A stretch of DNA of 64,000 nt from Desulfurococcales archaeon (GTDB taxonomy: Archaea > Thermoproteota > Thermoprotei_A > Sulfolobales > NBVN01), in assembly GCA_023255955.1 (NCBI GenBank), contig JAGDWD010000007.1, positions 197,929 through 261,928 on the forward strand, read 5' to 3'. The first letter of the stretch is position 1. Every line of letters begins with the position of its first letter. Shown piece by piece: positions 1-64,000 of the stretch. The translations under genes were made by a program, and so were the position numbers. Below the pieces are notes generated by a model. The model made no database searches, had not been told where the DNA came from, and saw nothing but the letters and a program-made list of their open reading frames with translations.

Positions 1-228
1 CTTTACCTGCTCTAGGTAGCTCCAGTTAGAGACGTAGACCACTCTCATTCCGTAACTCCTGAGGAGCTCCACGAACCTGGATAATCCGAACCGTCCGGGG
101 TTTATTGGTGAAGACCCTGGTGAGTAAGGAGAAGGTAAGTCGACGTATTCAAGGATAGCTGTAGAGAACACTATAAACACTAGGAGGGCCAGAAGAGCAA
201 TACTCAGTACTCTCAGTGCTACTGACAT
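1..228 (-). CDS. DUF4350-like membrane-anchored protein (C-terminus runs off the window start)
   Basis: Minus-strand frame from ATG at 228 reads MSVALRVLSIALLALLVFIVFSTAILEYVDLPSPYSPGSSPINPGRFGLSRFVELLRSYGMRVVYVSN; N-terminal TM and SxxNPGxxGLSxxxELL pattern as in DUF4350. Not in the ORF track because it has no stop in the window. Confidence 0.6.
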   Translation of the reverse strand, partial: MSVALRVLSIALLALLVFIVFSTAILEYVDLPSPYSPGSSPINPGRFGLSRFVELLRSYGMRVVYVSNWSYLEQVK

Positions 229-410
229 TTTTTCTCACTAGCTTGGAGGCTTATGAGCCGTAGACCTGCTGAGAGAATGGCAAGCCCTGAAACTAGAGAT
301 ACTATGGACGTCGCTACCATGGCGAGCATCATGAACACAACAGACATAGCTAGCATCACAAGCGATACTAACAGAAACATCAGAGCAATACTTCTAAGTG
401 AGATACTCAT
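219..410 (-). CDS. small membrane protein
   Basis: 63 aa ORF, two hydrophobic segments, overlaps neighbours in an operon-like layout. Confidence 0.5.
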   Translation of the reverse strand: MSISLRSIALMFLLVSLVMLAMSVVFMMLAMVATSIVSLVSGLAILSAGLRLISLQASEKKCQ

Positions 411-967
411 ATTAGCCCCAACCCCCTAAAAAGATCTCCTAGATGACATATGGACTCAACTACCTTCATGAAGAATTCGGAAGTAGGTTCGGGGAAAGCT
501 AAGGCAATGACCACTATAACCGCTGACGTGGTTAGACCTGCGTAGTAGACAGCCCTGTGGATTTTCTCGGTCAAAATAGGTAACGCGGTAAGTACAGATA
601 GAAATACCGTTGCTAGGAGGGTGAGGAGTCTGCCACTCGTAGTCGCATTTCCGATGAAGAACATAACCACAGGATAGATAACCAACGTTAAGGAGAAGAT
701 GAGAAGCACTGAATACAGAATCTCAAGTACTTCAGCATTGTACTCTGCTACTGTTAAAGCCTTCAATGTGTGGTGTGCGTACAAAGCTATAAACGCTAGT
801 AGAGCCATATTACCGAAAACTGTTTCGATAGCAAAAACGAAGAGGGGGTGTCCCTTCAATGCCCCGAGGTATGAGTATCCCAATAAGAACAGTGACAGTG
901 AGAGCACTATAAACACCACTACCAGACCCTTATTAACAGCTGATCTAACCTGACCCAAGCTACTCAC
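407..967 (-). CDS. multi-pass membrane protein
   Basis: 186 aa, several TM segments, overlaps the downstream ORF by 4 nt. Confidence 0.6.
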   Translation of the reverse strand: MSSLGQVRSAVNKGLVVVFIVLSLSLFLLGYSYLGALKGHPLFVFAIETVFGNMALLAFIALYAHHTLKALTVAEYNAEVLEILYSVLLIFSLTLVIYPVVMFFIGNATTSGRLLTLLATVFLSVLTALPILTEKIHRAVYYAGLTTSAVIVVIALAFPEPTSEFFMKVVESICHLGDLFRGLGLI

Positions 968-1081
968 TCCCAGGAAGCTCTTCTTTCAAACGTTAAAAGA
1001 ATATGAGGCATGCTACATAGTGTTCTACTGAGAGTCAGTGAGAATATCGGTAAGATATAGTTCTTTAAGGATGAGGAAATG

Positions 1082-3196
1082 TTATTCAGCTACCATGTAG
1101 CAACCAGGTCTTTTTTCATATATGTCTCCTGATCTTTTTAGGTTACCTACTATTCTCTCAAGGGTTCCATGATCGATCCCTACTGCCTGCGCAAACCTCT
1201 CTAGCTCCGCATACTTAACGCATTCGTCTCTTCTGCCGTGCTCTCTTATATACTCCAAGACCGCTATCTCCTTGTCTCTGAGGCTCTTGGCTTTCCCTGT
1301 CATGAATATATCTACGTCTATCAATCCGGTCTCAACATCCATCCCAACTTTCTCCAGGACGGAATTCATTAATCTCACAGCCTCTAAGGCGTCTTCAGCG
1401 TCAACCTCATTCTTCAATGCCATCTTAGCGTGTGCCTCAGCAAGTCTTATGAGTGCTTCAAGCTGTCTCGTAGTGATAGCTAGGGGGGCGTTTGGATCAG
1501 CAGCACTTCTCTTTCTTAGCTCTATATAGTAGTTCTCAATAATTTTTGAAGCCTCATCGCTGAGTCTCGGCTTAACGTACTTCCTAGCATATGCTATATA
1601 CTTCCTCATGATTTCTGGGGGAATCTCAGCTCTAGCTCCCTCCGTACTATGAACATCTAGAACGTGTCTCACTATCTGCCTATCTCGGTCTATCTCGGCT
1701 ACATCCTTGATTATGAATATTAGGTCGAATCTTGATAGGATCGTAACAGGTAGGTTGATATTACCTGGAAGCCCGAGGCTATCCACATACCTCCCACGCT
1801 TCGGGTTCCCAGCAGCAAGTACTGAGGCCCTCGCACTGAGCCTAGCATGTATCCCTGCCTTAGATATCGTGACAGTACCTTGCTCCATAGCCTCATGGAT
1901 AGCAACCCTATCCTCATCCCTCATCTTATCGATTTCATCTACCGATACTATGCCCCCATCTGCTAGGACCATAGCACCAGCCTCAAGGAAGAACTCACCA
2001 GTCTGTTTATCTCTAACTACAGCTGCTGTGAGACCTGCCGCGGAAGATCCCTTACCGGTAGTGTAGAGCCCTCTAGGAGCTATCCTAGAGGCGTATTGAA
2101 GTAGCTGGCTCTTAGCTGTACCCGGATCACCGATTATTAATACATGGATCTCTCCTCTAATTCGAGTACCGTCACTGAGAACCTTAGGAACACCACCAAA
2201 CAGTAGAAGAGCTATGGCCTCCTTAAGATCCCAATATCCGTAAATAGCTGGAGCAATGCTCGCCACTATCTTTCTCCGTATCATGGGGTCCCGCGCTAGC
2301 TCCCTTATTTTAACCTCATCCTCGGGGCTTATGTTAACTTCCTCCAGAAGCCTCTGTGCCGGTATAACGTTGTTTGCGTCGACATAGAAATCATACACTG
2401 ATAACCCCTTCCTACCACCTTTAAACAGCTTAATTATACCTATCAGTGAGACTCTGTCACCAGGTCTAACAACATCCACTAAATCCTCAGTAAGTACCAC
2501 ATCTATGGATCTCGGGAGCTGCCCAGGAGGTATGTCCTCAGGTCTTTCCTGCAGGGTCAGGAGCTGCCAATCAATAAAGGTAGATTTCTCTAAGACCAAT
2601 CTATACGATCCTCTACGTGAGAAACCTCCCTCATCGGAAAACTCAGCCACGCATCTCGGACAGTATGAGGGTCTCTCCACCTCCTCCAACTCCCTATCAT
2701 CCGGAGGCCAGGTGAACTCGTGTTGTGTACCGTCAGGTAGCACGTGTACATATGCTGCCTTTACTATTTTCTCTTTAGGTGGTGTTGCCCTAACGACTAT
2801 GCCCTCCAACATTACTAGCTTATTTAGTAGGTCGCTCCGAATCTCTCTGAGTGGGGTGGTCCGAACCCAGCCACTGAGGCGTCCGTAGAATTTTCTTATC
2901 TTCTCAGCATATTTCTCATCAATGTCCCTCACTATGTTCTTTATAGCCCCGGAGATAGCTTCTAAAGCTAGTTGGGGTTCTCTCTCTAAGATGATTAGTA
3001 GATTATCATCGTACTTAGCTAGATCTTCATAGTCTATAGCTATAGATTTCCTCTCGTAAAACACCATCTCCTTTATTCTCTTTATATATTTCCTCTCCCC
3101 ATGTTCATCCACGTAGTTCTGAATAAAGTCCTGATACGCGGTTAGATAGTCTATGCCCGCTACCTCGTTTTCCGGTGATATAGAGTTACTTAACAT
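1082..3196 (-). CDS. mcm: replicative DNA helicase MCM
   Basis: Walker A GDPGTAKSQLL, Walker B, SRFDLIF arginine finger, C-terminal wHTH. Confidence 0.97.
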   Translation of the reverse strand: MLSNSISPENEVAGIDYLTAYQDFIQNYVDEHGERKYIKRIKEMVFYERKSIAIDYEDLAKYDDNLLIILEREPQLALEAISGAIKNIVRDIDEKYAEKIRKFYGRLSGWVRTTPLREIRSDLLNKLVMLEGIVVRATPPKEKIVKAAYVHVLPDGTQHEFTWPPDDRELEEVERPSYCPRCVAEFSDEGGFSRRGSYRLVLEKSTFIDWQLLTLQERPEDIPPGQLPRSIDVVLTEDLVDVVRPGDRVSLIGIIKLFKGGRKGLSVYDFYVDANNVIPAQRLLEEVNISPEDEVKIRELARDPMIRRKIVASIAPAIYGYWDLKEAIALLLFGGVPKVLSDGTRIRGEIHVLIIGDPGTAKSQLLQYASRIAPRGLYTTGKGSSAAGLTAAVVRDKQTGEFFLEAGAMVLADGGIVSVDEIDKMRDEDRVAIHEAMEQGTVTISKAGIHARLSARASVLAAGNPKRGRYVDSLGLPGNINLPVTILSRFDLIFIIKDVAEIDRDRQIVRHVLDVHSTEGARAEIPPEIMRKYIAYARKYVKPRLSDEASKIIENYYIELRKRSAADPNAPLAITTRQLEALIRLAEAHAKMALKNEVDAEDALEAVRLMNSVLEKVGMDVETGLIDVDIFMTGKAKSLRDKEIAVLEYIREHGRRDECVKYAELERFAQAVGIDHGTLERIVGNLKRSGDIYEKRPGCYMVAE

Positions 3197-3770
3197 ACCT
3201 CAACACCGAGTTTTTCCAGGAATTCAGGACTTCTTTTAATGACTTGAACAGAACTATTTCCTCCAGGATCTTACTAATATCGCTGGGTTGCCTCACATCA
3301 AGGTTTAAGGCAGCATTCACTATCTTTATTGTCCTTAGGTCGAGTAGGTTAACTAGGGCTCCTCTCAGTTTTTCTACCCTAGCTAGCTCAGCTACATCTG
3401 CTTCTTTACTTAGCCTCGATAGCATGAGTCCTGCCGAGAAGTATATGTCTTCTCTCACATCAGCCAAGATGTTACCCCTAGTACTTCTCTCCATATGATA
3501 GTACTTTAAAAGATCGACGTCCCTAATAGTGGAATCACGTATCTCAGCATACCCACGACCACTGAGTTCCAGCGCGAGCCATAGGGGGAGGCTAACTTCG
3601 TCACCTTTCCTTATCTCGAATCTTTCTCTATCTATCGTTAGAACGCCAAGATCGCTTAAAGCAAGTACACGAACGTTACTCAGCAGTCTGTGAACCCTAA
3701 CTAAAGCTATGTAGGTTTCTGGGGCTACTAACACGCTCACACCTGATTTTAGTTGAGTTTCGAAAAACAT
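3186..3770 (-). CDS. GINS complex subunit (Gins23-like)
   Basis: Overlaps the mcm start; GINS-like N-terminal beta and helical regions; known gins23-mcm gene order in crenarchaea. Confidence 0.75.
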   Translation of the reverse strand: MFFETQLKSGVSVLVAPETYIALVRVHRLLSNVRVLALSDLGVLTIDRERFEIRKGDEVSLPLWLALELSGRGYAEIRDSTIRDVDLLKYYHMERSTRGNILADVREDIYFSAGLMLSRLSKEADVAELARVEKLRGALVNLLDLRTIKIVNAALNLDVRQPSDISKILEEIVLFKSLKEVLNSWKNSVLRYVK

Positions 3771-3839
3771 ATTAACTCTGGTCTTAGTGAGACCCTAGCT
3801 GTGCTGGGTAGTATAGTAGTTTAAATATCTTATATCCTC

Positions 3840-4541
3840 CTAGTCTTTATATACCGCAAATACCATAGCATGATCCTTGTCGTAAGGGTCTAAGTGAACC
3901 ACGTCAAGAACTTCAAATCCTCCCCTCTCAAGGGTTCCTATCTCTCTTAGATATATCTCATCCGGCTCCTTCGTAACATCTATGCTTCTAGCCTTAATTG
4001 CTAGGTATAGATAGCCACCCTTCTTTAGGAAGAGCTTCGCGTTAGCTACTACGATACTGGCCTGTTCAGGTTGAGCTACGTCAGCGTAGAGCACATCGGT
4101 TGTGGGAACTATGTGTGAGTACCTACCGGGAAACCTAGCATCAGCGAGTATCGGTATGATGTTCTTTCTGTAGTCTGCTACTGATACAAGTTCTCTCATA
4201 ACCCTAGGCGCGAACTCAACCGCATATATGTATCCCTCGTTTCCTACTATATCGGATATGTGGCTAGCAGTTGTCCCGCTACCAGCTCCTAGATAGAGAA
4301 CTTTACTACCTTTCGTTATGACCAGCTCTTTAATCCCCTTATATAGGGAGGCCGCTAACTTACTTCTTATGTGATTCCACTCTCTGTATTCGGTATCTCC
4401 ATAGTTAAATAACCACTCACCGTAAACCCTACGACCCGGTGTTAGATTTCGAGTAGCTAGTCTGACAGATCCATCTTCTAACTCAACTATGTAGACGTTC
4501 CTATAGCTTGGGTGTTCCTTTACGGAGATTACTTCAACCAT
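3840..4541 (-). CDS. flpA: fibrillarin-like rRNA 2'-O-methyltransferase
   Basis: VLYLGAGSGTTASHISDI SAM motif; VYAEVAQPEQ-type motif (VLYADVAQPEQ); adjacent to nop5. Confidence 0.95.
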   Translation of the reverse strand: MVEVISVKEHPSYRNVYIVELEDGSVRLATRNLTPGRRVYGEWLFNYGDTEYREWNHIRSKLAASLYKGIKELVITKGSKVLYLGAGSGTTASHISDIVGNEGYIYAVEFAPRVMRELVSVADYRKNIIPILADARFPGRYSHIVPTTDVLYADVAQPEQASIVVANAKLFLKKGGYLYLAIKARSIDVTKEPDEIYLREIGTLERGGFEVLDVVHLDPYDKDHAMVFAVYKD

Positions 4542-4582
4542 AGCTCTACCTCCTCTCCTAATGAGCTTAGGAAGTTTATAAC

Positions 4583-5785
4583 CTACTTCTTCCCACGTCT
4601 TGCTGGTTTAGAGGGTTTAGCAGCTGGCGGTGCTCTGGGCGGCGGCTTTGCGTAGAGGGTCTTAACTTCCTGGATTCTATCCTCGAGAAGCTTCTTAAGT
4701 CTCGGAGCTATGAAGCGCCCTGTGTAGTAGTCTGCCCTAGCAGCTATAGCGAGCTTCGTAGCTAGAGCTCTCGCTATCTTACCCCTCTGCCACCTCGGTG
4801 ATTTATGTATCTCAGCGTACTGGAATATTACTCCGTGTTTTGGAGGTTTACCACCTGTTCTCAGTGCCCTGAATAGTGCCTTCTCAGCTCCTAGTACCTG
4901 TATTGTGCTAGCTGGTAGTTTAGCTAAGTCCTCTAAGCTTCCAGCGAGGCTCAGTAACCTAGCCCCGAGTAGGGGTCCTACCAGTTCCGTTATGTTAGGT
5001 GCTACCTCCTTCATTACCTGCTCTATGTAGTCTGTGAGGTCGCTCCTCATCTCGTACAGGGTTAGTAGTAGACTACTGAAGCTCTGTATCTTACTTAAAT
5101 CTAGCTCCGAAATTTCAGCGCCGATGCTGTCCTTAGCTACCTTAGCTAATTTCTCCGCTCTACTACCCTTAATACCGAGCTTAGATAAGTTCTCTATAGT
5201 GAAGTTGGATCTGGACCCTATGTTTGTCACGAGCTTAGCGTACTCTTCATGCTCTTTCACTAGATCGTCAAGCTCCGGAAAATGAACACTGTACCACTCT
5301 CTCAGTCTTGAAGCGAAGAGATTTATTGTCTTATCTAAGTCGTCGATAGCCCTAATAGCCTGTATAGCCATTAAATCCCTCTTGAGAGCTTCCCGCCTGA
5401 GCTTCGATCTAGTAACACCCATAGCTACCTCGTAGATTAGCTTGTTGAATTCCTCGAAGTCCTTAGCTAAACCCTCCTTCACAGCTATACCTGGAGTAGA
5501 ATCTCTTAACTTCATCAGTAATTCGTCTCTGGGGTTAACAACGTATTTAAGATTCCTATGCGCAAGAAAAGAGGCTTCAGCGTCTGTCGCAACAATAAAG
5601 AGAACGTCAGGACCTGCTAGCCTGTCCACTAAGCTTGCGAATTCCTGGCTTACCTCTCCAGCCTCTAGTTTCAGCGCTCTCTCAATGATATACCCAATAT
5701 CTTTTTCAACAAGGTTGTATTCTACATTACCGTCTTCACGCATAGCAAGAGCTCCTATTATTGTTTCCAGTAGTGCCACCTTCAT
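4583..5785 (-). CDS. nop5: Nop5/Nop56-related C/D box RNP core protein
   Basis: NOP domain GAxxLLSLAGSLEDLAKLPASTIQVLGAEKALFRAL; basic C-terminus. Confidence 0.95.
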   Translation of the reverse strand: MKVALLETIIGALAMREDGNVEYNLVEKDIGYIIERALKLEAGEVSQEFASLVDRLAGPDVLFIVATDAEASFLAHRNLKYVVNPRDELLMKLRDSTPGIAVKEGLAKDFEEFNKLIYEVAMGVTRSKLRREALKRDLMAIQAIRAIDDLDKTINLFASRLREWYSVHFPELDDLVKEHEEYAKLVTNIGSRSNFTIENLSKLGIKGSRAEKLAKVAKDSIGAEISELDLSKIQSFSSLLLTLYEMRSDLTDYIEQVMKEVAPNITELVGPLLGARLLSLAGSLEDLAKLPASTIQVLGAEKALFRALRTGGKPPKHGVIFQYAEIHKSPRWQRGKIARALATKLAIAARADYYTGRFIAPRLKKLLEDRIQEVKTLYAKPPPRAPPAAKPSKPARRGKK

Positions 5786-5962
5786 TTAATGCCCTTCTAA
5801 TAACTGCTTTCTAAGTAATATATAAGAATTACCTTAGCTGAACTCTTTGGTGTGGTTCCTGGTAGGTACTCACCATGAAGCCTGCCTAAACAATCTACGA
5901 CGTGTGGTGGTATGCTACTAATTCCTTAGGAGTTACTGCAGTATTGGTTGGAGGTGGCGTAG

Positions 5963-6418
5963 TTGGTTGGATCTAGAAGGTCTAGGGGCTTCAGGGCCGA
6001 GAGAGATCTTGTTACGAAGTTATGGGCCAGGGGCTTCGCTGTTATGAGGGCACCAGCTAGCGGATCTAAAGTTAAGAGAGCAGCGTATCCCGACGTTGTA
6101 GCTATTAGGAAGGGTCATGTAGCTGTATTTGAGGTTAAATCAAGGTCTAAAGAGGAGAATATATATATCGAGAAAGAGCAGGTGGATAAACTAGTAGAGT
6201 TCGCTACTAGGGCCAGTGGGAAAGCTTACATAGCGGTCAAAGTAGCTGGGAGCGATTGGGTCTTTATACCCGTAGAGCTACTAGAGCCTACAGCCTCGGG
6301 TTATAAAGTAAGCCGTGAGATCCTAGCGAGAGGACTTAACATCGAGCAATTAGAGGTCGATTTAGGCATCAGGGAAACCTTAGATAAATATATTAAACCA
6401 CAACATAGCCAAGCCTAA
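5963..6418 (+). CDS. hjc: Holliday junction resolvase Hjc
   Basis: RSRGFRAERDLVTKLWARGFAVMRAPASGS...PDVVAIRKGHVAVFEVKSR nuclease motif. Confidence 0.92.
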   Translation: MVGSRRSRGFRAERDLVTKLWARGFAVMRAPASGSKVKRAAYPDVVAIRKGHVAVFEVKSRSKEENIYIEKEQVDKLVEFATRASGKAYIAVKVAGSDWVFIPVELLEPTASGYKVSREILARGLNIEQLEVDLGIRETLDKYIKPQHSQA

Positions 6419-6486
6419 GTTGGGCTACCGAGTAAGGTAGTGAAAGAGAATACGAATATGTTTCGAAAGCATATTGAGCTCTTAAA

Positions 6487-6805
6487 CGGGGGTGTGCGGC
6501 CCCCGCCTACCTGAGGACCACCTACCCCAGGGATCAGCGAGCCGTCCTCCGCCCGGTGACCCATGAACGCTGGTGTCGGAGGTTAGGTTGCTCCCTTCCG
6601 GGCCTGGCCAGGTTCCCTCCGCAAAGGCGGTAGACCCCTCCCTCCAGAGGGACCTCCGCCACCACCAGCCCCATGGGGCGGACTTCATCGCTGACTCGCT
6701 GACCTTAGGGTAGGGGCCCCTCAGGCAGGCTAGGTTACTGGCCCCGCTTTACGCCTTCGGTAGAGGGAGGCGGCGAACTCCCAGCCCTACCCGCACACCC
6801 CCATG
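6487..6805 (-). ncRNA. SRP (7S) RNA
   Basis: Minus strand contains the helix-8 signature CCAGGCCCGGAAGGGAGCAACC; GC-rich, complementary ends GGGGGTGTGCGG / CCGCACACCCCC. Confidence 0.93.
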
Positions 6806-6937
6806 CAACTACAGATGTTAAGCTAGTTTTTATCTTTCATGTCTTCCCCGCTAGAATACTTTAACATATTGCTGTCACAGCGCGGTTAAGTAAAGGAGCG
6901 TAAGTTAATTGTTCGGCAACAGCTAGGTGAAGACTGT

Positions 6938-8131
6938 TCAACTACTAAGTCCGGGAGCGCTATAGACTTTCATGTACTCTCCCTGAGGTACTGACGTAAC
7001 TCCAGGCGGGAGCATCACGAACCCATGGGAACGTAATACTGTGGCTTGGTTCGATGACGGGGTCTCCATTATCTTTACCTCTAAGGTCTCCTCGTTTACT
7101 AGCTCGACGAACCTTATTCTAGTGAAGCTTGCGAACCTCCCTAGGTATCTATACTCAGACACATTCTTGTAGTAACCAAGTAAGTTATGTGCTCTCGGTG
7201 CGGATCCCTGCATCACCTTTAACAAAGGTTGTAGTATGAACACTGTCCCAACGATAGTAGATTGGAAAAGCCCTGGCAGGAGAACTATCGGTTTCCCTCT
7301 AACAGATGCTAAGGTAGTAACGCGCCCAGGTTGTATAGCCACACCCCTAAATAGGATACTGCTGTCGTGAAGCTCCGTGATGGTCCTTAACACGACATCT
7401 CTATCTCCAAGAGATGCCCCACCTACTGTGGCTATTAAGTCGTAGGAGGATAGCCAGCTCTCCATGTAGGCTTTTAAGGTCTCCACGGAGTCCTCTACCG
7501 GATCCGAGACATAAGCCTCCGCTCCCACAGCCTCACACATATGCTTGATCAAAATGCTACTGGATTCTCTTTTCAATCCAGTAACGAACTCCGTTCCTGT
7601 GGGGACTATGAGGATCTTCGGTTTTCTATAAACCCTAACTACGTTAATCCCGAGCTCTACGAGAACTCTAGCAGTTAACGGTGTAACAACATCCCCCCTC
7701 CTGCATAAGACCTCACCCTCACGTATATCGGTTCCTCTTCTAATCACCTCATGAAATCTCTCATATCTTCTGGGGATAGCAATGTGATCTTCATCCACGA
7801 ACCTCACAGATTCTACTGGGACTACTGCTACAGCCCCGTCGGCAATAAACTCACCTGTTCTTACGTAAGTAGCCTCACAGTGGTTTAGGGTATCTTTGCT
7901 CACAATCTTTAAAATATTCTTGTCACACTCGGCTATGGCGTAACCATCTACATGTGATATATCACGTTCAGGTATGTCTTTAGGGGCCACAATATCCTCA
8001 GCTAAAAATCTCCCTATGGCGTCCTTAGGCTTAACCATCTCAATTCCTAGGGGTCTAACCACGTTAGAAATTGTTGAGGTAACATCGTCTAGGTTAATGT
8101 ACTTAAACATGTAGGATGTTGACGTCCTCAA
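6938..8131 (-). CDS. moeA: molybdopterin molybdenumtransferase (MoeA family)
   Basis: DVSHVDGYA, RxGTDIREGE, PTGTEF, GGASLGDRD motifs. Confidence 0.92.
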   Translation of the reverse strand: MRTSTSYMFKYINLDDVTSTISNVVRPLGIEMVKPKDAIGRFLAEDIVAPKDIPERDISHVDGYAIAECDKNILKIVSKDTLNHCEATYVRTGEFIADGAVAVVPVESVRFVDEDHIAIPRRYERFHEVIRRGTDIREGEVLCRRGDVVTPLTARVLVELGINVVRVYRKPKILIVPTGTEFVTGLKRESSSILIKHMCEAVGAEAYVSDPVEDSVETLKAYMESWLSSYDLIATVGGASLGDRDVVLRTITELHDSSILFRGVAIQPGRVTTLASVRGKPIVLLPGLFQSTIVGTVFILQPLLKVMQGSAPRAHNLLGYYKNVSEYRYLGRFASFTRIRFVELVNEETLEVKIMETPSSNQATVLRSHGFVMLPPGVTSVPQGEYMKVYSAPGLSS

Positions 8132-8255
8132 GGTACATCACACCTAAATACGTTTGCTAAGTAGCAAAATAACCTATCCAGCTCCCAACGTGGTTTTGTC
8201 TAGAGGTTATAGCTGGAAACATCGTTTTAGAGGGTTAAAGATAGAGTAGCTAAGG

Positions 8256-9725
8256 TCAGAGGGTCATTTTCTTAGTGTAGTATGTCCCCACAACAATGTA
8301 GAGCGGTAGGAACTCTATCCTGCCTAGATACATAGCCGTCATCAGTAATGTCTTTGTAAGTATCGGGGTCGACGAAGTTGTAATACCTGTTGAAAGTCCC
8401 ACACAAGAAAGTGCTGACGCTGTCTCAAAAAGGGCGTCGATGTAGCTATAGTGTCCTATTCCTGACGCTAAGAGAGATATGTATATACCTATGGACAGTA
8501 GTATTAGTGTGGTCATATAGAGAAATATGTATGAACACACAGAAATTACTTCATCTTCTTTAATTACCTCATCACCTAGCCTTCTAACTATTACTACTGA
8601 TCTCGGTACAAAAACTCTACCTATCCCCCAGAAAATAACTTTGACCGCTATCACAACTCTCTTTATCTTTATTCCCCCTGCTGTGGAGAAGGTAGCTCCT
8701 CCAATAATCATAGATAAAGTTATGACTAGCTTAACAGCTTCTGGATGTTCATAGATCGAAGTCAGGGAAAATCCTGTAGTTGTGTGCCCAGAGATCATGT
8801 GGAAAACCCATATCCAGAACAAACTGAAGGAATTCGTCACGAGTGCTATGATCCAGAGCGCTCCGGTGAAAACCACGAAACTGAAAACCATTCCTCTAAC
8901 CTCTACGGATTTCAGGAAGTCACGTAGACGTCCCAGGCTCATGTTGTAGAGATCTACAAAGTTTAGTGCTCCGAGAACCATGATAACTGACGCAACCACC
9001 GCTACAAAACTATTATTTCTAAACCAGAAACCTAGGTTCTCAGAACTCGTTGACATACCTCCCGTAGCTATGCCAGTCATGGAGTGAGCTAGGGAGTTGA
9101 AGAGATCCATACCTGCTACTGCGAATAGTAGCGTCCCCAGTAGGGTGTATAGGGCGTATATCGAGAATAGTCTCCTAGCAGTAGATATTACTGTGGGTGC
9201 TATTCTAGCACCTCTCTCAGCTACATATATACTTCTTATTGATCTATGGAGAAACGGAAGTAACACACCAGAAAAAACCACAACTCCAAGTTCACCTACC
9301 CACTGAGTTAGAGCTCTCCACGCGAGAACCACCCTAGGTAGTTCTTCAGGTCTATCTATGACCGTGAAACCGGTCCCAGTAAACCCGCTCAAAGATTCGA
9401 AATATGAGTCGATTAGTGGGAGTCCTGTCGAGTAGCTGTAGATTAAAGCGGAAAGTAACGGAGCTAATAACCAGAAGACTGAAACAACTATGAAAGCGTC
9501 TAAGAGTTCTGTAACTACTTCTTTTTTAAAGAGAAAGAATGTTGAAACCGAAGCAACTAGAGAAAGTAGTGCTATTTCCGATATCTTCAGCCCAGCTACT
9601 CTCTCAGTAGGTCCTTCAGAAAACGCCATACCGGCTAAACCGACTATAAGAGCGAGAACACTGAGCGTTATGAATAATATACCTACACTAGATATCACAG
9701 CTTTCAGTCTCCTGACTGTCGCCAT
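8256..9725 (-). CDS. trkH: Trk-type potassium uptake protein TrkH
   Basis: GFTGTGFTV, TGGMSTSS, TTTGFS, GLSTGIT P-loop repeats. Confidence 0.9.
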   Translation of the reverse strand: MATVRRLKAVISSVGILFITLSVLALIVGLAGMAFSEGPTERVAGLKISEIALLSLVASVSTFFLFKKEVVTELLDAFIVVSVFWLLAPLLSALIYSYSTGLPLIDSYFESLSGFTGTGFTVIDRPEELPRVVLAWRALTQWVGELGVVVFSGVLLPFLHRSIRSIYVAERGARIAPTVISTARRLFSIYALYTLLGTLLFAVAGMDLFNSLAHSMTGIATGGMSTSSENLGFWFRNNSFVAVVASVIMVLGALNFVDLYNMSLGRLRDFLKSVEVRGMVFSFVVFTGALWIIALVTNSFSLFWIWVFHMISGHTTTGFSLTSIYEHPEAVKLVITLSMIIGGATFSTAGGIKIKRVVIAVKVIFWGIGRVFVPRSVVIVRRLGDEVIKEDEVISVCSYIFLYMTTLILLSIGIYISLLASGIGHYSYIDALFETASALSCVGLSTGITTSSTPILTKTLLMTAMYLGRIEFLPLYIVVGTYYTKKMTL

Positions 9726-10073
9726 CTTAACCCTGCATAAGATTACTATGATAAAAATCCTTTAATCTTTCTAGTCTCTAGTTAATGCACTGCTCAAGTA
9801 AATCTCCCCAGTCTACTAGCTTAACACCTCTGGAAGTAAACAAATTATTAGATCACGTCCTCCCCACTCTGAAAGACTAATTCTAGCGGGGGAGTTTTAG
9901 GCCTATCTCTTCACGCGAGGTTCTAGCCCAGAATAAATTCCCAGTTATTGTCCAAACCCGTGGGAAATACAGTACAGCAGTCACTATCTCCGCCCACTCT
10001 AAAGACTGGTATTTTCGGTTGTGATATATAAAGAGGTAGAAACATTTTCTGCTAGCTAGATCATACTTAAACC

Positions 10074-11474
10074 CTAAGTGGTTTGTAGTTTAATAATTAC
10101 GTTCCTGAGGTTCCTCATAAAGTAGTTAAACCTTTCCCGAAGCAGAGGCCTCTCCTCTGATATCACCTTAATAGCTCTTGAGTAATTTATGAGGATTATA
10201 TGAGAATCACGGAAAAGCGCTATCTTGCTAGCGAGTTCTTCCTGCTTTAGCCACTGGCCCCAAAGAACACCCCTACCTATAGCTTTAGAGATAAACTTCC
10301 TGGCACTGTCCGGGACTTTCCCTGGAGGTGCGAATGAGAATGGTGTGCCGGGGATAGGCATGAATACGTGACAATGTATCCTACCACCTAACTTAATTAC
10401 CCTCTCGATGTGGTTTAACGTTTCAGTAACATCTTCGTCGCTTTCACCGGGTAGTCCAAAGATATAATCAATATCTACTTCAAAACCATACTTCCTAGCA
10501 ATTGAGATAGCGTTCAGTACGTCCTCAGCTGAGTGTCCCCTATGAAGTAGCTTAAGGAGCCTATCAGAGCCTGTCTGGGCGCCTATGTTTATTCTCCTGT
10601 TATCGACTAAGCTCCTTATTGACTTGAGTAGATCGTCAGTAACGTATTCAGGCCTCACCTCACTAGGAAATGTACCGAGATACACCCTCCCGCCTAACGA
10701 CCTGATCTCACGGTTCATTACCTCTAGTAGCTCGATTATTGAGGAACTTGAGGCCTTAATACGTTTATATTCATAGTGGAATCCGTTAGGTGATATGAAT
10801 CTAATGTCTCTAATACCTCTCCTTAGAAGTATCTTAGCATACACAACAGTATTCTCAATACTCCTAAACCTAGGTACTGCTCCAAACATAAAACTTACTT
10901 GGCAGTAGCGGCAGGCGTGGGGACAGCCACGCATGATTTCTATTGGGTTGAGCAGACCGAGCTCCTCACAGAAAGGAGGTACTTGATCTAAGTCCTTAAC
11001 TCTAGGGTGGTCAAACCTAGCTTCTACACCAACCTCATCTATCGCTACCACACCATTAACTGATGGGTGGTCACTTACTGAGATGAGCTTATCGATGAAC
11101 TCAGTAAGCGATTGCTCTGCTTCCCCTATGAACGCTAAGTCAAACCCCAGCTTCAGAACAGTACCGTATGGATCACCAGACGGGTGAGGGCCTCCAGCAA
11201 CAGTGATCCCGCCAAGCCTCCTCGATATCTCAGTAGTCTCAACGATCCTACGTAAATTCTGAATCACCTGAGTCGTAAGTAAGGATACCAACAGAATATG
11301 GGGACCTCCGAGTGAGGTGATTACTTGAGTAGCTCTATCCCACTTAGTCAACACAAACCTGAACTTATCGTAGATCCTCTCACGCTTAAGGTAGTCGATT
11401 AAGTAACCTAGAAGTACACTTATACTGTACTTATTTGCTTCATCAGCTACCACCACTACCGGAACTCTAAACAA
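10074..11474 (-). CDS. B12-binding-domain radical SAM protein
   Basis: IMRGCPHACRYCQ radical SAM motif; N-terminal cobalamin-binding-like fold with GGPHPSG. Confidence 0.88.
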   Translation of the reverse strand: MFRVPVVVVADEANKYSISVLLGYLIDYLKRERIYDKFRFVLTKWDRATQVITSLGGPHILLVSLLTTQVIQNLRRIVETTEISRRLGGITVAGGPHPSGDPYGTVLKLGFDLAFIGEAEQSLTEFIDKLISVSDHPSVNGVVAIDEVGVEARFDHPRVKDLDQVPPFCEELGLLNPIEIMRGCPHACRYCQVSFMFGAVPRFRSIENTVVYAKILLRRGIRDIRFISPNGFHYEYKRIKASSSSIIELLEVMNREIRSLGGRVYLGTFPSEVRPEYVTDDLLKSIRSLVDNRRINIGAQTGSDRLLKLLHRGHSAEDVLNAISIARKYGFEVDIDYIFGLPGESDEDVTETLNHIERVIKLGGRIHCHVFMPIPGTPFSFAPPGKVPDSARKFISKAIGRGVLWGQWLKQEELASKIALFRDSHIILINYSRAIKVISEERPLLRERFNYFMRNLRNVIIKLQTT

Positions 11475-11493
11475 TCCGAGGCACCCAACGTAG

Positions 11494-11568
11494 TGGGCCC
11501 GCGGGGATTCGAACCCCGGACCTCCCGGTTATCAGCCGGGCGCTCTAACCAGGCTAAGCTACGGGCCC
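11494..11568 (-). tRNA. tRNA-Ile(GAT)
   Basis: GGGCCCGTAGCTTAGCCTGGTTAGAGCGCCCGGCTGATAACCGGGAGGTCCGGGGTTCGAATCCCCGCGGGCCCA cloverleaf, anticodon GAT. Confidence 0.96.
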
Positions 11569-11655
11569 CCGGATTTTTTAGTAAACTGTGCCTTAAAACC
11601 TTTAACTTTCTTCGGGCTCTCTAAAAGCTTTTATTGTAAGCATATCTACGTTTAC

Positions 11656-12966
11656 GTGGTAGTTACCGGCATGGACGCCTCAATGCTACTTCCAGGGCTG
11701 GCTGTTGGAGATCCAGTAGAGCTAGCTATTCGATTGATTTTCATAATCTGGGGAGCCCTTCTAACGTTTCTAGCTGTGAAGAAGGGTGTGGAACCACTTC
11801 TACTGATCCCGATAGGGTTAGGCATGATACTAGCCAACGTACCTGGACTTCATCTAGCAAGATATGTTTGCCAGGATGTGTACGGTCAGGTACCTGAGGC
11901 TTTAAAGGGTGTTGAGGGGTTAGTAAACGTTATAGACTTCGGGAACTTTACGAGGATATGCTCTCCAGAGTCTACATCTCTCCTCGGGTGGGTCTACCAC
12001 CTAGTAGTCAGGAGTGAGATTGGGCCAATATTAATATTTGTCGGTATAGGTGCTCTCGCAGATTTCCGGCCACTACTGTCATTCCCCATAGGAGCCCTCA
12101 TAGGATCCGCCGCACAGCTCGGAATTACCGTTGTAACCTTCATAGCACTAGCCCTCGGCTTCGGGCTGAATGAGGCTATGGCTATAGGTGTTGTTGGAGG
12201 TGCTGACGGGCCTACAACTATATACACAGCAGTCAACATAGCTCCCCACCTTGTGGGTCCACTCACCATAGCTGTCTACAGCTACATCGCTTTAGTCCCT
12301 GTAATTCAGCCACAGATAATCAGAGCTTTAGTCCCCAGAAAGTATAGGGCTGTCGAGATGCCGAGTCCTAGTAAGGAGGTTGGCTTAGGACGTGTATTGA
12401 TGTTCTGGTTCGCATGCCTCGTAGTTGTTGGGGCATTAGTACCAGCAGCATTTCCACTTGTAGTAGCTGTAGCCCTGGGGAACATAGTTAAAGAGCTTTC
12501 AACTAAGGTAAGTGAACTTGAGAGGTACTTCAAGACCATGGCGGATCCCTTACTTGACATATCGACGATGCTCACAATGATCGGTGTAGGAGCTACCCTG
12601 TCCTACGACTTCCTTGGACAGTATGTAGTTGGGGCCGATCCTGCTGCTTACTTAGGTTTCATAGCTAAAGCATTCGCGATCCTAGGCCTGGGACTCATAG
12701 CATTCGCCGTGTCTACAGTAGGGGGAATAGCTTTTGCTTGGGTATTGTACTTCGTAACTAAGGGTAAGGTTAATCCGACAATCGGCTGTGCTGGTGTGTC
12801 AGCAGTACCTATATCTGCGCGTGTTGCTCAAAGAGAGGTGCAGAGGGTTAGGCCAGGTCTCTACGTTTTGTTCCACGCGTTAGGACCTAACGTAGCGGGC
12901 GTTATAGGTACGGCAATCGTAGCAGGATACTACATATCCTACATAAAGCATTTCTGGCTCCCCTAA
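11656..12966 (+). CDS. Na+-translocating decarboxylase beta subunit (OadB/GcdB/MmdB family); true start probably MDASML
   Basis: VGGADGPTTIYTAV and IGCAGVSAVPISARVAQ motifs, multi-TM. Confidence 0.9.
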   Translation: MVVTGMDASMLLPGLAVGDPVELAIRLIFIIWGALLTFLAVKKGVEPLLLIPIGLGMILANVPGLHLARYVCQDVYGQVPEALKGVEGLVNVIDFGNFTRICSPESTSLLGWVYHLVVRSEIGPILIFVGIGALADFRPLLSFPIGALIGSAAQLGITVVTFIALALGFGLNEAMAIGVVGGADGPTTIYTAVNIAPHLVGPLTIAVYSYIALVPVIQPQIIRALVPRKYRAVEMPSPSKEVGLGRVLMFWFACLVVVGALVPAAFPLVVAVALGNIVKELSTKVSELERYFKTMADPLLDISTMLTMIGVGATLSYDFLGQYVVGADPAAYLGFIAKAFAILGLGLIAFAVSTVGGIAFAWVLYFVTKGKVNPTIGCAGVSAVPISARVAQREVQRVRPGLYVLFHALGPNVAGVIGTAIVAGYYISYIKHFWLP

Positions 12967-13082
12967 GATCTGCGTAGTGAGTGCTACGAGTTTTTAGTTG
13001 TATTACGTATTACTACCCAGCTTTTTAACCTCTTTAGCATAAATTTCTGGGTGGAACAACGATTGACACAACGTTAATAGCT

Positions 13083-13850
13083 TTGCTCGCTGTAGTGTTC
13101 TTCATAGTGATTCCGATACTAGTTTCCAGCATCAAGGTCTTAAAAGAGTATGAGAGAGGAGTACTCTTCAGACTCGGAAGGCTTGTTGGAGCTCGAGGAC
13201 CTGGACTTTTCTTTATAATACCGTTCGTAGATTCCTTAGCTAAGGTAGATCTGAGAATAATGACCATAGATGTCCCCAAGCAGGAGATTATAACGAGAGA
13301 CAACGTGAGCGTTAAAGTCGATGCCGTAGTATACTTCAGAGTTGAAGATCCTGTAAAGGCTATTACGAAAGTCGCCAACTACATGTACGCAGTATCCCTA
13401 CTAGCACAGACCGTTCTGAGGGACGTAGTTGGTCAAGTAGAGCTAGATGATTTACTCACTAAAAGAGACGAAATAAACAAGAAGATCCAGAGCATCATAG
13501 ATGAGCTCACCACACCGTGGGGAATGAAGGTAGTATCTGTTACCTTGAAATCCGTAGAGCTACCTGAGAGCATGGTCAGGGCTATGGCTACGCAAGCCGA
13601 GGCGGAGAGATTGAGGAGGGCCAGACTAATACAGGCTGAAGCAGAGAGGCAGGCTGCTAAGGTATTAGCTGATGCTGCTCAGACATATGAGGAGAATCCG
13701 AAGGCCCTGAGACTGAGGGAGCTCCAGACATTGGTTGAGATTGCCAGGGAGAAGAACTTGATAATCGTAACGGAGACGGCGTCTGTAGTGGGGACAACAA
13801 TAGCTACGGCATCAGCTATAGCTCGACAACCTTCGCAGGCTGGTAAGTAA
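13083..13850 (+). CDS. SPFH/stomatin family protein (slipin); N-terminus uncertain
   Basis: KEYERGVLFRLGRLVGARGPGLFFIIPFVD. Confidence 0.92.
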   Translation: MLAVVFFIVIPILVSSIKVLKEYERGVLFRLGRLVGARGPGLFFIIPFVDSLAKVDLRIMTIDVPKQEIITRDNVSVKVDAVVYFRVEDPVKAITKVANYMYAVSLLAQTVLRDVVGQVELDDLLTKRDEINKKIQSIIDELTTPWGMKVVSVTLKSVELPESMVRAMATQAEAERLRRARLIQAEAERQAAKVLADAAQTYEENPKALRLRELQTLVEIAREKNLIIVTETASVVGTTIATASAIARQPSQAGK

Positions 13851-15175
13851 TGCGTCTCTACCTGGTTTTTCTCTTTTTTGTCCTATTGATTCCGTTAACT
13901 GCTGCCTACACCGATCCTAGCGAGGTGAATATCAGTAATCTGTTACTAGTTAGGGTAGTACCCCCTTGGGATGTGATAGACTCCGGGGTAGCTGAGTGTA
14001 TAGTTGACGCCGTTAACTATGCTGAGTCGAGGAACCAGGCACTGATTATCGAGCTGGAAACATATGGGGGGTACCTAGACGCAGCTTTTACTATAGGGGA
14101 TAGGTTAGCTATATCAAAGATCCCGGTGATAGTCTTCGTATCTGGTGGGAAGGCATTCAGTGCTGGTACTCTGATAATGCTTCCCTCACACTTCATCATC
14201 CTCTCCCCGATAGCTACTATAGGAGCGATGCAGCCAGTAGCTGTTAATCCTGTGACAGGAGAGTATCAGCCAGTAAATGAATCAAAGATTTTGAATCCCA
14301 TAATCGAGAAGGCAGTATACTACGCCAAGATAAGAAACAGGAATGTCACTGCTGTGCGGCTCTTTATTACGAGGAACCTAGTCTTAACAGCCGACGAAGC
14401 TGTTAGTAACGGGATAGCTGACGCAGTAGCTGAGAACCTCTATGAAGCCCTTAGACAGCTATCTGGGAAGGTACTTCATGTCGATAGTAGGAACTTCACT
14501 TTTCTGGAGCGTCTAAGTGTGGAGGAGTATTCATGTAGTATTAGATCAAGGTTTCTATCTCTTCTATCTAATACCTTACTCTCAAGTGTCTTAACTACTA
14601 TCGGGATAATGGCCACAATATTCTCGATAGCCTCCGGGAAGCTAGAGGCATTGCCTCTAGCTCTAGTATTTCTAGTTCTAGGGCTGGTGGGCTCAGGTTT
14701 TAGTCCTAACCTAGTGTCCCTCTTCTTAATTATGATTGGCGGTGCTCTTCTATCAATAGAGCTATTCCTAACCCCAGGCTTCGGAATAGTGGGAATTACA
14801 GGCATAATAATGCTAGCTACAGGATTCGCCTTACTACCAACTGGAGGACCCACCTACATAGCACCTAACGCCACCCTCGTATCTGTATCGAGGTACATAG
14901 CTATCGGAATTGGTGTTGGCTTAGGTGCTTTCACAGCACTCGTTCTGTATAAGGTGTTGAAGGTCAAAAGACTTAGATCCACACTCTTCGAGCTTGTAGG
15001 GAAGATAGGTAGATCATTGGATCGCATACCTGCTGGTGGTGAGGGGTTCGTCATCGTCGAAGGGGAGTACTGGAAGGCCTACTCCGACGAGGAGATACCA
15101 CCCAATAGTCTCATAGTAGTCGTAGGCAGGAAGGACAGTGTCTTGATAGTGAAAAAACATGGCGGGGGTAGCTGA
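13850..15175 (+). CDS. NfeD-type membrane serine protease (ClpP-class)
   Basis: VSGGKAFSAGTLIMLPSH, IGAMQPV; C-terminal NfeD OB domain; slipin-NfeD operon. Confidence 0.9.
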   Translation: MRLYLVFLFFVLLIPLTAAYTDPSEVNISNLLLVRVVPPWDVIDSGVAECIVDAVNYAESRNQALIIELETYGGYLDAAFTIGDRLAISKIPVIVFVSGGKAFSAGTLIMLPSHFIILSPIATIGAMQPVAVNPVTGEYQPVNESKILNPIIEKAVYYAKIRNRNVTAVRLFITRNLVLTADEAVSNGIADAVAENLYEALRQLSGKVLHVDSRNFTFLERLSVEEYSCSIRSRFLSLLSNTLLSSVLTTIGIMATIFSIASGKLEALPLALVFLVLGLVGSGFSPNLVSLFLIMIGGALLSIELFLTPGFGIVGITGIIMLATGFALLPTGGPTYIAPNATLVSVSRYIAIGIGVGLGAFTALVLYKVLKVKRLRSTLFELVGKIGRSLDRIPAGGEGFVIVEGEYWKAYSDEEIPPNSLIVVVGRKDSVLIVKKHGGGS

Positions 15176-16310
15176 TCTCCCCCTTCACAGCGGACACGTA
15201 CCTCCATGGCTTTTCAGCATCATGAAGAGGATGGCTAGGGCCATAGTAAAACTCGTTGTTCTGGAGCTTGGTGAGGTACACTTACTGAGAAGGTTATCGA
15301 ACCCTCTATGGTTCCAGGCATTTAATAATGCTATAGGTATGGACTGGGATAGTAGTGGCTCAACTACTGTCACAGCAGCTATACTGAGGGAGGTACTAGC
15401 TGAAGAAAATCTAGGTGTCTGGGCTGTTGGTGGTAAGGGCTCCCGATCCCTTGACGTCCCTAAAGATCTCGAAAAGCTCTCTGAGGTAGGTGCTATAAGC
15501 TATAACCTATACGAGGAGCTCGTTAAGGTGTCGAAATTAGCAGCTAAAGCAGATACAGCACTACTCCAGGACGGTTTCAGCCTTTACCACCACATGTTAC
15601 TATTCAACGAGAAAAGTAACTGGGTAGTAATTCAACAAGGAATGAACCCATCCGAGAAAATGGCACGTAGGTACCATCTTTCATGGGAAAAAGCAGACCC
15701 AGCAGACATCACGATAGAACCCCATACCGGGGCCGTATGCGAAAAAGTAGTGGAGCCTCTCAATCTAACCGATAGAAGGTCCCAAAGAAGCCGTAAGGTA
15801 GTTCTGGACTTAGCTCAGGAAAACCCATCACACATCTCTAAGCATATCCGAGTTGTGAACGCAATCATTAAGGGTTATAAACCTCTGTTCGGGGATCTTC
15901 CACGTCCTATAAAGCCGAATATAGCTTACTACAGACCGGTAAATCTTACTAGTAGGATGCTCAAGATATTAAATGAGGTGTACGAGTCTAGACCTGCTAA
16001 TTTCATAGAACTTCTCCTGCGGACGAAGGTAGGGCCTGAAACCATTCGCGCACTCTCCCTGATTTCAGAGTTAATATATAGAGAGCCCCCTCCTCTAAAT
16101 GATGTTGTAGTAGTTTACAGTCCATTCAAGTACGCGTACGTTATTGGTGGTAAGGACGGCATACCGTACCCAGTTAAAAGAGAACTTGCTGAGGAGGTAA
16201 TAAGAGAGCTATACGATATTATTAAAGCTTCGGAGCTAAAGCACGAGGAGAAGGTTAGGGCGTTCAGGTCTCTCGCGAAGTTTGCTCCACCTGATATCTT
16301 ACCTATCTAG
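15159..16310 (+). CDS. DUF763 family protein
   Basis: MAGVADLPLHSGHVPPWLF...LQDGFSLYHHMLLF...IQQGMNP pattern. Confidence 0.9.
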   Translation: MAGVADLPLHSGHVPPWLFSIMKRMARAIVKLVVLELGEVHLLRRLSNPLWFQAFNNAIGMDWDSSGSTTVTAAILREVLAEENLGVWAVGGKGSRSLDVPKDLEKLSEVGAISYNLYEELVKVSKLAAKADTALLQDGFSLYHHMLLFNEKSNWVVIQQGMNPSEKMARRYHLSWEKADPADITIEPHTGAVCEKVVEPLNLTDRRSQRSRKVVLDLAQENPSHISKHIRVVNAIIKGYKPLFGDLPRPIKPNIAYYRPVNLTSRMLKILNEVYESRPANFIELLLRTKVGPETIRALSLISELIYREPPPLNDVVVVYSPFKYAYVIGGKDGIPYPVKRELAEEVIRELYDIIKASELKHEEKVRAFRSLAKFAPPDILPI

Positions 16311-16573
16311 ACTCTCTCGACCTCTATCTCGATAAATGGAACATGTTTATACCCTCTCCTCTCGCTCCCTATCCTTACATCAGCTAACCTGATGCTCTCC
16401 CCCAACCTAGACTTAAGAACATTGTATAGCGTTACTGCTCGATGAATATTGTCTCCGCAACCCCTTATAACGACAGACCTAACCCCCTGATTAAAAATTA
16501 TTGCTATAGATGCTAGGTACTCACTAATAGCTCTTTTACCAACACTAACCTTGTATGATCTTTCCTCACTCAT
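16307..16573 (-). CDS. Alba family DNA/RNA-binding protein
   Basis: VSVGKRAISEYLASIAIIFNQGVRSVVIRGCGDNIHRAV. Confidence 0.8.
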   Translation of the reverse strand: MSEERSYKVSVGKRAISEYLASIAIIFNQGVRSVVIRGCGDNIHRAVTLYNVLKSRLGESIRLADVRIGSERRGYKHVPFIEIEVERV

Positions 16574-16717
16574 TAAGTCCTCCTAAATAAAGTTAGCTCA
16601 GCTTAAATAAGCTTATCAACTTCAGATACACTTCCCCTCGCTTAATGTCCGGGTCACGATGCGTCCTAGCAGAGTGCTGAGTTTAAATTAGCTCACATTC
16701 TAAGCTAGACATTAGGG

Positions 16718-18841
16718 TTGGAGGTGCCAGAAATAAATCTTGGTGCGGATATAGAGAGCCGTAACTATGTTTTAGCCGTTCTAGAGGCTCTCGGAATTGA
16801 GAAGCTGATGCCGACGCAGGTTAAAGCTCTGCAGCGCGGTCTCATCGACTCTGATAAGAACATGGTCATTATAGCTCCGACAGGTAGTGGTAAGACCCTG
16901 ATAGGGTACATAGCATTAGTTAAATCGGTATCTAGTGGTGGAATCGGGGTCTACCTAACCCCGCTAAAAAGCGTAGCTACCGAGAAACTGGAAGATCTCG
17001 AGATAATCTGCAGTAAAATAGGGTGTAAGGCATGTATAACCACCGGGGACTACGACCAGCCCTCTGAGTGGCTATCTGAGTGCGATCTAATTGTCGCGAC
17101 ATATGAGAGATTCGATTCTTTACTAAGGCTCAGACCCTCGTGGATTAGAAGGGTTGACACTGTTGTGATAGATGAGGTACACACTGTTGGGGATCCTGAT
17201 AGAGGGCATGTCGTTGAGTTAATAGGTGTTAGATCCCTAATGGAGAAGCTTAGGATAGTTGGTCTAGGTGCTACGGTGGGTAACCCCGAAGAACTTGCTG
17301 AGTGGCTCAATGCTGAGCTAGTATATGATGACTGGAGACCGACGATGCTCGTGGAGGGCTTCTACGATAGGAGAGAGCAAGCTGTGTTCTTTGAAGACGG
17401 CCGTGTAGAACGGGTTGGTAGTAACCTCGAGATCCACTTACTTAAAGAGGCACGCTTAGGGAACTACCAACTACTTATTTTCAGACATTCAAGGCAGTTA
17501 GCTGAAAGCCTAGCCAGGCTTCTTTCCAGTCATTCAAGCGAGTCATGCCCGGATCTCCTAGACGAATACATCGCACTTGACCCGCTGAAGGTGGAGCTGG
17601 ATAACTTGAGGTACATTCTAAGTAAGTGCATAGCTTATCACCATGCTGGACTCTCTTCCACCACAAGGAAATTTATTGAGAAAGCTTTCAGGAAGAGGCA
17701 GATCAGGGCAGTGGTAGCTACACCTACTCTTGCTGCCGGTGTTAACCTCCCAGCGAGGAGGGTCTTAGTGAGCATAAGAAGGTTTGAGGAAGGTTACTTG
17801 AAGAGGATATCTATATCGGAATACAAGCAAATGGCTGGGAGAGCTGGAAGACCTGGGTTAGACCCATACGGGGAGGTTATAATATCTGATGCTGTAAGCA
17901 GAGAGGAAGCGTACAGATACATAAGAGGCCTGCCGGAGCCAGCAACATCTGTCTTAGCATCTGAAAGAGCCCTCAGATTTCACATACTGTCTCTCATATC
18001 CTCCGGCGATGCGGACAGCGTTGACCAGCTTTTCAAGATATTGAAGCTGACCTTAGCCTTTAAAAACATCGGGGATTCCTTGATTGAAAAAGCTAGAGAC
18101 TCTTTGGAGGACCTCATCAAGTGGGCCATGATAGTCCGGGAAGAAGATAATCTGAGGCCGACAAAGCTGGGGAGAACAGTTTCAGCTCTTTATATAGACC
18201 CGGAGACAGCAGTGATAGCTATAGAGAACCTATCGAAGGTTAAGAAAGTTTATGACATATACTACCTCACACTCATAGCTATGACCCCCGAGTTCTCGAA
18301 GGTTAGGGTTGGTAGTGTTAAGTCAGAGGAGCTATATTCAGCTATGGAGGTATTAATTGAGAGCGGTAATATTCCTCTACCTAGATGGGCTGACACCTAC
18401 GAACTTCTTAGAGCTGTGAAGCTCGGGCTAATACTGAGAGACTGGGTCGAGGAAGTGAGGGAGGACACCATAGTGGAGAGATATGGGATAGGCATCGGAG
18501 ACCTGAGCGTCATAACAGACTTAGCTCAGTGGTTGCTCTACTCTCTCGGAGTAGTAAGTAGTAGTGTAGGTCTCAAAGAGCACTCATCTAGGTTACAGGT
18601 ACTTAGTAAACGTGTTGAGTACGGGGTTCGGGAGGACGCTCTAGAACTCGTTCAGCTGAAGTGGATTGGTAGGGTAAGAGCTAGAAAACTCATAGCTAGT
18701 GGAATAAAGACCGTGGAGGACGTAAGCAACCAAAGCCCGGCTAGGATAGCTGATATTCTTGGCATCGGTGTAAGGCAGGCTGAGGAAATAGTCAACGAGG
18801 CTAGGGCCATATGCTCCAGGAGAGCAAACGTGTTTAAATAA
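16718..18841 (+). CDS. Hel308-like Ski2-family DNA helicase
   Basis: APTGSGKT, DEVH, GATVGNPEELAEWL, AYHHAGL, MAGRAGRPG; C-terminal HhH. Confidence 0.92.
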   Translation: MEVPEINLGADIESRNYVLAVLEALGIEKLMPTQVKALQRGLIDSDKNMVIIAPTGSGKTLIGYIALVKSVSSGGIGVYLTPLKSVATEKLEDLEIICSKIGCKACITTGDYDQPSEWLSECDLIVATYERFDSLLRLRPSWIRRVDTVVIDEVHTVGDPDRGHVVELIGVRSLMEKLRIVGLGATVGNPEELAEWLNAELVYDDWRPTMLVEGFYDRREQAVFFEDGRVERVGSNLEIHLLKEARLGNYQLLIFRHSRQLAESLARLLSSHSSESCPDLLDEYIALDPLKVELDNLRYILSKCIAYHHAGLSSTTRKFIEKAFRKRQIRAVVATPTLAAGVNLPARRVLVSIRRFEEGYLKRISISEYKQMAGRAGRPGLDPYGEVIISDAVSREEAYRYIRGLPEPATSVLASERALRFHILSLISSGDADSVDQLFKILKLTLAFKNIGDSLIEKARDSLEDLIKWAMIVREEDNLRPTKLGRTVSALYIDPETAVIAIENLSKVKKVYDIYYLTLIAMTPEFSKVRVGSVKSEELYSAMEVLIESGNIPLPRWADTYELLRAVKLGLILRDWVEEVREDTIVERYGIGIGDLSVITDLAQWLLYSLGVVSSSVGLKEHSSRLQVLSKRVEYGVREDALELVQLKWIGRVRARKLIASGIKTVEDVSNQSPARIADILGIGVRQAEEIVNEARAICSRRANVFK

Positions 18842-18956
18842 GTTTTATTCTAAGTATGTTAAATGGGAGAGAGATATAAGGGAGGAAACACCTGAGATAC
18901 CGAGAAAAGACCTGAGAATACATTCCGTTGAGTTACTCAGACTTTACAAGGAGCTC

Positions 18957-19598
18957 ATGAAGTACAGAGAGCTCTCAGAACTAGTTAAGATCCCTCCACC
19001 AGCTATTTGGAGATACATAACTCTCAAGATTGTCCCAAGCTACGAGAGAGCTGAGAGCTTAATAAGAATTCTAACATCTAGGGAGATTGTTGCTGATATA
19101 TTAAAGAGGCATATCAGGTTCAGAGATGATGCTGTGGATGTCAGCGGTGTCCTCAGTAATATACCTCTACTAAAGATACTAGCTTACGTAGCATACTTCA
19201 GCTTTGATGAGGTGGATACGGTACTCACAGTAGAGCTAGACGGGGTCCCTATAGCTACACTAGTTGCCGACCTCTTCAAGTCTAAACTAGCAGTAGCAAG
19301 AAAGGGCATACCGTTCACTTCAGATGAGGTTTACGAAGTAGAATACGTGTCGAGAGACCCGCCATCTATAGTGCGCCTTTATGTGACTTCCTCTGGGCTC
19401 AAGAAAAGAGAGAGGGTATTGATAGTGGACGACATAATTAGAAGCGGTAGAACTACCGCAGCTATGCTGAAGCTGATAAAGAGCGTTGGTGCTTCCCTTG
19501 TTGGTGTATTTTCACCGATAGCTATAGGTGTGAGTTGGCATAAGACGCTTGAGGGGTATCTCGATAAGGTTGTCACAATACTGAACTTTGAAGGATGA
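18957..19598 (+). CDS. HTH-phosphoribosyltransferase regulator (GfcR-like); coding frame extends upstream to about 18864
   Basis: VLIVDDIIRSGRT PRPP motif, N-terminal HTH; in-frame upstream text ...RIHSVELLRLYKEL looks coding. Confidence 0.75.
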   Translation: MKYRELSELVKIPPPAIWRYITLKIVPSYERAESLIRILTSREIVADILKRHIRFRDDAVDVSGVLSNIPLLKILAYVAYFSFDEVDTVLTVELDGVPIATLVADLFKSKLAVARKGIPFTSDEVYEVEYVSRDPPSIVRLYVTSSGLKKRERVLIVDDIIRSGRTTAAMLKLIKSVGASLVGVFSPIAIGVSWHKTLEGYLDKVVTILNFEG

Positions 19599-20467
19599 GG
19601 GGGTTGAAAGTCCGAGGACCTCTAAATTACGTATGGGAGGTGGTATCTAGAGCCTTTGCCGCAGCTTTTGTTCTTGAAGCTATATCACCCAAGGTCAGTG
19701 GGGTCACCTCACTAGAAGGATTCAAGGAGATGACGATACTAGAATTCATACAATCTTCATACCATATACGCGACAGGGTTTGGGAGCTCCTAAGGTATGA
19801 TAGCTGTATTCCTTTGGGTAAGCCCCTGCTTGACCTTATGAGGTCTGTAATGGGGGACCCGTTAGTTAGAACCAATACCTGTCTAGGGTACGGATTAATG
19901 TCTATTTCCTTAGCTTCAACAATTCTTTACTCGCTGAGAGAAGGCTATTTTAGCGGAAGAATAGAGGATATTGTTTTAGCTGGCTACAACAAGTTCGAGG
20001 AATGTTCCAGGAAGGAGTCTCCGGGAGACCTACTCGAGTCAATAGCCATAGCGAGTCCTAGCTATCATGGGAGATACTCTAGAGACACCTTCGACAGTGT
20101 TTACGAGCTCCTTAGGGAGTCAGCTATGTGGGATATACTTGCTTTTAACATAATTAACAAGTTTGCTATAACAATGGAGATATTAAGCTACATCAGGACG
20201 GCTCGTGATGATAGACTTATAAATAGGATCGGAAAGGCTTACAGAGAGTTTTCTGGTAAATATCGTGACAGCATCGCATTCAAATCTGGAGGCTTGATGT
20301 TCTCCGAGTTCGTGATGGTGCTCACTTCCAGGGTAGAGCTGAGCGACTTGGAGCTTCGTAGAATCTTCACCAAGATTCTCAACGCTAACTTAGGGTCTAT
20401 ATCAGACCTGGTAGCATCCTCTGTTGCTTTAGCATTGATTGAGCAGGCTCTAGGTGGAGGCATGTGA
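19595..20467 (+). CDS. conserved protein resembling triphosphoribosyl-dephospho-CoA synthase (CitG/MdcB) family
   Basis: AAAFVLEAISPKVSG..., TNTCLGYGLMSISL, helical; overlaps neighbours. Confidence 0.55.
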   Translation: MRGLKVRGPLNYVWEVVSRAFAAAFVLEAISPKVSGVTSLEGFKEMTILEFIQSSYHIRDRVWELLRYDSCIPLGKPLLDLMRSVMGDPLVRTNTCLGYGLMSISLASTILYSLREGYFSGRIEDIVLAGYNKFEECSRKESPGDLLESIAIASPSYHGRYSRDTFDSVYELLRESAMWDILAFNIINKFAITMEILSYIRTARDDRLINRIGKAYREFSGKYRDSIAFKSGGLMFSEFVMVLTSRVELSDLELRRIFTKILNANLGSISDLVASSVALALIEQALGGGM

Positions 20468-21045
20468 TGATAGCTGTCTCCAGGATTAGCCACCCTAAAG
20501 ATATAGGGACCCTAATCGAAGCAGTCAAAATTAGTGAAGCTGAGATTACCCTGCTATGTGGTGATGTGAATATAAACGAGAGCTTCTTTAATGATTTACC
20601 GAACAGTAAGGTCATCATGATTTCGGGAGACGACGATGATGTACACGTAATTAAAGTCGCGAGAAGGCGTAACGCGTTAATTGACGGGAAGATAGTTGAA
20701 GTCTTCGGAATAAAGATTGGTGGTATAGGCGCTGTGAGCACATCACTTGACAGCACATCCTTGACTCTAGCGGGAGGTAATGTGGATATTTTAATGACTC
20801 ACTACCCTCCATATGGTTGTTTAGATAGGATACCGCCTCTACTCATACCCTCAGGATTAAAGACTGTGCGGAGCGTGGTAGATTCATTAAAGCCGAGTCT
20901 CGTTCTTATAGGACACGGAACTAAACCAGCAATAGGTTTTTGTGGTAATGCTGTAGCTGTTAGTATGCCACATACTATAGCAATAATTGATTCCTTTAAA
21001 CCTCGTAGAATAAGGTTTATACCATTAACTGGAGAGCATAGTTAG
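20464..21045 (+). CDS. metallophosphoesterase-like protein
   Basis: CGDVN, SGDDDD, THYPPYG, GHG motifs. Confidence 0.7.
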   Translation: MMIAVSRISHPKDIGTLIEAVKISEAEITLLCGDVNINESFFNDLPNSKVIMISGDDDDVHVIKVARRRNALIDGKIVEVFGIKIGGIGAVSTSLDSTSLTLAGGNVDILMTHYPPYGCLDRIPPLLIPSGLKTVRSVVDSLKPSLVLIGHGTKPAIGFCGNAVAVSMPHTIAIIDSFKPRRIRFIPLTGEHS

Positions 21046-21056
21046 GTAGGGTTAGT

Positions 21057-22199
21057 GTGTGCTCAGATTGCCGCATAGGATTCCTAGTAAACCCCATAGC
21101 GGGTATGGGTGGATCAGTCGGCTTGAAAGGGACTGACGGTGATCTACTCGACGAAGCCATAAAAAGAGGAGCGAAACCTGTAGCTCCATCTAGAGCTATG
21201 AGGTTTCTATCCAAGCTTAAAGAGAATAAACCGGACGACATGACCTTAATTTCCGCTGGGGGGATTATGGGGTGCGACTATGTTGCACAAGCCGGTCTGA
21301 GAGGGTATATCTGTCTTGAAGAGCCTAAACACAGAAAAACTACCAGGAACGATACAATCAGCATAGTAAGGGAGCTTCTCAAACTCGGCGTACACGCCAT
21401 AGTCTTCGTTGGAGGGGACGGAACAGCGCGAGACATTCTAGAAGCTTGCGGTCCTTCAATACCGATAATAGGAATACCTTCAGGTGTCAAAGTATACTCA
21501 TCAGTTTTTGCGGTATCACCAGAAGCAGCATCCAAGATCGTCACCGACTTCTGTCGGGGCGAGGCTAGAATAGAAATAGGGGATGTTGTTGACGTAAATG
21601 AAGAGATGTTACGTCAGGACATCTTACTACTTAAGCCTTACGGGAAAGCTCTCACAATCTCATCAGAGAGTCTTAGAGTAAGCACCAAGGAGTTAGGTGG
21701 TTCAGATGATGTTGACGCCATAGCTGAGTACTTTATTACGGAGATATATAAACCGGGAGCCCTGTACATACTAGGGCCCGGATCAACAACTAAGACTATA
21801 GCTACAAAACTCGGGATAAATAAAACCCTCCTAGGTTTTGACGCCATCTACGACGGAAAACTTGTCGGGAAGGACCTCACAGCAGAAGATATTCGAAGAC
21901 TTATCAACACATATAGAGAGGTCTACGTAGTTCTATCAATAATTGGCGGGCAGGGATATCTCATAGGGCGAGGTAACCAACAACTAACTCCTGAAATACT
22001 TAAAGCTATAGGACGTGAGAGAATCGTAGTCGTCAGTACTAAAAGCAAGCTTACTAGGCTTAAGCGCTTGTTAATAGATAGTGGGGACGTTGAAGTAGAC
22101 AAGGAGCTGTCCGGCTACTACAGAGTTATAACAGGTTACGGGGAGGTCTCCATCATCAAGGCCGTACCCGCCTCAGACCTGGAAGCTCTCAATTCATGA
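21057..22199 (+). CDS. ATP-NAD kinase-like protein (COG3199 type)
   Basis: GFLVNPIAGMGGSVGLKGTDG, FVGGDGTARDI. Confidence 0.88.
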   Translation: MCSDCRIGFLVNPIAGMGGSVGLKGTDGDLLDEAIKRGAKPVAPSRAMRFLSKLKENKPDDMTLISAGGIMGCDYVAQAGLRGYICLEEPKHRKTTRNDTISIVRELLKLGVHAIVFVGGDGTARDILEACGPSIPIIGIPSGVKVYSSVFAVSPEAASKIVTDFCRGEARIEIGDVVDVNEEMLRQDILLLKPYGKALTISSESLRVSTKELGGSDDVDAIAEYFITEIYKPGALYILGPGSTTKTIATKLGINKTLLGFDAIYDGKLVGKDLTAEDIRRLINTYREVYVVLSIIGGQGYLIGRGNQQLTPEILKAIGRERIVVVSTKSKLTRLKRLLIDSGDVEVDKELSGYYRVITGYGEVSIIKAVPASDLEALNS

Positions 22200-22205
22200 A
22201 CGTAA

Positions 22206-22345
22206 CCGTTTGTCCCTAGATGCTTGTTGATGTGGGTTTATGTTTGTTTATTGCGTCTAGGGACTTCCACCTTACTCGCAGGGGTTTTCCCTACCCCTGC
22301 GGGTCGTGGGCGGCCTTCGTCCCGAACGGAACGCAGGACACATCT
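22206..22345 (-). ncRNA. candidate TnpB-associated omegaRNA/reRNA scaffold (copy A)
   Basis: About 140 nt strongly conserved with 58859-59000; 12-bp stem GTCCCTAGATGC/GCGTCTAGGGAC (22212-22223/22253-22264) and GC hairpin CGCAGGGG/CCCCTGCG (22277-22284/22294-22301); overlaps the tnpB stop codon. Confidence 0.55.
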
Positions 22346-22479
22346 ACGCTTAACCCCGCAGAGCTCGGAGCACTACTCCCATCACTCAGCAGGGTATCCA
22401 AGCTACCTACAGGAATGAAGTTAGTGAGCTCAACGCATAACCCCAGAACACAGCAAACCATAAACACAGAGACCACCAA
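22291..22479 (-). pseudogene. TnpB C-terminal remnant (copy A)
   Basis: Minus-strand ...LLSDGSSAPSSAGLSVDVSCVPFGTKAAHDPQG* matches copy B ...LGGDGSNAPSLSGLDLDVSRMPFGTNTTHDPQG*. Confidence 0.6.
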
Positions 22480-22559
22480 TCAAAAACAGAACAGCCCAAA
22501 CTACTTACTAGTTAAATAATGATGCTAGTGTTAAATGCGGATCTCACTAAGTAATTTCC

Positions 22560-23006
22560 TCAGTTAGATGGGAAGTTTAAGACGAGTCTCTTCCTACTTC
22601 TCCACCAGGTAATGTGTTTTACACCAGCTCTCTTCAGCTCGATGGCTAGTTTTCTGTCTGTTGTGATTACTATGGCTTCAGCTCCTATGGTCTTGGAGTA
22701 ATCTAGTATGCACTCATCTGCGGTGGAACATCCTCCAATATCTACCCATGTTAGAACCTCTGAGTAGTTATCTAGCTTAGCTAGAGCTAGCCTAGCAGCA
22801 ACAGCCTTACTGCCTTTACCTGAAGCTAGCTTCCTAAGCTCTCCTACCACAGGTGTGAGTAATCTTATATCAATACTTGAGCAGTAATCTGTGAGAACCT
22901 CCTTCGATTCAAGTAGGGGATCTATCCCTTCATACACTAGAAGAAGAGCACTTGTATCCGGGATAATAACACAGCGACGCTCGGGCTGGTTAGTCCCTAA
23001 TGACAC
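22560..23006 (-). CDS. PIN-domain protein (FCF1/VapC-like)
   Basis: IIPDTSALLLVYEG, DYCS, ITTDRKLA; next to aIF2-gamma. Confidence 0.8.
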   Translation of the reverse strand: MSLGTNQPERRCVIIPDTSALLLVYEGIDPLLESKEVLTDYCSSIDIRLLTPVVGELRKLASGKGSKAVAARLALAKLDNYSEVLTWVDIGGCSTADECILDYSKTIGAEAIVITTDRKLAIELKRAGVKHITWWRSRKRLVLNFPSN

Positions 23007-24222
23007 CCCATCCTACCAGTCTCCACCTATTCATAACGTTCCTACTTATGGCTATCTTCATCCCCTTCCACGCTACAACAGGCTTGTCTACTAACTCAAG
23101 CTCGAACCAGTCACTCGAGAGTCTCTTAATAGTGGCCATAGCTATTGCTGTACCCACGGTCACTACAAGTCTCTCACCAACTCTTAGCGGGGAGACCTTC
23201 TGAAGCTCCTTGGTACCGATCACCCTCTCAAATAAGGAGAAGTCAGCAGCGATGTGAGTACGAGGCTCGGGGAGCTGGCCAGCTAAACCTACAACTGAGC
23301 CTACCAGCTTGTCGGCTTTAGTGAGGGACGGATCCAAAGATGTTCCGATAGCTACCAGTCCACCAGGTCTTGCTTCCTTAAAGCTTCGTTCACCAAACTT
23401 TATGCTCTCAATCCTGGTGACAAGCTTTCTATAAACTGTTTTCCCACCTTCCACGACCTTTATTCCAGGGCTTATCTCTATCTCGTCACCTACCTTAAAC
23501 ACTCCCTTGATGATGGATCCACCAACTACCCCACCAACAAGTCTGTCAGGTGGTGTCCCGGGTTTATTCACATCGAAAGACCTGGCAACAAACATGACTG
23601 GTTTTGCTGATAGGTCACGTTCAGGAGTCTTGAAGTGGTGTTCCATAGCCGATAGGAGGACATCTATATTTACTCCATGTAGCGCACTAACTGGAATTAT
23701 GGGGGCGTCTTCCGCGAACGACCCTCTCAAAAAGTTCCGTATCTCATCGTAGTTCTTTTTAGCTTGCTCCCTATCAACTACATCTACCTTATTCTGAACC
23801 ACGATAATGTTTCTAACCCCTATGACCTCCAATGCTTTGAAGTGTTCCCGTGTTTGTGGCTGTGGACACGGTTCGTTAGCTGCTACGACTAAGAGAGCAC
23901 TATCCATTAAGGCCGCTCCAGAGAGCATGTTCGCCATTAAGACCTCATGTCCTGGTGAATCTACGAAAGATATACTCCTTCTGTAGACAGGGTTTGAACA
24001 TTCTATCGGATCTGTAACAAATCTCTCATATTCGGATCTATCCGGGCACTCGTAAACATCTGCGTCGGCGTAGCCCAGCTTTATGGTCATAGATCTCAGT
24101 AACTCCTCTGAGTGCTTAGAGGTCCATATACCTGTTATAGCCTCTACTAACGTAGTTTTCCCGTGGTCAACGTGACCCACTACACCTATGTTTATCTCAG
24201 GCTGCCTCACACTCTGATCCAT
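22990..24222 (-). CDS. translation initiation factor aIF2 gamma subunit
   Basis: INIGVVGHVDHGKTTLVEAITGIWTSKHSEEL, VDSPGHE, QNKVD. Confidence 0.96.
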   Translation of the reverse strand: MDQSVRQPEINIGVVGHVDHGKTTLVEAITGIWTSKHSEELLRSMTIKLGYADADVYECPDRSEYERFVTDPIECSNPVYRRSISFVDSPGHEVLMANMLSGAALMDSALLVVAANEPCPQPQTREHFKALEVIGVRNIIVVQNKVDVVDREQAKKNYDEIRNFLRGSFAEDAPIIPVSALHGVNIDVLLSAMEHHFKTPERDLSAKPVMFVARSFDVNKPGTPPDRLVGGVVGGSIIKGVFKVGDEIEISPGIKVVEGGKTVYRKLVTRIESIKFGERSFKEARPGGLVAIGTSLDPSLTKADKLVGSVVGLAGQLPEPRTHIAADFSLFERVIGTKELQKVSPLRVGERLVVTVGTAIAMATIKRLSSDWFELELVDKPVVAWKGMKIAISRNVMNRWRLVGWGVIRD

Positions 24223-24225
24223 AGA

Positions 24226-24936
24226 CTACCCTCGAAGCTCGTCCGAAGTAAACCTATCGATATACAGTACCTCCTTAACTCCTTCGACGTGCCTTAATAT
24301 GTCGTATGCCGCAAGTGCTTTAGCGTACTGAACATCTCTCCCGACACGAATCTCCTTAGGGAGTTCCACAGTAACTTTCCCGGATTCGCGATCAACGTTA
24401 ACAGATATATTATCAATCTTAACACCTCTAAACCTCCTCTTAACTAGGTACTTAACAGCCTCGACTGGGTCGGTTACGACCTTAAGCACCTTTATTTTCA
24501 GCTTTAATGTCTTACCAGCGAGAGGGTGGTTAAAGTCTACTACTACTCTCCCACCTTCAACAGCAAGTATCCTCCCAGACTCGTCATTTATTCTAACCTC
24601 CCTACCAATCTCAGGCCTAACATTCTGCTTCTCGAAAAGCCTCCTCGGATATATTTTAACCTTACTCGGATCTCGAGGACCGTATGCTTTCTCAGGCGGT
24701 ATCTCAAATTCTGCTTCCTTACCCTCCTCACAGCTAGCTAGGGACTCTTCAAACCCCTGAAAAAATCTACCTTCACCTACAACGACTACCTCCGGCTCGT
24801 AGACAGCACCCTCAACATACTTCTTGTAAAGTTTTGCATCTACCTCTGACGTAGTATCGACGAGTTCTCCCGTGTCTTTCACGAACAGCGAGTACTCGAC
24901 TATAGCTACTCGACCCTTTTCTACCACATACCTCAC
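24226..24936 (-). CDS. FKBP-type peptidyl-prolyl isomerase (SlyD-like)
   Basis: GEGRFFQGFEESL, PPEKAYGPRDPSKV, VVDFNHPLAGKTLKL. Confidence 0.92.
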   Translation of the reverse strand: MRYVVEKGRVAIVEYSLFVKDTGELVDTTSEVDAKLYKKYVEGAVYEPEVVVVGEGRFFQGFEESLASCEEGKEAEFEIPPEKAYGPRDPSKVKIYPRRLFEKQNVRPEIGREVRINDESGRILAVEGGRVVVDFNHPLAGKTLKLKIKVLKVVTDPVEAVKYLVKRRFRGVKIDNISVNVDRESGKVTVELPKEIRVGRDVQYAKALAAYDILRHVEGVKEVLYIDRFTSDELRG

Positions 24937-25030
24937 CTTAGTCTAAATACCTCACCTCAACTTAAAAGCGATAACAGCGGTCTATACACATAAATTAAGT
25001 TGTACTGTATCCTCATTGTTATATGAAAGG

Positions 25031-25134
25031 CGCCGGGGGCGGGATTCGAACCCGCGTGGGGGAGGCCCCCAGTGGGTCTCACGTTCAATGCTGGAACTCG
25101 AGCCCACCGCCTTAGACCGCTCGGCCACCCCGGC
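25031..25134 (-). tRNA. tRNA-Ser(CGA) with ~19-nt intron in the anticodon loop
   Basis: GCCGGGGTGGCCGAGCGGTCTAAGGCGGTGGGCTCGAG[intron]ACCCACTGGGGGCCTCCCCCACGCGGGTTCGAATCCCGCCCCCGGCG; long variable arm, G73 discriminator. Confidence 0.9.
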
Positions 25135-25263
25135 TCGCTATATATTTGCTATACTCAGGTATATAATTTATCACTTGCTGACTTAAAGTTTCATGTTCAG
25201 ACTATCCTTTATAATACAAAACAATACTCTCTAAGCTTCTCGATTCTTAGTGAGTTAGCTTGC

Positions 25264-26100
25264 TTAATTTTGTTTCAATGTTTTAGAGGTTATGAGGTTT
25301 ATGAGGTCGTTCCCAACCTTAATAGCTATGTCTATGGCTGCTAGTATCTCTGACTCGGTGAGGCCACCGCTCCCAGATTTCTGGAGTCCGGCTATTCTTC
25401 CATCATCAGATACAGCTACTATAAGCTTAGTCTCTGCCATATTCTCCTCCTCTAGATCTGGGTCAACAAACAACACATTCTCGACTTTCGAGACGGTTAC
25501 GGTCACTACCTTATGATTTAATGGGAGTGGAGATACCTTACTACTCCTGTCTACTCTGATATTACCTGCTTCATCAACCTCCACCTTAGGTAGGTAGGTA
25601 CTCATTAATGCCGCTAGAGAAGCTATTGAGGACGCGTCCACTAAGTTTCCATCATGATCTAGTACGTAGATATCTACGTAGACTACCCAAGCCTTTCTAC
25701 CAGGAATTATCGCCAGCTTACTTAAGTCTATTGCCTTCAACTCCCTCAATGCCCTATCAACAACTCTAGCAAGCTCTATAGCGTTCTCGTCGGGGGGTCC
25801 TGGCTCAAAAGTTGGTGAAGCAGTCGGCATGAACTCCGCACTGACTACAAGTGCTCCCTCATTCGGCGTATCCGGGTATGGACTTCCAATCTCAAGCTTT
25901 ACACCAGCTACAACAACAGTGTTACCCAGCCTAACGAGGGCCGATCCATCAGCATTAGGTACATAACCGAGAACTACCTCAATTGGTCTAAAATCTAGTA
26001 AGCCCCTACCAGTGCTTCTCATACCCTTCTTAAGCATGTTAATTATGGTCAACATCTTCAGCTTTGGGGTTATCATATCCGTAGACGGTGTATGAGACAT
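25264..26100 (-). CDS. exosome subunit Rrp42
   Basis: RNase PH fold, GRGLLDFRPIEV; adjacent to Rrp41. Confidence 0.93.
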   Translation of the reverse strand: MSHTPSTDMITPKLKMLTIINMLKKGMRSTGRGLLDFRPIEVVLGYVPNADGSALVRLGNTVVVAGVKLEIGSPYPDTPNEGALVVSAEFMPTASPTFEPGPPDENAIELARVVDRALRELKAIDLSKLAIIPGRKAWVVYVDIYVLDHDGNLVDASSIASLAALMSTYLPKVEVDEAGNIRVDRSSKVSPLPLNHKVVTVTVSKVENVLFVDPDLEEENMAETKLIVAVSDDGRIAGLQKSGSGGLTESEILAAIDIAIKVGNDLINLITSKTLKQN

Positions 26101-26825
26101 TACTCTTCAACCCTCACCTTCAGATAACTATTTCTGAGAGCCTCTCGAGCCAGCCTATATATCTGGTTAGCACCCTCTAAAGCTAGCTTAAGAGCCTCGA
26201 CGAACTCATCCCGGGTGAGGACTCCGTTAAGCTGTAGTAGTGTTATCATGCCTAGGGATGGAGCTACAGCTACAGGCATGTCAGCCTCACCGAACATATC
26301 CTCCACCTCGTCGATGTCCAGTACCAGGACGTTATTGACCTTACCCACCGCAACACCTACTACTATATCCCGCATCGGTATTCCGGCATCGGCTAACGCT
26401 AGAGAGGCTGCTGTGACTGAGGCAGTTCTAGTTCCACCATCAGCATTTATTACCTCTATGAAAATATCGATGGCGGTTCTCGGGAACATCTCAGTCATAA
26501 CCACAGGCTCCAGCGACTCCCTTATTACCTTTGACAGCTCTATTTCCCTACGAGAAGGAGCAGGAGACTTCCTCTCATGTGTTGAGAAGGTGAGCATGTG
26601 GTATCTACACCTTATTATAGCCCTATCTGGGAGGAGTAAATGTCTCAGCGGTATCTCTCTAGGACCGTGAACCGCTGCTAAGATCTTAGTTGCTCCGTAC
26701 TCGACTAGGGCTGAACCCGAGGCTTTGTTTAAGACTCCTACGGATATCTTTATAGGTCTCAGCTCGTTCGGTCTCCGACCGTCATGTCTTAACCCGTCCT
26801 CTCTAATCAGTCTTGGTTTCTCCAC
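26100..26825 (-). CDS. exosome subunit Rrp41
   Basis: [46 protein letters not shown]. Confidence 0.96.
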
Positions 26826-27537
26826 CTATCAGACCCCTCTTAACTTTCTCTCGGATAATAAACTCTTTAACCCTATCTGTCAGGCCCGGTATGTGAGCTT
26901 CACGCTCTATTTTGAGTATGGCCATTATAACTATCTCCTCGAGCTCCTTGTTTGGGCACCTCACAAGTATCCTACCATTTCTAGCTACTATCACCTCACA
27001 ACCTGTCTCACCTTCTAGGAGCTGATGCATAGAGCCCTTACGACCTATTACTCTCGCAACCTTCACCGGACTTATCTCTACTACCGTTCCATGAACAATC
27101 TTACCTAGACCCTTACCCTTAGTAGTTAGTATAGGTCCTCTATTACGTTCGAAGACCTCGACCTTAGCAAGTATGGTGTCCCCCACAGCTAAATAATCAC
27201 CTAGATCCTCTCTAGCAGGGTTGACGGGCCTGCCCAGAAAGTCAACAGCATATAGAGTAGCAGTAAACGGTGCTCGGATATCTACCTCCCAAGACGTCAC
27301 ACCTACATCCATCACATACCCTATAACTAAATCATCAACCTGCGGTACGTAGCATCCCTCTAGAGGTATTAGACTCAGCTCCTTACTTTCCTCGTTAACC
27401 TGGGCTAAACCGACGACCGTTGCTATGTACTTACTACCCACTTTAATTATGAAGTTAGGTGTGGAGATCTTGTAGTCTCCTTCAACTATCGCCTCACCCG
27501 GAACTACTAGAACCCTGCGAGGTTCCTGGGTCTCCAA
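26803..27537 (-). CDS. exosome subunit Rrp4
   Basis: VVPGEAI, S1 and KH domains ([13 protein letters not shown]). Confidence 0.94.
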
Positions 27538-28236
27538 CTAAACCACCTCGACCTTGACTTCTGCCTGACCCTTTGTGATCCTATTGATCTTATCTATAAC
27601 CTCACCTTGGAGACCTGCTGGAACCTCAAAATCTAGCTTAAAACTACCGTCCTTACCCCACTCCTCTCCTTTAACCTCACCCAGTTTCTTCAAGTCTTGA
27701 GCTACCCTAGGAGCTATCTCCGGAGGCACCTTCACCGTGAACTTAGCTCTCGCTATCCTAATTGGGAGGACCCTAGCAATAGCTTTGACTATCATGGCGG
27801 CCTGCTCCTCCACACCCTTATAAAGATCTATAGAGACCTTAGCCTCCTCCATAGCTTTCTCAATCCTCTGTGGAGGGATCGGAGTCTTTGTTCTAGGGTC
27901 CACAGCTGACCTAGCTATGTAATTAATGATCTGCCTTCTCTTATTCTCTAACATCCTCCTTCTCTGCTCTGTTGTGAGTTGGAGCTCACCTTTCTTGATG
28001 ATTATGTCAGCTATTTTTCTTATGTCTTCTGTCCCGAATACCCTGACTAGTTCCTCGGGGGAGGCTTTATCACCCTTACGAGCATCCTTATATATGTAGT
28101 CCCCCTTAAGAACATCCTCCAGGTCTACCTGCCTACCTTCCCTATACTCAAAAGCTTTATCTGGGTCAACTAATATCTCGAATCTATGTCCCTTAAACTC
28201 ATACCTAGCAACAACATACTCCCTGCTTTTACTCAT
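27538..28236 (-). CDS. SBDS ribosome maturation protein homolog
   Basis: [23 protein letters not shown]. Confidence 0.94.
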
Positions 28237-28964
28237 TTATCTACACCGGCCTCTTGAATCGCAGCCTTGATTTGGTCGACAGACATCTTCCTGAATATAG
28301 CCTCCTTAACGTCGATATACCCTATCTCGACATAGTTCGGATCGAGAGGACCTTCACTACTAGCTCTTAAAGCCTGAAGAGCTAGCATTATCTGCTCCTT
28401 AACGTCGAGCCTCTCATCATAGTGTTTCTCAAGGTATTGCGCAGCTGTCTGCTCACCCATACCAACAGCCAGTGCCAGATATCCGAAGTAGTAGCCATTT
28501 ATTTCTGTCCTAAAAAGCCTAACCCCCCTCCTATCAATACCCAGAAATATCAGTGAAACACCGAACGGTCTCACACCAGCATGCTGTGTGTAAAGCTGTT
28601 TAATGTCGCACACACTCCTAGTTAGTAACTCCACATCTATCTGCTCATCATACACGAATCTGTAGTTCATGGCTACCTGCCTAGCATAATCTATGAGAAC
28701 CCTTCCATCAGCTGCCAGCCCAGCGAATGAGGCTCCAATATGTGTATCAATAATGTAAACCTTCTCAATAGACCTCATATCAATTAGCGGAGCTATTTTT
28801 CTTTTCTCAGCAACTAGAACACCACCTTTATCGGTCTTTATCGCTATAGTAGTCCAACCTTTCCTTATATTCTCAGAAGCATATTCTACCTGGTATAACT
28901 TTCCATCAGGGGAAAACACCGTTATTGCTCTATCATATCCCAGAGCAGGAGGACCGAACGCCAT
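28233..28964 (-). CDS. psmA: proteasome alpha subunit
   Basis: [23 protein letters not shown]. Confidence 0.97.
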
Positions 28965-29297
28965 TACCTCACCCTACCAATCTAGTCTATACAAGTGCGA
29001 CATAAAAATAGATATCACACAGAGATTAATTAGAACCTATCTCACGCTAGAAAGTGGTATCCGACTTAACCCACTACTTTAATTTACTGGGATTCACGTT
29101 CCCCACGTTTCAAAACTAGTAGTTTTGGATAATTCAAAGCAGGAAATTAGTTCAGTAATGTCGTTTCAGTATTTTACAGTAAATGAGTATCTCAAGGCCA
29201 GCCCAAATTCTTCTCTATGGTTAGCAAAGAAAGTAAATTCCAATCACATAATTCATTCTTATTTTTATCGGTTCTACATGACTTCTAGAGAAGTCTG

Positions 29298-30623
29298 ATG
29301 GAAAGCTCAAAGAACATTAGGAAGCTAGCATTTAAAATCTCCTGGCCCATGATAGTAAGCGAGCTGACAGAGAGCCTATACTCTCTAACCGATACGTACT
29401 TCGTATCAAAACTCGGCACACACTCCCTAGCTGGTATCGGGGTCGCTTCATACGTAACTTGGCTGATCTTCGGGCTAACCTCAATATTCTCAGTCGGTGC
29501 TCTCGTATTCATAGCTCAAGCTTATGGCGCTAAGGAACTTAAAAGAGCTAGAGTAGCTCTAGGTACCACAATACCAGTTACGATCCTGCTAACCCTCCCA
29601 GTAGCTCTCGCAGTGTCTGCTAGATCTGATGCTTTTATCGCTTTAATTGCCGGGTCAGAAGAGCATGGTGTCATAACTGAGGGAGCTTCCTACCTCAGCA
29701 TTAGAGCTCTCGGATTCCCGATAATGGCCGTAGCAATGTGTCTCGACGCCTCACTCAGAGCTGTAGGAGCCACGAAGTACTCAATGATATCCATAGTCTT
29801 TAGCGCCCTTCTTAACGTGATCCTCGACCCGATCATGATTTTCGGGTTACTAGGATTCCCCAAGCTAGGCGTAGCAGGTGCTGCTCTAGCCACAGTAATA
29901 TCGTCAGCCTGTTTAATACCTCTCTCATTGACCTTTCTTAAAAGGCTCGACATTCTCCCAATAATAAGGCTTGATACCGAGATACTGCTAAAGATGCTCA
30001 GAGTAGGTGTCCCCGCAACTGCTGAGAGATTTATATTCTCTTTAGGAAACGGTGTCTATATAGCCATCATAGCTAGGTGCGGTCCATCAGCTATGGCAGC
30101 TCACCAAATCGGTGTTAGGATTGAGAGCGTCATATTCATGCCCGGCTTCGCGTTCTCAATTGCGGCGTCCACCTTAGTAGGTCAGTACATAGGTGCCGGC
30201 AACTTACCCGAAGGTAAGAAGGCCGGTTACGAAGTCGCGAAGCTTGCTTTAATCTATATGAGCTTACTAGGTGTTTTAGTAGCACTAGCATCGAGGTACA
30301 TCGCGATGCCCTTCTCAACCAGTGAAGAGGTTCTAACTCTCGCGTCCATTTACCTAGTACTAGCAGGTCTTAGTGAACCTGGGCTAGCTCTAGCTATGAC
30401 CATAGGAGGAGCTGTTAGAGGTGCTGGAAACACCGTAGTTCCACTAATAATTAACTCCAGCTGCCTCTATTTAGTCAGGATAGTCCCATCGCTTGCTCTA
30501 GTTCGCTACATGAATGTCTTCGGTGCTTGGCTAGCGATGGCCATAGATGTGTATGTCAGGGGAGCTATAATGCTGTGGATCTATCAGACACATTACAGCG
30601 CCTTAGTCAGAAGACTAGTCTAA
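29298..30623 (+). CDS. MATE family efflux transporter
   Basis: 12-TM MATE pattern; TDTYFVSKLGTHSLAGIGVAS. Confidence 0.9.
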   Translation: MESSKNIRKLAFKISWPMIVSELTESLYSLTDTYFVSKLGTHSLAGIGVASYVTWLIFGLTSIFSVGALVFIAQAYGAKELKRARVALGTTIPVTILLTLPVALAVSARSDAFIALIAGSEEHGVITEGASYLSIRALGFPIMAVAMCLDASLRAVGATKYSMISIVFSALLNVILDPIMIFGLLGFPKLGVAGAALATVISSACLIPLSLTFLKRLDILPIIRLDTEILLKMLRVGVPATAERFIFSLGNGVYIAIIARCGPSAMAAHQIGVRIESVIFMPGFAFSIAASTLVGQYIGAGNLPEGKKAGYEVAKLALIYMSLLGVLVALASRYIAMPFSTSEEVLTLASIYLVLAGLSEPGLALAMTIGGAVRGAGNTVVPLIINSSCLYLVRIVPSLALVRYMNVFGAWLAMAIDVYVRGAIMLWIYQTHYSALVRRLV

Positions 30624-30750
30624 CGATAGCTTGATGACTTATTTTCCCAGAACTGAGGAGGTTAAGACTCAATAATAGTGTAGCTGTTAAGAGTAGCCTC
30701 TGAAAGCAGTCTTTGCCTGTAATATTAGCAACCAGCTAGAGTTAGTAGAG

Positions 30751-32586
30751 GTGAGGAGTATGTCAGAGAAGGCTCGGCTTAGGTCACCTATAGTAACGGT
30801 GTTGGGGCACGTAGATCACGGGAAAACAACGCTGTTAGATAAGATCAGGGGAACAGCTATAGTCAAAAAAGAACCTGGTGAGATGACTCAGCATGTTGGG
30901 GCCTCCTTCGTACCGCTCTCAGTCATTGAGGAGATGGTGAAACCCCTCAGAAAGATGTTCCCTATAAAGCTCACTATACCGGGCTTACTCTTCATCGATA
31001 CCCCGGGGCATGAGATATTCGCGAATTTGAGGAAGAGAGGAGGTGCTGTAGCAGACTTCGCTATAGTTGTGGTAGACGTAGTCGAGGGGGTGATGCCGCA
31101 GACTGTGGAAAGCATTGAGATATTAATGAGTAGGAAGGTTCCTTTCCTGATTGCCGCTAATAAGATAGATAGGGTAGCTGGCTGGAAACCCGCTAACACT
31201 CTCTCATTTACCGAATCAGCACGGTCGCAGAGTCCTAAAGTCCTCGAAGAGCTGGATAGACTTATCTACAGGCTCGCTGGGCAGCTCATGTCCATGAACA
31301 TACCGTCCGAGCGCTTCGATAGGATAAAGGACTTCACGAAAGCCATAGCGATAGTGCCCGTATCTGCAAAGACAGGTGAGGGGATGGCAGAGCTACTCGC
31401 AGTACTTGCTGGGCTAGTGCAGAGGTATTTGGTGAAGAAAATAATGTATGTAGAAGGACCCGCAAAGGGCGTGGTACTCGAGGTCAAGGAGATCTCCGGC
31501 CTAGGCACCTGCATAGATGTGATCATATATGACGGCATCATAATGAAGGGGGACACCATCGTAGTTGGCGGCATACCCGAGCCTATAGTGACCCACGTTA
31601 GATCCCTTCTGATGCCTAGACCTCTCGAGGAGATAAGAGTCAGTGGTGCTGAGCTAGTACCAGTAGACGAGGTAGCAGCCGCAGCGGGGGTCAGGGTAGT
31701 CGCCCCAAACCTCGAGAACGTTGTTGCTGGCGCACCCCTCTACGTAGCTAAGAGTAAGGAGGAGATAGAGCAGCTAGTAGCTAAGGTTAGGGAGGAGGTA
31801 GGTTCCGTAAGGTTCTCCAAGAACATCAACGGCGTCATCGTTAAGGCAGACACCCTCGGAACTTTAGAGGCTCTAGTATCAACCCTCGAGCGTAGAGGTA
31901 TTCCAGTACGTCTAGCTGATGTAGGGCCCCTAACTAAGAGGGAGGTTCTGGAGGCCTCACTTGTTAGTAGGGAGGATAGGTACCTTGGTGTGGTGCTTCT
32001 CTTTAACGTAGGTATGCTCCCCGACGCTGAGGAGGTAGTAAGAGAAGAGAACGTGATGATATTTAGGGATAGGATAATGTATAGGTTGATTGAGGCATAC
32101 GAGAAGTGGGTAAAGGAGGAAAAATCTAAGGAGGCTGAAAGAGAGTTCTCCAAGCTGGTTCTCCCAGCTAAGGTGAAGGTCCTCCCAGGCTACGTCTTCA
32201 GAAGGAGTGACCCGGCCATAGTCGGTATCGAGGTTCTAGCCGGGATTCTGAGACCGGGAAACAAGATCATGAGAGGTGACGGTAGGACCCTCGGCGAGAT
32301 AATGCAGATACAGAGCATGGGTAAATCCGTAAGTGAAGCTAGAAAAGGAGATAGAGTAGCCATCTCAATACGTGGGAACGTTATGGTGGGTAGGCACTTC
32401 GATGAGGGAGACGTGCTCTACACGGAACCTAGCGAAAACGATTTAATAACCCTCATCGAGAAATTCCCGAACATGGTGACAGAGGACATAGCTGAGGCAG
32501 CGAAGGAGATAGCTGAGATACTTCTGAAGAAAGGGAGGATATCCGTCCATAAGGTCCTAACCCAGCTCTCGAGGTTGAAGAAATGA
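30751..32586 (+). CDS. infB: translation initiation factor aIF5B/IF-2
   Basis: TVLGHVDHGKTTLLDKIRGTAI, DTPGHE, NKID. Confidence 0.96.
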   Translation: MRSMSEKARLRSPIVTVLGHVDHGKTTLLDKIRGTAIVKKEPGEMTQHVGASFVPLSVIEEMVKPLRKMFPIKLTIPGLLFIDTPGHEIFANLRKRGGAVADFAIVVVDVVEGVMPQTVESIEILMSRKVPFLIAANKIDRVAGWKPANTLSFTESARSQSPKVLEELDRLIYRLAGQLMSMNIPSERFDRIKDFTKAIAIVPVSAKTGEGMAELLAVLAGLVQRYLVKKIMYVEGPAKGVVLEVKEISGLGTCIDVIIYDGIIMKGDTIVVGGIPEPIVTHVRSLLMPRPLEEIRVSGAELVPVDEVAAAAGVRVVAPNLENVVAGAPLYVAKSKEEIEQLVAKVREEVGSVRFSKNINGVIVKADTLGTLEALVSTLERRGIPVRLADVGPLTKREVLEASLVSREDRYLGVVLLFNVGMLPDAEEVVREENVMIFRDRIMYRLIEAYEKWVKEEKSKEAEREFSKLVLPAKVKVLPGYVFRRSDPAIVGIEVLAGILRPGNKIMRGDGRTLGEIMQIQSMGKSVSEARKGDRVAISIRGNVMVGRHFDEGDVLYTEPSENDLITLIEKFPNMVTEDIAEAAKEIAEILLKKGRISVHKVLTQLSRLKK

Positions 32587-33335
32587 GGGCCGTCCTACTA
32601 GGCTTCGGAGGATGGATCTCGAACCCCACCTTCGGACACACATCCGTTTTAATAACAGATACGGATGACTCGGAGTATCTTCTACTGGATGCCGGTGAGG
32701 GCGTTTACAGAGACATGTGTGAGTGCGGGTACTGCTCCATCAGCAAGTTGAAAGCAGTAATTCTAACCCACCACCACGGGGATCATATGCTAGGATTACC
32801 TACCTTAGTTCAGCACGCTAAGATAGCTAGAACGAAAATACGTGTACTGGGACTTGAGGTTACGTTAAGACACGCACTGGAGATACTGATAACTACAGGA
32901 ATATCCAGCTACGACACACACGTTGAGCTCATCCCGGTGGAGCCAGGCAGTAGAATCAACTTGGGTCAGTTCTCGGTAGTTTTCGGGGAGTCGAGTCATG
33001 TAGTACCTAGCGTAGCTGTTCGTGTTGAGGATGCGGATAGCGGAAAATGCTTAACGTACAGCGGTGACACAAGCTTCTCTGAGAACGTCGTCGAGTTAGC
33101 TAGGGGATGTGAGGTCTTGATCCATGAAGCCTCCTTCAATGACTCAGAAGACCTTGCTAGATCTCTCGGTCACTCGACCATATCTGACTGCCTAAAAGTC
33201 GCTAATCTAGCCGGTAACAGATTCGTGCTCCCAGTACATTTCGGTCTTGAAGTACCTAGATTGGATCCAACCTATAAATTAACTAGTGACTTAGCCGTCA
33301 TATTCCCAAGTAAGTGCCTGCAGCTAGAAATCTAG
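32583..33335 (+). CDS. ribonuclease Z / metallo-beta-lactamase fold nuclease
   Basis: THHHGDHMLGLPTL, YSGDTSFSENVVELA, EASF, HST. Confidence 0.92.
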   Translation: MRAVLLGFGGWISNPTFGHTSVLITDTDDSEYLLLDAGEGVYRDMCECGYCSISKLKAVILTHHHGDHMLGLPTLVQHAKIARTKIRVLGLEVTLRHALEILITTGISSYDTHVELIPVEPGSRINLGQFSVVFGESSHVVPSVAVRVEDADSGKCLTYSGDTSFSENVVELARGCEVLIHEASFNDSEDLARSLGHSTISDCLKVANLAGNRFVLPVHFGLEVPRLDPTYKLTSDLAVIFPSKCLQLEI

Positions 33336-33495
33336 GAGACCTTTAAATTTGTCTTTACATCGAACTCTAAGTCGGTGTAAATACTCTTAGTCGGGTAGGA
33401 GCTTACTTAATAGTTGGTTTTTGCGAGCCGTACCTTTACCTTGTAATAAAAGTTTATAATCTTACGATTTATATGTACTTTCGTGGGGTCGACCG

Positions 33496-34932
33496 CTGAG
33501 GAGGGCTGGCTCGGTAGTATTTCTAGTAGTTCTGATGGTTGTGGCTGCTGTTGTTGCTGAAGTTGTTGTACCTAACCTCATACGTAGGGGTGTTGTTGTG
33601 GAGTTCTCTACGGTTTCGGGTTTCTTTGTTGATTGGGGTGGGATCTATGTTCAGGTAGCAGCTATTAACGCTGATACAGGTAGCTTAGTGAACCTCTTTG
33701 CTGGGTATTTGAAGGGGCCTGAGCTCTTCCTAGATTCGCAGGAACCTATCTTTAGGGGGGTTCTGGAGTCCTATAGCTACCTAGATAGGGGTACTCTCTC
33801 GACATGCTTACTTATCGATATATGGGTTCACCTAAGGAATGGTAGTATCCTCAGGGCAGAGCCCCCACGTTGTGTGGAGGTAAGACCATCAAAGGCGCTA
33901 AAGGAGCTAGTTAGAGCTAGGGTAACTCTAAACCCTGAGAGCATGGTTGAAGTACGTGTACCTCAGAGGGAAATACTAAAGAAACAAGAAACCTTAGCAC
34001 CTATCATGCCGCTTGAATACTTCTGCTATAGGTGGGAAAATGTTAGTGGGTATACCTATGTAACGGGCTGGGTAGACCTACCTATACTGATAGTCCATAA
34101 CGACGCATACTACTCTGGAGTAGTTTACTGGGGCATTTCACTAGGTATGTATAACGAGAGGGTTACCTTCAGAATATCTGTATCCTACGGGTTCGATATA
34201 TTAGGGCGATTAGCGGAGGGGGAGAGTGTAGACCTTAAGATATACAGTACGGGCTGGTCTATAAGTGAGCAGTACTGGTTTAGTGCACTTGGCGACGTAC
34301 TTCCTCTGAGATATCAGTGGGCTTATATAAGAGCTAGGATAGCCCATATCCACCAAGTGGAGATGCTGTACCTTTTTTGTTCCGGGGATGGGATTTCAAC
34401 AGGTAATGAGAGGATCCTACAGTACGTATATGCTGTTAGTGTTTATGGGAACACCATCGTTGGTGGTGTAAGAGATGGGCCCCCACCGAGTGATCTCATG
34501 GGGTGGCTCTTCGCTGGGACGAGGGAGGAGAAGCTAACCATTCCCGGAACCTCCCTAGAGGATGGGAAGCTCGATGTAGGTGAGAACATACCCTTCCCAC
34601 TAATATTTAGCTACTACGATACGTGTACTGCTGACTTCGAGGTAGGGATACCCGTCGGAGCTATAATAGCTACCCTACTCGGCATTACGGGACCTTACGC
34701 AGCGTTAATAGCCCCTCTATCCATATCTTTAGGGGCTGGGCAGTCCTCCTCGGTATTTGTAGTTGGCGGTCTACAGAACTATGGTGTAAGGCATGGTCAA
34801 GGTTTTAACGTCTATGAGGAGGTATATATGAGGGTAAGTAACTATAAGTACACTAAGGAGCAGTGCTTCCTATTCTTCTGCTCCAGATGTGAGTATAACG
34901 TCCCGGTAGGAATATACTTCAGAACCTACTAA
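33496..34932 (+). CDS. secreted/surface-anchored protein of unknown function; start uncertain (in-frame CTG at 33496; first standard start is ATG 33535)
   Basis: In-frame upstream extension gives a charged signal anchor RPLRRAGSVVFLVVLMVVAAVVAE; beta-rich body; C-terminal Cys-rich tail CFLFFCSRCEYN. Confidence 0.6.
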   Translation: MRRAGSVVFLVVLMVVAAVVAEVVVPNLIRRGVVVEFSTVSGFFVDWGGIYVQVAAINADTGSLVNLFAGYLKGPELFLDSQEPIFRGVLESYSYLDRGTLSTCLLIDIWVHLRNGSILRAEPPRCVEVRPSKALKELVRARVTLNPESMVEVRVPQREILKKQETLAPIMPLEYFCYRWENVSGYTYVTGWVDLPILIVHNDAYYSGVVYWGISLGMYNERVTFRISVSYGFDILGRLAEGESVDLKIYSTGWSISEQYWFSALGDVLPLRYQWAYIRARIAHIHQVEMLYLFCSGDGISTGNERILQYVYAVSVYGNTIVGGVRDGPPPSDLMGWLFAGTREEKLTIPGTSLEDGKLDVGENIPFPLIFSYYDTCTADFEVGIPVGAIIATLLGITGPYAALIAPLSISLGAGQSSSVFVVGGLQNYGVRHGQGFNVYEEVYMRVSNYKYTKEQCFLFFCSRCEYNVPVGIYFRTY

Positions 34933-35110
34933 ACGCTATGATATCTCTTCCATGTCAGATTTCTCGAACCTTAAAGGCATGGAAAGTAGTTAGCTTTGTA
35001 GTGTTCGGTGTCTTAGTATTCTTACTAGCCAAAGGATGTCTAGAAGGAACTTTGTGAGGTAACATTGTGGACGATGTCTCTAGACCTTAGGGTAATCTAA
35101 AGTAACTTAT

Positions 35111-35692
35111 CTAGCTACGTAGTGCTCGGTACGTATATACCCATCTCTGGAGGGCTGTTACTCCGAGTATGAGTAAGAGTAGTGTGAGGACGTAGTTGGT
35201 GATGTGGGCACCTAGGAAGTGGTGGACTAGGAAGACCACTATGAAGCTGATGCTCCTGAACTCCCTAGTCATGAACCCGATCTCCTTAATACCTGTAACA
35301 CCTAGGGACTCAGCTCTAGCTCTTATGTAGCTTACTGTGAGCGATAATACCGTGATCACGTAAACAAGTAGGAAGTCGCAGCCTAAGAAGTAGAATGCTG
35401 AAACGATGGCGGCATCACTTACCCTATCCACTACGGAGTCGAGGAAAGCCCCGCTCTTACTTGCTTCACCACGTAGCCTAGCTACCGACCCGTCTAGGGC
35501 ATCCATAAGAAAAGAAATGGAGGCCAATACCCCAGCCAACAAGGAGTTCCTGGACGTCCAAGCTACTACTGGGGTAAGTATTGAGAAGATTAGCCCAGAT
35601 AACGTCAAGGTGTTCGGATTTACTGGGGCTACGTATCTAGCCACTCTCAGAGCTACGTCCCTCAACCTCTCTCTAAGGTAGGTTAACCCCAT
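35111..35692 (-). CDS. CDP-alcohol phosphatidyltransferase (archaeal phospholipid synthase)
   Basis: DALDGSVARLRGEASKSGAFLDSVVDRVSD motif. Confidence 0.93.
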   Translation of the reverse strand: MGLTYLRERLRDVALRVARYVAPVNPNTLTLSGLIFSILTPVVAWTSRNSLLAGVLASISFLMDALDGSVARLRGEASKSGAFLDSVVDRVSDAAIVSAFYFLGCDFLLVYVITVLSLTVSYIRARAESLGVTGIKEIGFMTREFRSISFIVVFLVHHFLGAHITNYVLTLLLLILGVTALQRWVYTYRALRS

Positions 35693-35877
35693 AGGTTATC
35701 CAAACTCATATCCTGAGATAAAAGAAATCTAAACTACCTACCTGAGACACCGGAGGATTATTCAGCAAAGTTAAACTACATCACCTACTAAAGCATCAGA
35801 TCCCGGATTCCTCAACATCTAAGCTAGATGTGGTATCAGCATTTTTAAGCTAGATCCTTTATGGGTCGGTTCTTATC

Positions 35878-35957
35878 GTTTGTTATGTGGTGACTTGGTT
35901 GTTGAGTCTATACTCTGAGGACCCACTCAACATCCACTGATCAAAAACAGAACAGCC
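35878..35957. mobile_element. miniature/decayed copy C sharing both ends with the TnpB-remnant elements
   Basis: Starts GTTTGTT, ends CTGATCAAAAACAGAACAGCC (compare copy A AATCAAAAACAGAACAGCC); internal 8-bp hairpin TGTTGAGT/ACTCAACA. Confidence 0.4.
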
Positions 35958-36103
35958 ACTCAATGACTGTGACATTGCTGGGTAAATTGAGTGGGAATAC
36001 CTAGATGTGATAGATTGTACATATAAAGACCAGCAAGAATGAGCATCTAAACATTATACTTAATAGCTCTCTACACCCACAACTAAGGAGTGGACGAGCT
36101 GTA

Positions 36104-38116
36104 TTGAAAGCTATGAGAGCACCGCTTTGGTGGTGTCACACCTGCAACGTACCGCTGAGAGAGCCTCAATGCTCTAAATGCGGTGGTAGGGGGTCCGAAG
36201 TTATCTTAACAGACCCTGGCGATGTTAGGCCCGCTTTTGAGGGTGATCTCAGGTTCATATATGAGGCATTAGACTACGAGTTCAGTGATGCAGGTATCGG
36301 TAACTTACTGGGGATCGGGAGTATCGGTGTTTACCTCAACAAAGTCCCGTTCATCGATGACATGAAGGAGGTCATAGTCGGAGGTGTTGTCGTAGGGAGG
36401 CTGTACTTTGATATAGCCTCTATGAGGTGGCGCTGGCGACTCTCTGAAGCTTCGACGAGGATCCTAGTTGACTACGGTAGGATCAGCTACGTCGTCAGGG
36501 ACGGGGTGAAACCATTGGAGATAGTGGGGCAGTGTGAAGTTGAGGGGGAGCAGATACCGGTGGTCGATCCGGGAGGGAGGTTAGTAGCCCTTGCTGTGTG
36601 CCGTAAAGGTGTCTATAGGGTTCAGAAGCTTTTTAGGAGGGAACTGAGGTACCCGACCTTAAGTCCTAGACCCACCCTAAAGGATCTCGCTAAGGCTAAC
36701 GAGTACCACATCAGGAGACTCACCTCAGTAGCTTCATCCAAGATCTACAGTATCTGGGAGAAGGTACGAAAACCGTTAGTTGCTTCATACTCAGGAGGTA
36801 AGGACTCACTCGTTTCACTGGACATCTGCCTAAGAGCCGGGTTTGAGCCGAGGTTACTGTTTAACGATACCGGTCTCGAGCTTCCGGAGACCTTAAGAAA
36901 CGTGGAGGAGGTCTCGAAAAGATACTCTCTAGTACTTGACTACGTAAGCTCCGGTGAGAGGTTCTGGGAGTCTCTGGGGACCTTCGGCCCACCAGCCAGG
37001 GACTATAGATGGTGTTGTAAGGTCGTGAAGCTAGCCGCTATCGCCAGGTACTACAGGGAAAACTACCGCGACGGTGCCCTAGTAATAATTGGGCAGAGAG
37101 CCTACGAATCCCTGAGTAGATTCCGCTCAGGTTACCTATGGAGGAATAAGTGGCTTCCCTCAGTCCTCAACCTCTCCCCGATCCAGCAATGGGATCAGCT
37201 TACTGAGTGGTTATACATCTTAGAGAACAAGCTCCCCTATAACTACCTCTACGAAGAAGGGTTTGACAGGCTTGGTTGCTACCTCTGCCCAGCAGCTAAC
37301 ATAGCTGAATACTGCTTAATAGAGAAGCTCCACCCTGATTTATGGAGTAGGTGGTACTCTAAGCTCACTGAGTGGCAGAGAGTTGTAGGCCAGCCCTATG
37401 AGTGGGTAAGATACCACTTGTGGAGATGGTTAAGAAAGGACTCACCAGGAAGGAGAAGAATCTACAGCTACCTAGGAATACCTGAAGTAATGGAGGGCAC
37501 CCCATCAGATAGAGAGTCACCACTTAGGGGTTCCCGCCTAGGCCTAACAGTTAAGTTCACTGATGGGTCGTACATCGTGGAGTCAGAGGGTTTAGACCTC
37601 GTTGAGCCGGTAATATCGCAGAGAACTACTATCGGACTAGTTAGGACGGTAAACAAGGAAGAAGGCGTAGTAGTACTTGAAGGTCCTGGTAAAGCAGGTG
37701 CTGGCAGGGTCTTACTAAGCAAGAATAAAGCTGTAGTGAGCGGTAAGGACTCGGAGGACCTAGCGTATGGCATCGTTAAGTTAGTTACTAGATGGTATAA
37801 GTGCACAGCATGCGGGAACTGTTCTTACTGGTGCCCTAACGGAGCGATAACCATATCTCAAGGCAGGCCCCTCACAGATCAGAGGAGGTGTAGCTCGTGT
37901 CGGGTTTGTTTAGAGGTCTGTCCACTAACCTCTGTATATGTTGATAGAGTGGAGAGATACAAGCTAGGCCATCTCTTTAGACCCAAAAAGAGATCTGAGA
38001 CACGGTTCGTCCTCGAGCTATACCGGGCTCTAGCAGCTAGGACTATGAGCTCACGTAAAGAAACATCAACGCAATACGAACTAGATGGACTTAAATTCTT
38101 TCTCGAACTCATCTAG
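36104..38116 (+). CDS. PAPS reductase-like ATP pyrophosphatase with N-terminal Zn ribbon and C-terminal 4Fe-4S ferredoxin domains
   Basis: CHTCNVPLREPQCSKCGG; SYSGGKDSL PP-loop; CTACGNCSYWCPNGA and CSSCRVCLEVCP. Confidence 0.88.
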   Translation: MKAMRAPLWWCHTCNVPLREPQCSKCGGRGSEVILTDPGDVRPAFEGDLRFIYEALDYEFSDAGIGNLLGIGSIGVYLNKVPFIDDMKEVIVGGVVVGRLYFDIASMRWRWRLSEASTRILVDYGRISYVVRDGVKPLEIVGQCEVEGEQIPVVDPGGRLVALAVCRKGVYRVQKLFRRELRYPTLSPRPTLKDLAKANEYHIRRLTSVASSKIYSIWEKVRKPLVASYSGGKDSLVSLDICLRAGFEPRLLFNDTGLELPETLRNVEEVSKRYSLVLDYVSSGERFWESLGTFGPPARDYRWCCKVVKLAAIARYYRENYRDGALVIIGQRAYESLSRFRSGYLWRNKWLPSVLNLSPIQQWDQLTEWLYILENKLPYNYLYEEGFDRLGCYLCPAANIAEYCLIEKLHPDLWSRWYSKLTEWQRVVGQPYEWVRYHLWRWLRKDSPGRRRIYSYLGIPEVMEGTPSDRESPLRGSRLGLTVKFTDGSYIVESEGLDLVEPVISQRTTIGLVRTVNKEEGVVVLEGPGKAGAGRVLLSKNKAVVSGKDSEDLAYGIVKLVTRWYKCTACGNCSYWCPNGAITISQGRPLTDQRRCSSCRVCLEVCPLTSVYVDRVERYKLGHLFRPKKRSETRFVLELYRALAARTMSSRKETSTQYELDGLKFFLELI

Positions 38117-38458
38117 AGACATCCTAGATAGAGCAGCGAGCTCCTCTATGATCTCAGACGATACCTCCCCCAAATCCTTCATGACCACAAAGAACCTTCT
38201 ATCGACTACGTTGCTATCTATCCACTCTATATCGTAGCTAACAATATACACATCGAGGTCTCCATAGTCAGAAAGCTCGGGCTTTATATCCGCAAGCTTC
38301 TCTCTAGTAACCACGAGATCGGACTTTTTAGGGTCCCACAACTCCAGAGCCCGCACCATCAAGCTTCTAACTACATCCTCAACACTACCCTCAACTACCT
38401 CCCTACCCTTCACCTCCCCGAGCTCTATCCGAGCAATGAGCACCCCCATAATCAACAC
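38081..38458 (-). CDS. conserved crenarchaeal protein (DUF2286-like)
   Basis: 125 aa, overlaps the cinA-like ORF start by 7 nt. Confidence 0.5.
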   Translation of the reverse strand: MLIMGVLIARIELGEVKGREVVEGSVEDVVRSLMVRALELWDPKKSDLVVTREKLADIKPELSDYGDLDVYIVSYDIEWIDSNVVDRRFFVVMKDLGEVSSEIIEELAALSRMSLDEFEKEFKSI

Positions 38459-39255
38459 CTGAACTCCTTGATAGAACCACCAAGCTTAACAATCTCACTA
38501 CCTATCTTTTCACATATCTCCCTAACTAATCTACGAGCATCTCCAGGCGTTTGCGACGTTGTCGACACATATATCTCCAGTATCGGGCCAGCCACCTCAT
38601 GACCCTTAGGGTGGGATTTTATATATGTAGAACCATACTCCTCTGAGAATCTCCTCAGTATGGGAGCTGCTGCGGCCTCCGGAACGCCAACAATGACGAG
38701 AGAACCTTCAGCGAATTCGAGGTTTACGTGTCCTGCTACGATTTTCTCGACATAGTTCAACCACATCTCCTCCATCTCTCTGGGAACACCGGGAAGGCAG
38801 ACCAGTACGGTTTTACCGTGAGTGATTAAAGCCCCGGGTGCTGTTCCAACAGGGTTGTATATGGCTTCAGCGCCCTCTGGGAGATAGGCCATTTTAAGTC
38901 TCTCTTTAGTTAGCTCTAATCTCCTCCCTGAGAGCCTCTCCTTCAGGATTTCGAGTGCTCTATCATTAAGTACGAGCGGTCTACCCAGAGCCTCTGCCAC
39001 AGCCTCTAACGTGATGTCATCGTATGTAGGACCTAGACCCCCCGAAGTTACTATTAGGTCTGGGCCGTACCTATCTATGACGTAACGAAGTACATCCGCT
39101 ATCAGCTTCTTATCGTCAACTAGAGAGACTACTCCCTCCACCTTAAAGCCGATCTGGCTAAGCCTCCTACCTAAGAACGCTGCGTTAGTGTTTACTACTA
39201 GACCGCGAACTACTTCCGTACCGAGGGTAAATATCCACGCACGTCGCTCCTCCAT
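38452..39255 (-). CDS. CinA-like molybdopterin-binding-fold protein
   Basis: TLGTEVVRGLVVNTNAAFLGRRL, TSGGLGPTYDD, GVPREM. Confidence 0.9.
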   Translation of the reverse strand: MEERRAWIFTLGTEVVRGLVVNTNAAFLGRRLSQIGFKVEGVVSLVDDKKLIADVLRYVIDRYGPDLIVTSGGLGPTYDDITLEAVAEALGRPLVLNDRALEILKERLSGRRLELTKERLKMAYLPEGAEAIYNPVGTAPGALITHGKTVLVCLPGVPREMEEMWLNYVEKIVAGHVNLEFAEGSLVIVGVPEAAAAPILRRFSEEYGSTYIKSHPKGHEVAGPILEIYVSTTSQTPGDARRLVREICEKIGSEIVKLGGSIKEFRC

Positions 39256-39327
39256 GAACTCACCAGTTACTACCTGCTTAACAACTTTAACTACTTGCTA
39301 CTTGCTCCTCCAGGAGGTGTCAGGTTC

Positions 39328-40428
39328 CTATACCTCTATGATTGTTCTGAGACTATTGAGGACCTCAGCCCCATACTTCCTAACTAACACCATGTTCTCT
39401 ATCCTAACACCGAACTTACCTGGGATGTACACACCCGGTTCTATAGTTACGACCATGCCTTCCCTGAGGACATCCTTAGATCCCTGAGCTATCCTAGGCT
39501 TCTCATGTACCTCTATACCTACCCCATGCCCGAGAGAGTGAATGAAGTACTTTCCGTAGCCAGACTTCCTAATGATGTCCCTTGCCTTCCCATCAACTTC
39601 CTCAGCAGATACACCATCCTTCACAAAGTCTATAGAGACAGCTACAGCCTCGGACACCACCTCTACAACCTTCTTCACCTCCCCTACGTTACCGACTAAA
39701 ATGGTCCTAGTTAGGTCAGAGGAGTAGCTACTAACCTGAGCCCCCAAATCCATAACCGCAATATCATCCTTTCCTAGTGTTCTATCAGTTACAGTCGCGT
39801 GAGGGTACGCCGCGTTCGGCCCGAAAGCTACGATCGTCTCGAAAGCCAGTCCATCAGCTCCTTCAGACCTCATATGATACTCAACCAAGGCAGCTACAGC
39901 CTTCTCAGAGACCCCTGGCTTGAGCTCGTTCAACACCTTCTCAACGGATTCCTCAGTAATACGTAGTGCTTTCCTCATTAGCTCTACCTCCTCCTCGTGT
40001 TTTATTGCCCTAGCATCAGCTATTCTTTCCGAGAGGTCTAGGACGTTGGGACCCATTGTCTTCCTAATCTCATCAACTAACTTGTTGTAGGGATTGTCCA
40101 CGCCTACCTTCCTAGCACTGAGCTTCTTAAGGACCTCGGGGACGTATTCATGTGGAGGTTGGACTACGTTAAGCTCCATATCCGGTAGCTTATACGTAGC
40201 GTACGGAACAACAGTGAACTTCTCCAGTTTAATGTAGTCTAAAGCTCTCCAATAGTCTAGAGCCGGTACGAAAGCAGTCACAAACCCGTCTCTATCCACA
40301 ACGAGCACCGTTCCGGAGGATCTCGGGAACCCGGAGAGGTATACAACGTTAGAGGGCTGTGTTATTAGCAGTAGATCGACATCCGCTTCCTTAATAATTT
40401 TAAGTACCTTCTCTAGTCTCCAGCTCGT
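39328..40428 (-). CDS. Xaa-Pro dipeptidase (M24B); start placed at in-frame ACG because no ATG/GTG/TTG covers the conserved N-terminus
   Basis: Body: ETIVAFGPNAAYPHAT, MDLGAQ, SLGHGVGIEVHE, IEPGVY. Upstream in-frame: RLEKVLKIIKEADVDLLLITQPSNVVYLSGFPRSSGT. Confidence 0.8.
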   Translation of the reverse strand, partial: TSWRLEKVLKIIKEADVDLLLITQPSNVVYLSGFPRSSGTVLVVDRDGFVTAFVPALDYWRALDYIKLEKFTVVPYATYKLPDMELNVVQPPHEYVPEVLKKLSARKVGVDNPYNKLVDEIRKTMGPNVLDLSERIADARAIKHEEEVELMRKALRITEESVEKVLNELKPGVSEKAVAALVEYHMRSEGADGLAFETIVAFGPNAAYPHATVTDRTLGKDDIAVMDLGAQVSSYSSDLTRTILVGNVGEVKKVVEVVSEAVAVSIDFVKDGVSAEEVDGKARDIIRKSGYGKYFIHSLGHGVGIEVHEKPRIAQGSKDVLREGMVVTIEPGVYIPGKFGVRIENMVLVRKYGAEVLNSLRTIIEV

Positions 40429-40587
40429 AACATGTCACCATAGATTTCATAGCCTATAGCTATATATGCCTGTGAGACCTACATTAACCTTCCAGTCCTA
40501 AGAAATAAAATTCTCAATAGCGAGTCTGTACATCCTCGGATACTTACCCACATTAGTTTACGTTCACAATATTTAGAGGTTTCCGCA

Positions 40588-40740
40588 TTACTCTACAGAG
40601 CTTTCGAGGTTCTGCGGGACGTGGGTAGTAGGTAAGTCTAATTGCATGAGATCCGCATCTACTGCCAACTTACCTAGGTCCGCAGCTTTACCCCCACAGC
40701 TCAGCGAGACAGGTAGAATGGGAGTTATAGACCCGTCCAT
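40588..40740 (-). CDS. possible small ORF, 50 aa
   Basis: ATG...TAA reading MDGSITPILPVSLSCGGKAADLGKLAVDADLMQLDLPTTHVPQNLESSVE; lies downstream of tRNA-Pro on the same strand. Confidence 0.2.
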   Translation of the reverse strand: MDGSITPILPVSLSCGGKAADLGKLAVDADLMQLDLPTTHVPQNLESSVE

Positions 40741-40767
40741 AGCAAATAGCAAAGAAGCGGTCCGAGG

Positions 40768-40862
40768 TGGGCCCGCGGGGATTTGAACCCCGGACCACGG
40801 GGACTTCCGCCGTATGAGGTGGGACCCGAACCCCGCATTCTGCCAAGCTAAACTACGGGCCC
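40768..40862 (-). tRNA. tRNA-Pro(CGG) with ~21-nt intron
   Basis: GGGCCCGTAGTTTAGCTTGGCAGAATGCGGGGTTCGGGT[CCCACCTCATACGGCGGAAGT]CCCCGTGGTCCGGGGTTCAAATCCCCGCGGGCCCA. Confidence 0.9.
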
Positions 40863-41764
40863 TCCAGTAACTTCTTAGCTAGCCTGGTTTTTAAGCCTCT
40901 AATGGCTTCAGGTAGGATCTCCGGTTTCGAAAGTAAGTAGGTCCGGTCAAACTCCTCGAGTTCCTCTCTTATTCTATGCTGTAGTTCCTCTAGTAATGCT
41001 TCCTCCATTAGGTACTTCCTCCTATCAAGACGTTTTCTTATTCTCTCATTTTCTCTATCCTTCCTAGATACCACAGTTTTTATCGTTTCTATCAACTCCT
41101 GCAGGTTCTTCCTGTACAGTGCTGAGACCTTAACTACCGGTTTGTCCTTAACTAAAGATTTTACGTATCCATACATTAGTTCAGCCTCCGGGACATCTGC
41201 CTTATTCACTACGTAGATATCGCCCACCTCCATCATACCTGCTTTTATTACTTGAACCTCGTCTCCCAGGAAAGGCATTAACACTACCAGCACCAAGTCA
41301 CTCACCTTCAAGACACTAGTGTTAACCTGGCCAGCACCAGGTGTCTCAACTAGTATGTAGTCGTAGCCGGCAGCTTCCAAGACCTCTAGAGAGGTAATAG
41401 CTCTCAGAGGTAACGCGCGCTCGTCCTCAGCCCACACACTCCTAGCAAAAGCACTGTCAGGAATTTCAGGCATCCTAAGTCTATTACCTAGGACAGCCCC
41501 ACCTGTGAGAGGTGAGAGCGGGTCAACTAGTAGAGCGGCAACTCTATGTCCTCCACTATTAAGTTCCCTGATCAGGCTCGAGATAATTGTTGATTTACCG
41601 ACACCTTGAGGTCCTGTCACACCCACAACTACAGCCCTAGGCTCTCTAGGTAGACAATGAGATAGTTCTACGAGGACTTCTGAAGGGTTAGACTCAGCTA
41701 GAGAAAGAACTTTGGAAAGTGTAACCTTATTTCCAAGTTCCTCACAGGATCTCAGCGATATCAC
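40853..41764 (-). CDS. MeaB/ArgK-family P-loop GTPase
   Basis: GVTGPQGVGKSTIISSLIREL, VDPLSPLTGGAVLGNRLRM, VETPGAGQ. Confidence 0.9.
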   Translation of the reverse strand: MISLRSCEELGNKVTLSKVLSLAESNPSEVLVELSHCLPREPRAVVVGVTGPQGVGKSTIISSLIRELNSGGHRVAALLVDPLSPLTGGAVLGNRLRMPEIPDSAFARSVWAEDERALPLRAITSLEVLEAAGYDYILVETPGAGQVNTSVLKVSDLVLVVLMPFLGDEVQVIKAGMMEVGDIYVVNKADVPEAELMYGYVKSLVKDKPVVKVSALYRKNLQELIETIKTVVSRKDRENERIRKRLDRRKYLMEEALLEELQHRIREELEEFDRTYLLSKPEILPEAIRGLKTRLAKKLLEGP

Positions 41765-41938
41765 CTAACCCCCAAGACCAGATAGCTCTTAGAACCTAAA
41801 AACACTGCCTTGTGGTTAATGTCTAAGCCCTAGTTATGAAGGAATGTATCTAGATGGGATGGTAAGATGGTCTACTACTACGAACCACCATCTAATCAGC
41901 AGAATATGAACACTGCTACTACCTAGGAAAATCCTAGC

Positions 41939-42769
41939 TCAGTACGTTACCTCTACTAGTAGAGCTATGAGGCTTACAGTAAGTATCCACGTCAGGGCTA
42001 CCACTAGGGATGTTGGTGGAGCTAGTACAGCCACTAGGGCTGAGGTTATAGCTGATCCTATGGCTAGAGCTAGGGCAACTCTTTTAAGAACTATCCTCGG
42101 GTGGCCGCTACGTGTTAACGACCTCAGCACCATAGCTACTAGGCTACCCCTATACTTAACATAGTCAGGTAGCTTATGGTAGACCTTAAGACCCTCATCG
42201 GTCAATCTATAGAAGACCCTCCTACCAGTTAATCTACCACCCCTTACAACCCTCTTTAAGAGCCTTAACTCATCCTCTACGTACGGCTTTAGGTAGTCTT
42301 CTAGTGTTGTAGGGCTTAACCTAGTTACGGAGGCTAGGGTACTTAACGGTAGTTCATAGCCTTTTGAAGTACCTAAAGCAACTAGGACATCGTAAAGGTA
42401 TGAGAACCTAAGTACATCCCTAGGTATATCCTGAGCAGCAGCCCTAGAGAGTGTAGTACCTGCTGAAGCCCTCCTAGAGCTACCTAGAACTGATAGTAGT
42501 GTTCCGTAAACCCTCCGGCCTTCCTCAGTAAGGCTCAGCTCACCCTCACCCTCGATTAGACCCTTCGCCCTCATCTTACGTAGCGAGTCTAGGATAGCCT
42601 TCCTCCTCTCACCAAGCACCTCCACAAGTCTATCAACAGAACACCTACCGAGGTAGCCTACCGAGAGTAAGATCCTGAGCTGAAGCCACCCCCTAGCAAA
42701 GTCTACAGCAGCGTCAACCTCCCTAAGCATAGACACAGAGTTCAGTAGCTCCACTAAATCCCCACTCAT
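41939..42769 (-). CDS. winged-helix protein with C-terminal TM segments, divergent to the archaellin (ORF-track start at 43315 is too far upstream)
   Basis: MSGDLVELLNSVSMLREVDAAVDFARGWLQLRILLSVGYLGRCSVDRLVEVLGERRKAILDSLRKMRAKGLIEGEG; two TMs at the C-terminus. Confidence 0.7.
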   Translation of the reverse strand: MSGDLVELLNSVSMLREVDAAVDFARGWLQLRILLSVGYLGRCSVDRLVEVLGERRKAILDSLRKMRAKGLIEGEGELSLTEEGRRVYGTLLSVLGSSRRASAGTTLSRAAAQDIPRDVLRFSYLYDVLVALGTSKGYELPLSTLASVTRLSPTTLEDYLKPYVEDELRLLKRVVRGGRLTGRRVFYRLTDEGLKVYHKLPDYVKYRGSLVAMVLRSLTRSGHPRIVLKRVALALAIGSAITSALVAVLAPPTSLVVALTWILTVSLIALLVEVTY

Positions 42770-42917
42770 ACTCAGCAAGATAACTACAGCACCACAGCAA
42801 ATAAGATTGAAGACCGCCAGCCCACAACCCCCGGGAACCCACACGTCGACCAGCGGTCGAAAACAACCCCAAAGGTTAAGAGGGGGGTGAGCGGTGTGAT
42901 CCGTGAGGTGCGTGCGT

Positions 42918-43568
42918 GTGAAGCCCAAGGTCAGGAGGACTAAGAGGGGTATAGTAGGTATAGAGGCGGCGATAGTCCTAATAGCCTTCGTACTAGTAGC
43001 AAGTGCTCTAGCATTCGTAGTACTAAACATGGGTATGTTCACAACACAGAAAACTAAGGAGGTAATAGCTAGGGCGTATGAAGAGTCGACGAGAGCCATA
43101 GATATAGCTGGTAACGTAATAGCGAGTACTACCGGAACTAATAGTAATAGGCAGGTAGACCTCGTAGCCATACCAATAAAGCTAACAGCAGGCTCTAGAG
43201 CTATAGACCTAAATAAGACAGCAGTAGCAATAACCGTAATATTGCCTGATGGTACAGCCAAACACACCGATAACGGATACCTATATTCAAGTGGTACAAC
43301 CTTCACAAAAACCACCGACTTTGGTCAAATTACCGGTCTCAACGAGTTGCAGGCTACGTTCGTCTACGCGAGAACCGATGAGGAAACCCCCGATAACCTA
43401 CTAGAGTCTGGTGAGATAGTACTACTAGTCTTCAAGGCACCTACTGGGACAGGGCCCTACAGTAGGATCATAGTGGAGATTAAGCCACCTCAGGGTGCTA
43501 CTATAACTATTGAGAGGATTGTACCACCTAAGATTGATAGCGACTACGTAGACCTAGATATAGGGTAG
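42918..43568 (+). CDS. arlB: archaellin (class III signal peptide); ORF track starts at 42903
   Basis: MKPKVRRTKRG|IVGIEAAIVLIAFVLVASALAFVVLNMG. Confidence 0.9.
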   Translation: MKPKVRRTKRGIVGIEAAIVLIAFVLVASALAFVVLNMGMFTTQKTKEVIARAYEESTRAIDIAGNVIASTTGTNSNRQVDLVAIPIKLTAGSRAIDLNKTAVAITVILPDGTAKHTDNGYLYSSGTTFTKTTDFGQITGLNELQATFVYARTDEETPDNLLESGEIVLLVFKAPTGTGPYSRIIVEIKPPQGATITIERIVPPKIDSDYVDLDIG

Positions 43569-43606
43569 GCCTTATAAGGGTTTACCCAACCTCAGTAGGG
43601 GGTAAG

Positions 43607-44506
43607 ATGAGCCGGGTTTTTTACTTCAGGTCCTTCTCCCTGGGTGTGAGTAAGGAGGTCGCGGTAGTTATTCTAGCTTTCGTAGCTACTGCTGTAACCT
43701 ACGGGTTCGTCCTCTACTCCTACACCTTTTTCTTCCGTACTCAGCCCTCTACCCAGTTCTCTGCTTACTCAGCCCACCTCCTCTACTACGGTAGCTGTGT
43801 GTGGAGGGTTGATATACCTATCTCAGTAAGTGGTGGCTCCATCAACCCAGCTCAGGTAGTTATTCAGTTTTCGGTGGGTGGATCCACGCTAACTCTAAAT
43901 GCTTCCACTACTAAGGTCTCCGCAGGTGGTAGGGTCTTCTATGGCTCTGTAGCTAGGTGGTTGAGCTCTAGTAGGGTCCTAGCTGAGGTTTATGGGAGTG
44001 GTGAGGGTATTGTCCTAGATCTCTTCGTATACATAGATCCTTCAGGTAGGTTAAACGTGGTTCTAGATGATGATTCTGACGGTGTCTTAGATGACCTTTT
44101 CCTACTGAAGTTCGTAGAGGGGGTGGGTAGTCAAGTATCTATAGATCTAGGTTCCAACATAGTTCTATCCACTAGTGGAGGTACTGTACTACCCCTAGAC
44201 TACCTAACGGTACTAGCATCAGCATCCAAGCCCGGAGCTGCTATTGAGGTAGTTAGTGTGGGCAGGTCCTACCTAATCCCGGTTCCAGAGATTCTAGCTA
44301 GTGTGAGGGTACCTACTCTAGTAGTGAGCACTGCGGAGGGGGTTGCGGGGGTCATCGCATCGGTAGTCCTTCCGAGGTGTGTGGTCCCGGAAGGCTCTCA
44401 GCTGCTGGTTAAGATCGTCGTGGACTCTAAGGTGGTTACTGAGTCAAGGATATCTGTACCCAGCACCGGAGGTAGGGTGGGGGCTGTAGTAGTACCACTA
44501 AGCTAG
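43607..44506 (+). CDS. membrane-anchored protein of the archaellum cluster, unknown function
   Basis: N-terminal TM then beta-rich domain; position between archaellin and arl genes. Confidence 0.55.
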   Translation: MSRVFYFRSFSLGVSKEVAVVILAFVATAVTYGFVLYSYTFFFRTQPSTQFSAYSAHLLYYGSCVWRVDIPISVSGGSINPAQVVIQFSVGGSTLTLNASTTKVSAGGRVFYGSVARWLSSSRVLAEVYGSGEGIVLDLFVYIDPSGRLNVVLDDDSDGVLDDLFLLKFVEGVGSQVSIDLGSNIVLSTSGGTVLPLDYLTVLASASKPGAAIEVVSVGRSYLIPVPEILASVRVPTLVVSTAEGVAGVIASVVLPRCVVPEGSQLLVKIVVDSKVVTESRISVPSTGGRVGAVVVPLS

Positions 44507-44517
44507 GGTGGGGGGCT

Positions 44518-44751
44518 ACGTCTAGGAGGATTAAGGCTGCGATAGCCCTATACATAGTACTCGGACTAGTACTCTCAGCTATTGGAGCCCTAGTTGCGTG
44601 GGTTTCAAATGCTGGTGCCATTCCTCAGTTTACTAGCCCCGCGCTTAGAGTTATACTACTAGCTCTAGGCCTAATACTACTGGTAGTAGGTTCACACATA
44701 GCAGTAGCTGGGCTAGCTAGTCTAAGAGGTAGCCACTCATCAGGACATTAG
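44518..44751 (+). CDS. small 2-TM protein with no standard start codon in frame
   Basis: Frame reads (T)SRRIKAAIALYIVLGLVLSAIGALVAWVSNAGAIPQFTSPALRVILLALGLILLVVGSHIAVAGLASLRGSHSSGH*. Confidence 0.45.
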   Translation, partial: TSRRIKAAIALYIVLGLVLSAIGALVAWVSNAGAIPQFTSPALRVILLALGLILLVVGSHIAVAGLASLRGSHSSGH

Positions 44752-44860
44752 GTCCTGAGAACTCAAGCTCAGCCGAGATACGTAACTATTGAGGTGATAT
44801 AACATTAGTGAAGCGTAAATATTAGTTCCACGCTCTATAATTAGTATGGCGGCGGAGTGA

Positions 44861-45634
44861 ATGAGGTGGTCCTGCAATTGTCTCCTATGCCGAGTGCTGG
44901 TCCACCCGGTATTACATAGACTTGGAACTACATCAGAGGGTCCTGCCCCACCCTCATCGGTAGTGGAAGAACCTCCTAGTGGAGGGATATCCCCAGTAGA
45001 CCAAGGAACTTTAGGTCCTATCTTAGGTCCTGCCCCACCTCAGCAGGCCCCACCCCCTGAAGAGGATATAGCTCGGAGAACTCCCGTAGAGGTTAAGATA
45101 CCTCAGGAGTTCTTAGATAGATTTGAGAGCTTGGAGAGGGAAGTTAGTACCTTACATAAGGAGTTGCACACCCTCCGCGACAGCCTCACATCCTTAGCAG
45201 TAGAGCTTAAGGAGGTTGTAACAGAGCTAGGTAATCCATTCAATGTTATGCGGGAACCTTCAGGTAGTAATGGAGGTGATAAGAACGGTAACGGTGGTAG
45301 AGGTAGTAACGGAGGTCGGGGTAGCTCTAGGAGGACCCAGCCAAGCACCTTCCTAAATATCCTCAAGGTTCTCTACGAAATGCTTGAGGATGTAGGTAAG
45401 GAGCAGGCTCTGCTACTAGTTAGAGGTTACGTAGACGCTGGGGTAGTAGATGAGGAGGTTGGGGAGGTCCTAGCTAAGATGGTTGAGTTAGCTGATAATA
45501 TGAGAAGGAGCGGGCTATCCTTAGAGAAGCAGCTACCCTATACCTACGCCTTATTTAAGGCCCTTAACCTAGGGAACAAGGACCTAGATGAGTACGTACT
45601 AAGGGAGATGCTTAGGCGTGGGAAGCTTGGGTAG
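44861..45634 (+). CDS. ArlC/D/E-like protein (coiled coil, then FlaD/E-like domain); N-terminus doubtful
   Basis: LKVLYEMLEDVGKEQALLLVRGYVDAGVVDEEVGEVLAKMV resembles the FlaD/E domain; sits before arlG/F/H/I/J. Confidence 0.6.
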   Translation: MRWSCNCLLCRVLVHPVLHRLGTTSEGPAPPSSVVEEPPSGGISPVDQGTLGPILGPAPPQQAPPPEEDIARRTPVEVKIPQEFLDRFESLEREVSTLHKELHTLRDSLTSLAVELKEVVTELGNPFNVMREPSGSNGGDKNGNGGRGSNGGRGSSRRTQPSTFLNILKVLYEMLEDVGKEQALLLVRGYVDAGVVDEEVGEVLAKMVELADNMRRSGLSLEKQLPYTYALFKALNLGNKDLDEYVLREMLRRGKLG

Positions 45635-46118
45635 GGGAGCTTCAAACGTAATAGCTGAAGCACTACTACTACTCGTTGGCATATCCTTAGCAGCATCCTT
45701 ATCCTCAGTAGTACTATCTAGGGTATCTACTATTCAGAGTAGGTTCTCGGTAGCTGTATCAGAGCTCTCGCAGGCGATAGGTGAGAGACTTACTTACATC
45801 TACGCTACCTACAGCCCCTCCGCAGGAGCTTTCGTAGTCTACCTGAAGAACGTAGGTAGTAACCCCATCTACCAGATAGATAGGTCAACACTTCTTTTCG
45901 GCAGCGGGGAGAGCCTGCAGTACCTACCTTACTGTAGCGACCAGAAAGTTAACTGCTGGAAGCTCGTAGAGTTCGGGGTAGCTAACGGTGTGGTAGAGCT
46001 TACTGAGACTGTAGCTATCTACATCTACAACTCAACTAGCATATCCCCACCCTACCGCTTTAAGCTAGTAACACCTAGAGGGTCATCAGTCGAAGCTATC
46101 TTCACGATCTACGGGTAG
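45618..46118 (+). CDS. arlG: archaellum stator-type protein ArlG-like
   Basis: N-terminal hydrophobic helix ASNVIAEALLLLVGISLAASL then beta domain; gene order. Confidence 0.7.
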   Translation: MGSLGRGASNVIAEALLLLVGISLAASLSSVVLSRVSTIQSRFSVAVSELSQAIGERLTYIYATYSPSAGAFVVYLKNVGSNPIYQIDRSTLLFGSGESLQYLPYCSDQKVNCWKLVEFGVANGVVELTETVAIYIYNSTSISPPYRFKLVTPRGSSVEAIFTIYG

Positions 46119-46126
46119 GTGATAGC

Positions 46127-46633
46127 TTGTCCACCGCGGCAGTTGCTACGGTAGCTACTATAGCTATAGCTATGATAGTAGTGCTAGCTACGGTAGCTAA
46201 CTTCGTGGTAACCTACGTAACTACGGTCAGTAAGATACTGGAGCTATCCAGGGAGTATAGGAGGTCCCTACCGATAATTACCGGAGCTAGCATAGAGGGC
46301 GGGCAGAGGGTACTATTCAACGTAACTAGCCTAGGTCCCGAGCCAGTGGTTATAGACTCTACGGCAACCCTACTAGTAGATTACCAGCCTGTAGAGGGCT
46401 CTGAACGTGTAGTGGAGGTACTTTCATACGGTGTGTCCTGGTATGTGAATGGCCTCTCCATTGGTAGTATAGTCTACCCCGTAGCTCCGGGGACGATTAT
46501 AGAGGTTAAACCGGGAGCTACTGCTAGGGCTGTAGCTGTTGTGAGTAGAGGTATAGCACCGAGCTCGGTAGTAGTTTTAGTCCTAGTAGATAGGTGGGGG
46601 GCGAGAGCGGAGTATGTCATTACATATACATAG
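46127..46633 (+). CDS. arlF: archaellum protein ArlF-like
   Basis: N-terminal TM and beta-rich domain; gene order before arlH. Confidence 0.7.
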   Translation: MSTAAVATVATIAIAMIVVLATVANFVVTYVTTVSKILELSREYRRSLPIITGASIEGGQRVLFNVTSLGPEPVVIDSTATLLVDYQPVEGSERVVEVLSYGVSWYVNGLSIGSIVYPVAPGTIIEVKPGATARAVAVVSRGIAPSSVVVLVLVDRWGARAEYVITYT

Positions 46634-47336
46634 GCTAACAACTATAACTACAGGTAATGAGGAGCTGGACCTGAGGCTGGGAGGCGGTATACCGCACCCA
46701 TCTCTAATGCTTATCGAGGGAGAGAACGGTACTGGGAAGACAGCTCTATGTACCCAGTTCACTAAGGGCTACCTATTGGATGGGCTTAAAGTAATTTACA
46801 TAACTACCGAGAATACCGTAAAGCACTTCCTAGAGCAGTCACGCAATATAAACCTAGATCTAACTGATTACTTCCTAAAGGGTCAGCTCACGGTACTCTC
46901 ATCCAATATAAGGGGTGTTAAGTGGAGTAGTAGGAAAGCTAGGGAAGCTACTAGAGCCTTAGTAAGATTCATTGAAGCAAGGATCGGTAAGTACGATACC
47001 TTCATCATAGACTCAATAAGCCAGATACTCCACTACATTGAAGATAAGGAGGTCCACACACTACTAACTAGCTTAAGGGGGGTCGTTAGGAGAGGAGCTA
47101 CTGTGATAGTGACTCTCCACCCGGAAATAGTCGAGGGAAGGATCGTTAAGGAGTTCGCAGCAGCTTCAGACGTCTACCTAAAGCTAGCCCTCGGAGAGAT
47201 CGGGGGTAGGTTAGTGAAGGTAGCTAACATCGTTAAGATCCGAGGGGCCCCTACCCTAGCTGAAACCAGCATAGCGTTCGACGTAGACCCAGCGTTCGGT
47301 ATTAAGGTGGTGCCGCTGGCCTTAGCTAAGGTCTAG
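46614..47336 (+). CDS. arlH: archaellum ATP-binding protein ArlH
   Basis: IEGENGTGKTALCTQF, KaiC-like fold. Confidence 0.92.
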   Translation: MSLHIHRLTTITTGNEELDLRLGGGIPHPSLMLIEGENGTGKTALCTQFTKGYLLDGLKVIYITTENTVKHFLEQSRNINLDLTDYFLKGQLTVLSSNIRGVKWSSRKAREATRALVRFIEARIGKYDTFIIDSISQILHYIEDKEVHTLLTSLRGVVRRGATVIVTLHPEIVEGRIVKEFAAASDVYLKLALGEIGGRLVKVANIVKIRGAPTLAETSIAFDVDPAFGIKVVPLALAKV

Positions 47337-47346
47337 GGGGTGGGTT

Positions 47347-49107
47347 ATGGCTTTACCGAGGCAGTACCAAGCTACTCAAAGCACTACCGATTTAACTACC
47401 TACCTCAGGGGGTACCCCTACCTAGCTAAGTATATTCAGCAGGTAGTTCCTGAAGTAGGGATGCCCCAGTTCCTCGGGCAGGAGGTTCCAGGTAGTTTAA
47501 GGAAGGTTGTTAAGGTTAACGTTATCTACACCGTTGATGATGGGATATTCATACACGTCTACACCCCTCCCCGCGGTACTGAATCTGGCTATAGGAAGTA
47601 CGCTATAGTAGAACCTCCAAGACCACCATCGGAGCTACTGAGAGCTATAGAAGAGAAGATAGCGGCAGTTCTCTCGGAGAGGGACGCGTCAACTAGCCTC
47701 TCAGATAGAAGGGAGATCCTGCTTAAGGCTTTGGGGAAGGTTGTTGAGGTAGTGGAAGCACCGGTAAATTATAGGGAGGTCCTAAGTAGAGGCTTAAATA
47801 AGCTTAAAACAATCCCGATCTACTCTGCGGACTACAGGTACGTAGTCTACCACTTAGTGAGGGATAAGGCCGGTTTAGGGATGTTAGAGCCTCTACTTAA
47901 GGATAGGTATATAGAGGATATATACTGTAACGGAGTCGGCTACGTCTTCATAGTTCACAAGGTGTTCGGTCCTCTTGAGACGAGCTTGAGGTTCAGTACG
48001 CAGGAAGAGCTCGATAAGTTCATCATAGAGTTAAGTGAGAGGATAGGTAAGCCTGTTAGTCACGCAAGACCCATAGTCGACGCTACCCTACCAGACGGTA
48101 GTAGAATAAACATAGTCTTCGGTGGTGACGTTAGCTTAAGGGGGAGTAGCTTTACTATCAGGAAGTTCAGTAAGATCCCTATGAGCGTAACCGAGATAGT
48201 GAACCTCGGAACTATGGATGAGTTCGTAGCTGCCTACCTGTGGATGCTCCTTCTAGAGGGTATGAGCGGGTTTGTAAGTGGTGAGACAGCCTCCGGTAAG
48301 ACCACGACACTGAACGCTATAACAGTCTTCATAAGGCCCACAGCTAAGATAGTCTCAATAGAGGATACAGCCGAGATCCAGTTACCACACGAGAACTGGT
48401 TACGTGAGCTTACTAGGGATACTGGGAGTGTGGAGACCAGCGTCACTATGTTTGACCTACTCAAGGCGGCTCTTAGGCAGAGGCCTAACTACATAATAGT
48501 TGGTGAGATAAGGGGGGCTGAGGGTAACGTAGCTTTCCAGGCCATGCAGACAGGCCACCCAGTTCTTTCCACTTTCCACGCAGCTAGCGTTGAGAGGCTC
48601 GTCCAGAGGTTAACCTCACCACCGATTAATGTACCTATTACACACATCGATAACCTGAACTTCGTAGTAATCCAAAGTGCTGTATATAGGGAAGGAGTGC
48701 TTATGAGGAGGGTGATAAGTGTTAACGAGATAGTAGGCTACGACCCTAAGGCTAAGTCAGTTATCTACGTACCCATATACACCTGGGACCCCTCTAAGGA
48801 TAGGTTTACCTTTAGAGGTAGGGGTACGAGCTACCTACTCGAAGAAAAGATAGCTGTAGCTAGGGGTATATCCAGGAGAGATATGGGGTTAGTATATGAT
48901 GAGCTCAACCTTAGGGCTAAGATAATTAGGAGCCTAGTTGAGAAGAAGGTCTTCAACTACTACGATGTGTTCAGGGTTATTGTAAGGATCTACCACCTAG
49001 TTGACGCGAAGGCTAAGGCCTCCTCTAAGGAGGAAACCCCCTACGCTGTGATAGAGGCTCTCGAAGAGGCTCTTAACAGGATAGGACGGGGCGATCTCCT
49101 TAAGTAG
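47347..49107 (+). CDS. arlI: archaellum motor ATPase ArlI
   Basis: GETASGKTTTLNAI, EDTAEIQLPHENW, RQRPNYIIVGEIRGAEGNVAFQAMQTGHPVLSTFHA. Confidence 0.95.
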   Translation: MALPRQYQATQSTTDLTTYLRGYPYLAKYIQQVVPEVGMPQFLGQEVPGSLRKVVKVNVIYTVDDGIFIHVYTPPRGTESGYRKYAIVEPPRPPSELLRAIEEKIAAVLSERDASTSLSDRREILLKALGKVVEVVEAPVNYREVLSRGLNKLKTIPIYSADYRYVVYHLVRDKAGLGMLEPLLKDRYIEDIYCNGVGYVFIVHKVFGPLETSLRFSTQEELDKFIIELSERIGKPVSHARPIVDATLPDGSRINIVFGGDVSLRGSSFTIRKFSKIPMSVTEIVNLGTMDEFVAAYLWMLLLEGMSGFVSGETASGKTTTLNAITVFIRPTAKIVSIEDTAEIQLPHENWLRELTRDTGSVETSVTMFDLLKAALRQRPNYIIVGEIRGAEGNVAFQAMQTGHPVLSTFHAASVERLVQRLTSPPINVPITHIDNLNFVVIQSAVYREGVLMRRVISVNEIVGYDPKAKSVIYVPIYTWDPSKDRFTFRGRGTSYLLEEKIAVARGISRRDMGLVYDELNLRAKIIRSLVEKKVFNYYDVFRVIVRIYHLVDAKAKASSKEETPYAVIEALEEALNRIGRGDLLK

Positions 49108-49118
49108 CTAGTACCTGG

Positions 49119-50753
49119 ATGATCATGTTGCCGAGGAGGTTAGCTGACCCCTACTTCCTGGTTTCACTAGCTCTAGCGGTAGCTGTGGTAGCTTACTTCA
49201 GGGAGATTACCTACGCACCCCTACTTCTTGTGCCGGTAGCCGTAGGCTTAATACGTATAGTACTACCCTTCTTAAGGAGTAGGTTAAGGGTAGCTATAGT
49301 TGATCTAGACCTACTCTTTCTACTTCTCCACATGTTTGCGGTCTCCACAGGTAAGCCCCCACGTAAGAGGTTATTTCAGCTGAACTGCGTTGTAGGTGAC
49401 TACAGAGACTACAGCAGGGCTTTAAGCAGGATAGCTAACCTAGCAGTTGACTGGGGCTACGGGTTCGTTACAGCTATTAGGTACGTAGCTAGGGAGGTTA
49501 AGAATAGAGCATTCGGAGATTTCCTACTGAGGTTTAGTGAGGTTCTTAGAACCGGGGAGGACCCAACACTATTCCTTGAGACAGAGTTCGCAGCATTTAG
49601 GAGGAACTATCAGTCCCAGTACTACAGGGCTATAGACATTATGAGGATAGTGCTAGGGCTACATACGACCGTCATAAGTGCCGCAGCATTCATACTGACA
49701 GTTATGAGCGTCCTCTTAATGTTCACCGGAGGTGACATAAACATATACTTCGTAACTTTAGTAAGCTCAGTTACTCTTGTAGCTATGTTTACCATAGTAA
49801 TATACTTAGCAGTACCCAAGGAGTGGATAGTACCTAAAGCTAAGCCGAGGCCAGGGCATATATATGGAAGATATAACAGGGCTCTAGCTGTAAGCATACC
49901 ACTAGCTATGATACTTGGCTACCTAGCATATAGAGAGCTAGGAGGTTTCGAATGGTCTTTAATGGTAGTTGGCGGGGTTCTACTACTACCTGGACTAGCT
50001 GCTAGGAGTATAGAAGGTAGGGTAAGGAAGCTTGAGTCCTTCTACACTATATTCGTACGTAGCCTCGGCATGACGTACGCTGTAATCCAGAACTACCCCA
50101 AGACATTTAACTCCTTACTTATGAGTGATTTCGGGCCGCTGACAAAGCCTCTAGCACGTGTGTACTCTAGGGTAAGTAACGGGATAGACCCTAGGATAGC
50201 TTGGAGGTTCTTCATCTACGATACGTGGAGCGACCTAGTAGCTAGGTCTACGAATATATTCTCAGATACTGTTGACGTAGGGGGCAATACTAGGGTTGTT
50301 GGTGCTACACTAAGTGACTTAATTACTAGGATAAACGACCTCAGAAACCTTAGGGAGAGAACTGCGAGGACGTTTGAGGCTACTACATACATAATGCAGG
50401 CCTTAGTCTCAGCTATAGCCATAGCTATTATAGAGATAGTAAGACTCTTCTCAGACTATGTTAAGGTTCTCGCGTCAGGCTTAGAGGTAGCAGAGCTATA
50501 CGGGCTACCGATGCTGTACATACCACCTGAATCCATAGCACTAATGACTAACCTTACAATAGTCTTCCTAGCTATCCTAACGATAGCTAATGCTGTAACC
50601 ATTAAGGTAGCCTATGGAGGTATCCCAGAGACCCTTTGGCAGCAGATTTCCCTCCTACTTGTAATTACTAGTGGAGCTGTAGTTGGGATTAAGATGATGA
50701 TTAACATCATCTTTAGTGGACTGCTTATACCTCCTATACCAGTCCCAGCATAG
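49119..50753 (+). CDS. arlJ: archaellum platform membrane protein ArlJ
   Basis: Multi-TM T2SF/TadC-like; follows arlI. Confidence 0.93.
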   Translation: MIMLPRRLADPYFLVSLALAVAVVAYFREITYAPLLLVPVAVGLIRIVLPFLRSRLRVAIVDLDLLFLLLHMFAVSTGKPPRKRLFQLNCVVGDYRDYSRALSRIANLAVDWGYGFVTAIRYVAREVKNRAFGDFLLRFSEVLRTGEDPTLFLETEFAAFRRNYQSQYYRAIDIMRIVLGLHTTVISAAAFILTVMSVLLMFTGGDINIYFVTLVSSVTLVAMFTIVIYLAVPKEWIVPKAKPRPGHIYGRYNRALAVSIPLAMILGYLAYRELGGFEWSLMVVGGVLLLPGLAARSIEGRVRKLESFYTIFVRSLGMTYAVIQNYPKTFNSLLMSDFGPLTKPLARVYSRVSNGIDPRIAWRFFIYDTWSDLVARSTNIFSDTVDVGGNTRVVGATLSDLITRINDLRNLRERTARTFEATTYIMQALVSAIAIAIIEIVRLFSDYVKVLASGLEVAELYGLPMLYIPPESIALMTNLTIVFLAILTIANAVTIKVAYGGIPETLWQQISLLLVITSGAVVGIKMMINIIFSGLLIPPIPVPA

Positions 50754-50875
50754 GTACCTACAGCATCGCATATCTAAGCTACGTATATATCCGCATAGTA
50801 CTAGGTGAAGTACTGAAAATTATATCTACCCGCTCTTATTAGGTGAGAGCACGTAGATTACCTGGGTGATGGGCT

Positions 50876-53254
50876 ATTCGGAGATGCTGCCCTAAGCTAT
50901 CTATCTACATAGTAGTAGCTCTATTAATTCTATATAACACCTCCCTAGCCTACACCCAAAGCCCCTCCGAGTTCCCACCACAAGTAGTTAAGAGATCTAT
51001 AACGTGGACGGATCAAGGGCAGTTGTGGATACTTGACGTCACTCTAAGCTCTTCCATGCCTTGGTACATCGGTAGTATAGCAAGTATCTCAGTTGCCGTA
51101 ACTTCTAAGGTAGTACCTTCAGGAAAGCAGCTAAATCTAGTCCTCCGGGTGGTAAGTGCTGAAGGTACTGAACTAGCTTCTAAGTTCTTGGGGGTTATCT
51201 CGGAGGTTTCACAGGAAATTCGTGGGGACCTCCAGCTAGTTATTTCTCCACTTAACTACAATGCTAGTACGGGCACAACCTCTAGGCATAACTTAAGGGT
51301 GGTCCTGGAGGGTTATATAGGTAGTAGAGTATTCAACACTGTTATGGACTTCCCGGTGCTGATAACCTCACCGAGTTCTAGGATAAGCCTCAGCTTAAGC
51401 ATCAACGGGAGGCCTGACTACAACTACGTTGTCGAGTCAATAGCTAGGGTCAATATAAGCATACTACTGAGGAATACCGGTATGTCTTACATAGATAGCG
51501 TGCTTCTCACACTCTACATGAATGGCACGCTAGTAGATAGAGTATACATCGGTAAGGTAGGGCCTCTAGAGCTTAGGGAGCTCCCCATATCTCTACTCAA
51601 CTACTTTAGGGCAGGGATTTACTACATACGTGTTGTAGCAACATACTACCTACAGGAGGGGGTAGTAGAGGAAGTCACAGCTCTCGGATTGCTAGAGGTG
51701 GTTAAACCCTCGAGTGTGGTTCTAACAGTAGATAGGTCAGTAGTTGTGGAGGGTACTCAAGTAACGTTCTCAGGCACCATCACACCTCCACCTAAAGCTG
51801 GGCAGATAGTCCTTGAGAAGCTCGTGGAGGGTCTATGGGTTAGTGTAGGGGTAGCCTCGATAGACCCTCAGGGATCCTTCAGCTTCAGGTGGGTGGCTGA
51901 GGACGTACCTATAGACCGAGACTATGTTGTTCATACCTTCAGGGTCAGGGTTCCCCTATCACTAGTAGGTGGTGTTGCCAGTCTCTACAGCTCTAACGTG
52001 GTTGTACAGGTCTTTTCTTTGAAGACCGCGGCTAAGTTCATTACGGATATTTCCCTAGATGTAGTACCGGATACCGTGATTAGCGGGTCGGGAGCATCCT
52101 TCTACGTAAGGTTACGCCCTCAGATACCTCTATGCGTCCCCGTTAAGTTAGCCTATAGAGACCCAGTGCTCTATGAGTGGGCTGAGTTAGGTGAGGTAGT
52201 AGTATGTGGAGGTGAGGGAGTTGGTGAGCTGACCATTAGATTGCCTCCTGGGAAGTACCCAGTAAAGGCAGGAATCTACTCGAAGCTCGATAGGGTTGAG
52301 AGCTTACCTAAGGTTCTTACAGTAGTAGCTGCACCTAAATTACTAGTAGAAGCTAGGAAAACACTCTTCTACGGGGAGAATCTAGAGGTTAAGGTAGTAG
52401 TTGAACCAGCACCTGATACTGTTATTCAAGGACAGCTAACCGCGCTAATTAATGGTTCTCAACTTCTCTCTAGGGAGTTCTCTATTAAGGATGGATACGC
52501 CACCGTTAGTCTTGGAAAGGTGACTACCGTAGGCGTGATAAACATCACAGTAAGCACCTCAGTTTACGGTACCGCTCTACGTAACTCAACCTTGGTAAGT
52601 GTAGTAAGGCCATCTATAGCCATATCCCCAACTACAGCTACAGTAGAGGTAGGTACACAGATCAGCTTTACTATAGCTATATCTCCTGGACGTGTCTACC
52701 CGGTTAAGGTTACGGTACTACAGAACTCCGCGGTTATTAGCTCACACAGTGTTGAGACGGATGAACTTGGGGTAGCTAAGCTTACGATCAGCTCCCCAGC
52801 TAAGCCCGGTAAGTACACTGTAGTAGCCGAACTTCAGGACACGCAGATATCCACTTCAGCAGTTCTTAACGTTATAGAGGTAGTCAGATCACTAAGTCTA
52901 GAACTGCTGAATAAAACTGTAGAGCCTTCAGCTACTGCCGTAGCTAGGATATCCGTACACCCACCACCGGTAACTCCAGTACAGGTAGTTCTGTTAATTC
53001 AGGTTAATGGTAGGTGGGAGCCTGTAGCCTACGGTATTATAGCTGGTAGTGAGAGTACGCTGAGGTTCCAAGCTCCCAGCACTGAAGGTAGGTACAATAT
53101 CAAAGCTAGTATTGAGGGAGCTCAGATCGAGAGTAATGTAGATACTCTGCAGGTCTCCACGCGGCTACTCATTGCTCAGGAGTACCTCTACACTCTAGTA
53201 GCTCTTGCGGTGGCAGTAGGTGGAATCATTCTACTAATCGGTAGGAGGAGATGA
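50876..53254 (+). CDS. large secreted protein with repeated Ig-like beta domains and C-terminal TM anchor; start placed at in-frame ATT
   Basis: Upstream of track start (TTG 51023) the frame encodes RRCCPKLSIYIVVALLILYNTSLAYTQ signal peptide; C-terminal YLYTLVALAVAVGGIILLIGRRR. Confidence 0.7.
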   Translation: MRRCCPKLSIYIVVALLILYNTSLAYTQSPSEFPPQVVKRSITWTDQGQLWILDVTLSSSMPWYIGSIASISVAVTSKVVPSGKQLNLVLRVVSAEGTELASKFLGVISEVSQEIRGDLQLVISPLNYNASTGTTSRHNLRVVLEGYIGSRVFNTVMDFPVLITSPSSRISLSLSINGRPDYNYVVESIARVNISILLRNTGMSYIDSVLLTLYMNGTLVDRVYIGKVGPLELRELPISLLNYFRAGIYYIRVVATYYLQEGVVEEVTALGLLEVVKPSSVVLTVDRSVVVEGTQVTFSGTITPPPKAGQIVLEKLVEGLWVSVGVASIDPQGSFSFRWVAEDVPIDRDYVVHTFRVRVPLSLVGGVASLYSSNVVVQVFSLKTAAKFITDISLDVVPDTVISGSGASFYVRLRPQIPLCVPVKLAYRDPVLYEWAELGEVVVCGGEGVGELTIRLPPGKYPVKAGIYSKLDRVESLPKVLTVVAAPKLLVEARKTLFYGENLEVKVVVEPAPDTVIQGQLTALINGSQLLSREFSIKDGYATVSLGKVTTVGVINITVSTSVYGTALRNSTLVSVVRPSIAISPTTATVEVGTQISFTIAISPGRVYPVKVTVLQNSAVISSHSVETDELGVAKLTISSPAKPGKYTVVAELQDTQISTSAVLNVIEVVRSLSLELLNKTVEPSATAVARISVHPPPVTPVQVVLLIQVNGRWEPVAYGIIAGSESTLRFQAPSTEGRYNIKASIEGAQIESNVDTLQVSTRLLIAQEYLYTLVALAVAVGGIILLIGRRR

Positions 53255-53715
53255 TAGCTCTCCAAGCTGTAGAACCGGCTGAAGCAACTCAGCTAATTAA
53301 CCTACTACAAGTCCTTATAGCAATAGCGATACTTCTCGCAGTGGCCATAGTAGCTATCTCCCTACTTACAACACCGAGAGCTACTAGAAGCGTTGAGCCT
53401 ACCGAATTACCAGGAGTTCAGGCCTCCGAGGAAGAGACCGGGGCTAGACCTACCTCCACACTTGTAGATAAATATGAAGTTGAGGTACTGAGGTATCTAA
53501 GTAGGTTCGAAGCCGCGGACCTTCAAGACCTACTAAGTCAGCTACCGGATAGTAGGGAGTATATAGCGGCAGCTATTTCAAGGTTAGCTGAGTCCGGAAT
53601 GGTAGAGGTATCGAGCGGGGTTGCAGTACTTACGGAGCACGGTAAGAGGATCCTCGAGCTACTAAGGGAGAAGCAGTGGTTAAAAGATCTTGAGCGGTCA
53701 AAGGAGCAGCCTTAG
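53251..53715 (+). CDS. membrane-linked winged-helix protein
   Basis: N-terminal TM LLQVLIAIAILLAVAIVAISLL; wHTH KYEVEVLRYLSRFEAADLQDLLSQLPDSREYIAAAISRLAESGMVEV. Confidence 0.7.
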   Translation: MIALQAVEPAEATQLINLLQVLIAIAILLAVAIVAISLLTTPRATRSVEPTELPGVQASEEETGARPTSTLVDKYEVEVLRYLSRFEAADLQDLLSQLPDSREYIAAAISRLAESGMVEVSSGVAVLTEHGKRILELLREKQWLKDLERSKEQP

Positions 53716-53962
53716 GAAGATGCCTAAGAGTAGGGGTAGACCTATATCGAGGGTTTACAAATTACTATATTAAGCTGAGCTACTCTAGTTTATTAGCTGC
53801 TGTAGCAGTTACAGAGTACTGAGGATCTGGCTTTTCATCATTCCTCAAGCGCTGAGCTCTAGTACTTAAACCTGAACTTTATTCTATATGTCTAGAATGT
53901 ATCACAGTCTCAATCACCTAGATGTAGCTTCAAATAACCATCTAGTAATGAGGAGATAGGAA

Positions 53963-55030
53963 CTAAAAAAGATATTTGTCGAGTACCTCGTTTGATACCG
54001 GAACGTACTTGAGGCCTGACCCTGTGAGGGGGACTATAATCCTACCGCTCATTTCCTTAGAGACGTACTTTGCTGCCGCATAGACTGCCGCACTACTTGG
54101 CTCAACCGGTACTCCAATAGAGTAGAGCTCTTTGAGGGACTCACCGATTGCTTCATCACCTACAACCACAACGTAGGGTGATACCTTAGATGCTCTTTCA
54201 ACTATTTGTTTAATTCTGGGCACTATTGTCAGCCTCAGTGCGTCAGCTAATAAGCTTCTATCGGTGTCACCACAACCTATGTTAACCGTCTTCAAGTATT
54301 TGCTGAGCTTCGAGTACCCGCACGCCTCTACCGGGATTATGGTGGGGATGGAATCGATGAGCCCTATCTTAACGAGCTCCTCAAAGCCCTTATAGAGCCC
54401 CAGGAATAACGTGCCGGCAGCTACTGGAGCAACTAGAGCATCGAACTTCACGCCTGAAGTAACGAGTTCTAGGGCTATGTCCTTAATTCCCTCGATAAAT
54501 AGTGGCTCCACTACATGACCTACGTAAACACCCTCTTTATCTTCCAAGGCCTTTCTATGTGCTTCATCCCTACTTCTAGCTGTCTCTAGAGTAGCTCCAA
54601 ACGCCTTTATCAGCCTAAGCTTCCCTTGAGGGGCGTCCGCGGGAGCGTAGATCTTTACCTTCAGGCCAGCTCTAGCCGCATAAGCTGCTGTAGCTATACC
54701 GGCATTTCCTGATGAGTCCTCTATGATCGTAGTCCATCCAGCCATGAGAGCTCTCGAGACGGTCATAGCAGCACCTCTATCTTTAAAGGACCCCGTAGGG
54801 TTCAGGAACTCGAGTTTGAGGAGGAAGTTTCTGTACTCGATTAGCGGTGTCCTCCCCTCACCGAGGGTCACCTTCTTGAGGTTCCCCGGGATCAGGCTCT
54901 TAACGCCGGCCTTAACTATAGATTCGAGGTCTGTGGAGAGGAATAGGGGTTCCCCGCATTTAGGGCATACGTGGTGGTTACTTTTAACATCAACTGTGAC
55001 TCCACACTTAGGGCATTCAAGCATGTTCAT
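53963..55030 (-). CDS. thrC: threonine synthase
   Basis: Zn ribbon CPKCGV...CPKCGEP; LEFLNPTGSFKDRGA PLP motif; SSGNAGIATA. Confidence 0.93.
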   Translation of the reverse strand: MNMLECPKCGVTVDVKSNHHVCPKCGEPLFLSTDLESIVKAGVKSLIPGNLKKVTLGEGRTPLIEYRNFLLKLEFLNPTGSFKDRGAAMTVSRALMAGWTTIIEDSSGNAGIATAAYAARAGLKVKIYAPADAPQGKLRLIKAFGATLETARSRDEAHRKALEDKEGVYVGHVVEPLFIEGIKDIALELVTSGVKFDALVAPVAAGTLFLGLYKGFEELVKIGLIDSIPTIIPVEACGYSKLSKYLKTVNIGCGDTDRSLLADALRLTIVPRIKQIVERASKVSPYVVVVGDEAIGESLKELYSIGVPVEPSSAAVYAAAKYVSKEMSGRIIVPLTGSGLKYVPVSNEVLDKYLF

Positions 55031-55102
55031 ACGCTACCCAACTGCGTGGTTTCTGTAAAAGCTTTTAAAGTAGTAACCTAAGACTCTGGGGGTAAGAGCA
55101 AC

Positions 55103-55435
55103 ATGGAGTACATATACGCCTCACTACTCCTTCACTCAGCTGGGAAGGAAATAAGTGAGGAGTCCTTAAAGAAGGTACTCGAAGCCGCGGGAATAGCTGT
55201 CGATGAGGTGAGGGTTAAGATGGTTGTTGCCGCACTGAAGGAGGTTAACATAGGTGACATAATACGTCAAGCAACAACTCTAGCACCAGCAGTCCCTGCT
55301 CAACCAGCAGCAGCCACATCCCTAGCACCAACACAAGCAGGAGCTAAACCTTCTGAAGAGAAGAAAGAGGAGGAGGAAAAGAAGGAGGTCTCAGAAGAGG
55401 AGATCGCGGAGGGTATCTCAGCCCTCTTTGGCTGA
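55103..55435 (+). CDS. 50S ribosomal stalk protein P1 (L12)
   Basis: [31 protein letters not shown]...[24 protein letters not shown]. Confidence 0.96.
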
Positions 55436-55446
55436 GCTGGCGGTAG

Positions 55447-55944
55447 GTGTTGCTGGACAGTAAAGATAAAGCTATACTGGCTTTACTTTCTGAAAACGCT
55501 AGAGCTACTATTACCTCAATAGCTAGCATCATAAAGATCTCAGACGTAGCAACAAAAAAGAGACTCCAGAAACTAGAAAAGGAGAAGGTAATACTCGGCT
55601 ATAGAGTTATTGTAGACCCTAGTCAGGTAGGCTACGAAGCTATAGCTATCATCGGAATTAACACAGAGCCAGGAAAGGTAGTGGAGATAGCTGAGATAGT
55701 AGCTAATAGACCCGACACAACGTTCGTAGCTATAACTACCGGAGACCATGAAGTTCTAGCAGAGGTGTGGGCTAAAGACACTAAAGACCTGCTACGTAAG
55801 ATTAAGGAGATTGAGGGGCTTAGCGGGGTTAAGGAGGTTTTCCCGGCCATACTAGTTAAAGTAGTGAAACACCGTACCTCACTACCCGAAGAGTTTATAA
55901 GAGAGAACCTAAGAGAATACGAATCCGACACTAAGAAGGAATAA
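55447..55944 (+). CDS. Lrp/AsnC family transcriptional regulator
   Basis: HTH plus RAM domain (AIIGINTEPGKVVEIAEIVANRPD). Confidence 0.9.
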   Translation: MLLDSKDKAILALLSENARATITSIASIIKISDVATKKRLQKLEKEKVILGYRVIVDPSQVGYEAIAIIGINTEPGKVVEIAEIVANRPDTTFVAITTGDHEVLAEVWAKDTKDLLRKIKEIEGLSGVKEVFPAILVKVVKHRTSLPEEFIRENLREYESDTKKE

Positions 55945-56203
55945 ATAGGATCGTTTCGACTCAAGCATTACTAATGTTTAGCTCCACCTCATCAAGATCG
56001 TTACGAGCTCTTCTAGCCTAAAATAGAAAACTTCTGGCTATCTATATATAACCCAAGTTACGGATGTTAAAGAATTCGTAAACTCTCATGAAATAAGTTT
56101 TCGACAAGTTCTTCAACGTCATAGTTAATTTTCTTTTATTGTCTGTCGTGTTAATAGTTTAAAGATGTTGGTCTAGCGCTATTATTGGCTCTGACTAGAG
56201 GCT

Positions 56204-57007
56204 TTGGGTAGTAGCTTGAAGATCAGACCACTGAAAATAATTAAGTTAGGTGGTTCAGTAATTACTGTTAAGGAAATTCGTTGGTCTATCAGAAGAGAGG
56301 TCTTGTTAAGGCTCCTCAGGGAGCTAGGTACCTACCGGGAGGAGTTCCCAGAGAACCAGGTTGTTTTAATACATGGTGGTGGGAGCTTCGGCCACCCTCT
56401 AGTTAAGGACTGTGTCTCCAGGTACGGTAAGATCACTGAGAGTTGCTATATATCAACAGCAGACTCTATGGACACTCTGAATGCTATAGTTAGGAAGTAC
56501 TCTATTAATGTAGCTAGAATACCAGCTATTTCCATACCCCCGAGAACTATATGCTCTATATCCTCGGGTAGCCCGCGTTGTAGACTAGATCCTGTAGTTG
56601 CGGCTTTAGAGAGGGGGTTCACACCAATACTGTATGGAGATGTAGTAACATCCGATAGGGGTTTCGAGGTTCTCTCAGGTGATACTCTAGCTTGGTACAT
56701 AGCTAGAGATTTAGGGGCCCTCGAGATACTCTTCGTTACTGATGTTGACGGCTTGTACGAAAGGGACCCTAAGTTAGATCCTAACGCACAGAAAATTACG
56801 GAGGCATTAGTGGATGAGGTAATCAACTATGTCGCAGCTAGTTCTTCTACCGTCGATGTTACCGGTGGAATGATGAAGAAATTGATTGAGGGAAAGCTCC
56901 TAGGAGTTCGCGGAATCAAGGTGAAAATCGTTGGCGGGTTCATAGAGGGCAATCTTTATAGTGCCCTTAAATCAGATAACTTCGTGGGTTCGATAGTATG
57001 GTACTAG
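56204..57007 (+). CDS. isopentenyl phosphate kinase
   Basis: IKLGGSVIT, IHGGGSFGHP, LSGDT, VDVTGGMMKK; adjacent IDI-2. Confidence 0.93.
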   Translation: MGSSLKIRPLKIIKLGGSVITVKEIRWSIRREVLLRLLRELGTYREEFPENQVVLIHGGGSFGHPLVKDCVSRYGKITESCYISTADSMDTLNAIVRKYSINVARIPAISIPPRTICSISSGSPRCRLDPVVAALERGFTPILYGDVVTSDRGFEVLSGDTLAWYIARDLGALEILFVTDVDGLYERDPKLDPNAQKITEALVDEVINYVAASSSTVDVTGGMMKKLIEGKLLGVRGIKVKIVGGFIEGNLYSALKSDNFVGSIVWY

Positions 57008-58080
57008 GAGAAGCTGAAAGAACCTCCAGGAGAAAAATAGAGCATATCGAGATAGTACTTAACAAGCCTGTTGAAGGTCCTCAAACAACCTGGTTCGAGT
57101 ATGTCTTCCTACCAACACGTGCTCTACCTAAGGTGGACCCCGAGAAGATATCCACAGCTGTCAACTTCCTAGGGAAAACCATGGGGGCACCACTGATAAT
57201 AGAGGCTATGACTGGGGGTGCCCCAGGTACTGAACTCATTAATAGGTCCCTAGCTGAAGTAGCTTGCCAGCTCGATATAGGGATGGGACTAGGTAGTCAG
57301 AGAGCAGCTCTCGAGTCTAGAGAGTTAGCACACACTTATAGAGTCGCTAGGGATGTCTGTCCTGATCTGGTACTACTGGGGAACATAGGCATAGCTGAGC
57401 TAATAAAATACGGTGTCAGCGTGTTGGAGTCCTTAACCTCTATTGTTGAAGTAGATGGCATTGCCGTCCACCTCAACTACTTCCAGGAGGTGGTCCAGCC
57501 TGAGGGAGCTCTAGGCTTCTCTAGAGGGCTCGAAGCGATTTCTAAGGCTGTAGATGTCAGTCCCGTACCTATAATAGTAAAGGAGGTGGGATTCGGGATC
57601 AGTAAGGAGTTCGCTGAGGAACTTTACAGCATCGGTGTTAAGTACGTAGATATTGCTGGTGCTGGTGGAACTAACTGGGCTCTCGTAGAGCTCTACAGAG
57701 CTGCCTCTGCTGGTAACATCATCAAGCAAAACATTGCTGACGGAATTAAGGAGGTAGGTATACCCACAGCAGCATCTATAGCAGAGGTCCGCAACGTCTC
57801 AGATGAGCTATTCATAATTGGAAGCGGGGGGATAAGAACGCCGTATGATGCGGTAAAAGCATTGAGATTAGGGGCTAATATAGTAGGGATGGCTAGACCT
57901 GTACTGTTAGCTTACTCAAGGAACACGCTCAGGGAGTTCTTGGAGGCCTTCATCCTCGGATTCAAAGCTATACTAGCATCTCTGGGAGTTATTACTGTAA
58001 GTGACATCGTAAAAAGCCCGGTAGTGGTTGTTGGTTTACTAAAGGAGTGGCTTGACCTAAGAGGGATAAAAATACACTAA
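56998..58080 (+). CDS. fni: type 2 isopentenyl-diphosphate isomerase
   Basis: MTGGAPGTELINRSLAE, GLGSQRAAL, VKEVGFGIS, GAGGTNW. Confidence 0.95.
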   Translation: MVLGEAERTSRRKIEHIEIVLNKPVEGPQTTWFEYVFLPTRALPKVDPEKISTAVNFLGKTMGAPLIIEAMTGGAPGTELINRSLAEVACQLDIGMGLGSQRAALESRELAHTYRVARDVCPDLVLLGNIGIAELIKYGVSVLESLTSIVEVDGIAVHLNYFQEVVQPEGALGFSRGLEAISKAVDVSPVPIIVKEVGFGISKEFAEELYSIGVKYVDIAGAGGTNWALVELYRAASAGNIIKQNIADGIKEVGIPTAASIAEVRNVSDELFIIGSGGIRTPYDAVKALRLGANIVGMARPVLLAYSRNTLREFLEAFILGFKAILASLGVITVSDIVKSPVVVVGLLKEWLDLRGIKIH

Positions 58081-58175
58081 CCTCTACGGAGAGAGGGAGG
58101 GCCCTGTAGAATGATTGGGTGATATAAGGTAAAGGATTTCTTAAGAGGCTGATATTAACTGCGGAAGTATAAGCT

Positions 58176-58853
58176 GTGCTGGTGGTGGAGTTGAGTGAGG
58201 TTTACAGTACTCTCCCACCTAAATATGTCGAGTCTCTGGTCTACATAGATCTAGTCGACATATTGACTGCCTACCGGAGAGTATCTAGGCTCTCCACTAT
58301 CGGTAACATTATAGGTGTCCGCGATACATCTCTAAGTAAGTACATCAATGGCAAGCTCAGACCTAGATCCGCCAGGAGCTTGGCCATGATAAAGACTCTG
58401 ATCGATATGAACTTAGTAAAGAACGCTGTCTCGGAGTACCTACGTGATAGGAGCTTAATCGAGCTACTGACAGACATTCCGTTCACAAAGCTCATAGCCT
58501 TATCTATCATGGAGAGGTTGGTAAAGCTATTTCACGGTAGCCGTGTAGAGACAGTAATAGCCTCTAGCGAAGCCCTCTTAATAGCTTCGCACATATCGCA
58601 CAGATTGAGGTCCTCTCTAATTAATTTACACACAGTCCGTGGTAGCTCAAAAGTTAGGAATCTAGGTAATACAGCAGTAATCTTAGTGATAGCGGATGAC
58701 GAGATAATTAAGCAGCTGGTTAAGGTTAAGACTGAAGGTAGGAGAACTACTGTGAAATATATATTCCTAGTTATTTATTCAAAGGAGGTGGACATATTGG
58801 CATCCATCTTCCCCAACACTACCGTAGAATACCTTGTCGGTACCCTACCCTAG
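58176..58853 (+). CDS. HTH regulator with degenerate phosphoribosyltransferase-like domain
   Basis: HTH IGNIIGVRDTSLSKYINGKLRPRSARSLAMI; C-terminal Rossmann-like strand/turn pattern. Confidence 0.6.
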   Translation: MLVVELSEVYSTLPPKYVESLVYIDLVDILTAYRRVSRLSTIGNIIGVRDTSLSKYINGKLRPRSARSLAMIKTLIDMNLVKNAVSEYLRDRSLIELLTDIPFTKLIALSIMERLVKLFHGSRVETVIASSEALLIASHISHRLRSSLINLHTVRGSSKVRNLGNTAVILVIADDEIIKQLVKVKTEGRRTTVKYIFLVIYSKEVDILASIFPNTTVEYLVGTLP

Positions 58854-58858
58854 ATTTC

Positions 58859-59000
58859 CCGTTTGTCCCTAGATGCTTGTTGATGCGGGTTTATGTTTGT
58901 TTATTGTGTCTAGGGACTTCCACCTCGTCCACAGGGTTTTCCCTATCCCTGTGGGTCGTGGGTGGTGTTCGTCCCGAACGGCATGCGGGACACATCTAGG
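58859..59000 (-). ncRNA. candidate TnpB-associated omegaRNA/reRNA scaffold (copy B)
   Basis: Conserved with copy A; stems GTCCCTAGATGC/GTGTCTAGGGAC (58865-58876/58906-58917) and CCACAGGG/CCCTGTGG (58929-58936/58947-58954). Confidence 0.55.
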
Positions 59001-59264
59001 TCTAGTCCTGAGAGGCTTGGAGCGTTGCTCCCATCACCTCCCAGGGCTCTGAAGAGTAGGTTCCAGCAAGCAACTACATCTCTATGCCATAGCTCACCAC
59101 CAACACTACACCTACCAATACGGGAGCTGTTACTGTAAACGATGTGTGTCTTGTGTACTGGGCATACCTTAGATGTGTTCTTAGGGTCTACGTAGATTAC
59201 GGGTACACCAAACTCCCTAGCTTTCTCCTCAATAGCTAGCTGAATACCTCTAAAACACGCTTAG
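58943..59264 (-). pseudogene. TnpB C-terminal fragment (copy B)
   Basis: Minus strand reads ACFRGIQLAIEEKAREFGVPVIYVDPKNTSKVCPVHKTHIVYSNSSRIGRCSVGGELWHRDVVACWNLLFRALGGDGSNAPSLSGLDLDVSRMPFGTNTTHDPQG*: TnpB Zn-finger/RuvC-III region; N-terminal two thirds missing. Confidence 0.75.
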
Positions 59265-59522
59265 TAGCTAATACCAAAGCCCCACACAAACCTCCCCAAA
59301 AACACCAACTACAAAACATAAAACAAAACCCTATAAATCCAACAAACACCAACCAAAAAAAATAAAACAGCCCCGAGCTATTTCACATGAAAATTCTCTC
59401 GCTATCTTCGACAACAAGAAGTTGATTAGTTACCCTAGGAGAATTCAAAGCAGGCTTACGTCTTCCTCAGCAACTCCTGATGTAGTCTAGTCCTTTTAAA
59501 GAATACTACATCACATAGCATT

Positions 59523-59852
59523 TTGGATGGCTCCATGGCCGTAAATGTAGTTATCGGTGTTAGTAATGACGAGGTCTCGGAGGATCTTGTGAGACTAGCA
59601 TGGGAAGCAGCTCAGAGGATTTTCAGGAAGTACAGTCTGGAGGTCTACGTCATCCCGGTGACTGTAACCACTAGGTTCCCGTATATCTCGATAAACGGTA
59701 TTAGAGTTGTAGTTAGGAGTCCGCCAAGCGTTGAAGAGCTTGAGGATCTGATACTATCTATAGCTATTTACGTCGACAACAATGAGGAGGAAGCTGAGTT
59801 ATTAGGATTGTTGGAGGATCCGACGATGGCTGACGCCGTCTTCTCATACTAG
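59523..59852 (+). CDS. conserved hypothetical protein
   Basis: 109 aa, alpha/beta. Confidence 0.55.
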   Translation: MDGSMAVNVVIGVSNDEVSEDLVRLAWEAAQRIFRKYSLEVYVIPVTVTTRFPYISINGIRVVVRSPPSVEELEDLILSIAIYVDNNEEEAELLGLLEDPTMADAVFSY

Positions 59853-59855
59853 TGT

Positions 59856-60749
59856 TCAGCAGATATCACATACAGATATATCTGTCCACGTACCGTATCT
59901 TCCAGCTAGAGTCACAGCATGTTCACTCAGTACCTTAGATACCTCTTCCGTGCTTCCCGAAAATGTAAAGTACTTAATTAGATATGATCTCAGCATTTTT
60001 ATGCCGCCCTCAATTACTTTAAGTCTCTTAAGCTCCGATATGGTCCTGTCAATTAGTTCAGCTCTTAGAGTATCTCTTGTAAGTGGGATAAACGCATATA
60101 TCTGATTACCTAGCGATGACCTACCGTAGCTGACTACATAACTGGTTAGGTACCCTCTGTGACCTACGAATATCTTGGCGTATTCTTTAAGCCTTGACTC
60201 AGCTACTACTAAAACAGCGTGTGCTGATCTATAACTCAGATAGCTCCTCAGCTCATGTAGCCCGGCTTTACCTAGGAAGTAGTCTAGCGGTAGGGTATTG
60301 ACGAGCTCTCCATACTCTACGTCGCAATGATATGTTCTCAAAATCTTGGAGTCTAGGTCGATCCTTGAAATTGGTGAGAATATCTTAGAAGTCTTAACTC
60401 TCCTCAGAAGCTCTCTGAAGTATTCACAGAACGGTCTCTTCGGTATCAAAACCTTCCCGTTAAACCACAGTACTGACTTTGTAATAGTCTCACCGAACTT
60501 CTTCTCCAGCTCCTTCTCGGGACCTTCCACAATAAAGTCAACGTCGACATCCACCAAGGAGTCATTGAGGAGTTGCTGGCAGCACGTCCTTGGGAGAAAC
60601 ATAGGTATCCTGTCGACACAGAGGGAGCCTAAGCTCCACCCATAGAGGTCGCTCCCACCTTCCCAGATATCTACTACTAGATCCTCACTTCCTGCGAGCA
60701 GGTTTGTCGTTAGTGAATTGCCTAAGAAGACTCTCCTCACTTTCTTCAC
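59856..60749 (-). CDS. conserved protein, weak resemblance to FAD-dependent oxidoreductase/UDP-galactopyranose mutase-type folds
   Basis: 297 aa; LPLDYFLGKAGLHEL; C-terminal CDIC. Confidence 0.5.
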   Translation of the reverse strand: MKKVRRVFLGNSLTTNLLAGSEDLVVDIWEGGSDLYGWSLGSLCVDRIPMFLPRTCCQQLLNDSLVDVDVDFIVEGPEKELEKKFGETITKSVLWFNGKVLIPKRPFCEYFRELLRRVKTSKIFSPISRIDLDSKILRTYHCDVEYGELVNTLPLDYFLGKAGLHELRSYLSYRSAHAVLVVAESRLKEYAKIFVGHRGYLTSYVVSYGRSSLGNQIYAFIPLTRDTLRAELIDRTISELKRLKVIEGGIKMLRSYLIKYFTFSGSTEEVSKVLSEHAVTLAGRYGTWTDISVCDIC

Positions 60750-61023
60750 TTGCCTCCCTAGCTACAGGCACTTTCATCTTCTTATACTTTTTCGTGTGCC
60801 AGTGGGTTCTCATATGGTTTATTAGGTCTTCAATAGATACGAAGAGAGCTGAGTCTGTTACCGGCATATTACCTTCACGCCCCTCTGGACAGAGATCTTC
60901 GATACTTATCGAGCTGCAGAGGGGGCAGAGTATGAGTGAGGTACTTAGATCAACACAGGTTACGACAGCAATACCGTGAGACTTAAACTCCTTCCTAACC
61001 CAGCGAGGTTCCCAGTAGCTCAC
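60685..61023 (-). CDS. zinc-finger-like small basic protein
   Basis: CPLCSS...HMRTHWH C2H2-like spacing. Confidence 0.6.
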   Translation of the reverse strand: MSYWEPRWVRKEFKSHGIAVVTCVDLSTSLILCPLCSSISIEDLCPEGREGNMPVTDSALFVSIEDLINHMRTHWHTKKYKKMKVPVAREASEESEESLLRQFTNDKPARRK

Positions 61024-61232
61024 TGACCAGAACCTCGAGAACTCTTGAGCTTACTGATTATGACCTCCAGTTCTCCCGCATCGACATTGAAGCCCATACT
61101 CTTCAGTTTGAATATAACAGCTAGTCGCAGTATATCGCTACGGCATTCCCCTATACCTAACCTCACTAAGCTATCTATGAACTCTATGATATCCTCAGGT
61201 AACCTAACGGAGATTAAAGAGCTGCTGGTCAT
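61020..61232 (-). CDS. ribbon-helix-helix (CopG-like) DNA-binding protein
   Basis: LISVRLPEDIIEFIDSLVRLGIGECRSDILRLAV. Confidence 0.8.
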   Translation of the reverse strand: MTSSSLISVRLPEDIIEFIDSLVRLGIGECRSDILRLAVIFKLKSMGFNVDAGELEVIISKLKSSRGSGQ

Positions 61233-61394
61233 AGTCCCCGAAATATTTTAAGTCGGTAAATTTATAGTTTATAGTCACACCTCAATGAAATCAGCTGTCT
61301 ACTGGAGTATATAGGGCTCACTATAAGTTCACAGTTAAGGTTAAGTAAGCACATAACTCCCAGCAAATTTACTTCAGCATATTAGAGCACATTT

Positions 61395-62480
61395 ATGTCT
61401 TACTGGCAACCAGTAGTTGGTGCTTTAGCTGTGTCTAGATCTAAAGTACAGGTTCTAGTCAACGGGTACGGAGTTATAGGTAAGAGAGTCGCTGATGCCG
61501 TGCTACGGCAGCCCGATATGAAGCTAGTTGGGATAGCTGACGTAGTAGCAGATTGGAGGATCAAGTTAGCAGCAGCTAAGGGGTTCCCAATATATGCCTC
61601 AATCCCTGAAAAGGAGGATGAGATGAGGAAGAAAGGCCTCAAAGTAGAGGGAACTATGGTGGATCTCCTGAAGAACGGTCTAGTTGATGTCGTCGTGGAC
61701 TGCGCCCCCGCTAAGATAGGGGCTAGAAATAAGGAGGTTTACGAGAAGTACGGTGTTAAAGCTATTTTCCAGGGAGGTGAGAAGCACGAGGTTGCTGGGG
61801 TTTCCTTCGTCGCCCAGAGAAACTATCATGAAGCACTTGGAAAGCAGTATGTTAGGGTCGTTAGTTGCAATACCACCGCTATATGTAGAGTTGTCGGGGC
61901 TCTACATGAGAAGATAGGCGTAAAGAAAGCTCGCGTAGTCGTATTTAGAAGGGCTGTCGACGTCTGGGAGTCTAGTAGAACCGGGATCATGAACACAGCC
62001 GTCCCCGAGCTTCAAGTACCTTCCCATCATGGACCGGATGCTCGTACGGTGATAAAGGATCTCGACATAGTGACTATGGCAGCTAAAGGAAGTCATAACC
62101 TCTATCATCTGCATATGGCTATGGTAGAGGTAAAGGAGAAAGTCACTCGGGAGGACATATTGGAGATACTAGATAAGGAGCCGAGAGTGATCTTTGTAAG
62201 TGGGGAGGACGGTATTGACGGGTTAAACACTATATTTGAACTCTCCAGAGACCTCGGTAGACCTCGAGGAGATCTCTATGAGATCCCCGTCTGGAGGGAT
62301 GGTGTTTCCGTGTCTCCGGATGGTACGGAAATATATATGATTTGGGCTACACCTAACGAATCCAACGTGATCCCGGAGAACATAGATGCTATAAGGGCTA
62401 TAACTGAGCTAGAGAAAGATGCGAAGGCCTCCATATCTAAAACAGATGAGTATCTAGGCGTTATCAAAAGAGTGTATTGA
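61395..62480 (+). CDS. gap: glyceraldehyde-3-phosphate dehydrogenase (archaeal type 2)
   Basis: VLVNGYGVIGKRVADAV, RVVSCNTTAICRV, HHGPDARTV. Confidence 0.96.
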   Translation: MSYWQPVVGALAVSRSKVQVLVNGYGVIGKRVADAVLRQPDMKLVGIADVVADWRIKLAAAKGFPIYASIPEKEDEMRKKGLKVEGTMVDLLKNGLVDVVVDCAPAKIGARNKEVYEKYGVKAIFQGGEKHEVAGVSFVAQRNYHEALGKQYVRVVSCNTTAICRVVGALHEKIGVKKARVVVFRRAVDVWESSRTGIMNTAVPELQVPSHHGPDARTVIKDLDIVTMAAKGSHNLYHLHMAMVEVKEKVTREDILEILDKEPRVIFVSGEDGIDGLNTIFELSRDLGRPRGDLYEIPVWRDGVSVSPDGTEIYMIWATPNESNVIPENIDAIRAITELEKDAKASISKTDEYLGVIKRVY

Positions 62481-62531
62481 AAATTAATCTTAGGTACTAC
62501 TTTATAAAGAGAAACAGAGAAGCTTTGTTTC

Positions 62532-63089
62532 CTATTGTTTTTCTATCTGGGCAGCAGCAAGTAAGTTACCTGTCTCCAGATCTACTATCGACAATGTAAG
62601 ATCCCGGCAGTCGATTCTCGCATACGTAGAAGTACTAGCAAGATAGCCTGCTAGGGATCCAGGGTTCACTATATAACTGGAGCAGACCTTATTTAACCGG
62701 TACACATGTGTATGTCCGTAGAGGATAACATCGTAACTTCCTCCGCAGGCTAAGCCCTCAACGATTTTCTCGGTAAGTTCCCGGTTTTTAAAACCGTGTA
62801 GCATTAATACCTTCAGCCCGCAGAGCTCTGCTTCTTCGGGTTGCTCACTCAACTCCGCAGATACCTTACTGAGAAGTAGTACATCTCCGTCGTTGTTCCC
62901 TAGTATGAGCTTAAATTTAAAAGTAGAGGGCATGTTCTCGACGAGAGCTCTTAAAGTGAATGGAGACACCACATCACCTAGATGGATCACATACCCGGTT
63001 CTGGACTCAGACTTTAGGATATCAACGAACTTCATGACTTTATCTAATCTATCATGGGTATCCGACACTACAAATACTAACATCACCAA
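62532..63089 (-). CDS. MJ0936/YfcE-type phosphodiesterase
   Basis: VSDTHDR, HLGDVVSP, ILGNNDGD, LYGHTHVY, NPGSLAGY. Confidence 0.92.
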   Translation of the reverse strand: MVMLVFVVSDTHDRLDKVMKFVDILKSESRTGYVIHLGDVVSPFTLRALVENMPSTFKFKLILGNNDGDVLLLSKVSAELSEQPEEAELCGLKVLMLHGFKNRELTEKIVEGLACGGSYDVILYGHTHVYRLNKVCSSYIVNPGSLAGYLASTSTYARIDCRDLTLSIVDLETGNLLAAAQIEKQ

Positions 63090-63395
63090 TCACCGGTAAC
63101 ATAGATGTATCATAGCTAATTAACGATAAACACATTTATGCCGTGTTTCCGGTACAGACATGAATAACAACTTCATCACGTAAATAGTTCTTTAAATAGT
63201 CAAACCTAAGAACCTCAACACGACGTCTAATAACCGACTTTTTCCCTAGCCTTAAAGGATGAAATACCCGATTGCGAACTCAACGACTAAAACATTCCTT
63301 AGAAGCACATACAGTCAGTTAAGTACATGATTTTAGTGTGCGAGTAGAGCTCAAGGTTATATCCTCGACCTACTTACTAGTAATGGGTAATAAAG

Positions 63396-64000
63396 TTGAG
63401 AGTTGATGAAATAGCTAGCTTAATCAAGAGGTTAGTTTCAGTACCTAGGTACTCTCTAGTTGGTCTAACTAGGAGCGGGTACCTAGTTTTCGGATCCACC
63501 CAGGAGGGAACCTACAAACTATACGTCCTAGATCCCAGGACGGGCTCCATCAGTAGTCTTGTAGATGAGCCTGTTTACACTATCTCACGAACTTCTAGAG
63601 AATCTGACGTAGTTGTATACACCGTCGATGTTAGTAGAGGGTATGAGAAAGTCTCGGTATTCGGTAAGGATCTGAGGTCAGGCAACAACTTCTGCCTTTC
63701 AGAGGACGTGGAGCCTCACAGAATCGTAGGCTTTAGTTATGATGGTGTGAGAATTGCTTGGTCTGCTTCTATTGGTACGAGAGCCTTCATATTGATGTCT
63801 GATGTTCTGAGTCGTAAGGTAGAGACAGTAGCTGAGATTAAGGGTAGGGAACACGTATCAGACGTTAATGAGAGGTACATAGCTGGCTCAGGACATTTGA
63901 AGGGGGATCCTTTCACGGAGGAGCTCTTCATCGTGGATATTAGAACTCGGGAGATGAAGGTCTTTACGCCTAGAGAGGGTAGTGTGAATAGGCATCCCAG
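63396..64000 (+). CDS. S9-family (acylaminoacyl) peptidase, N-terminal beta-propeller portion; runs off the window end
   Basis: TTG start reads MRVDEIASLIKRLVSVPRYSLVGLTRSGYLVFGSTQEGTYKLYVLDPRTG...; no stop before 64000. Confidence 0.65.
   Translation, partial: MRVDEIASLIKRLVSVPRYSLVGLTRSGYLVFGSTQEGTYKLYVLDPRTGSISSLVDEPVYTISRTSRESDVVVYTVDVSRGYEKVSVFGKDLRSGNNFCLSEDVEPHRIVGFSYDGVRIAWSASIGTRAFILMSDVLSRKVETVAEIKGREHVSDVNERYIAGSGHLKGDPFTEELFIVDIRTREMKVFTPREGSVNRHP

Follow-up and report, generated by a model that had tools for sequence, protein, structure and literature searches.

Miniature IS607-type elements of a Desulfurococcales archaeon retain a structured candidate guide RNA of TnpB

Introduction

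Guide RNA loci without an adjacent nuclease gene, served in trans, were reportedly described by Altae-Tran et al. in 2021 as stand-alone IscB omegaRNAs. Those RNAs belong to the IscB/Cas9 lineage and to bacteria, whereas the RNA analysed here belongs to TnpB and IS607, comes from archaea and sits on MITEs that have both ends. TnpB is presumed to keep its own transposon in place. In the IS607 systems of ISXfa1 (PMC10711439) and of ISFba1 and its relatives (PMC11061315), the TnpB reRNA runs from the tnpB 3' end through the right end of the element and past it (PMC10711439), and those TAMs that have been tested lie next to the left end and are AG-rich (PMC11061315). The fixed nucleotide flanking the right end of ISXfa1 is part of the reRNA scaffold (PMC10711439). 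The present family resembles these systems in the extent of its RNA, in the host flank taken as guide, in a TnpB with the RuvC triad, in the IS607 element itself and in the fixed right-flanking nucleotide counted in the scaffold. Unlike them, where the RNA comes together with tnpB, most copies here are without tnpB, the genome is archaeal and the RNA has no Rfam match.

MITEs of about 260 nt linked to IS607-family elements were reported from Staphylothermus marinus in a 2009 paper, which noted their similarity to the DNA that precedes transposase ORFs; unlike here, no guide RNA was recognised in them (PMC2678158). They share with the present MITEs the archaeal group, a similar length and the link to IS607, and the right-end pattern of our RNA is present in a Staphylothermus MAG (L248); they are likely the same family. 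The PATEs of Haloquadratum (PMC3119063) are comparable: they too derive from a TnpB-bearing IS family, have lost the core, are non-autonomous and far outnumber their parents. They differ in being of the IS200/IS605 type, with near-terminal palindromes and short core-deleted forms (e.g. 52 bp), and omegaRNA retention was not described there. A literature search, thin on subscription journals, found no paper describing MITEs built around an omegaRNA. The IS607 MITE and the omegaRNA are each known, and their combination is apparently unreported.

The window analysed here, a stretch of 64,000 nt from a Desulfurococcales archaeon, holds two copies of the family, A and B (Table 1). A first-pass annotation had presented copy B as a decayed TnpB element of IS605/IS607 type with a candidate orphan omegaRNA.

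Results

Anatomy of copy B

The predicted minus-strand TnpB C-terminus is borne out by an open frame of 105 aa that matches PF07282 (Cas12f1-like_TNB) over 66 residues (E 6.6e-13; 49 bits, cut-off 26). Its stop codon, after HDPQG, lies inside a hairpin as the annotation had it, and the 12-bp stem said to follow is also there. The first two catalytic residues of TnpB are missing; the fragment retains only the third RuvC residue and cannot be a nuclease. The 3' module ends abruptly at 58859, its last letters being ...CATCTAGGGACAAACGG; the sharp boundary noticed there is common to nearly every other copy. Retention of the C-terminus and the 3' end was correctly seen, but they are not all that was kept: copy B has a left end of its own and is therefore bounded at both sides. 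Left ends related to it carry tnpA at C10:90463 and the start of tnpB at C11:1-690. The element is broken, as stated, but with both ends present it does not look like one-off decay; copy B is a deletion derivative, intermediate in make-up to the full element and the MITEs (about 230-320 nt) that predominate in this genome.

Table 1. Features of copies A and B in the window
Feature	Position	Strand	Description
Copy B, whole element	58859..59374	minus	Internally deleted, IS607-type; both boundaries common to other copies
Copy B, order of parts		minus	Left end, TnpB C-terminus, RNA module, right end
Left end	59265..59374	minus	Starts GGGGCTGTTTTATT
TnpB C-terminal fragment	58946..59254	minus	TNB domain; third RuvC aspartate within RDVVACWN
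P1 closing stem, 5' arm	59037..59048	minus	Pairs with 59015-59004; the module retained by MITEs has its 5' limit here
P2 hairpin	59019..59031	minus	GGAGC-aac-GCTCC, inside P1; 99% of cells paired
P1 closing stem, 3' arm	59004..59015	minus
P3 hairpin	58971..58991	minus	GTCCCG..CGGGAC; double changes in 5 of 6 pairs
P4 long stem	58920..58965	minus	CCACC..CCACAGGG/CCCTGTGG..GGTGG; double changes in 9 of 17 pairs
tnpB stop codon	58943-58945	minus	Within the P4 loop
P5 right-end stem	58865..58917	minus	58917-58906 with 58876-58865; double changes in 9 of 12 pairs; 94% of cells paired
Right terminus	58859..58866	minus	ACAAACGG; almost invariant; last letters GG, like the IS607 overlap dinucleotide
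Predicted guide	58839..58858	minus	GAAATCTAGGGTAGGGTACC; host DNA; position by analogy with IS607 reRNAs (PMC10711439)
Copy A	22206..22497	minus	Complete 292-nt MITE of the same family; no tnpB outside the RNA module
Copy A, RNA module	22206-22385	minus
Copy A, left end	from about 22497	minus

Copies and parent in the same genome

A BLAST search of the window's own genome (G000; 1.64 Mb, 13 contigs, 97% complete) with the copy B segment gave 44 matches, mostly to a module of about 179 nt alone. Searching it with a covariance model built from 36 copies found 37 strong copies (149-219 bits) of the 3' module, which measures about 190 nt, and another 14, weaker, within E 0.1, so that copy B is no lone relic. 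On contig C2 one of the 37 terminates an intact IS607-type element, four, copy B included, keep a TnpB remnant, and 31, among them copy A, are MITEs of about 230-320 nt without tnpB beyond the module; C11:23198 is the one strong copy left out of this sorting. The C2 parent encodes a serine-recombinase TnpA of 215 aa with an N-terminal HTH/MerR-like domain (HTH_17, 8-55; Resolvase, 66-198, 2.6e-24) and a TnpB of 435 aa in which the three RuvC residues are all present; tnpA is missing from copy B itself. A tnpB that is intact and of the same subfamily, such as the first-pass annotation had suggested looking for, thus exists, and with TnpA and TnpB both intact in a parent in the genome the word orphan is misleading. 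The RNA does persist where the protein is gone, as had been proposed, but the pattern is that of a MITE expansion and not of a single RNA that outlived its nuclease. Two of the four partial copies (C3 start, C8 end) are interrupted by contig ends, and those of C10, C11 and C13 likewise cut into related left ends that carry tnpA or the start of tnpB; more full-length elements of the copy B subtype may therefore lie in assembly gaps.

The MITEs are short, non-coding and multi-copy, have both ends of the parent and, as the C8 site described below exemplifies, represent insertions missing from relatives. Each consists of the parental left end fused to the RNA module, and with the module stopping precisely at the right end, the guide position falls in host DNA. 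Two pairs of MITEs at separate sites share one module sequence each. Another IS607-type element, decayed and with short TnpA and TnpB remnants, was seen at C1:52240-52885 (L095); it has no strong match to the RNA module.

Ends and insertion sites

The recognised left ends of MITEs all open with GGG or a longer G run, next to which stands CTG or a close variant; the right ends are AAACGG with few exceptions, AAACAG and AAATGG being rare. The full right terminus recurs nearly everywhere, while both flanks differ at each copy in the genome. Matching dinucleotides are what the IS607 transposase recombines, GG in the case of IS607 itself (PMC4058570), and the ends and variable flanks fit IS607 and not IS605; of the two families named in the annotation only the former, with its serine recombinase, applies. 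An IS200/IS605 origin was considered and rejected, as the Y1 TnpAs lie on C9, C12 and C5, away from the parent, and no fixed left-flank motif was found. These three Y1 TnpA genes (L083, L094, L097), two of them close to a 424-aa TnpB, are apparently unrelated to the copy B family. Immediately 5' of the left GGG stands a T or a G in 24 of 30 copies, which is compatible with, and no proof of, a G-rich TAM; no TAM longer than about two bases could be read from the 30 flanks.

One MITE (L076, module at C8:10190-10369) splits an aspartoacylase/succinylglutamate-desuccinylase-like gene, which returns to a single frame of 308 codons once GGCTG...AAACGG is taken out. The homologous genes of G001, G002 and G022 run through without a break, that of G002 being one residue longer at the site. 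Two clear cases of flank joining fit an insertion of GGCTG...AAACGG, and the others are ambiguous for the crossover base. At the copy B site the neighbouring genes stand at about element-free spacing in four relatives of the same genus (G001, G004, G005, G006). The left flank of copy B (..CTCGG) and its right terminus (..AACGG) both finish in CGG. A 225-aa ORF that adjoins copy B (58176-58853, plus strand) has a position conserved in the genus and no Pfam match; the predicted guide overlaps its 3' end in antisense.

Structure and covariation of the RNA module

Of 199 genomes from the order, 112 gave relatives of the module in a covariance model search. In a sequence-only alignment of 98 modules from the order, 92.6% of the cells in 45 pairs are paired, 27 of the 45 pairs have changed on both sides, and double changes fill 294 cells against 73 ± 7 in shuffles that ignore relatedness. 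Sliding the partner by one column lowers the pairing to about 45%. In the closing stem P1 every one of the 12 pairs has double changes (203 cells versus 71 ± 10, in shuffles that likewise ignore relatedness); P1 replaced a first RNAalifold helix at columns 21-43 after 14 nt upstream had been added. P3 is compensated as GAGCCC..GGGCTC in other copies, and P5 occurs as CCTAGATG/CATCTAGG, CCTACCG/CGGTAGG, CCTACACC/GGTGTAGG, CCTTGATG/CATCAAGG and in other versions. Substitutions in relatives thus respect the stems on which the annotation had staked its case. The 179-nt RNA folds at -56 kcal/mol, shuffled sequences at -43.9 ± 4.2 (z -2.9), and we regard covariation across the 98 sequences as the better argument against chance. 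On the module strand, G-U outnumber A-C cells by 63 to 20 in full copies (shuffles 95:54; ratio 3.2) and by 192 to 99 in MITEs (shuffles 233:142; ratio 1.9), an excess that favours an RNA on that strand, clearly for full copies and no more than mildly for MITEs.

The module is structured, overlaps the tnpB 3' end, stops at the right end with the variable guide next to it and outlasts the lost protein, in agreement with the earlier assignment to the omegaRNA/reRNA type. RAGATH-18 and all other Rfam families gave no match up to E = 1, and none reached the gathering threshold. Searches with the module found no match in phages and, among plasmids, one partial match in the tnpB of a Pyrococcus plasmid.

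Repeated loss of tnpB

The copies sampled in relatives, a sample biased to high-scoring ones, mostly have a full-length tnpB or lack anything recognisable before about TnpB residue 356-387. MITEs align with the full element of their own genome through the module, from a starting point at about -20 to 0, which is the 5' arm of P1, and many also align with it through a left-end piece. The left end is fused to the module at nearly one point in about nine genomes of several families; a few copies keep slightly more (G139 L188, G057 L169). Most MITEs are closest to the full element of their own genome, and a tree of 115 modules, with modest branch support, requires 21 changes between full or partial copies and MITEs and 35 changes of genome label, the minimum being 30. 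Because of the modest branch support and of gene conversion, which may inflate the count, we claim several independent origins of MITEs rather than 21.

Double changes are frequent in copies without tnpB as well (182 cells versus 50 ± 6 in shuffles that ignore relatedness). Within MITE-only sets, MITEs of relatives have 141 versus 44 ± 5, those of the own genome 34 versus 14 ± 3, and P1 in the MITE-only set has 126 versus 46 ± 8. A rather unlikely explanation is that these are plain MITEs, their 190 bp or so kept solely as DNA sites for right-end TnpA action, or simply because what is short is mobile, and the RNA an inert leftover of the parent. IS607-family and other MITEs are indeed known in these archaea (PMC2678158, PMC3718332), and the structure is slightly relaxed in MITEs, with 92.0% pairing versus 94.0% in full copies and the lower G-U to A-C ratio given above. 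Yet in the MITE-only sets covariation is strong in stems that lie 60-190 nt from the end, and the boundary of the retained part, reached repeatedly, coincides with the 5' arm of the stem that closes the RNA. Moreover, IS607 acts on double-stranded DNA via a dinucleotide core, which gives long covarying stems no obvious reason.

The reading frame in MITE modules is often broken by stops or shifts, and at least three MITEs (the pair C6:9132/C12:390402, and C1:75342) have a chimaeric, partly unpaired P3 that joins the 5' half of one version of the stem to the 3' half of another, which suggests recombination between copies. Because of their lower pairing and the chimaeric P3, some MITEs are probably decaying. 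It is a different matter whether the MITEs are all dead relics, their covariation contributed by many separate coding parents and no selection acting once tnpB was lost. The frameshifted and chimaeric copies would agree with this, as would the clustering of MITEs with parents of their own genome, by which part of the MITE covariation is inherited from coding parents. We nevertheless hold general decay to be very unlikely, since the MITEs have multiplied to 31 copies, identical modules included, one of them interrupts a gene that is intact in relatives, and the level of pairing given above has survived the loss of coding.

Cognate nuclease, promoter and guide

The full-length C2 TnpB, of the same subfamily, has an intact RuvC D-E-D triad; D191, E279 and D365 are invariant in 21 full-length members of the family. 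A family profile finds TnpB/Cas12f structures and aligns over 189-382 with the solved TnpB 8bf8/8ex9, whereas a PDB search with the single TnpB sequence gave nothing. Most of the 28 MITE-bearing genomes checked have one or more intact relatives of the C2 TnpB; in G131, G118 and G011 no intact close relative was seen.

Transcription of the MITE module appears plausible. A perfect TTTAWA occurs in 20 of 43 MITEs of relatives, at a distance of 41-71 nt before the module and in most cases 41-50 nt; shuffling gives 5.1, and none of 35 full copies has the motif at such a distance. In the main MITE type of G000 a perfect TATA match occurs in 1 of 31, and weaker stretches such as TTATTAA take that place. 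This type also has a conserved stretch of about 70 nt (..TTATGCGTTAAGCTTATTAACTTCATTCCTATAAGTAGCTTGGA..), from about 75 to 10 nt before the module, with no match in the C2 parent or the C10 left end; it is possibly a captured promoter.

A genome-wide search, which covered the guide of copy B alone, found no second exact match to GG plus the first 16 nt; the next best matches are three sites with 3 mismatches each.

Discussion

We consider it fairly probable that the MITEs are omegaRNA cassettes, mobilised by TnpA and probably loaded onto TnpB in trans, in which the RNA is kept for the sake of retention. The shared ends suggest that the TnpA of the parent would move the MITEs in trans. Sequence of the left end, with its TATA box in many relatives, would promote transcription of the module and of the first 20 nt or so of the flank, giving an RNA with a scaffold from P1 to the right terminus and a guide in the next 16-20 nt or so. 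The intact TnpB would bind this RNA in trans. Excision would return the left flank and the guide target to the site, and TnpB with the MITE RNA could then cut the empty donor site, or an unoccupied allele, whose repair would restore the MITE. A MITE that retains the RNA would in this way have TnpB-guided retention without any coding of its own. Several observations count against this explanation: as CGG stands at both the left flank and the right terminus of copy B, it is not obvious how the occupied site would be spared, and the TATA of the main MITEs in this genome is weak, the structure of MITEs laxer and P3 in some of them chimaeric.

It has also to be asked whether the host has domesticated some of these RNAs, so that TnpB would cut or block plasmids, viruses or host genes. 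Many guides and an intact TnpB in one genome are formally like a dispersed guide array. The guides are merely flanks of insertion sites, however, that of copy B has no exact second match in the genome, the module is absent from the phages searched and limited to one partial match in a plasmid tnpB, and at the one locus compared the insertion is missing from relatives of the same genus; domestication seems to us very improbable.

If MITEs do keep the guide RNA only, TnpB becomes a shared resource for non-autonomous elements, which would help to explain why MITEs outnumber their parents, and the MITEs would be natural and repeated evidence for a minimal working omegaRNA. One may go further and see in the MITEs a two-level parasite, which exploits TnpA for movement and TnpB for RNA-guided homing, a single tnpB serving dozens of guides in trans; it would have arisen repeatedly in archaea of the Desulfurococcales type, with the omegaRNA as the smallest unit worth keeping. 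This wider view could equally well prove right or wrong.

The 37 or so natural guides in one genome offer a chance to read targeting rules from sequence. The RNA is now defined for a TnpB subfamily of heat-loving archaea whose zinc-finger region is CxxH...C, not four cysteines. In G003 (L148, L149) another TnpB subfamily was seen, which shares 46-47% identity with the C2 TnpB and has the canonical four-cysteine zinc finger; its elements have the right terminus ATCTAGGGACAAACGG, as in the copy B family, and a related RNA module of lower score.
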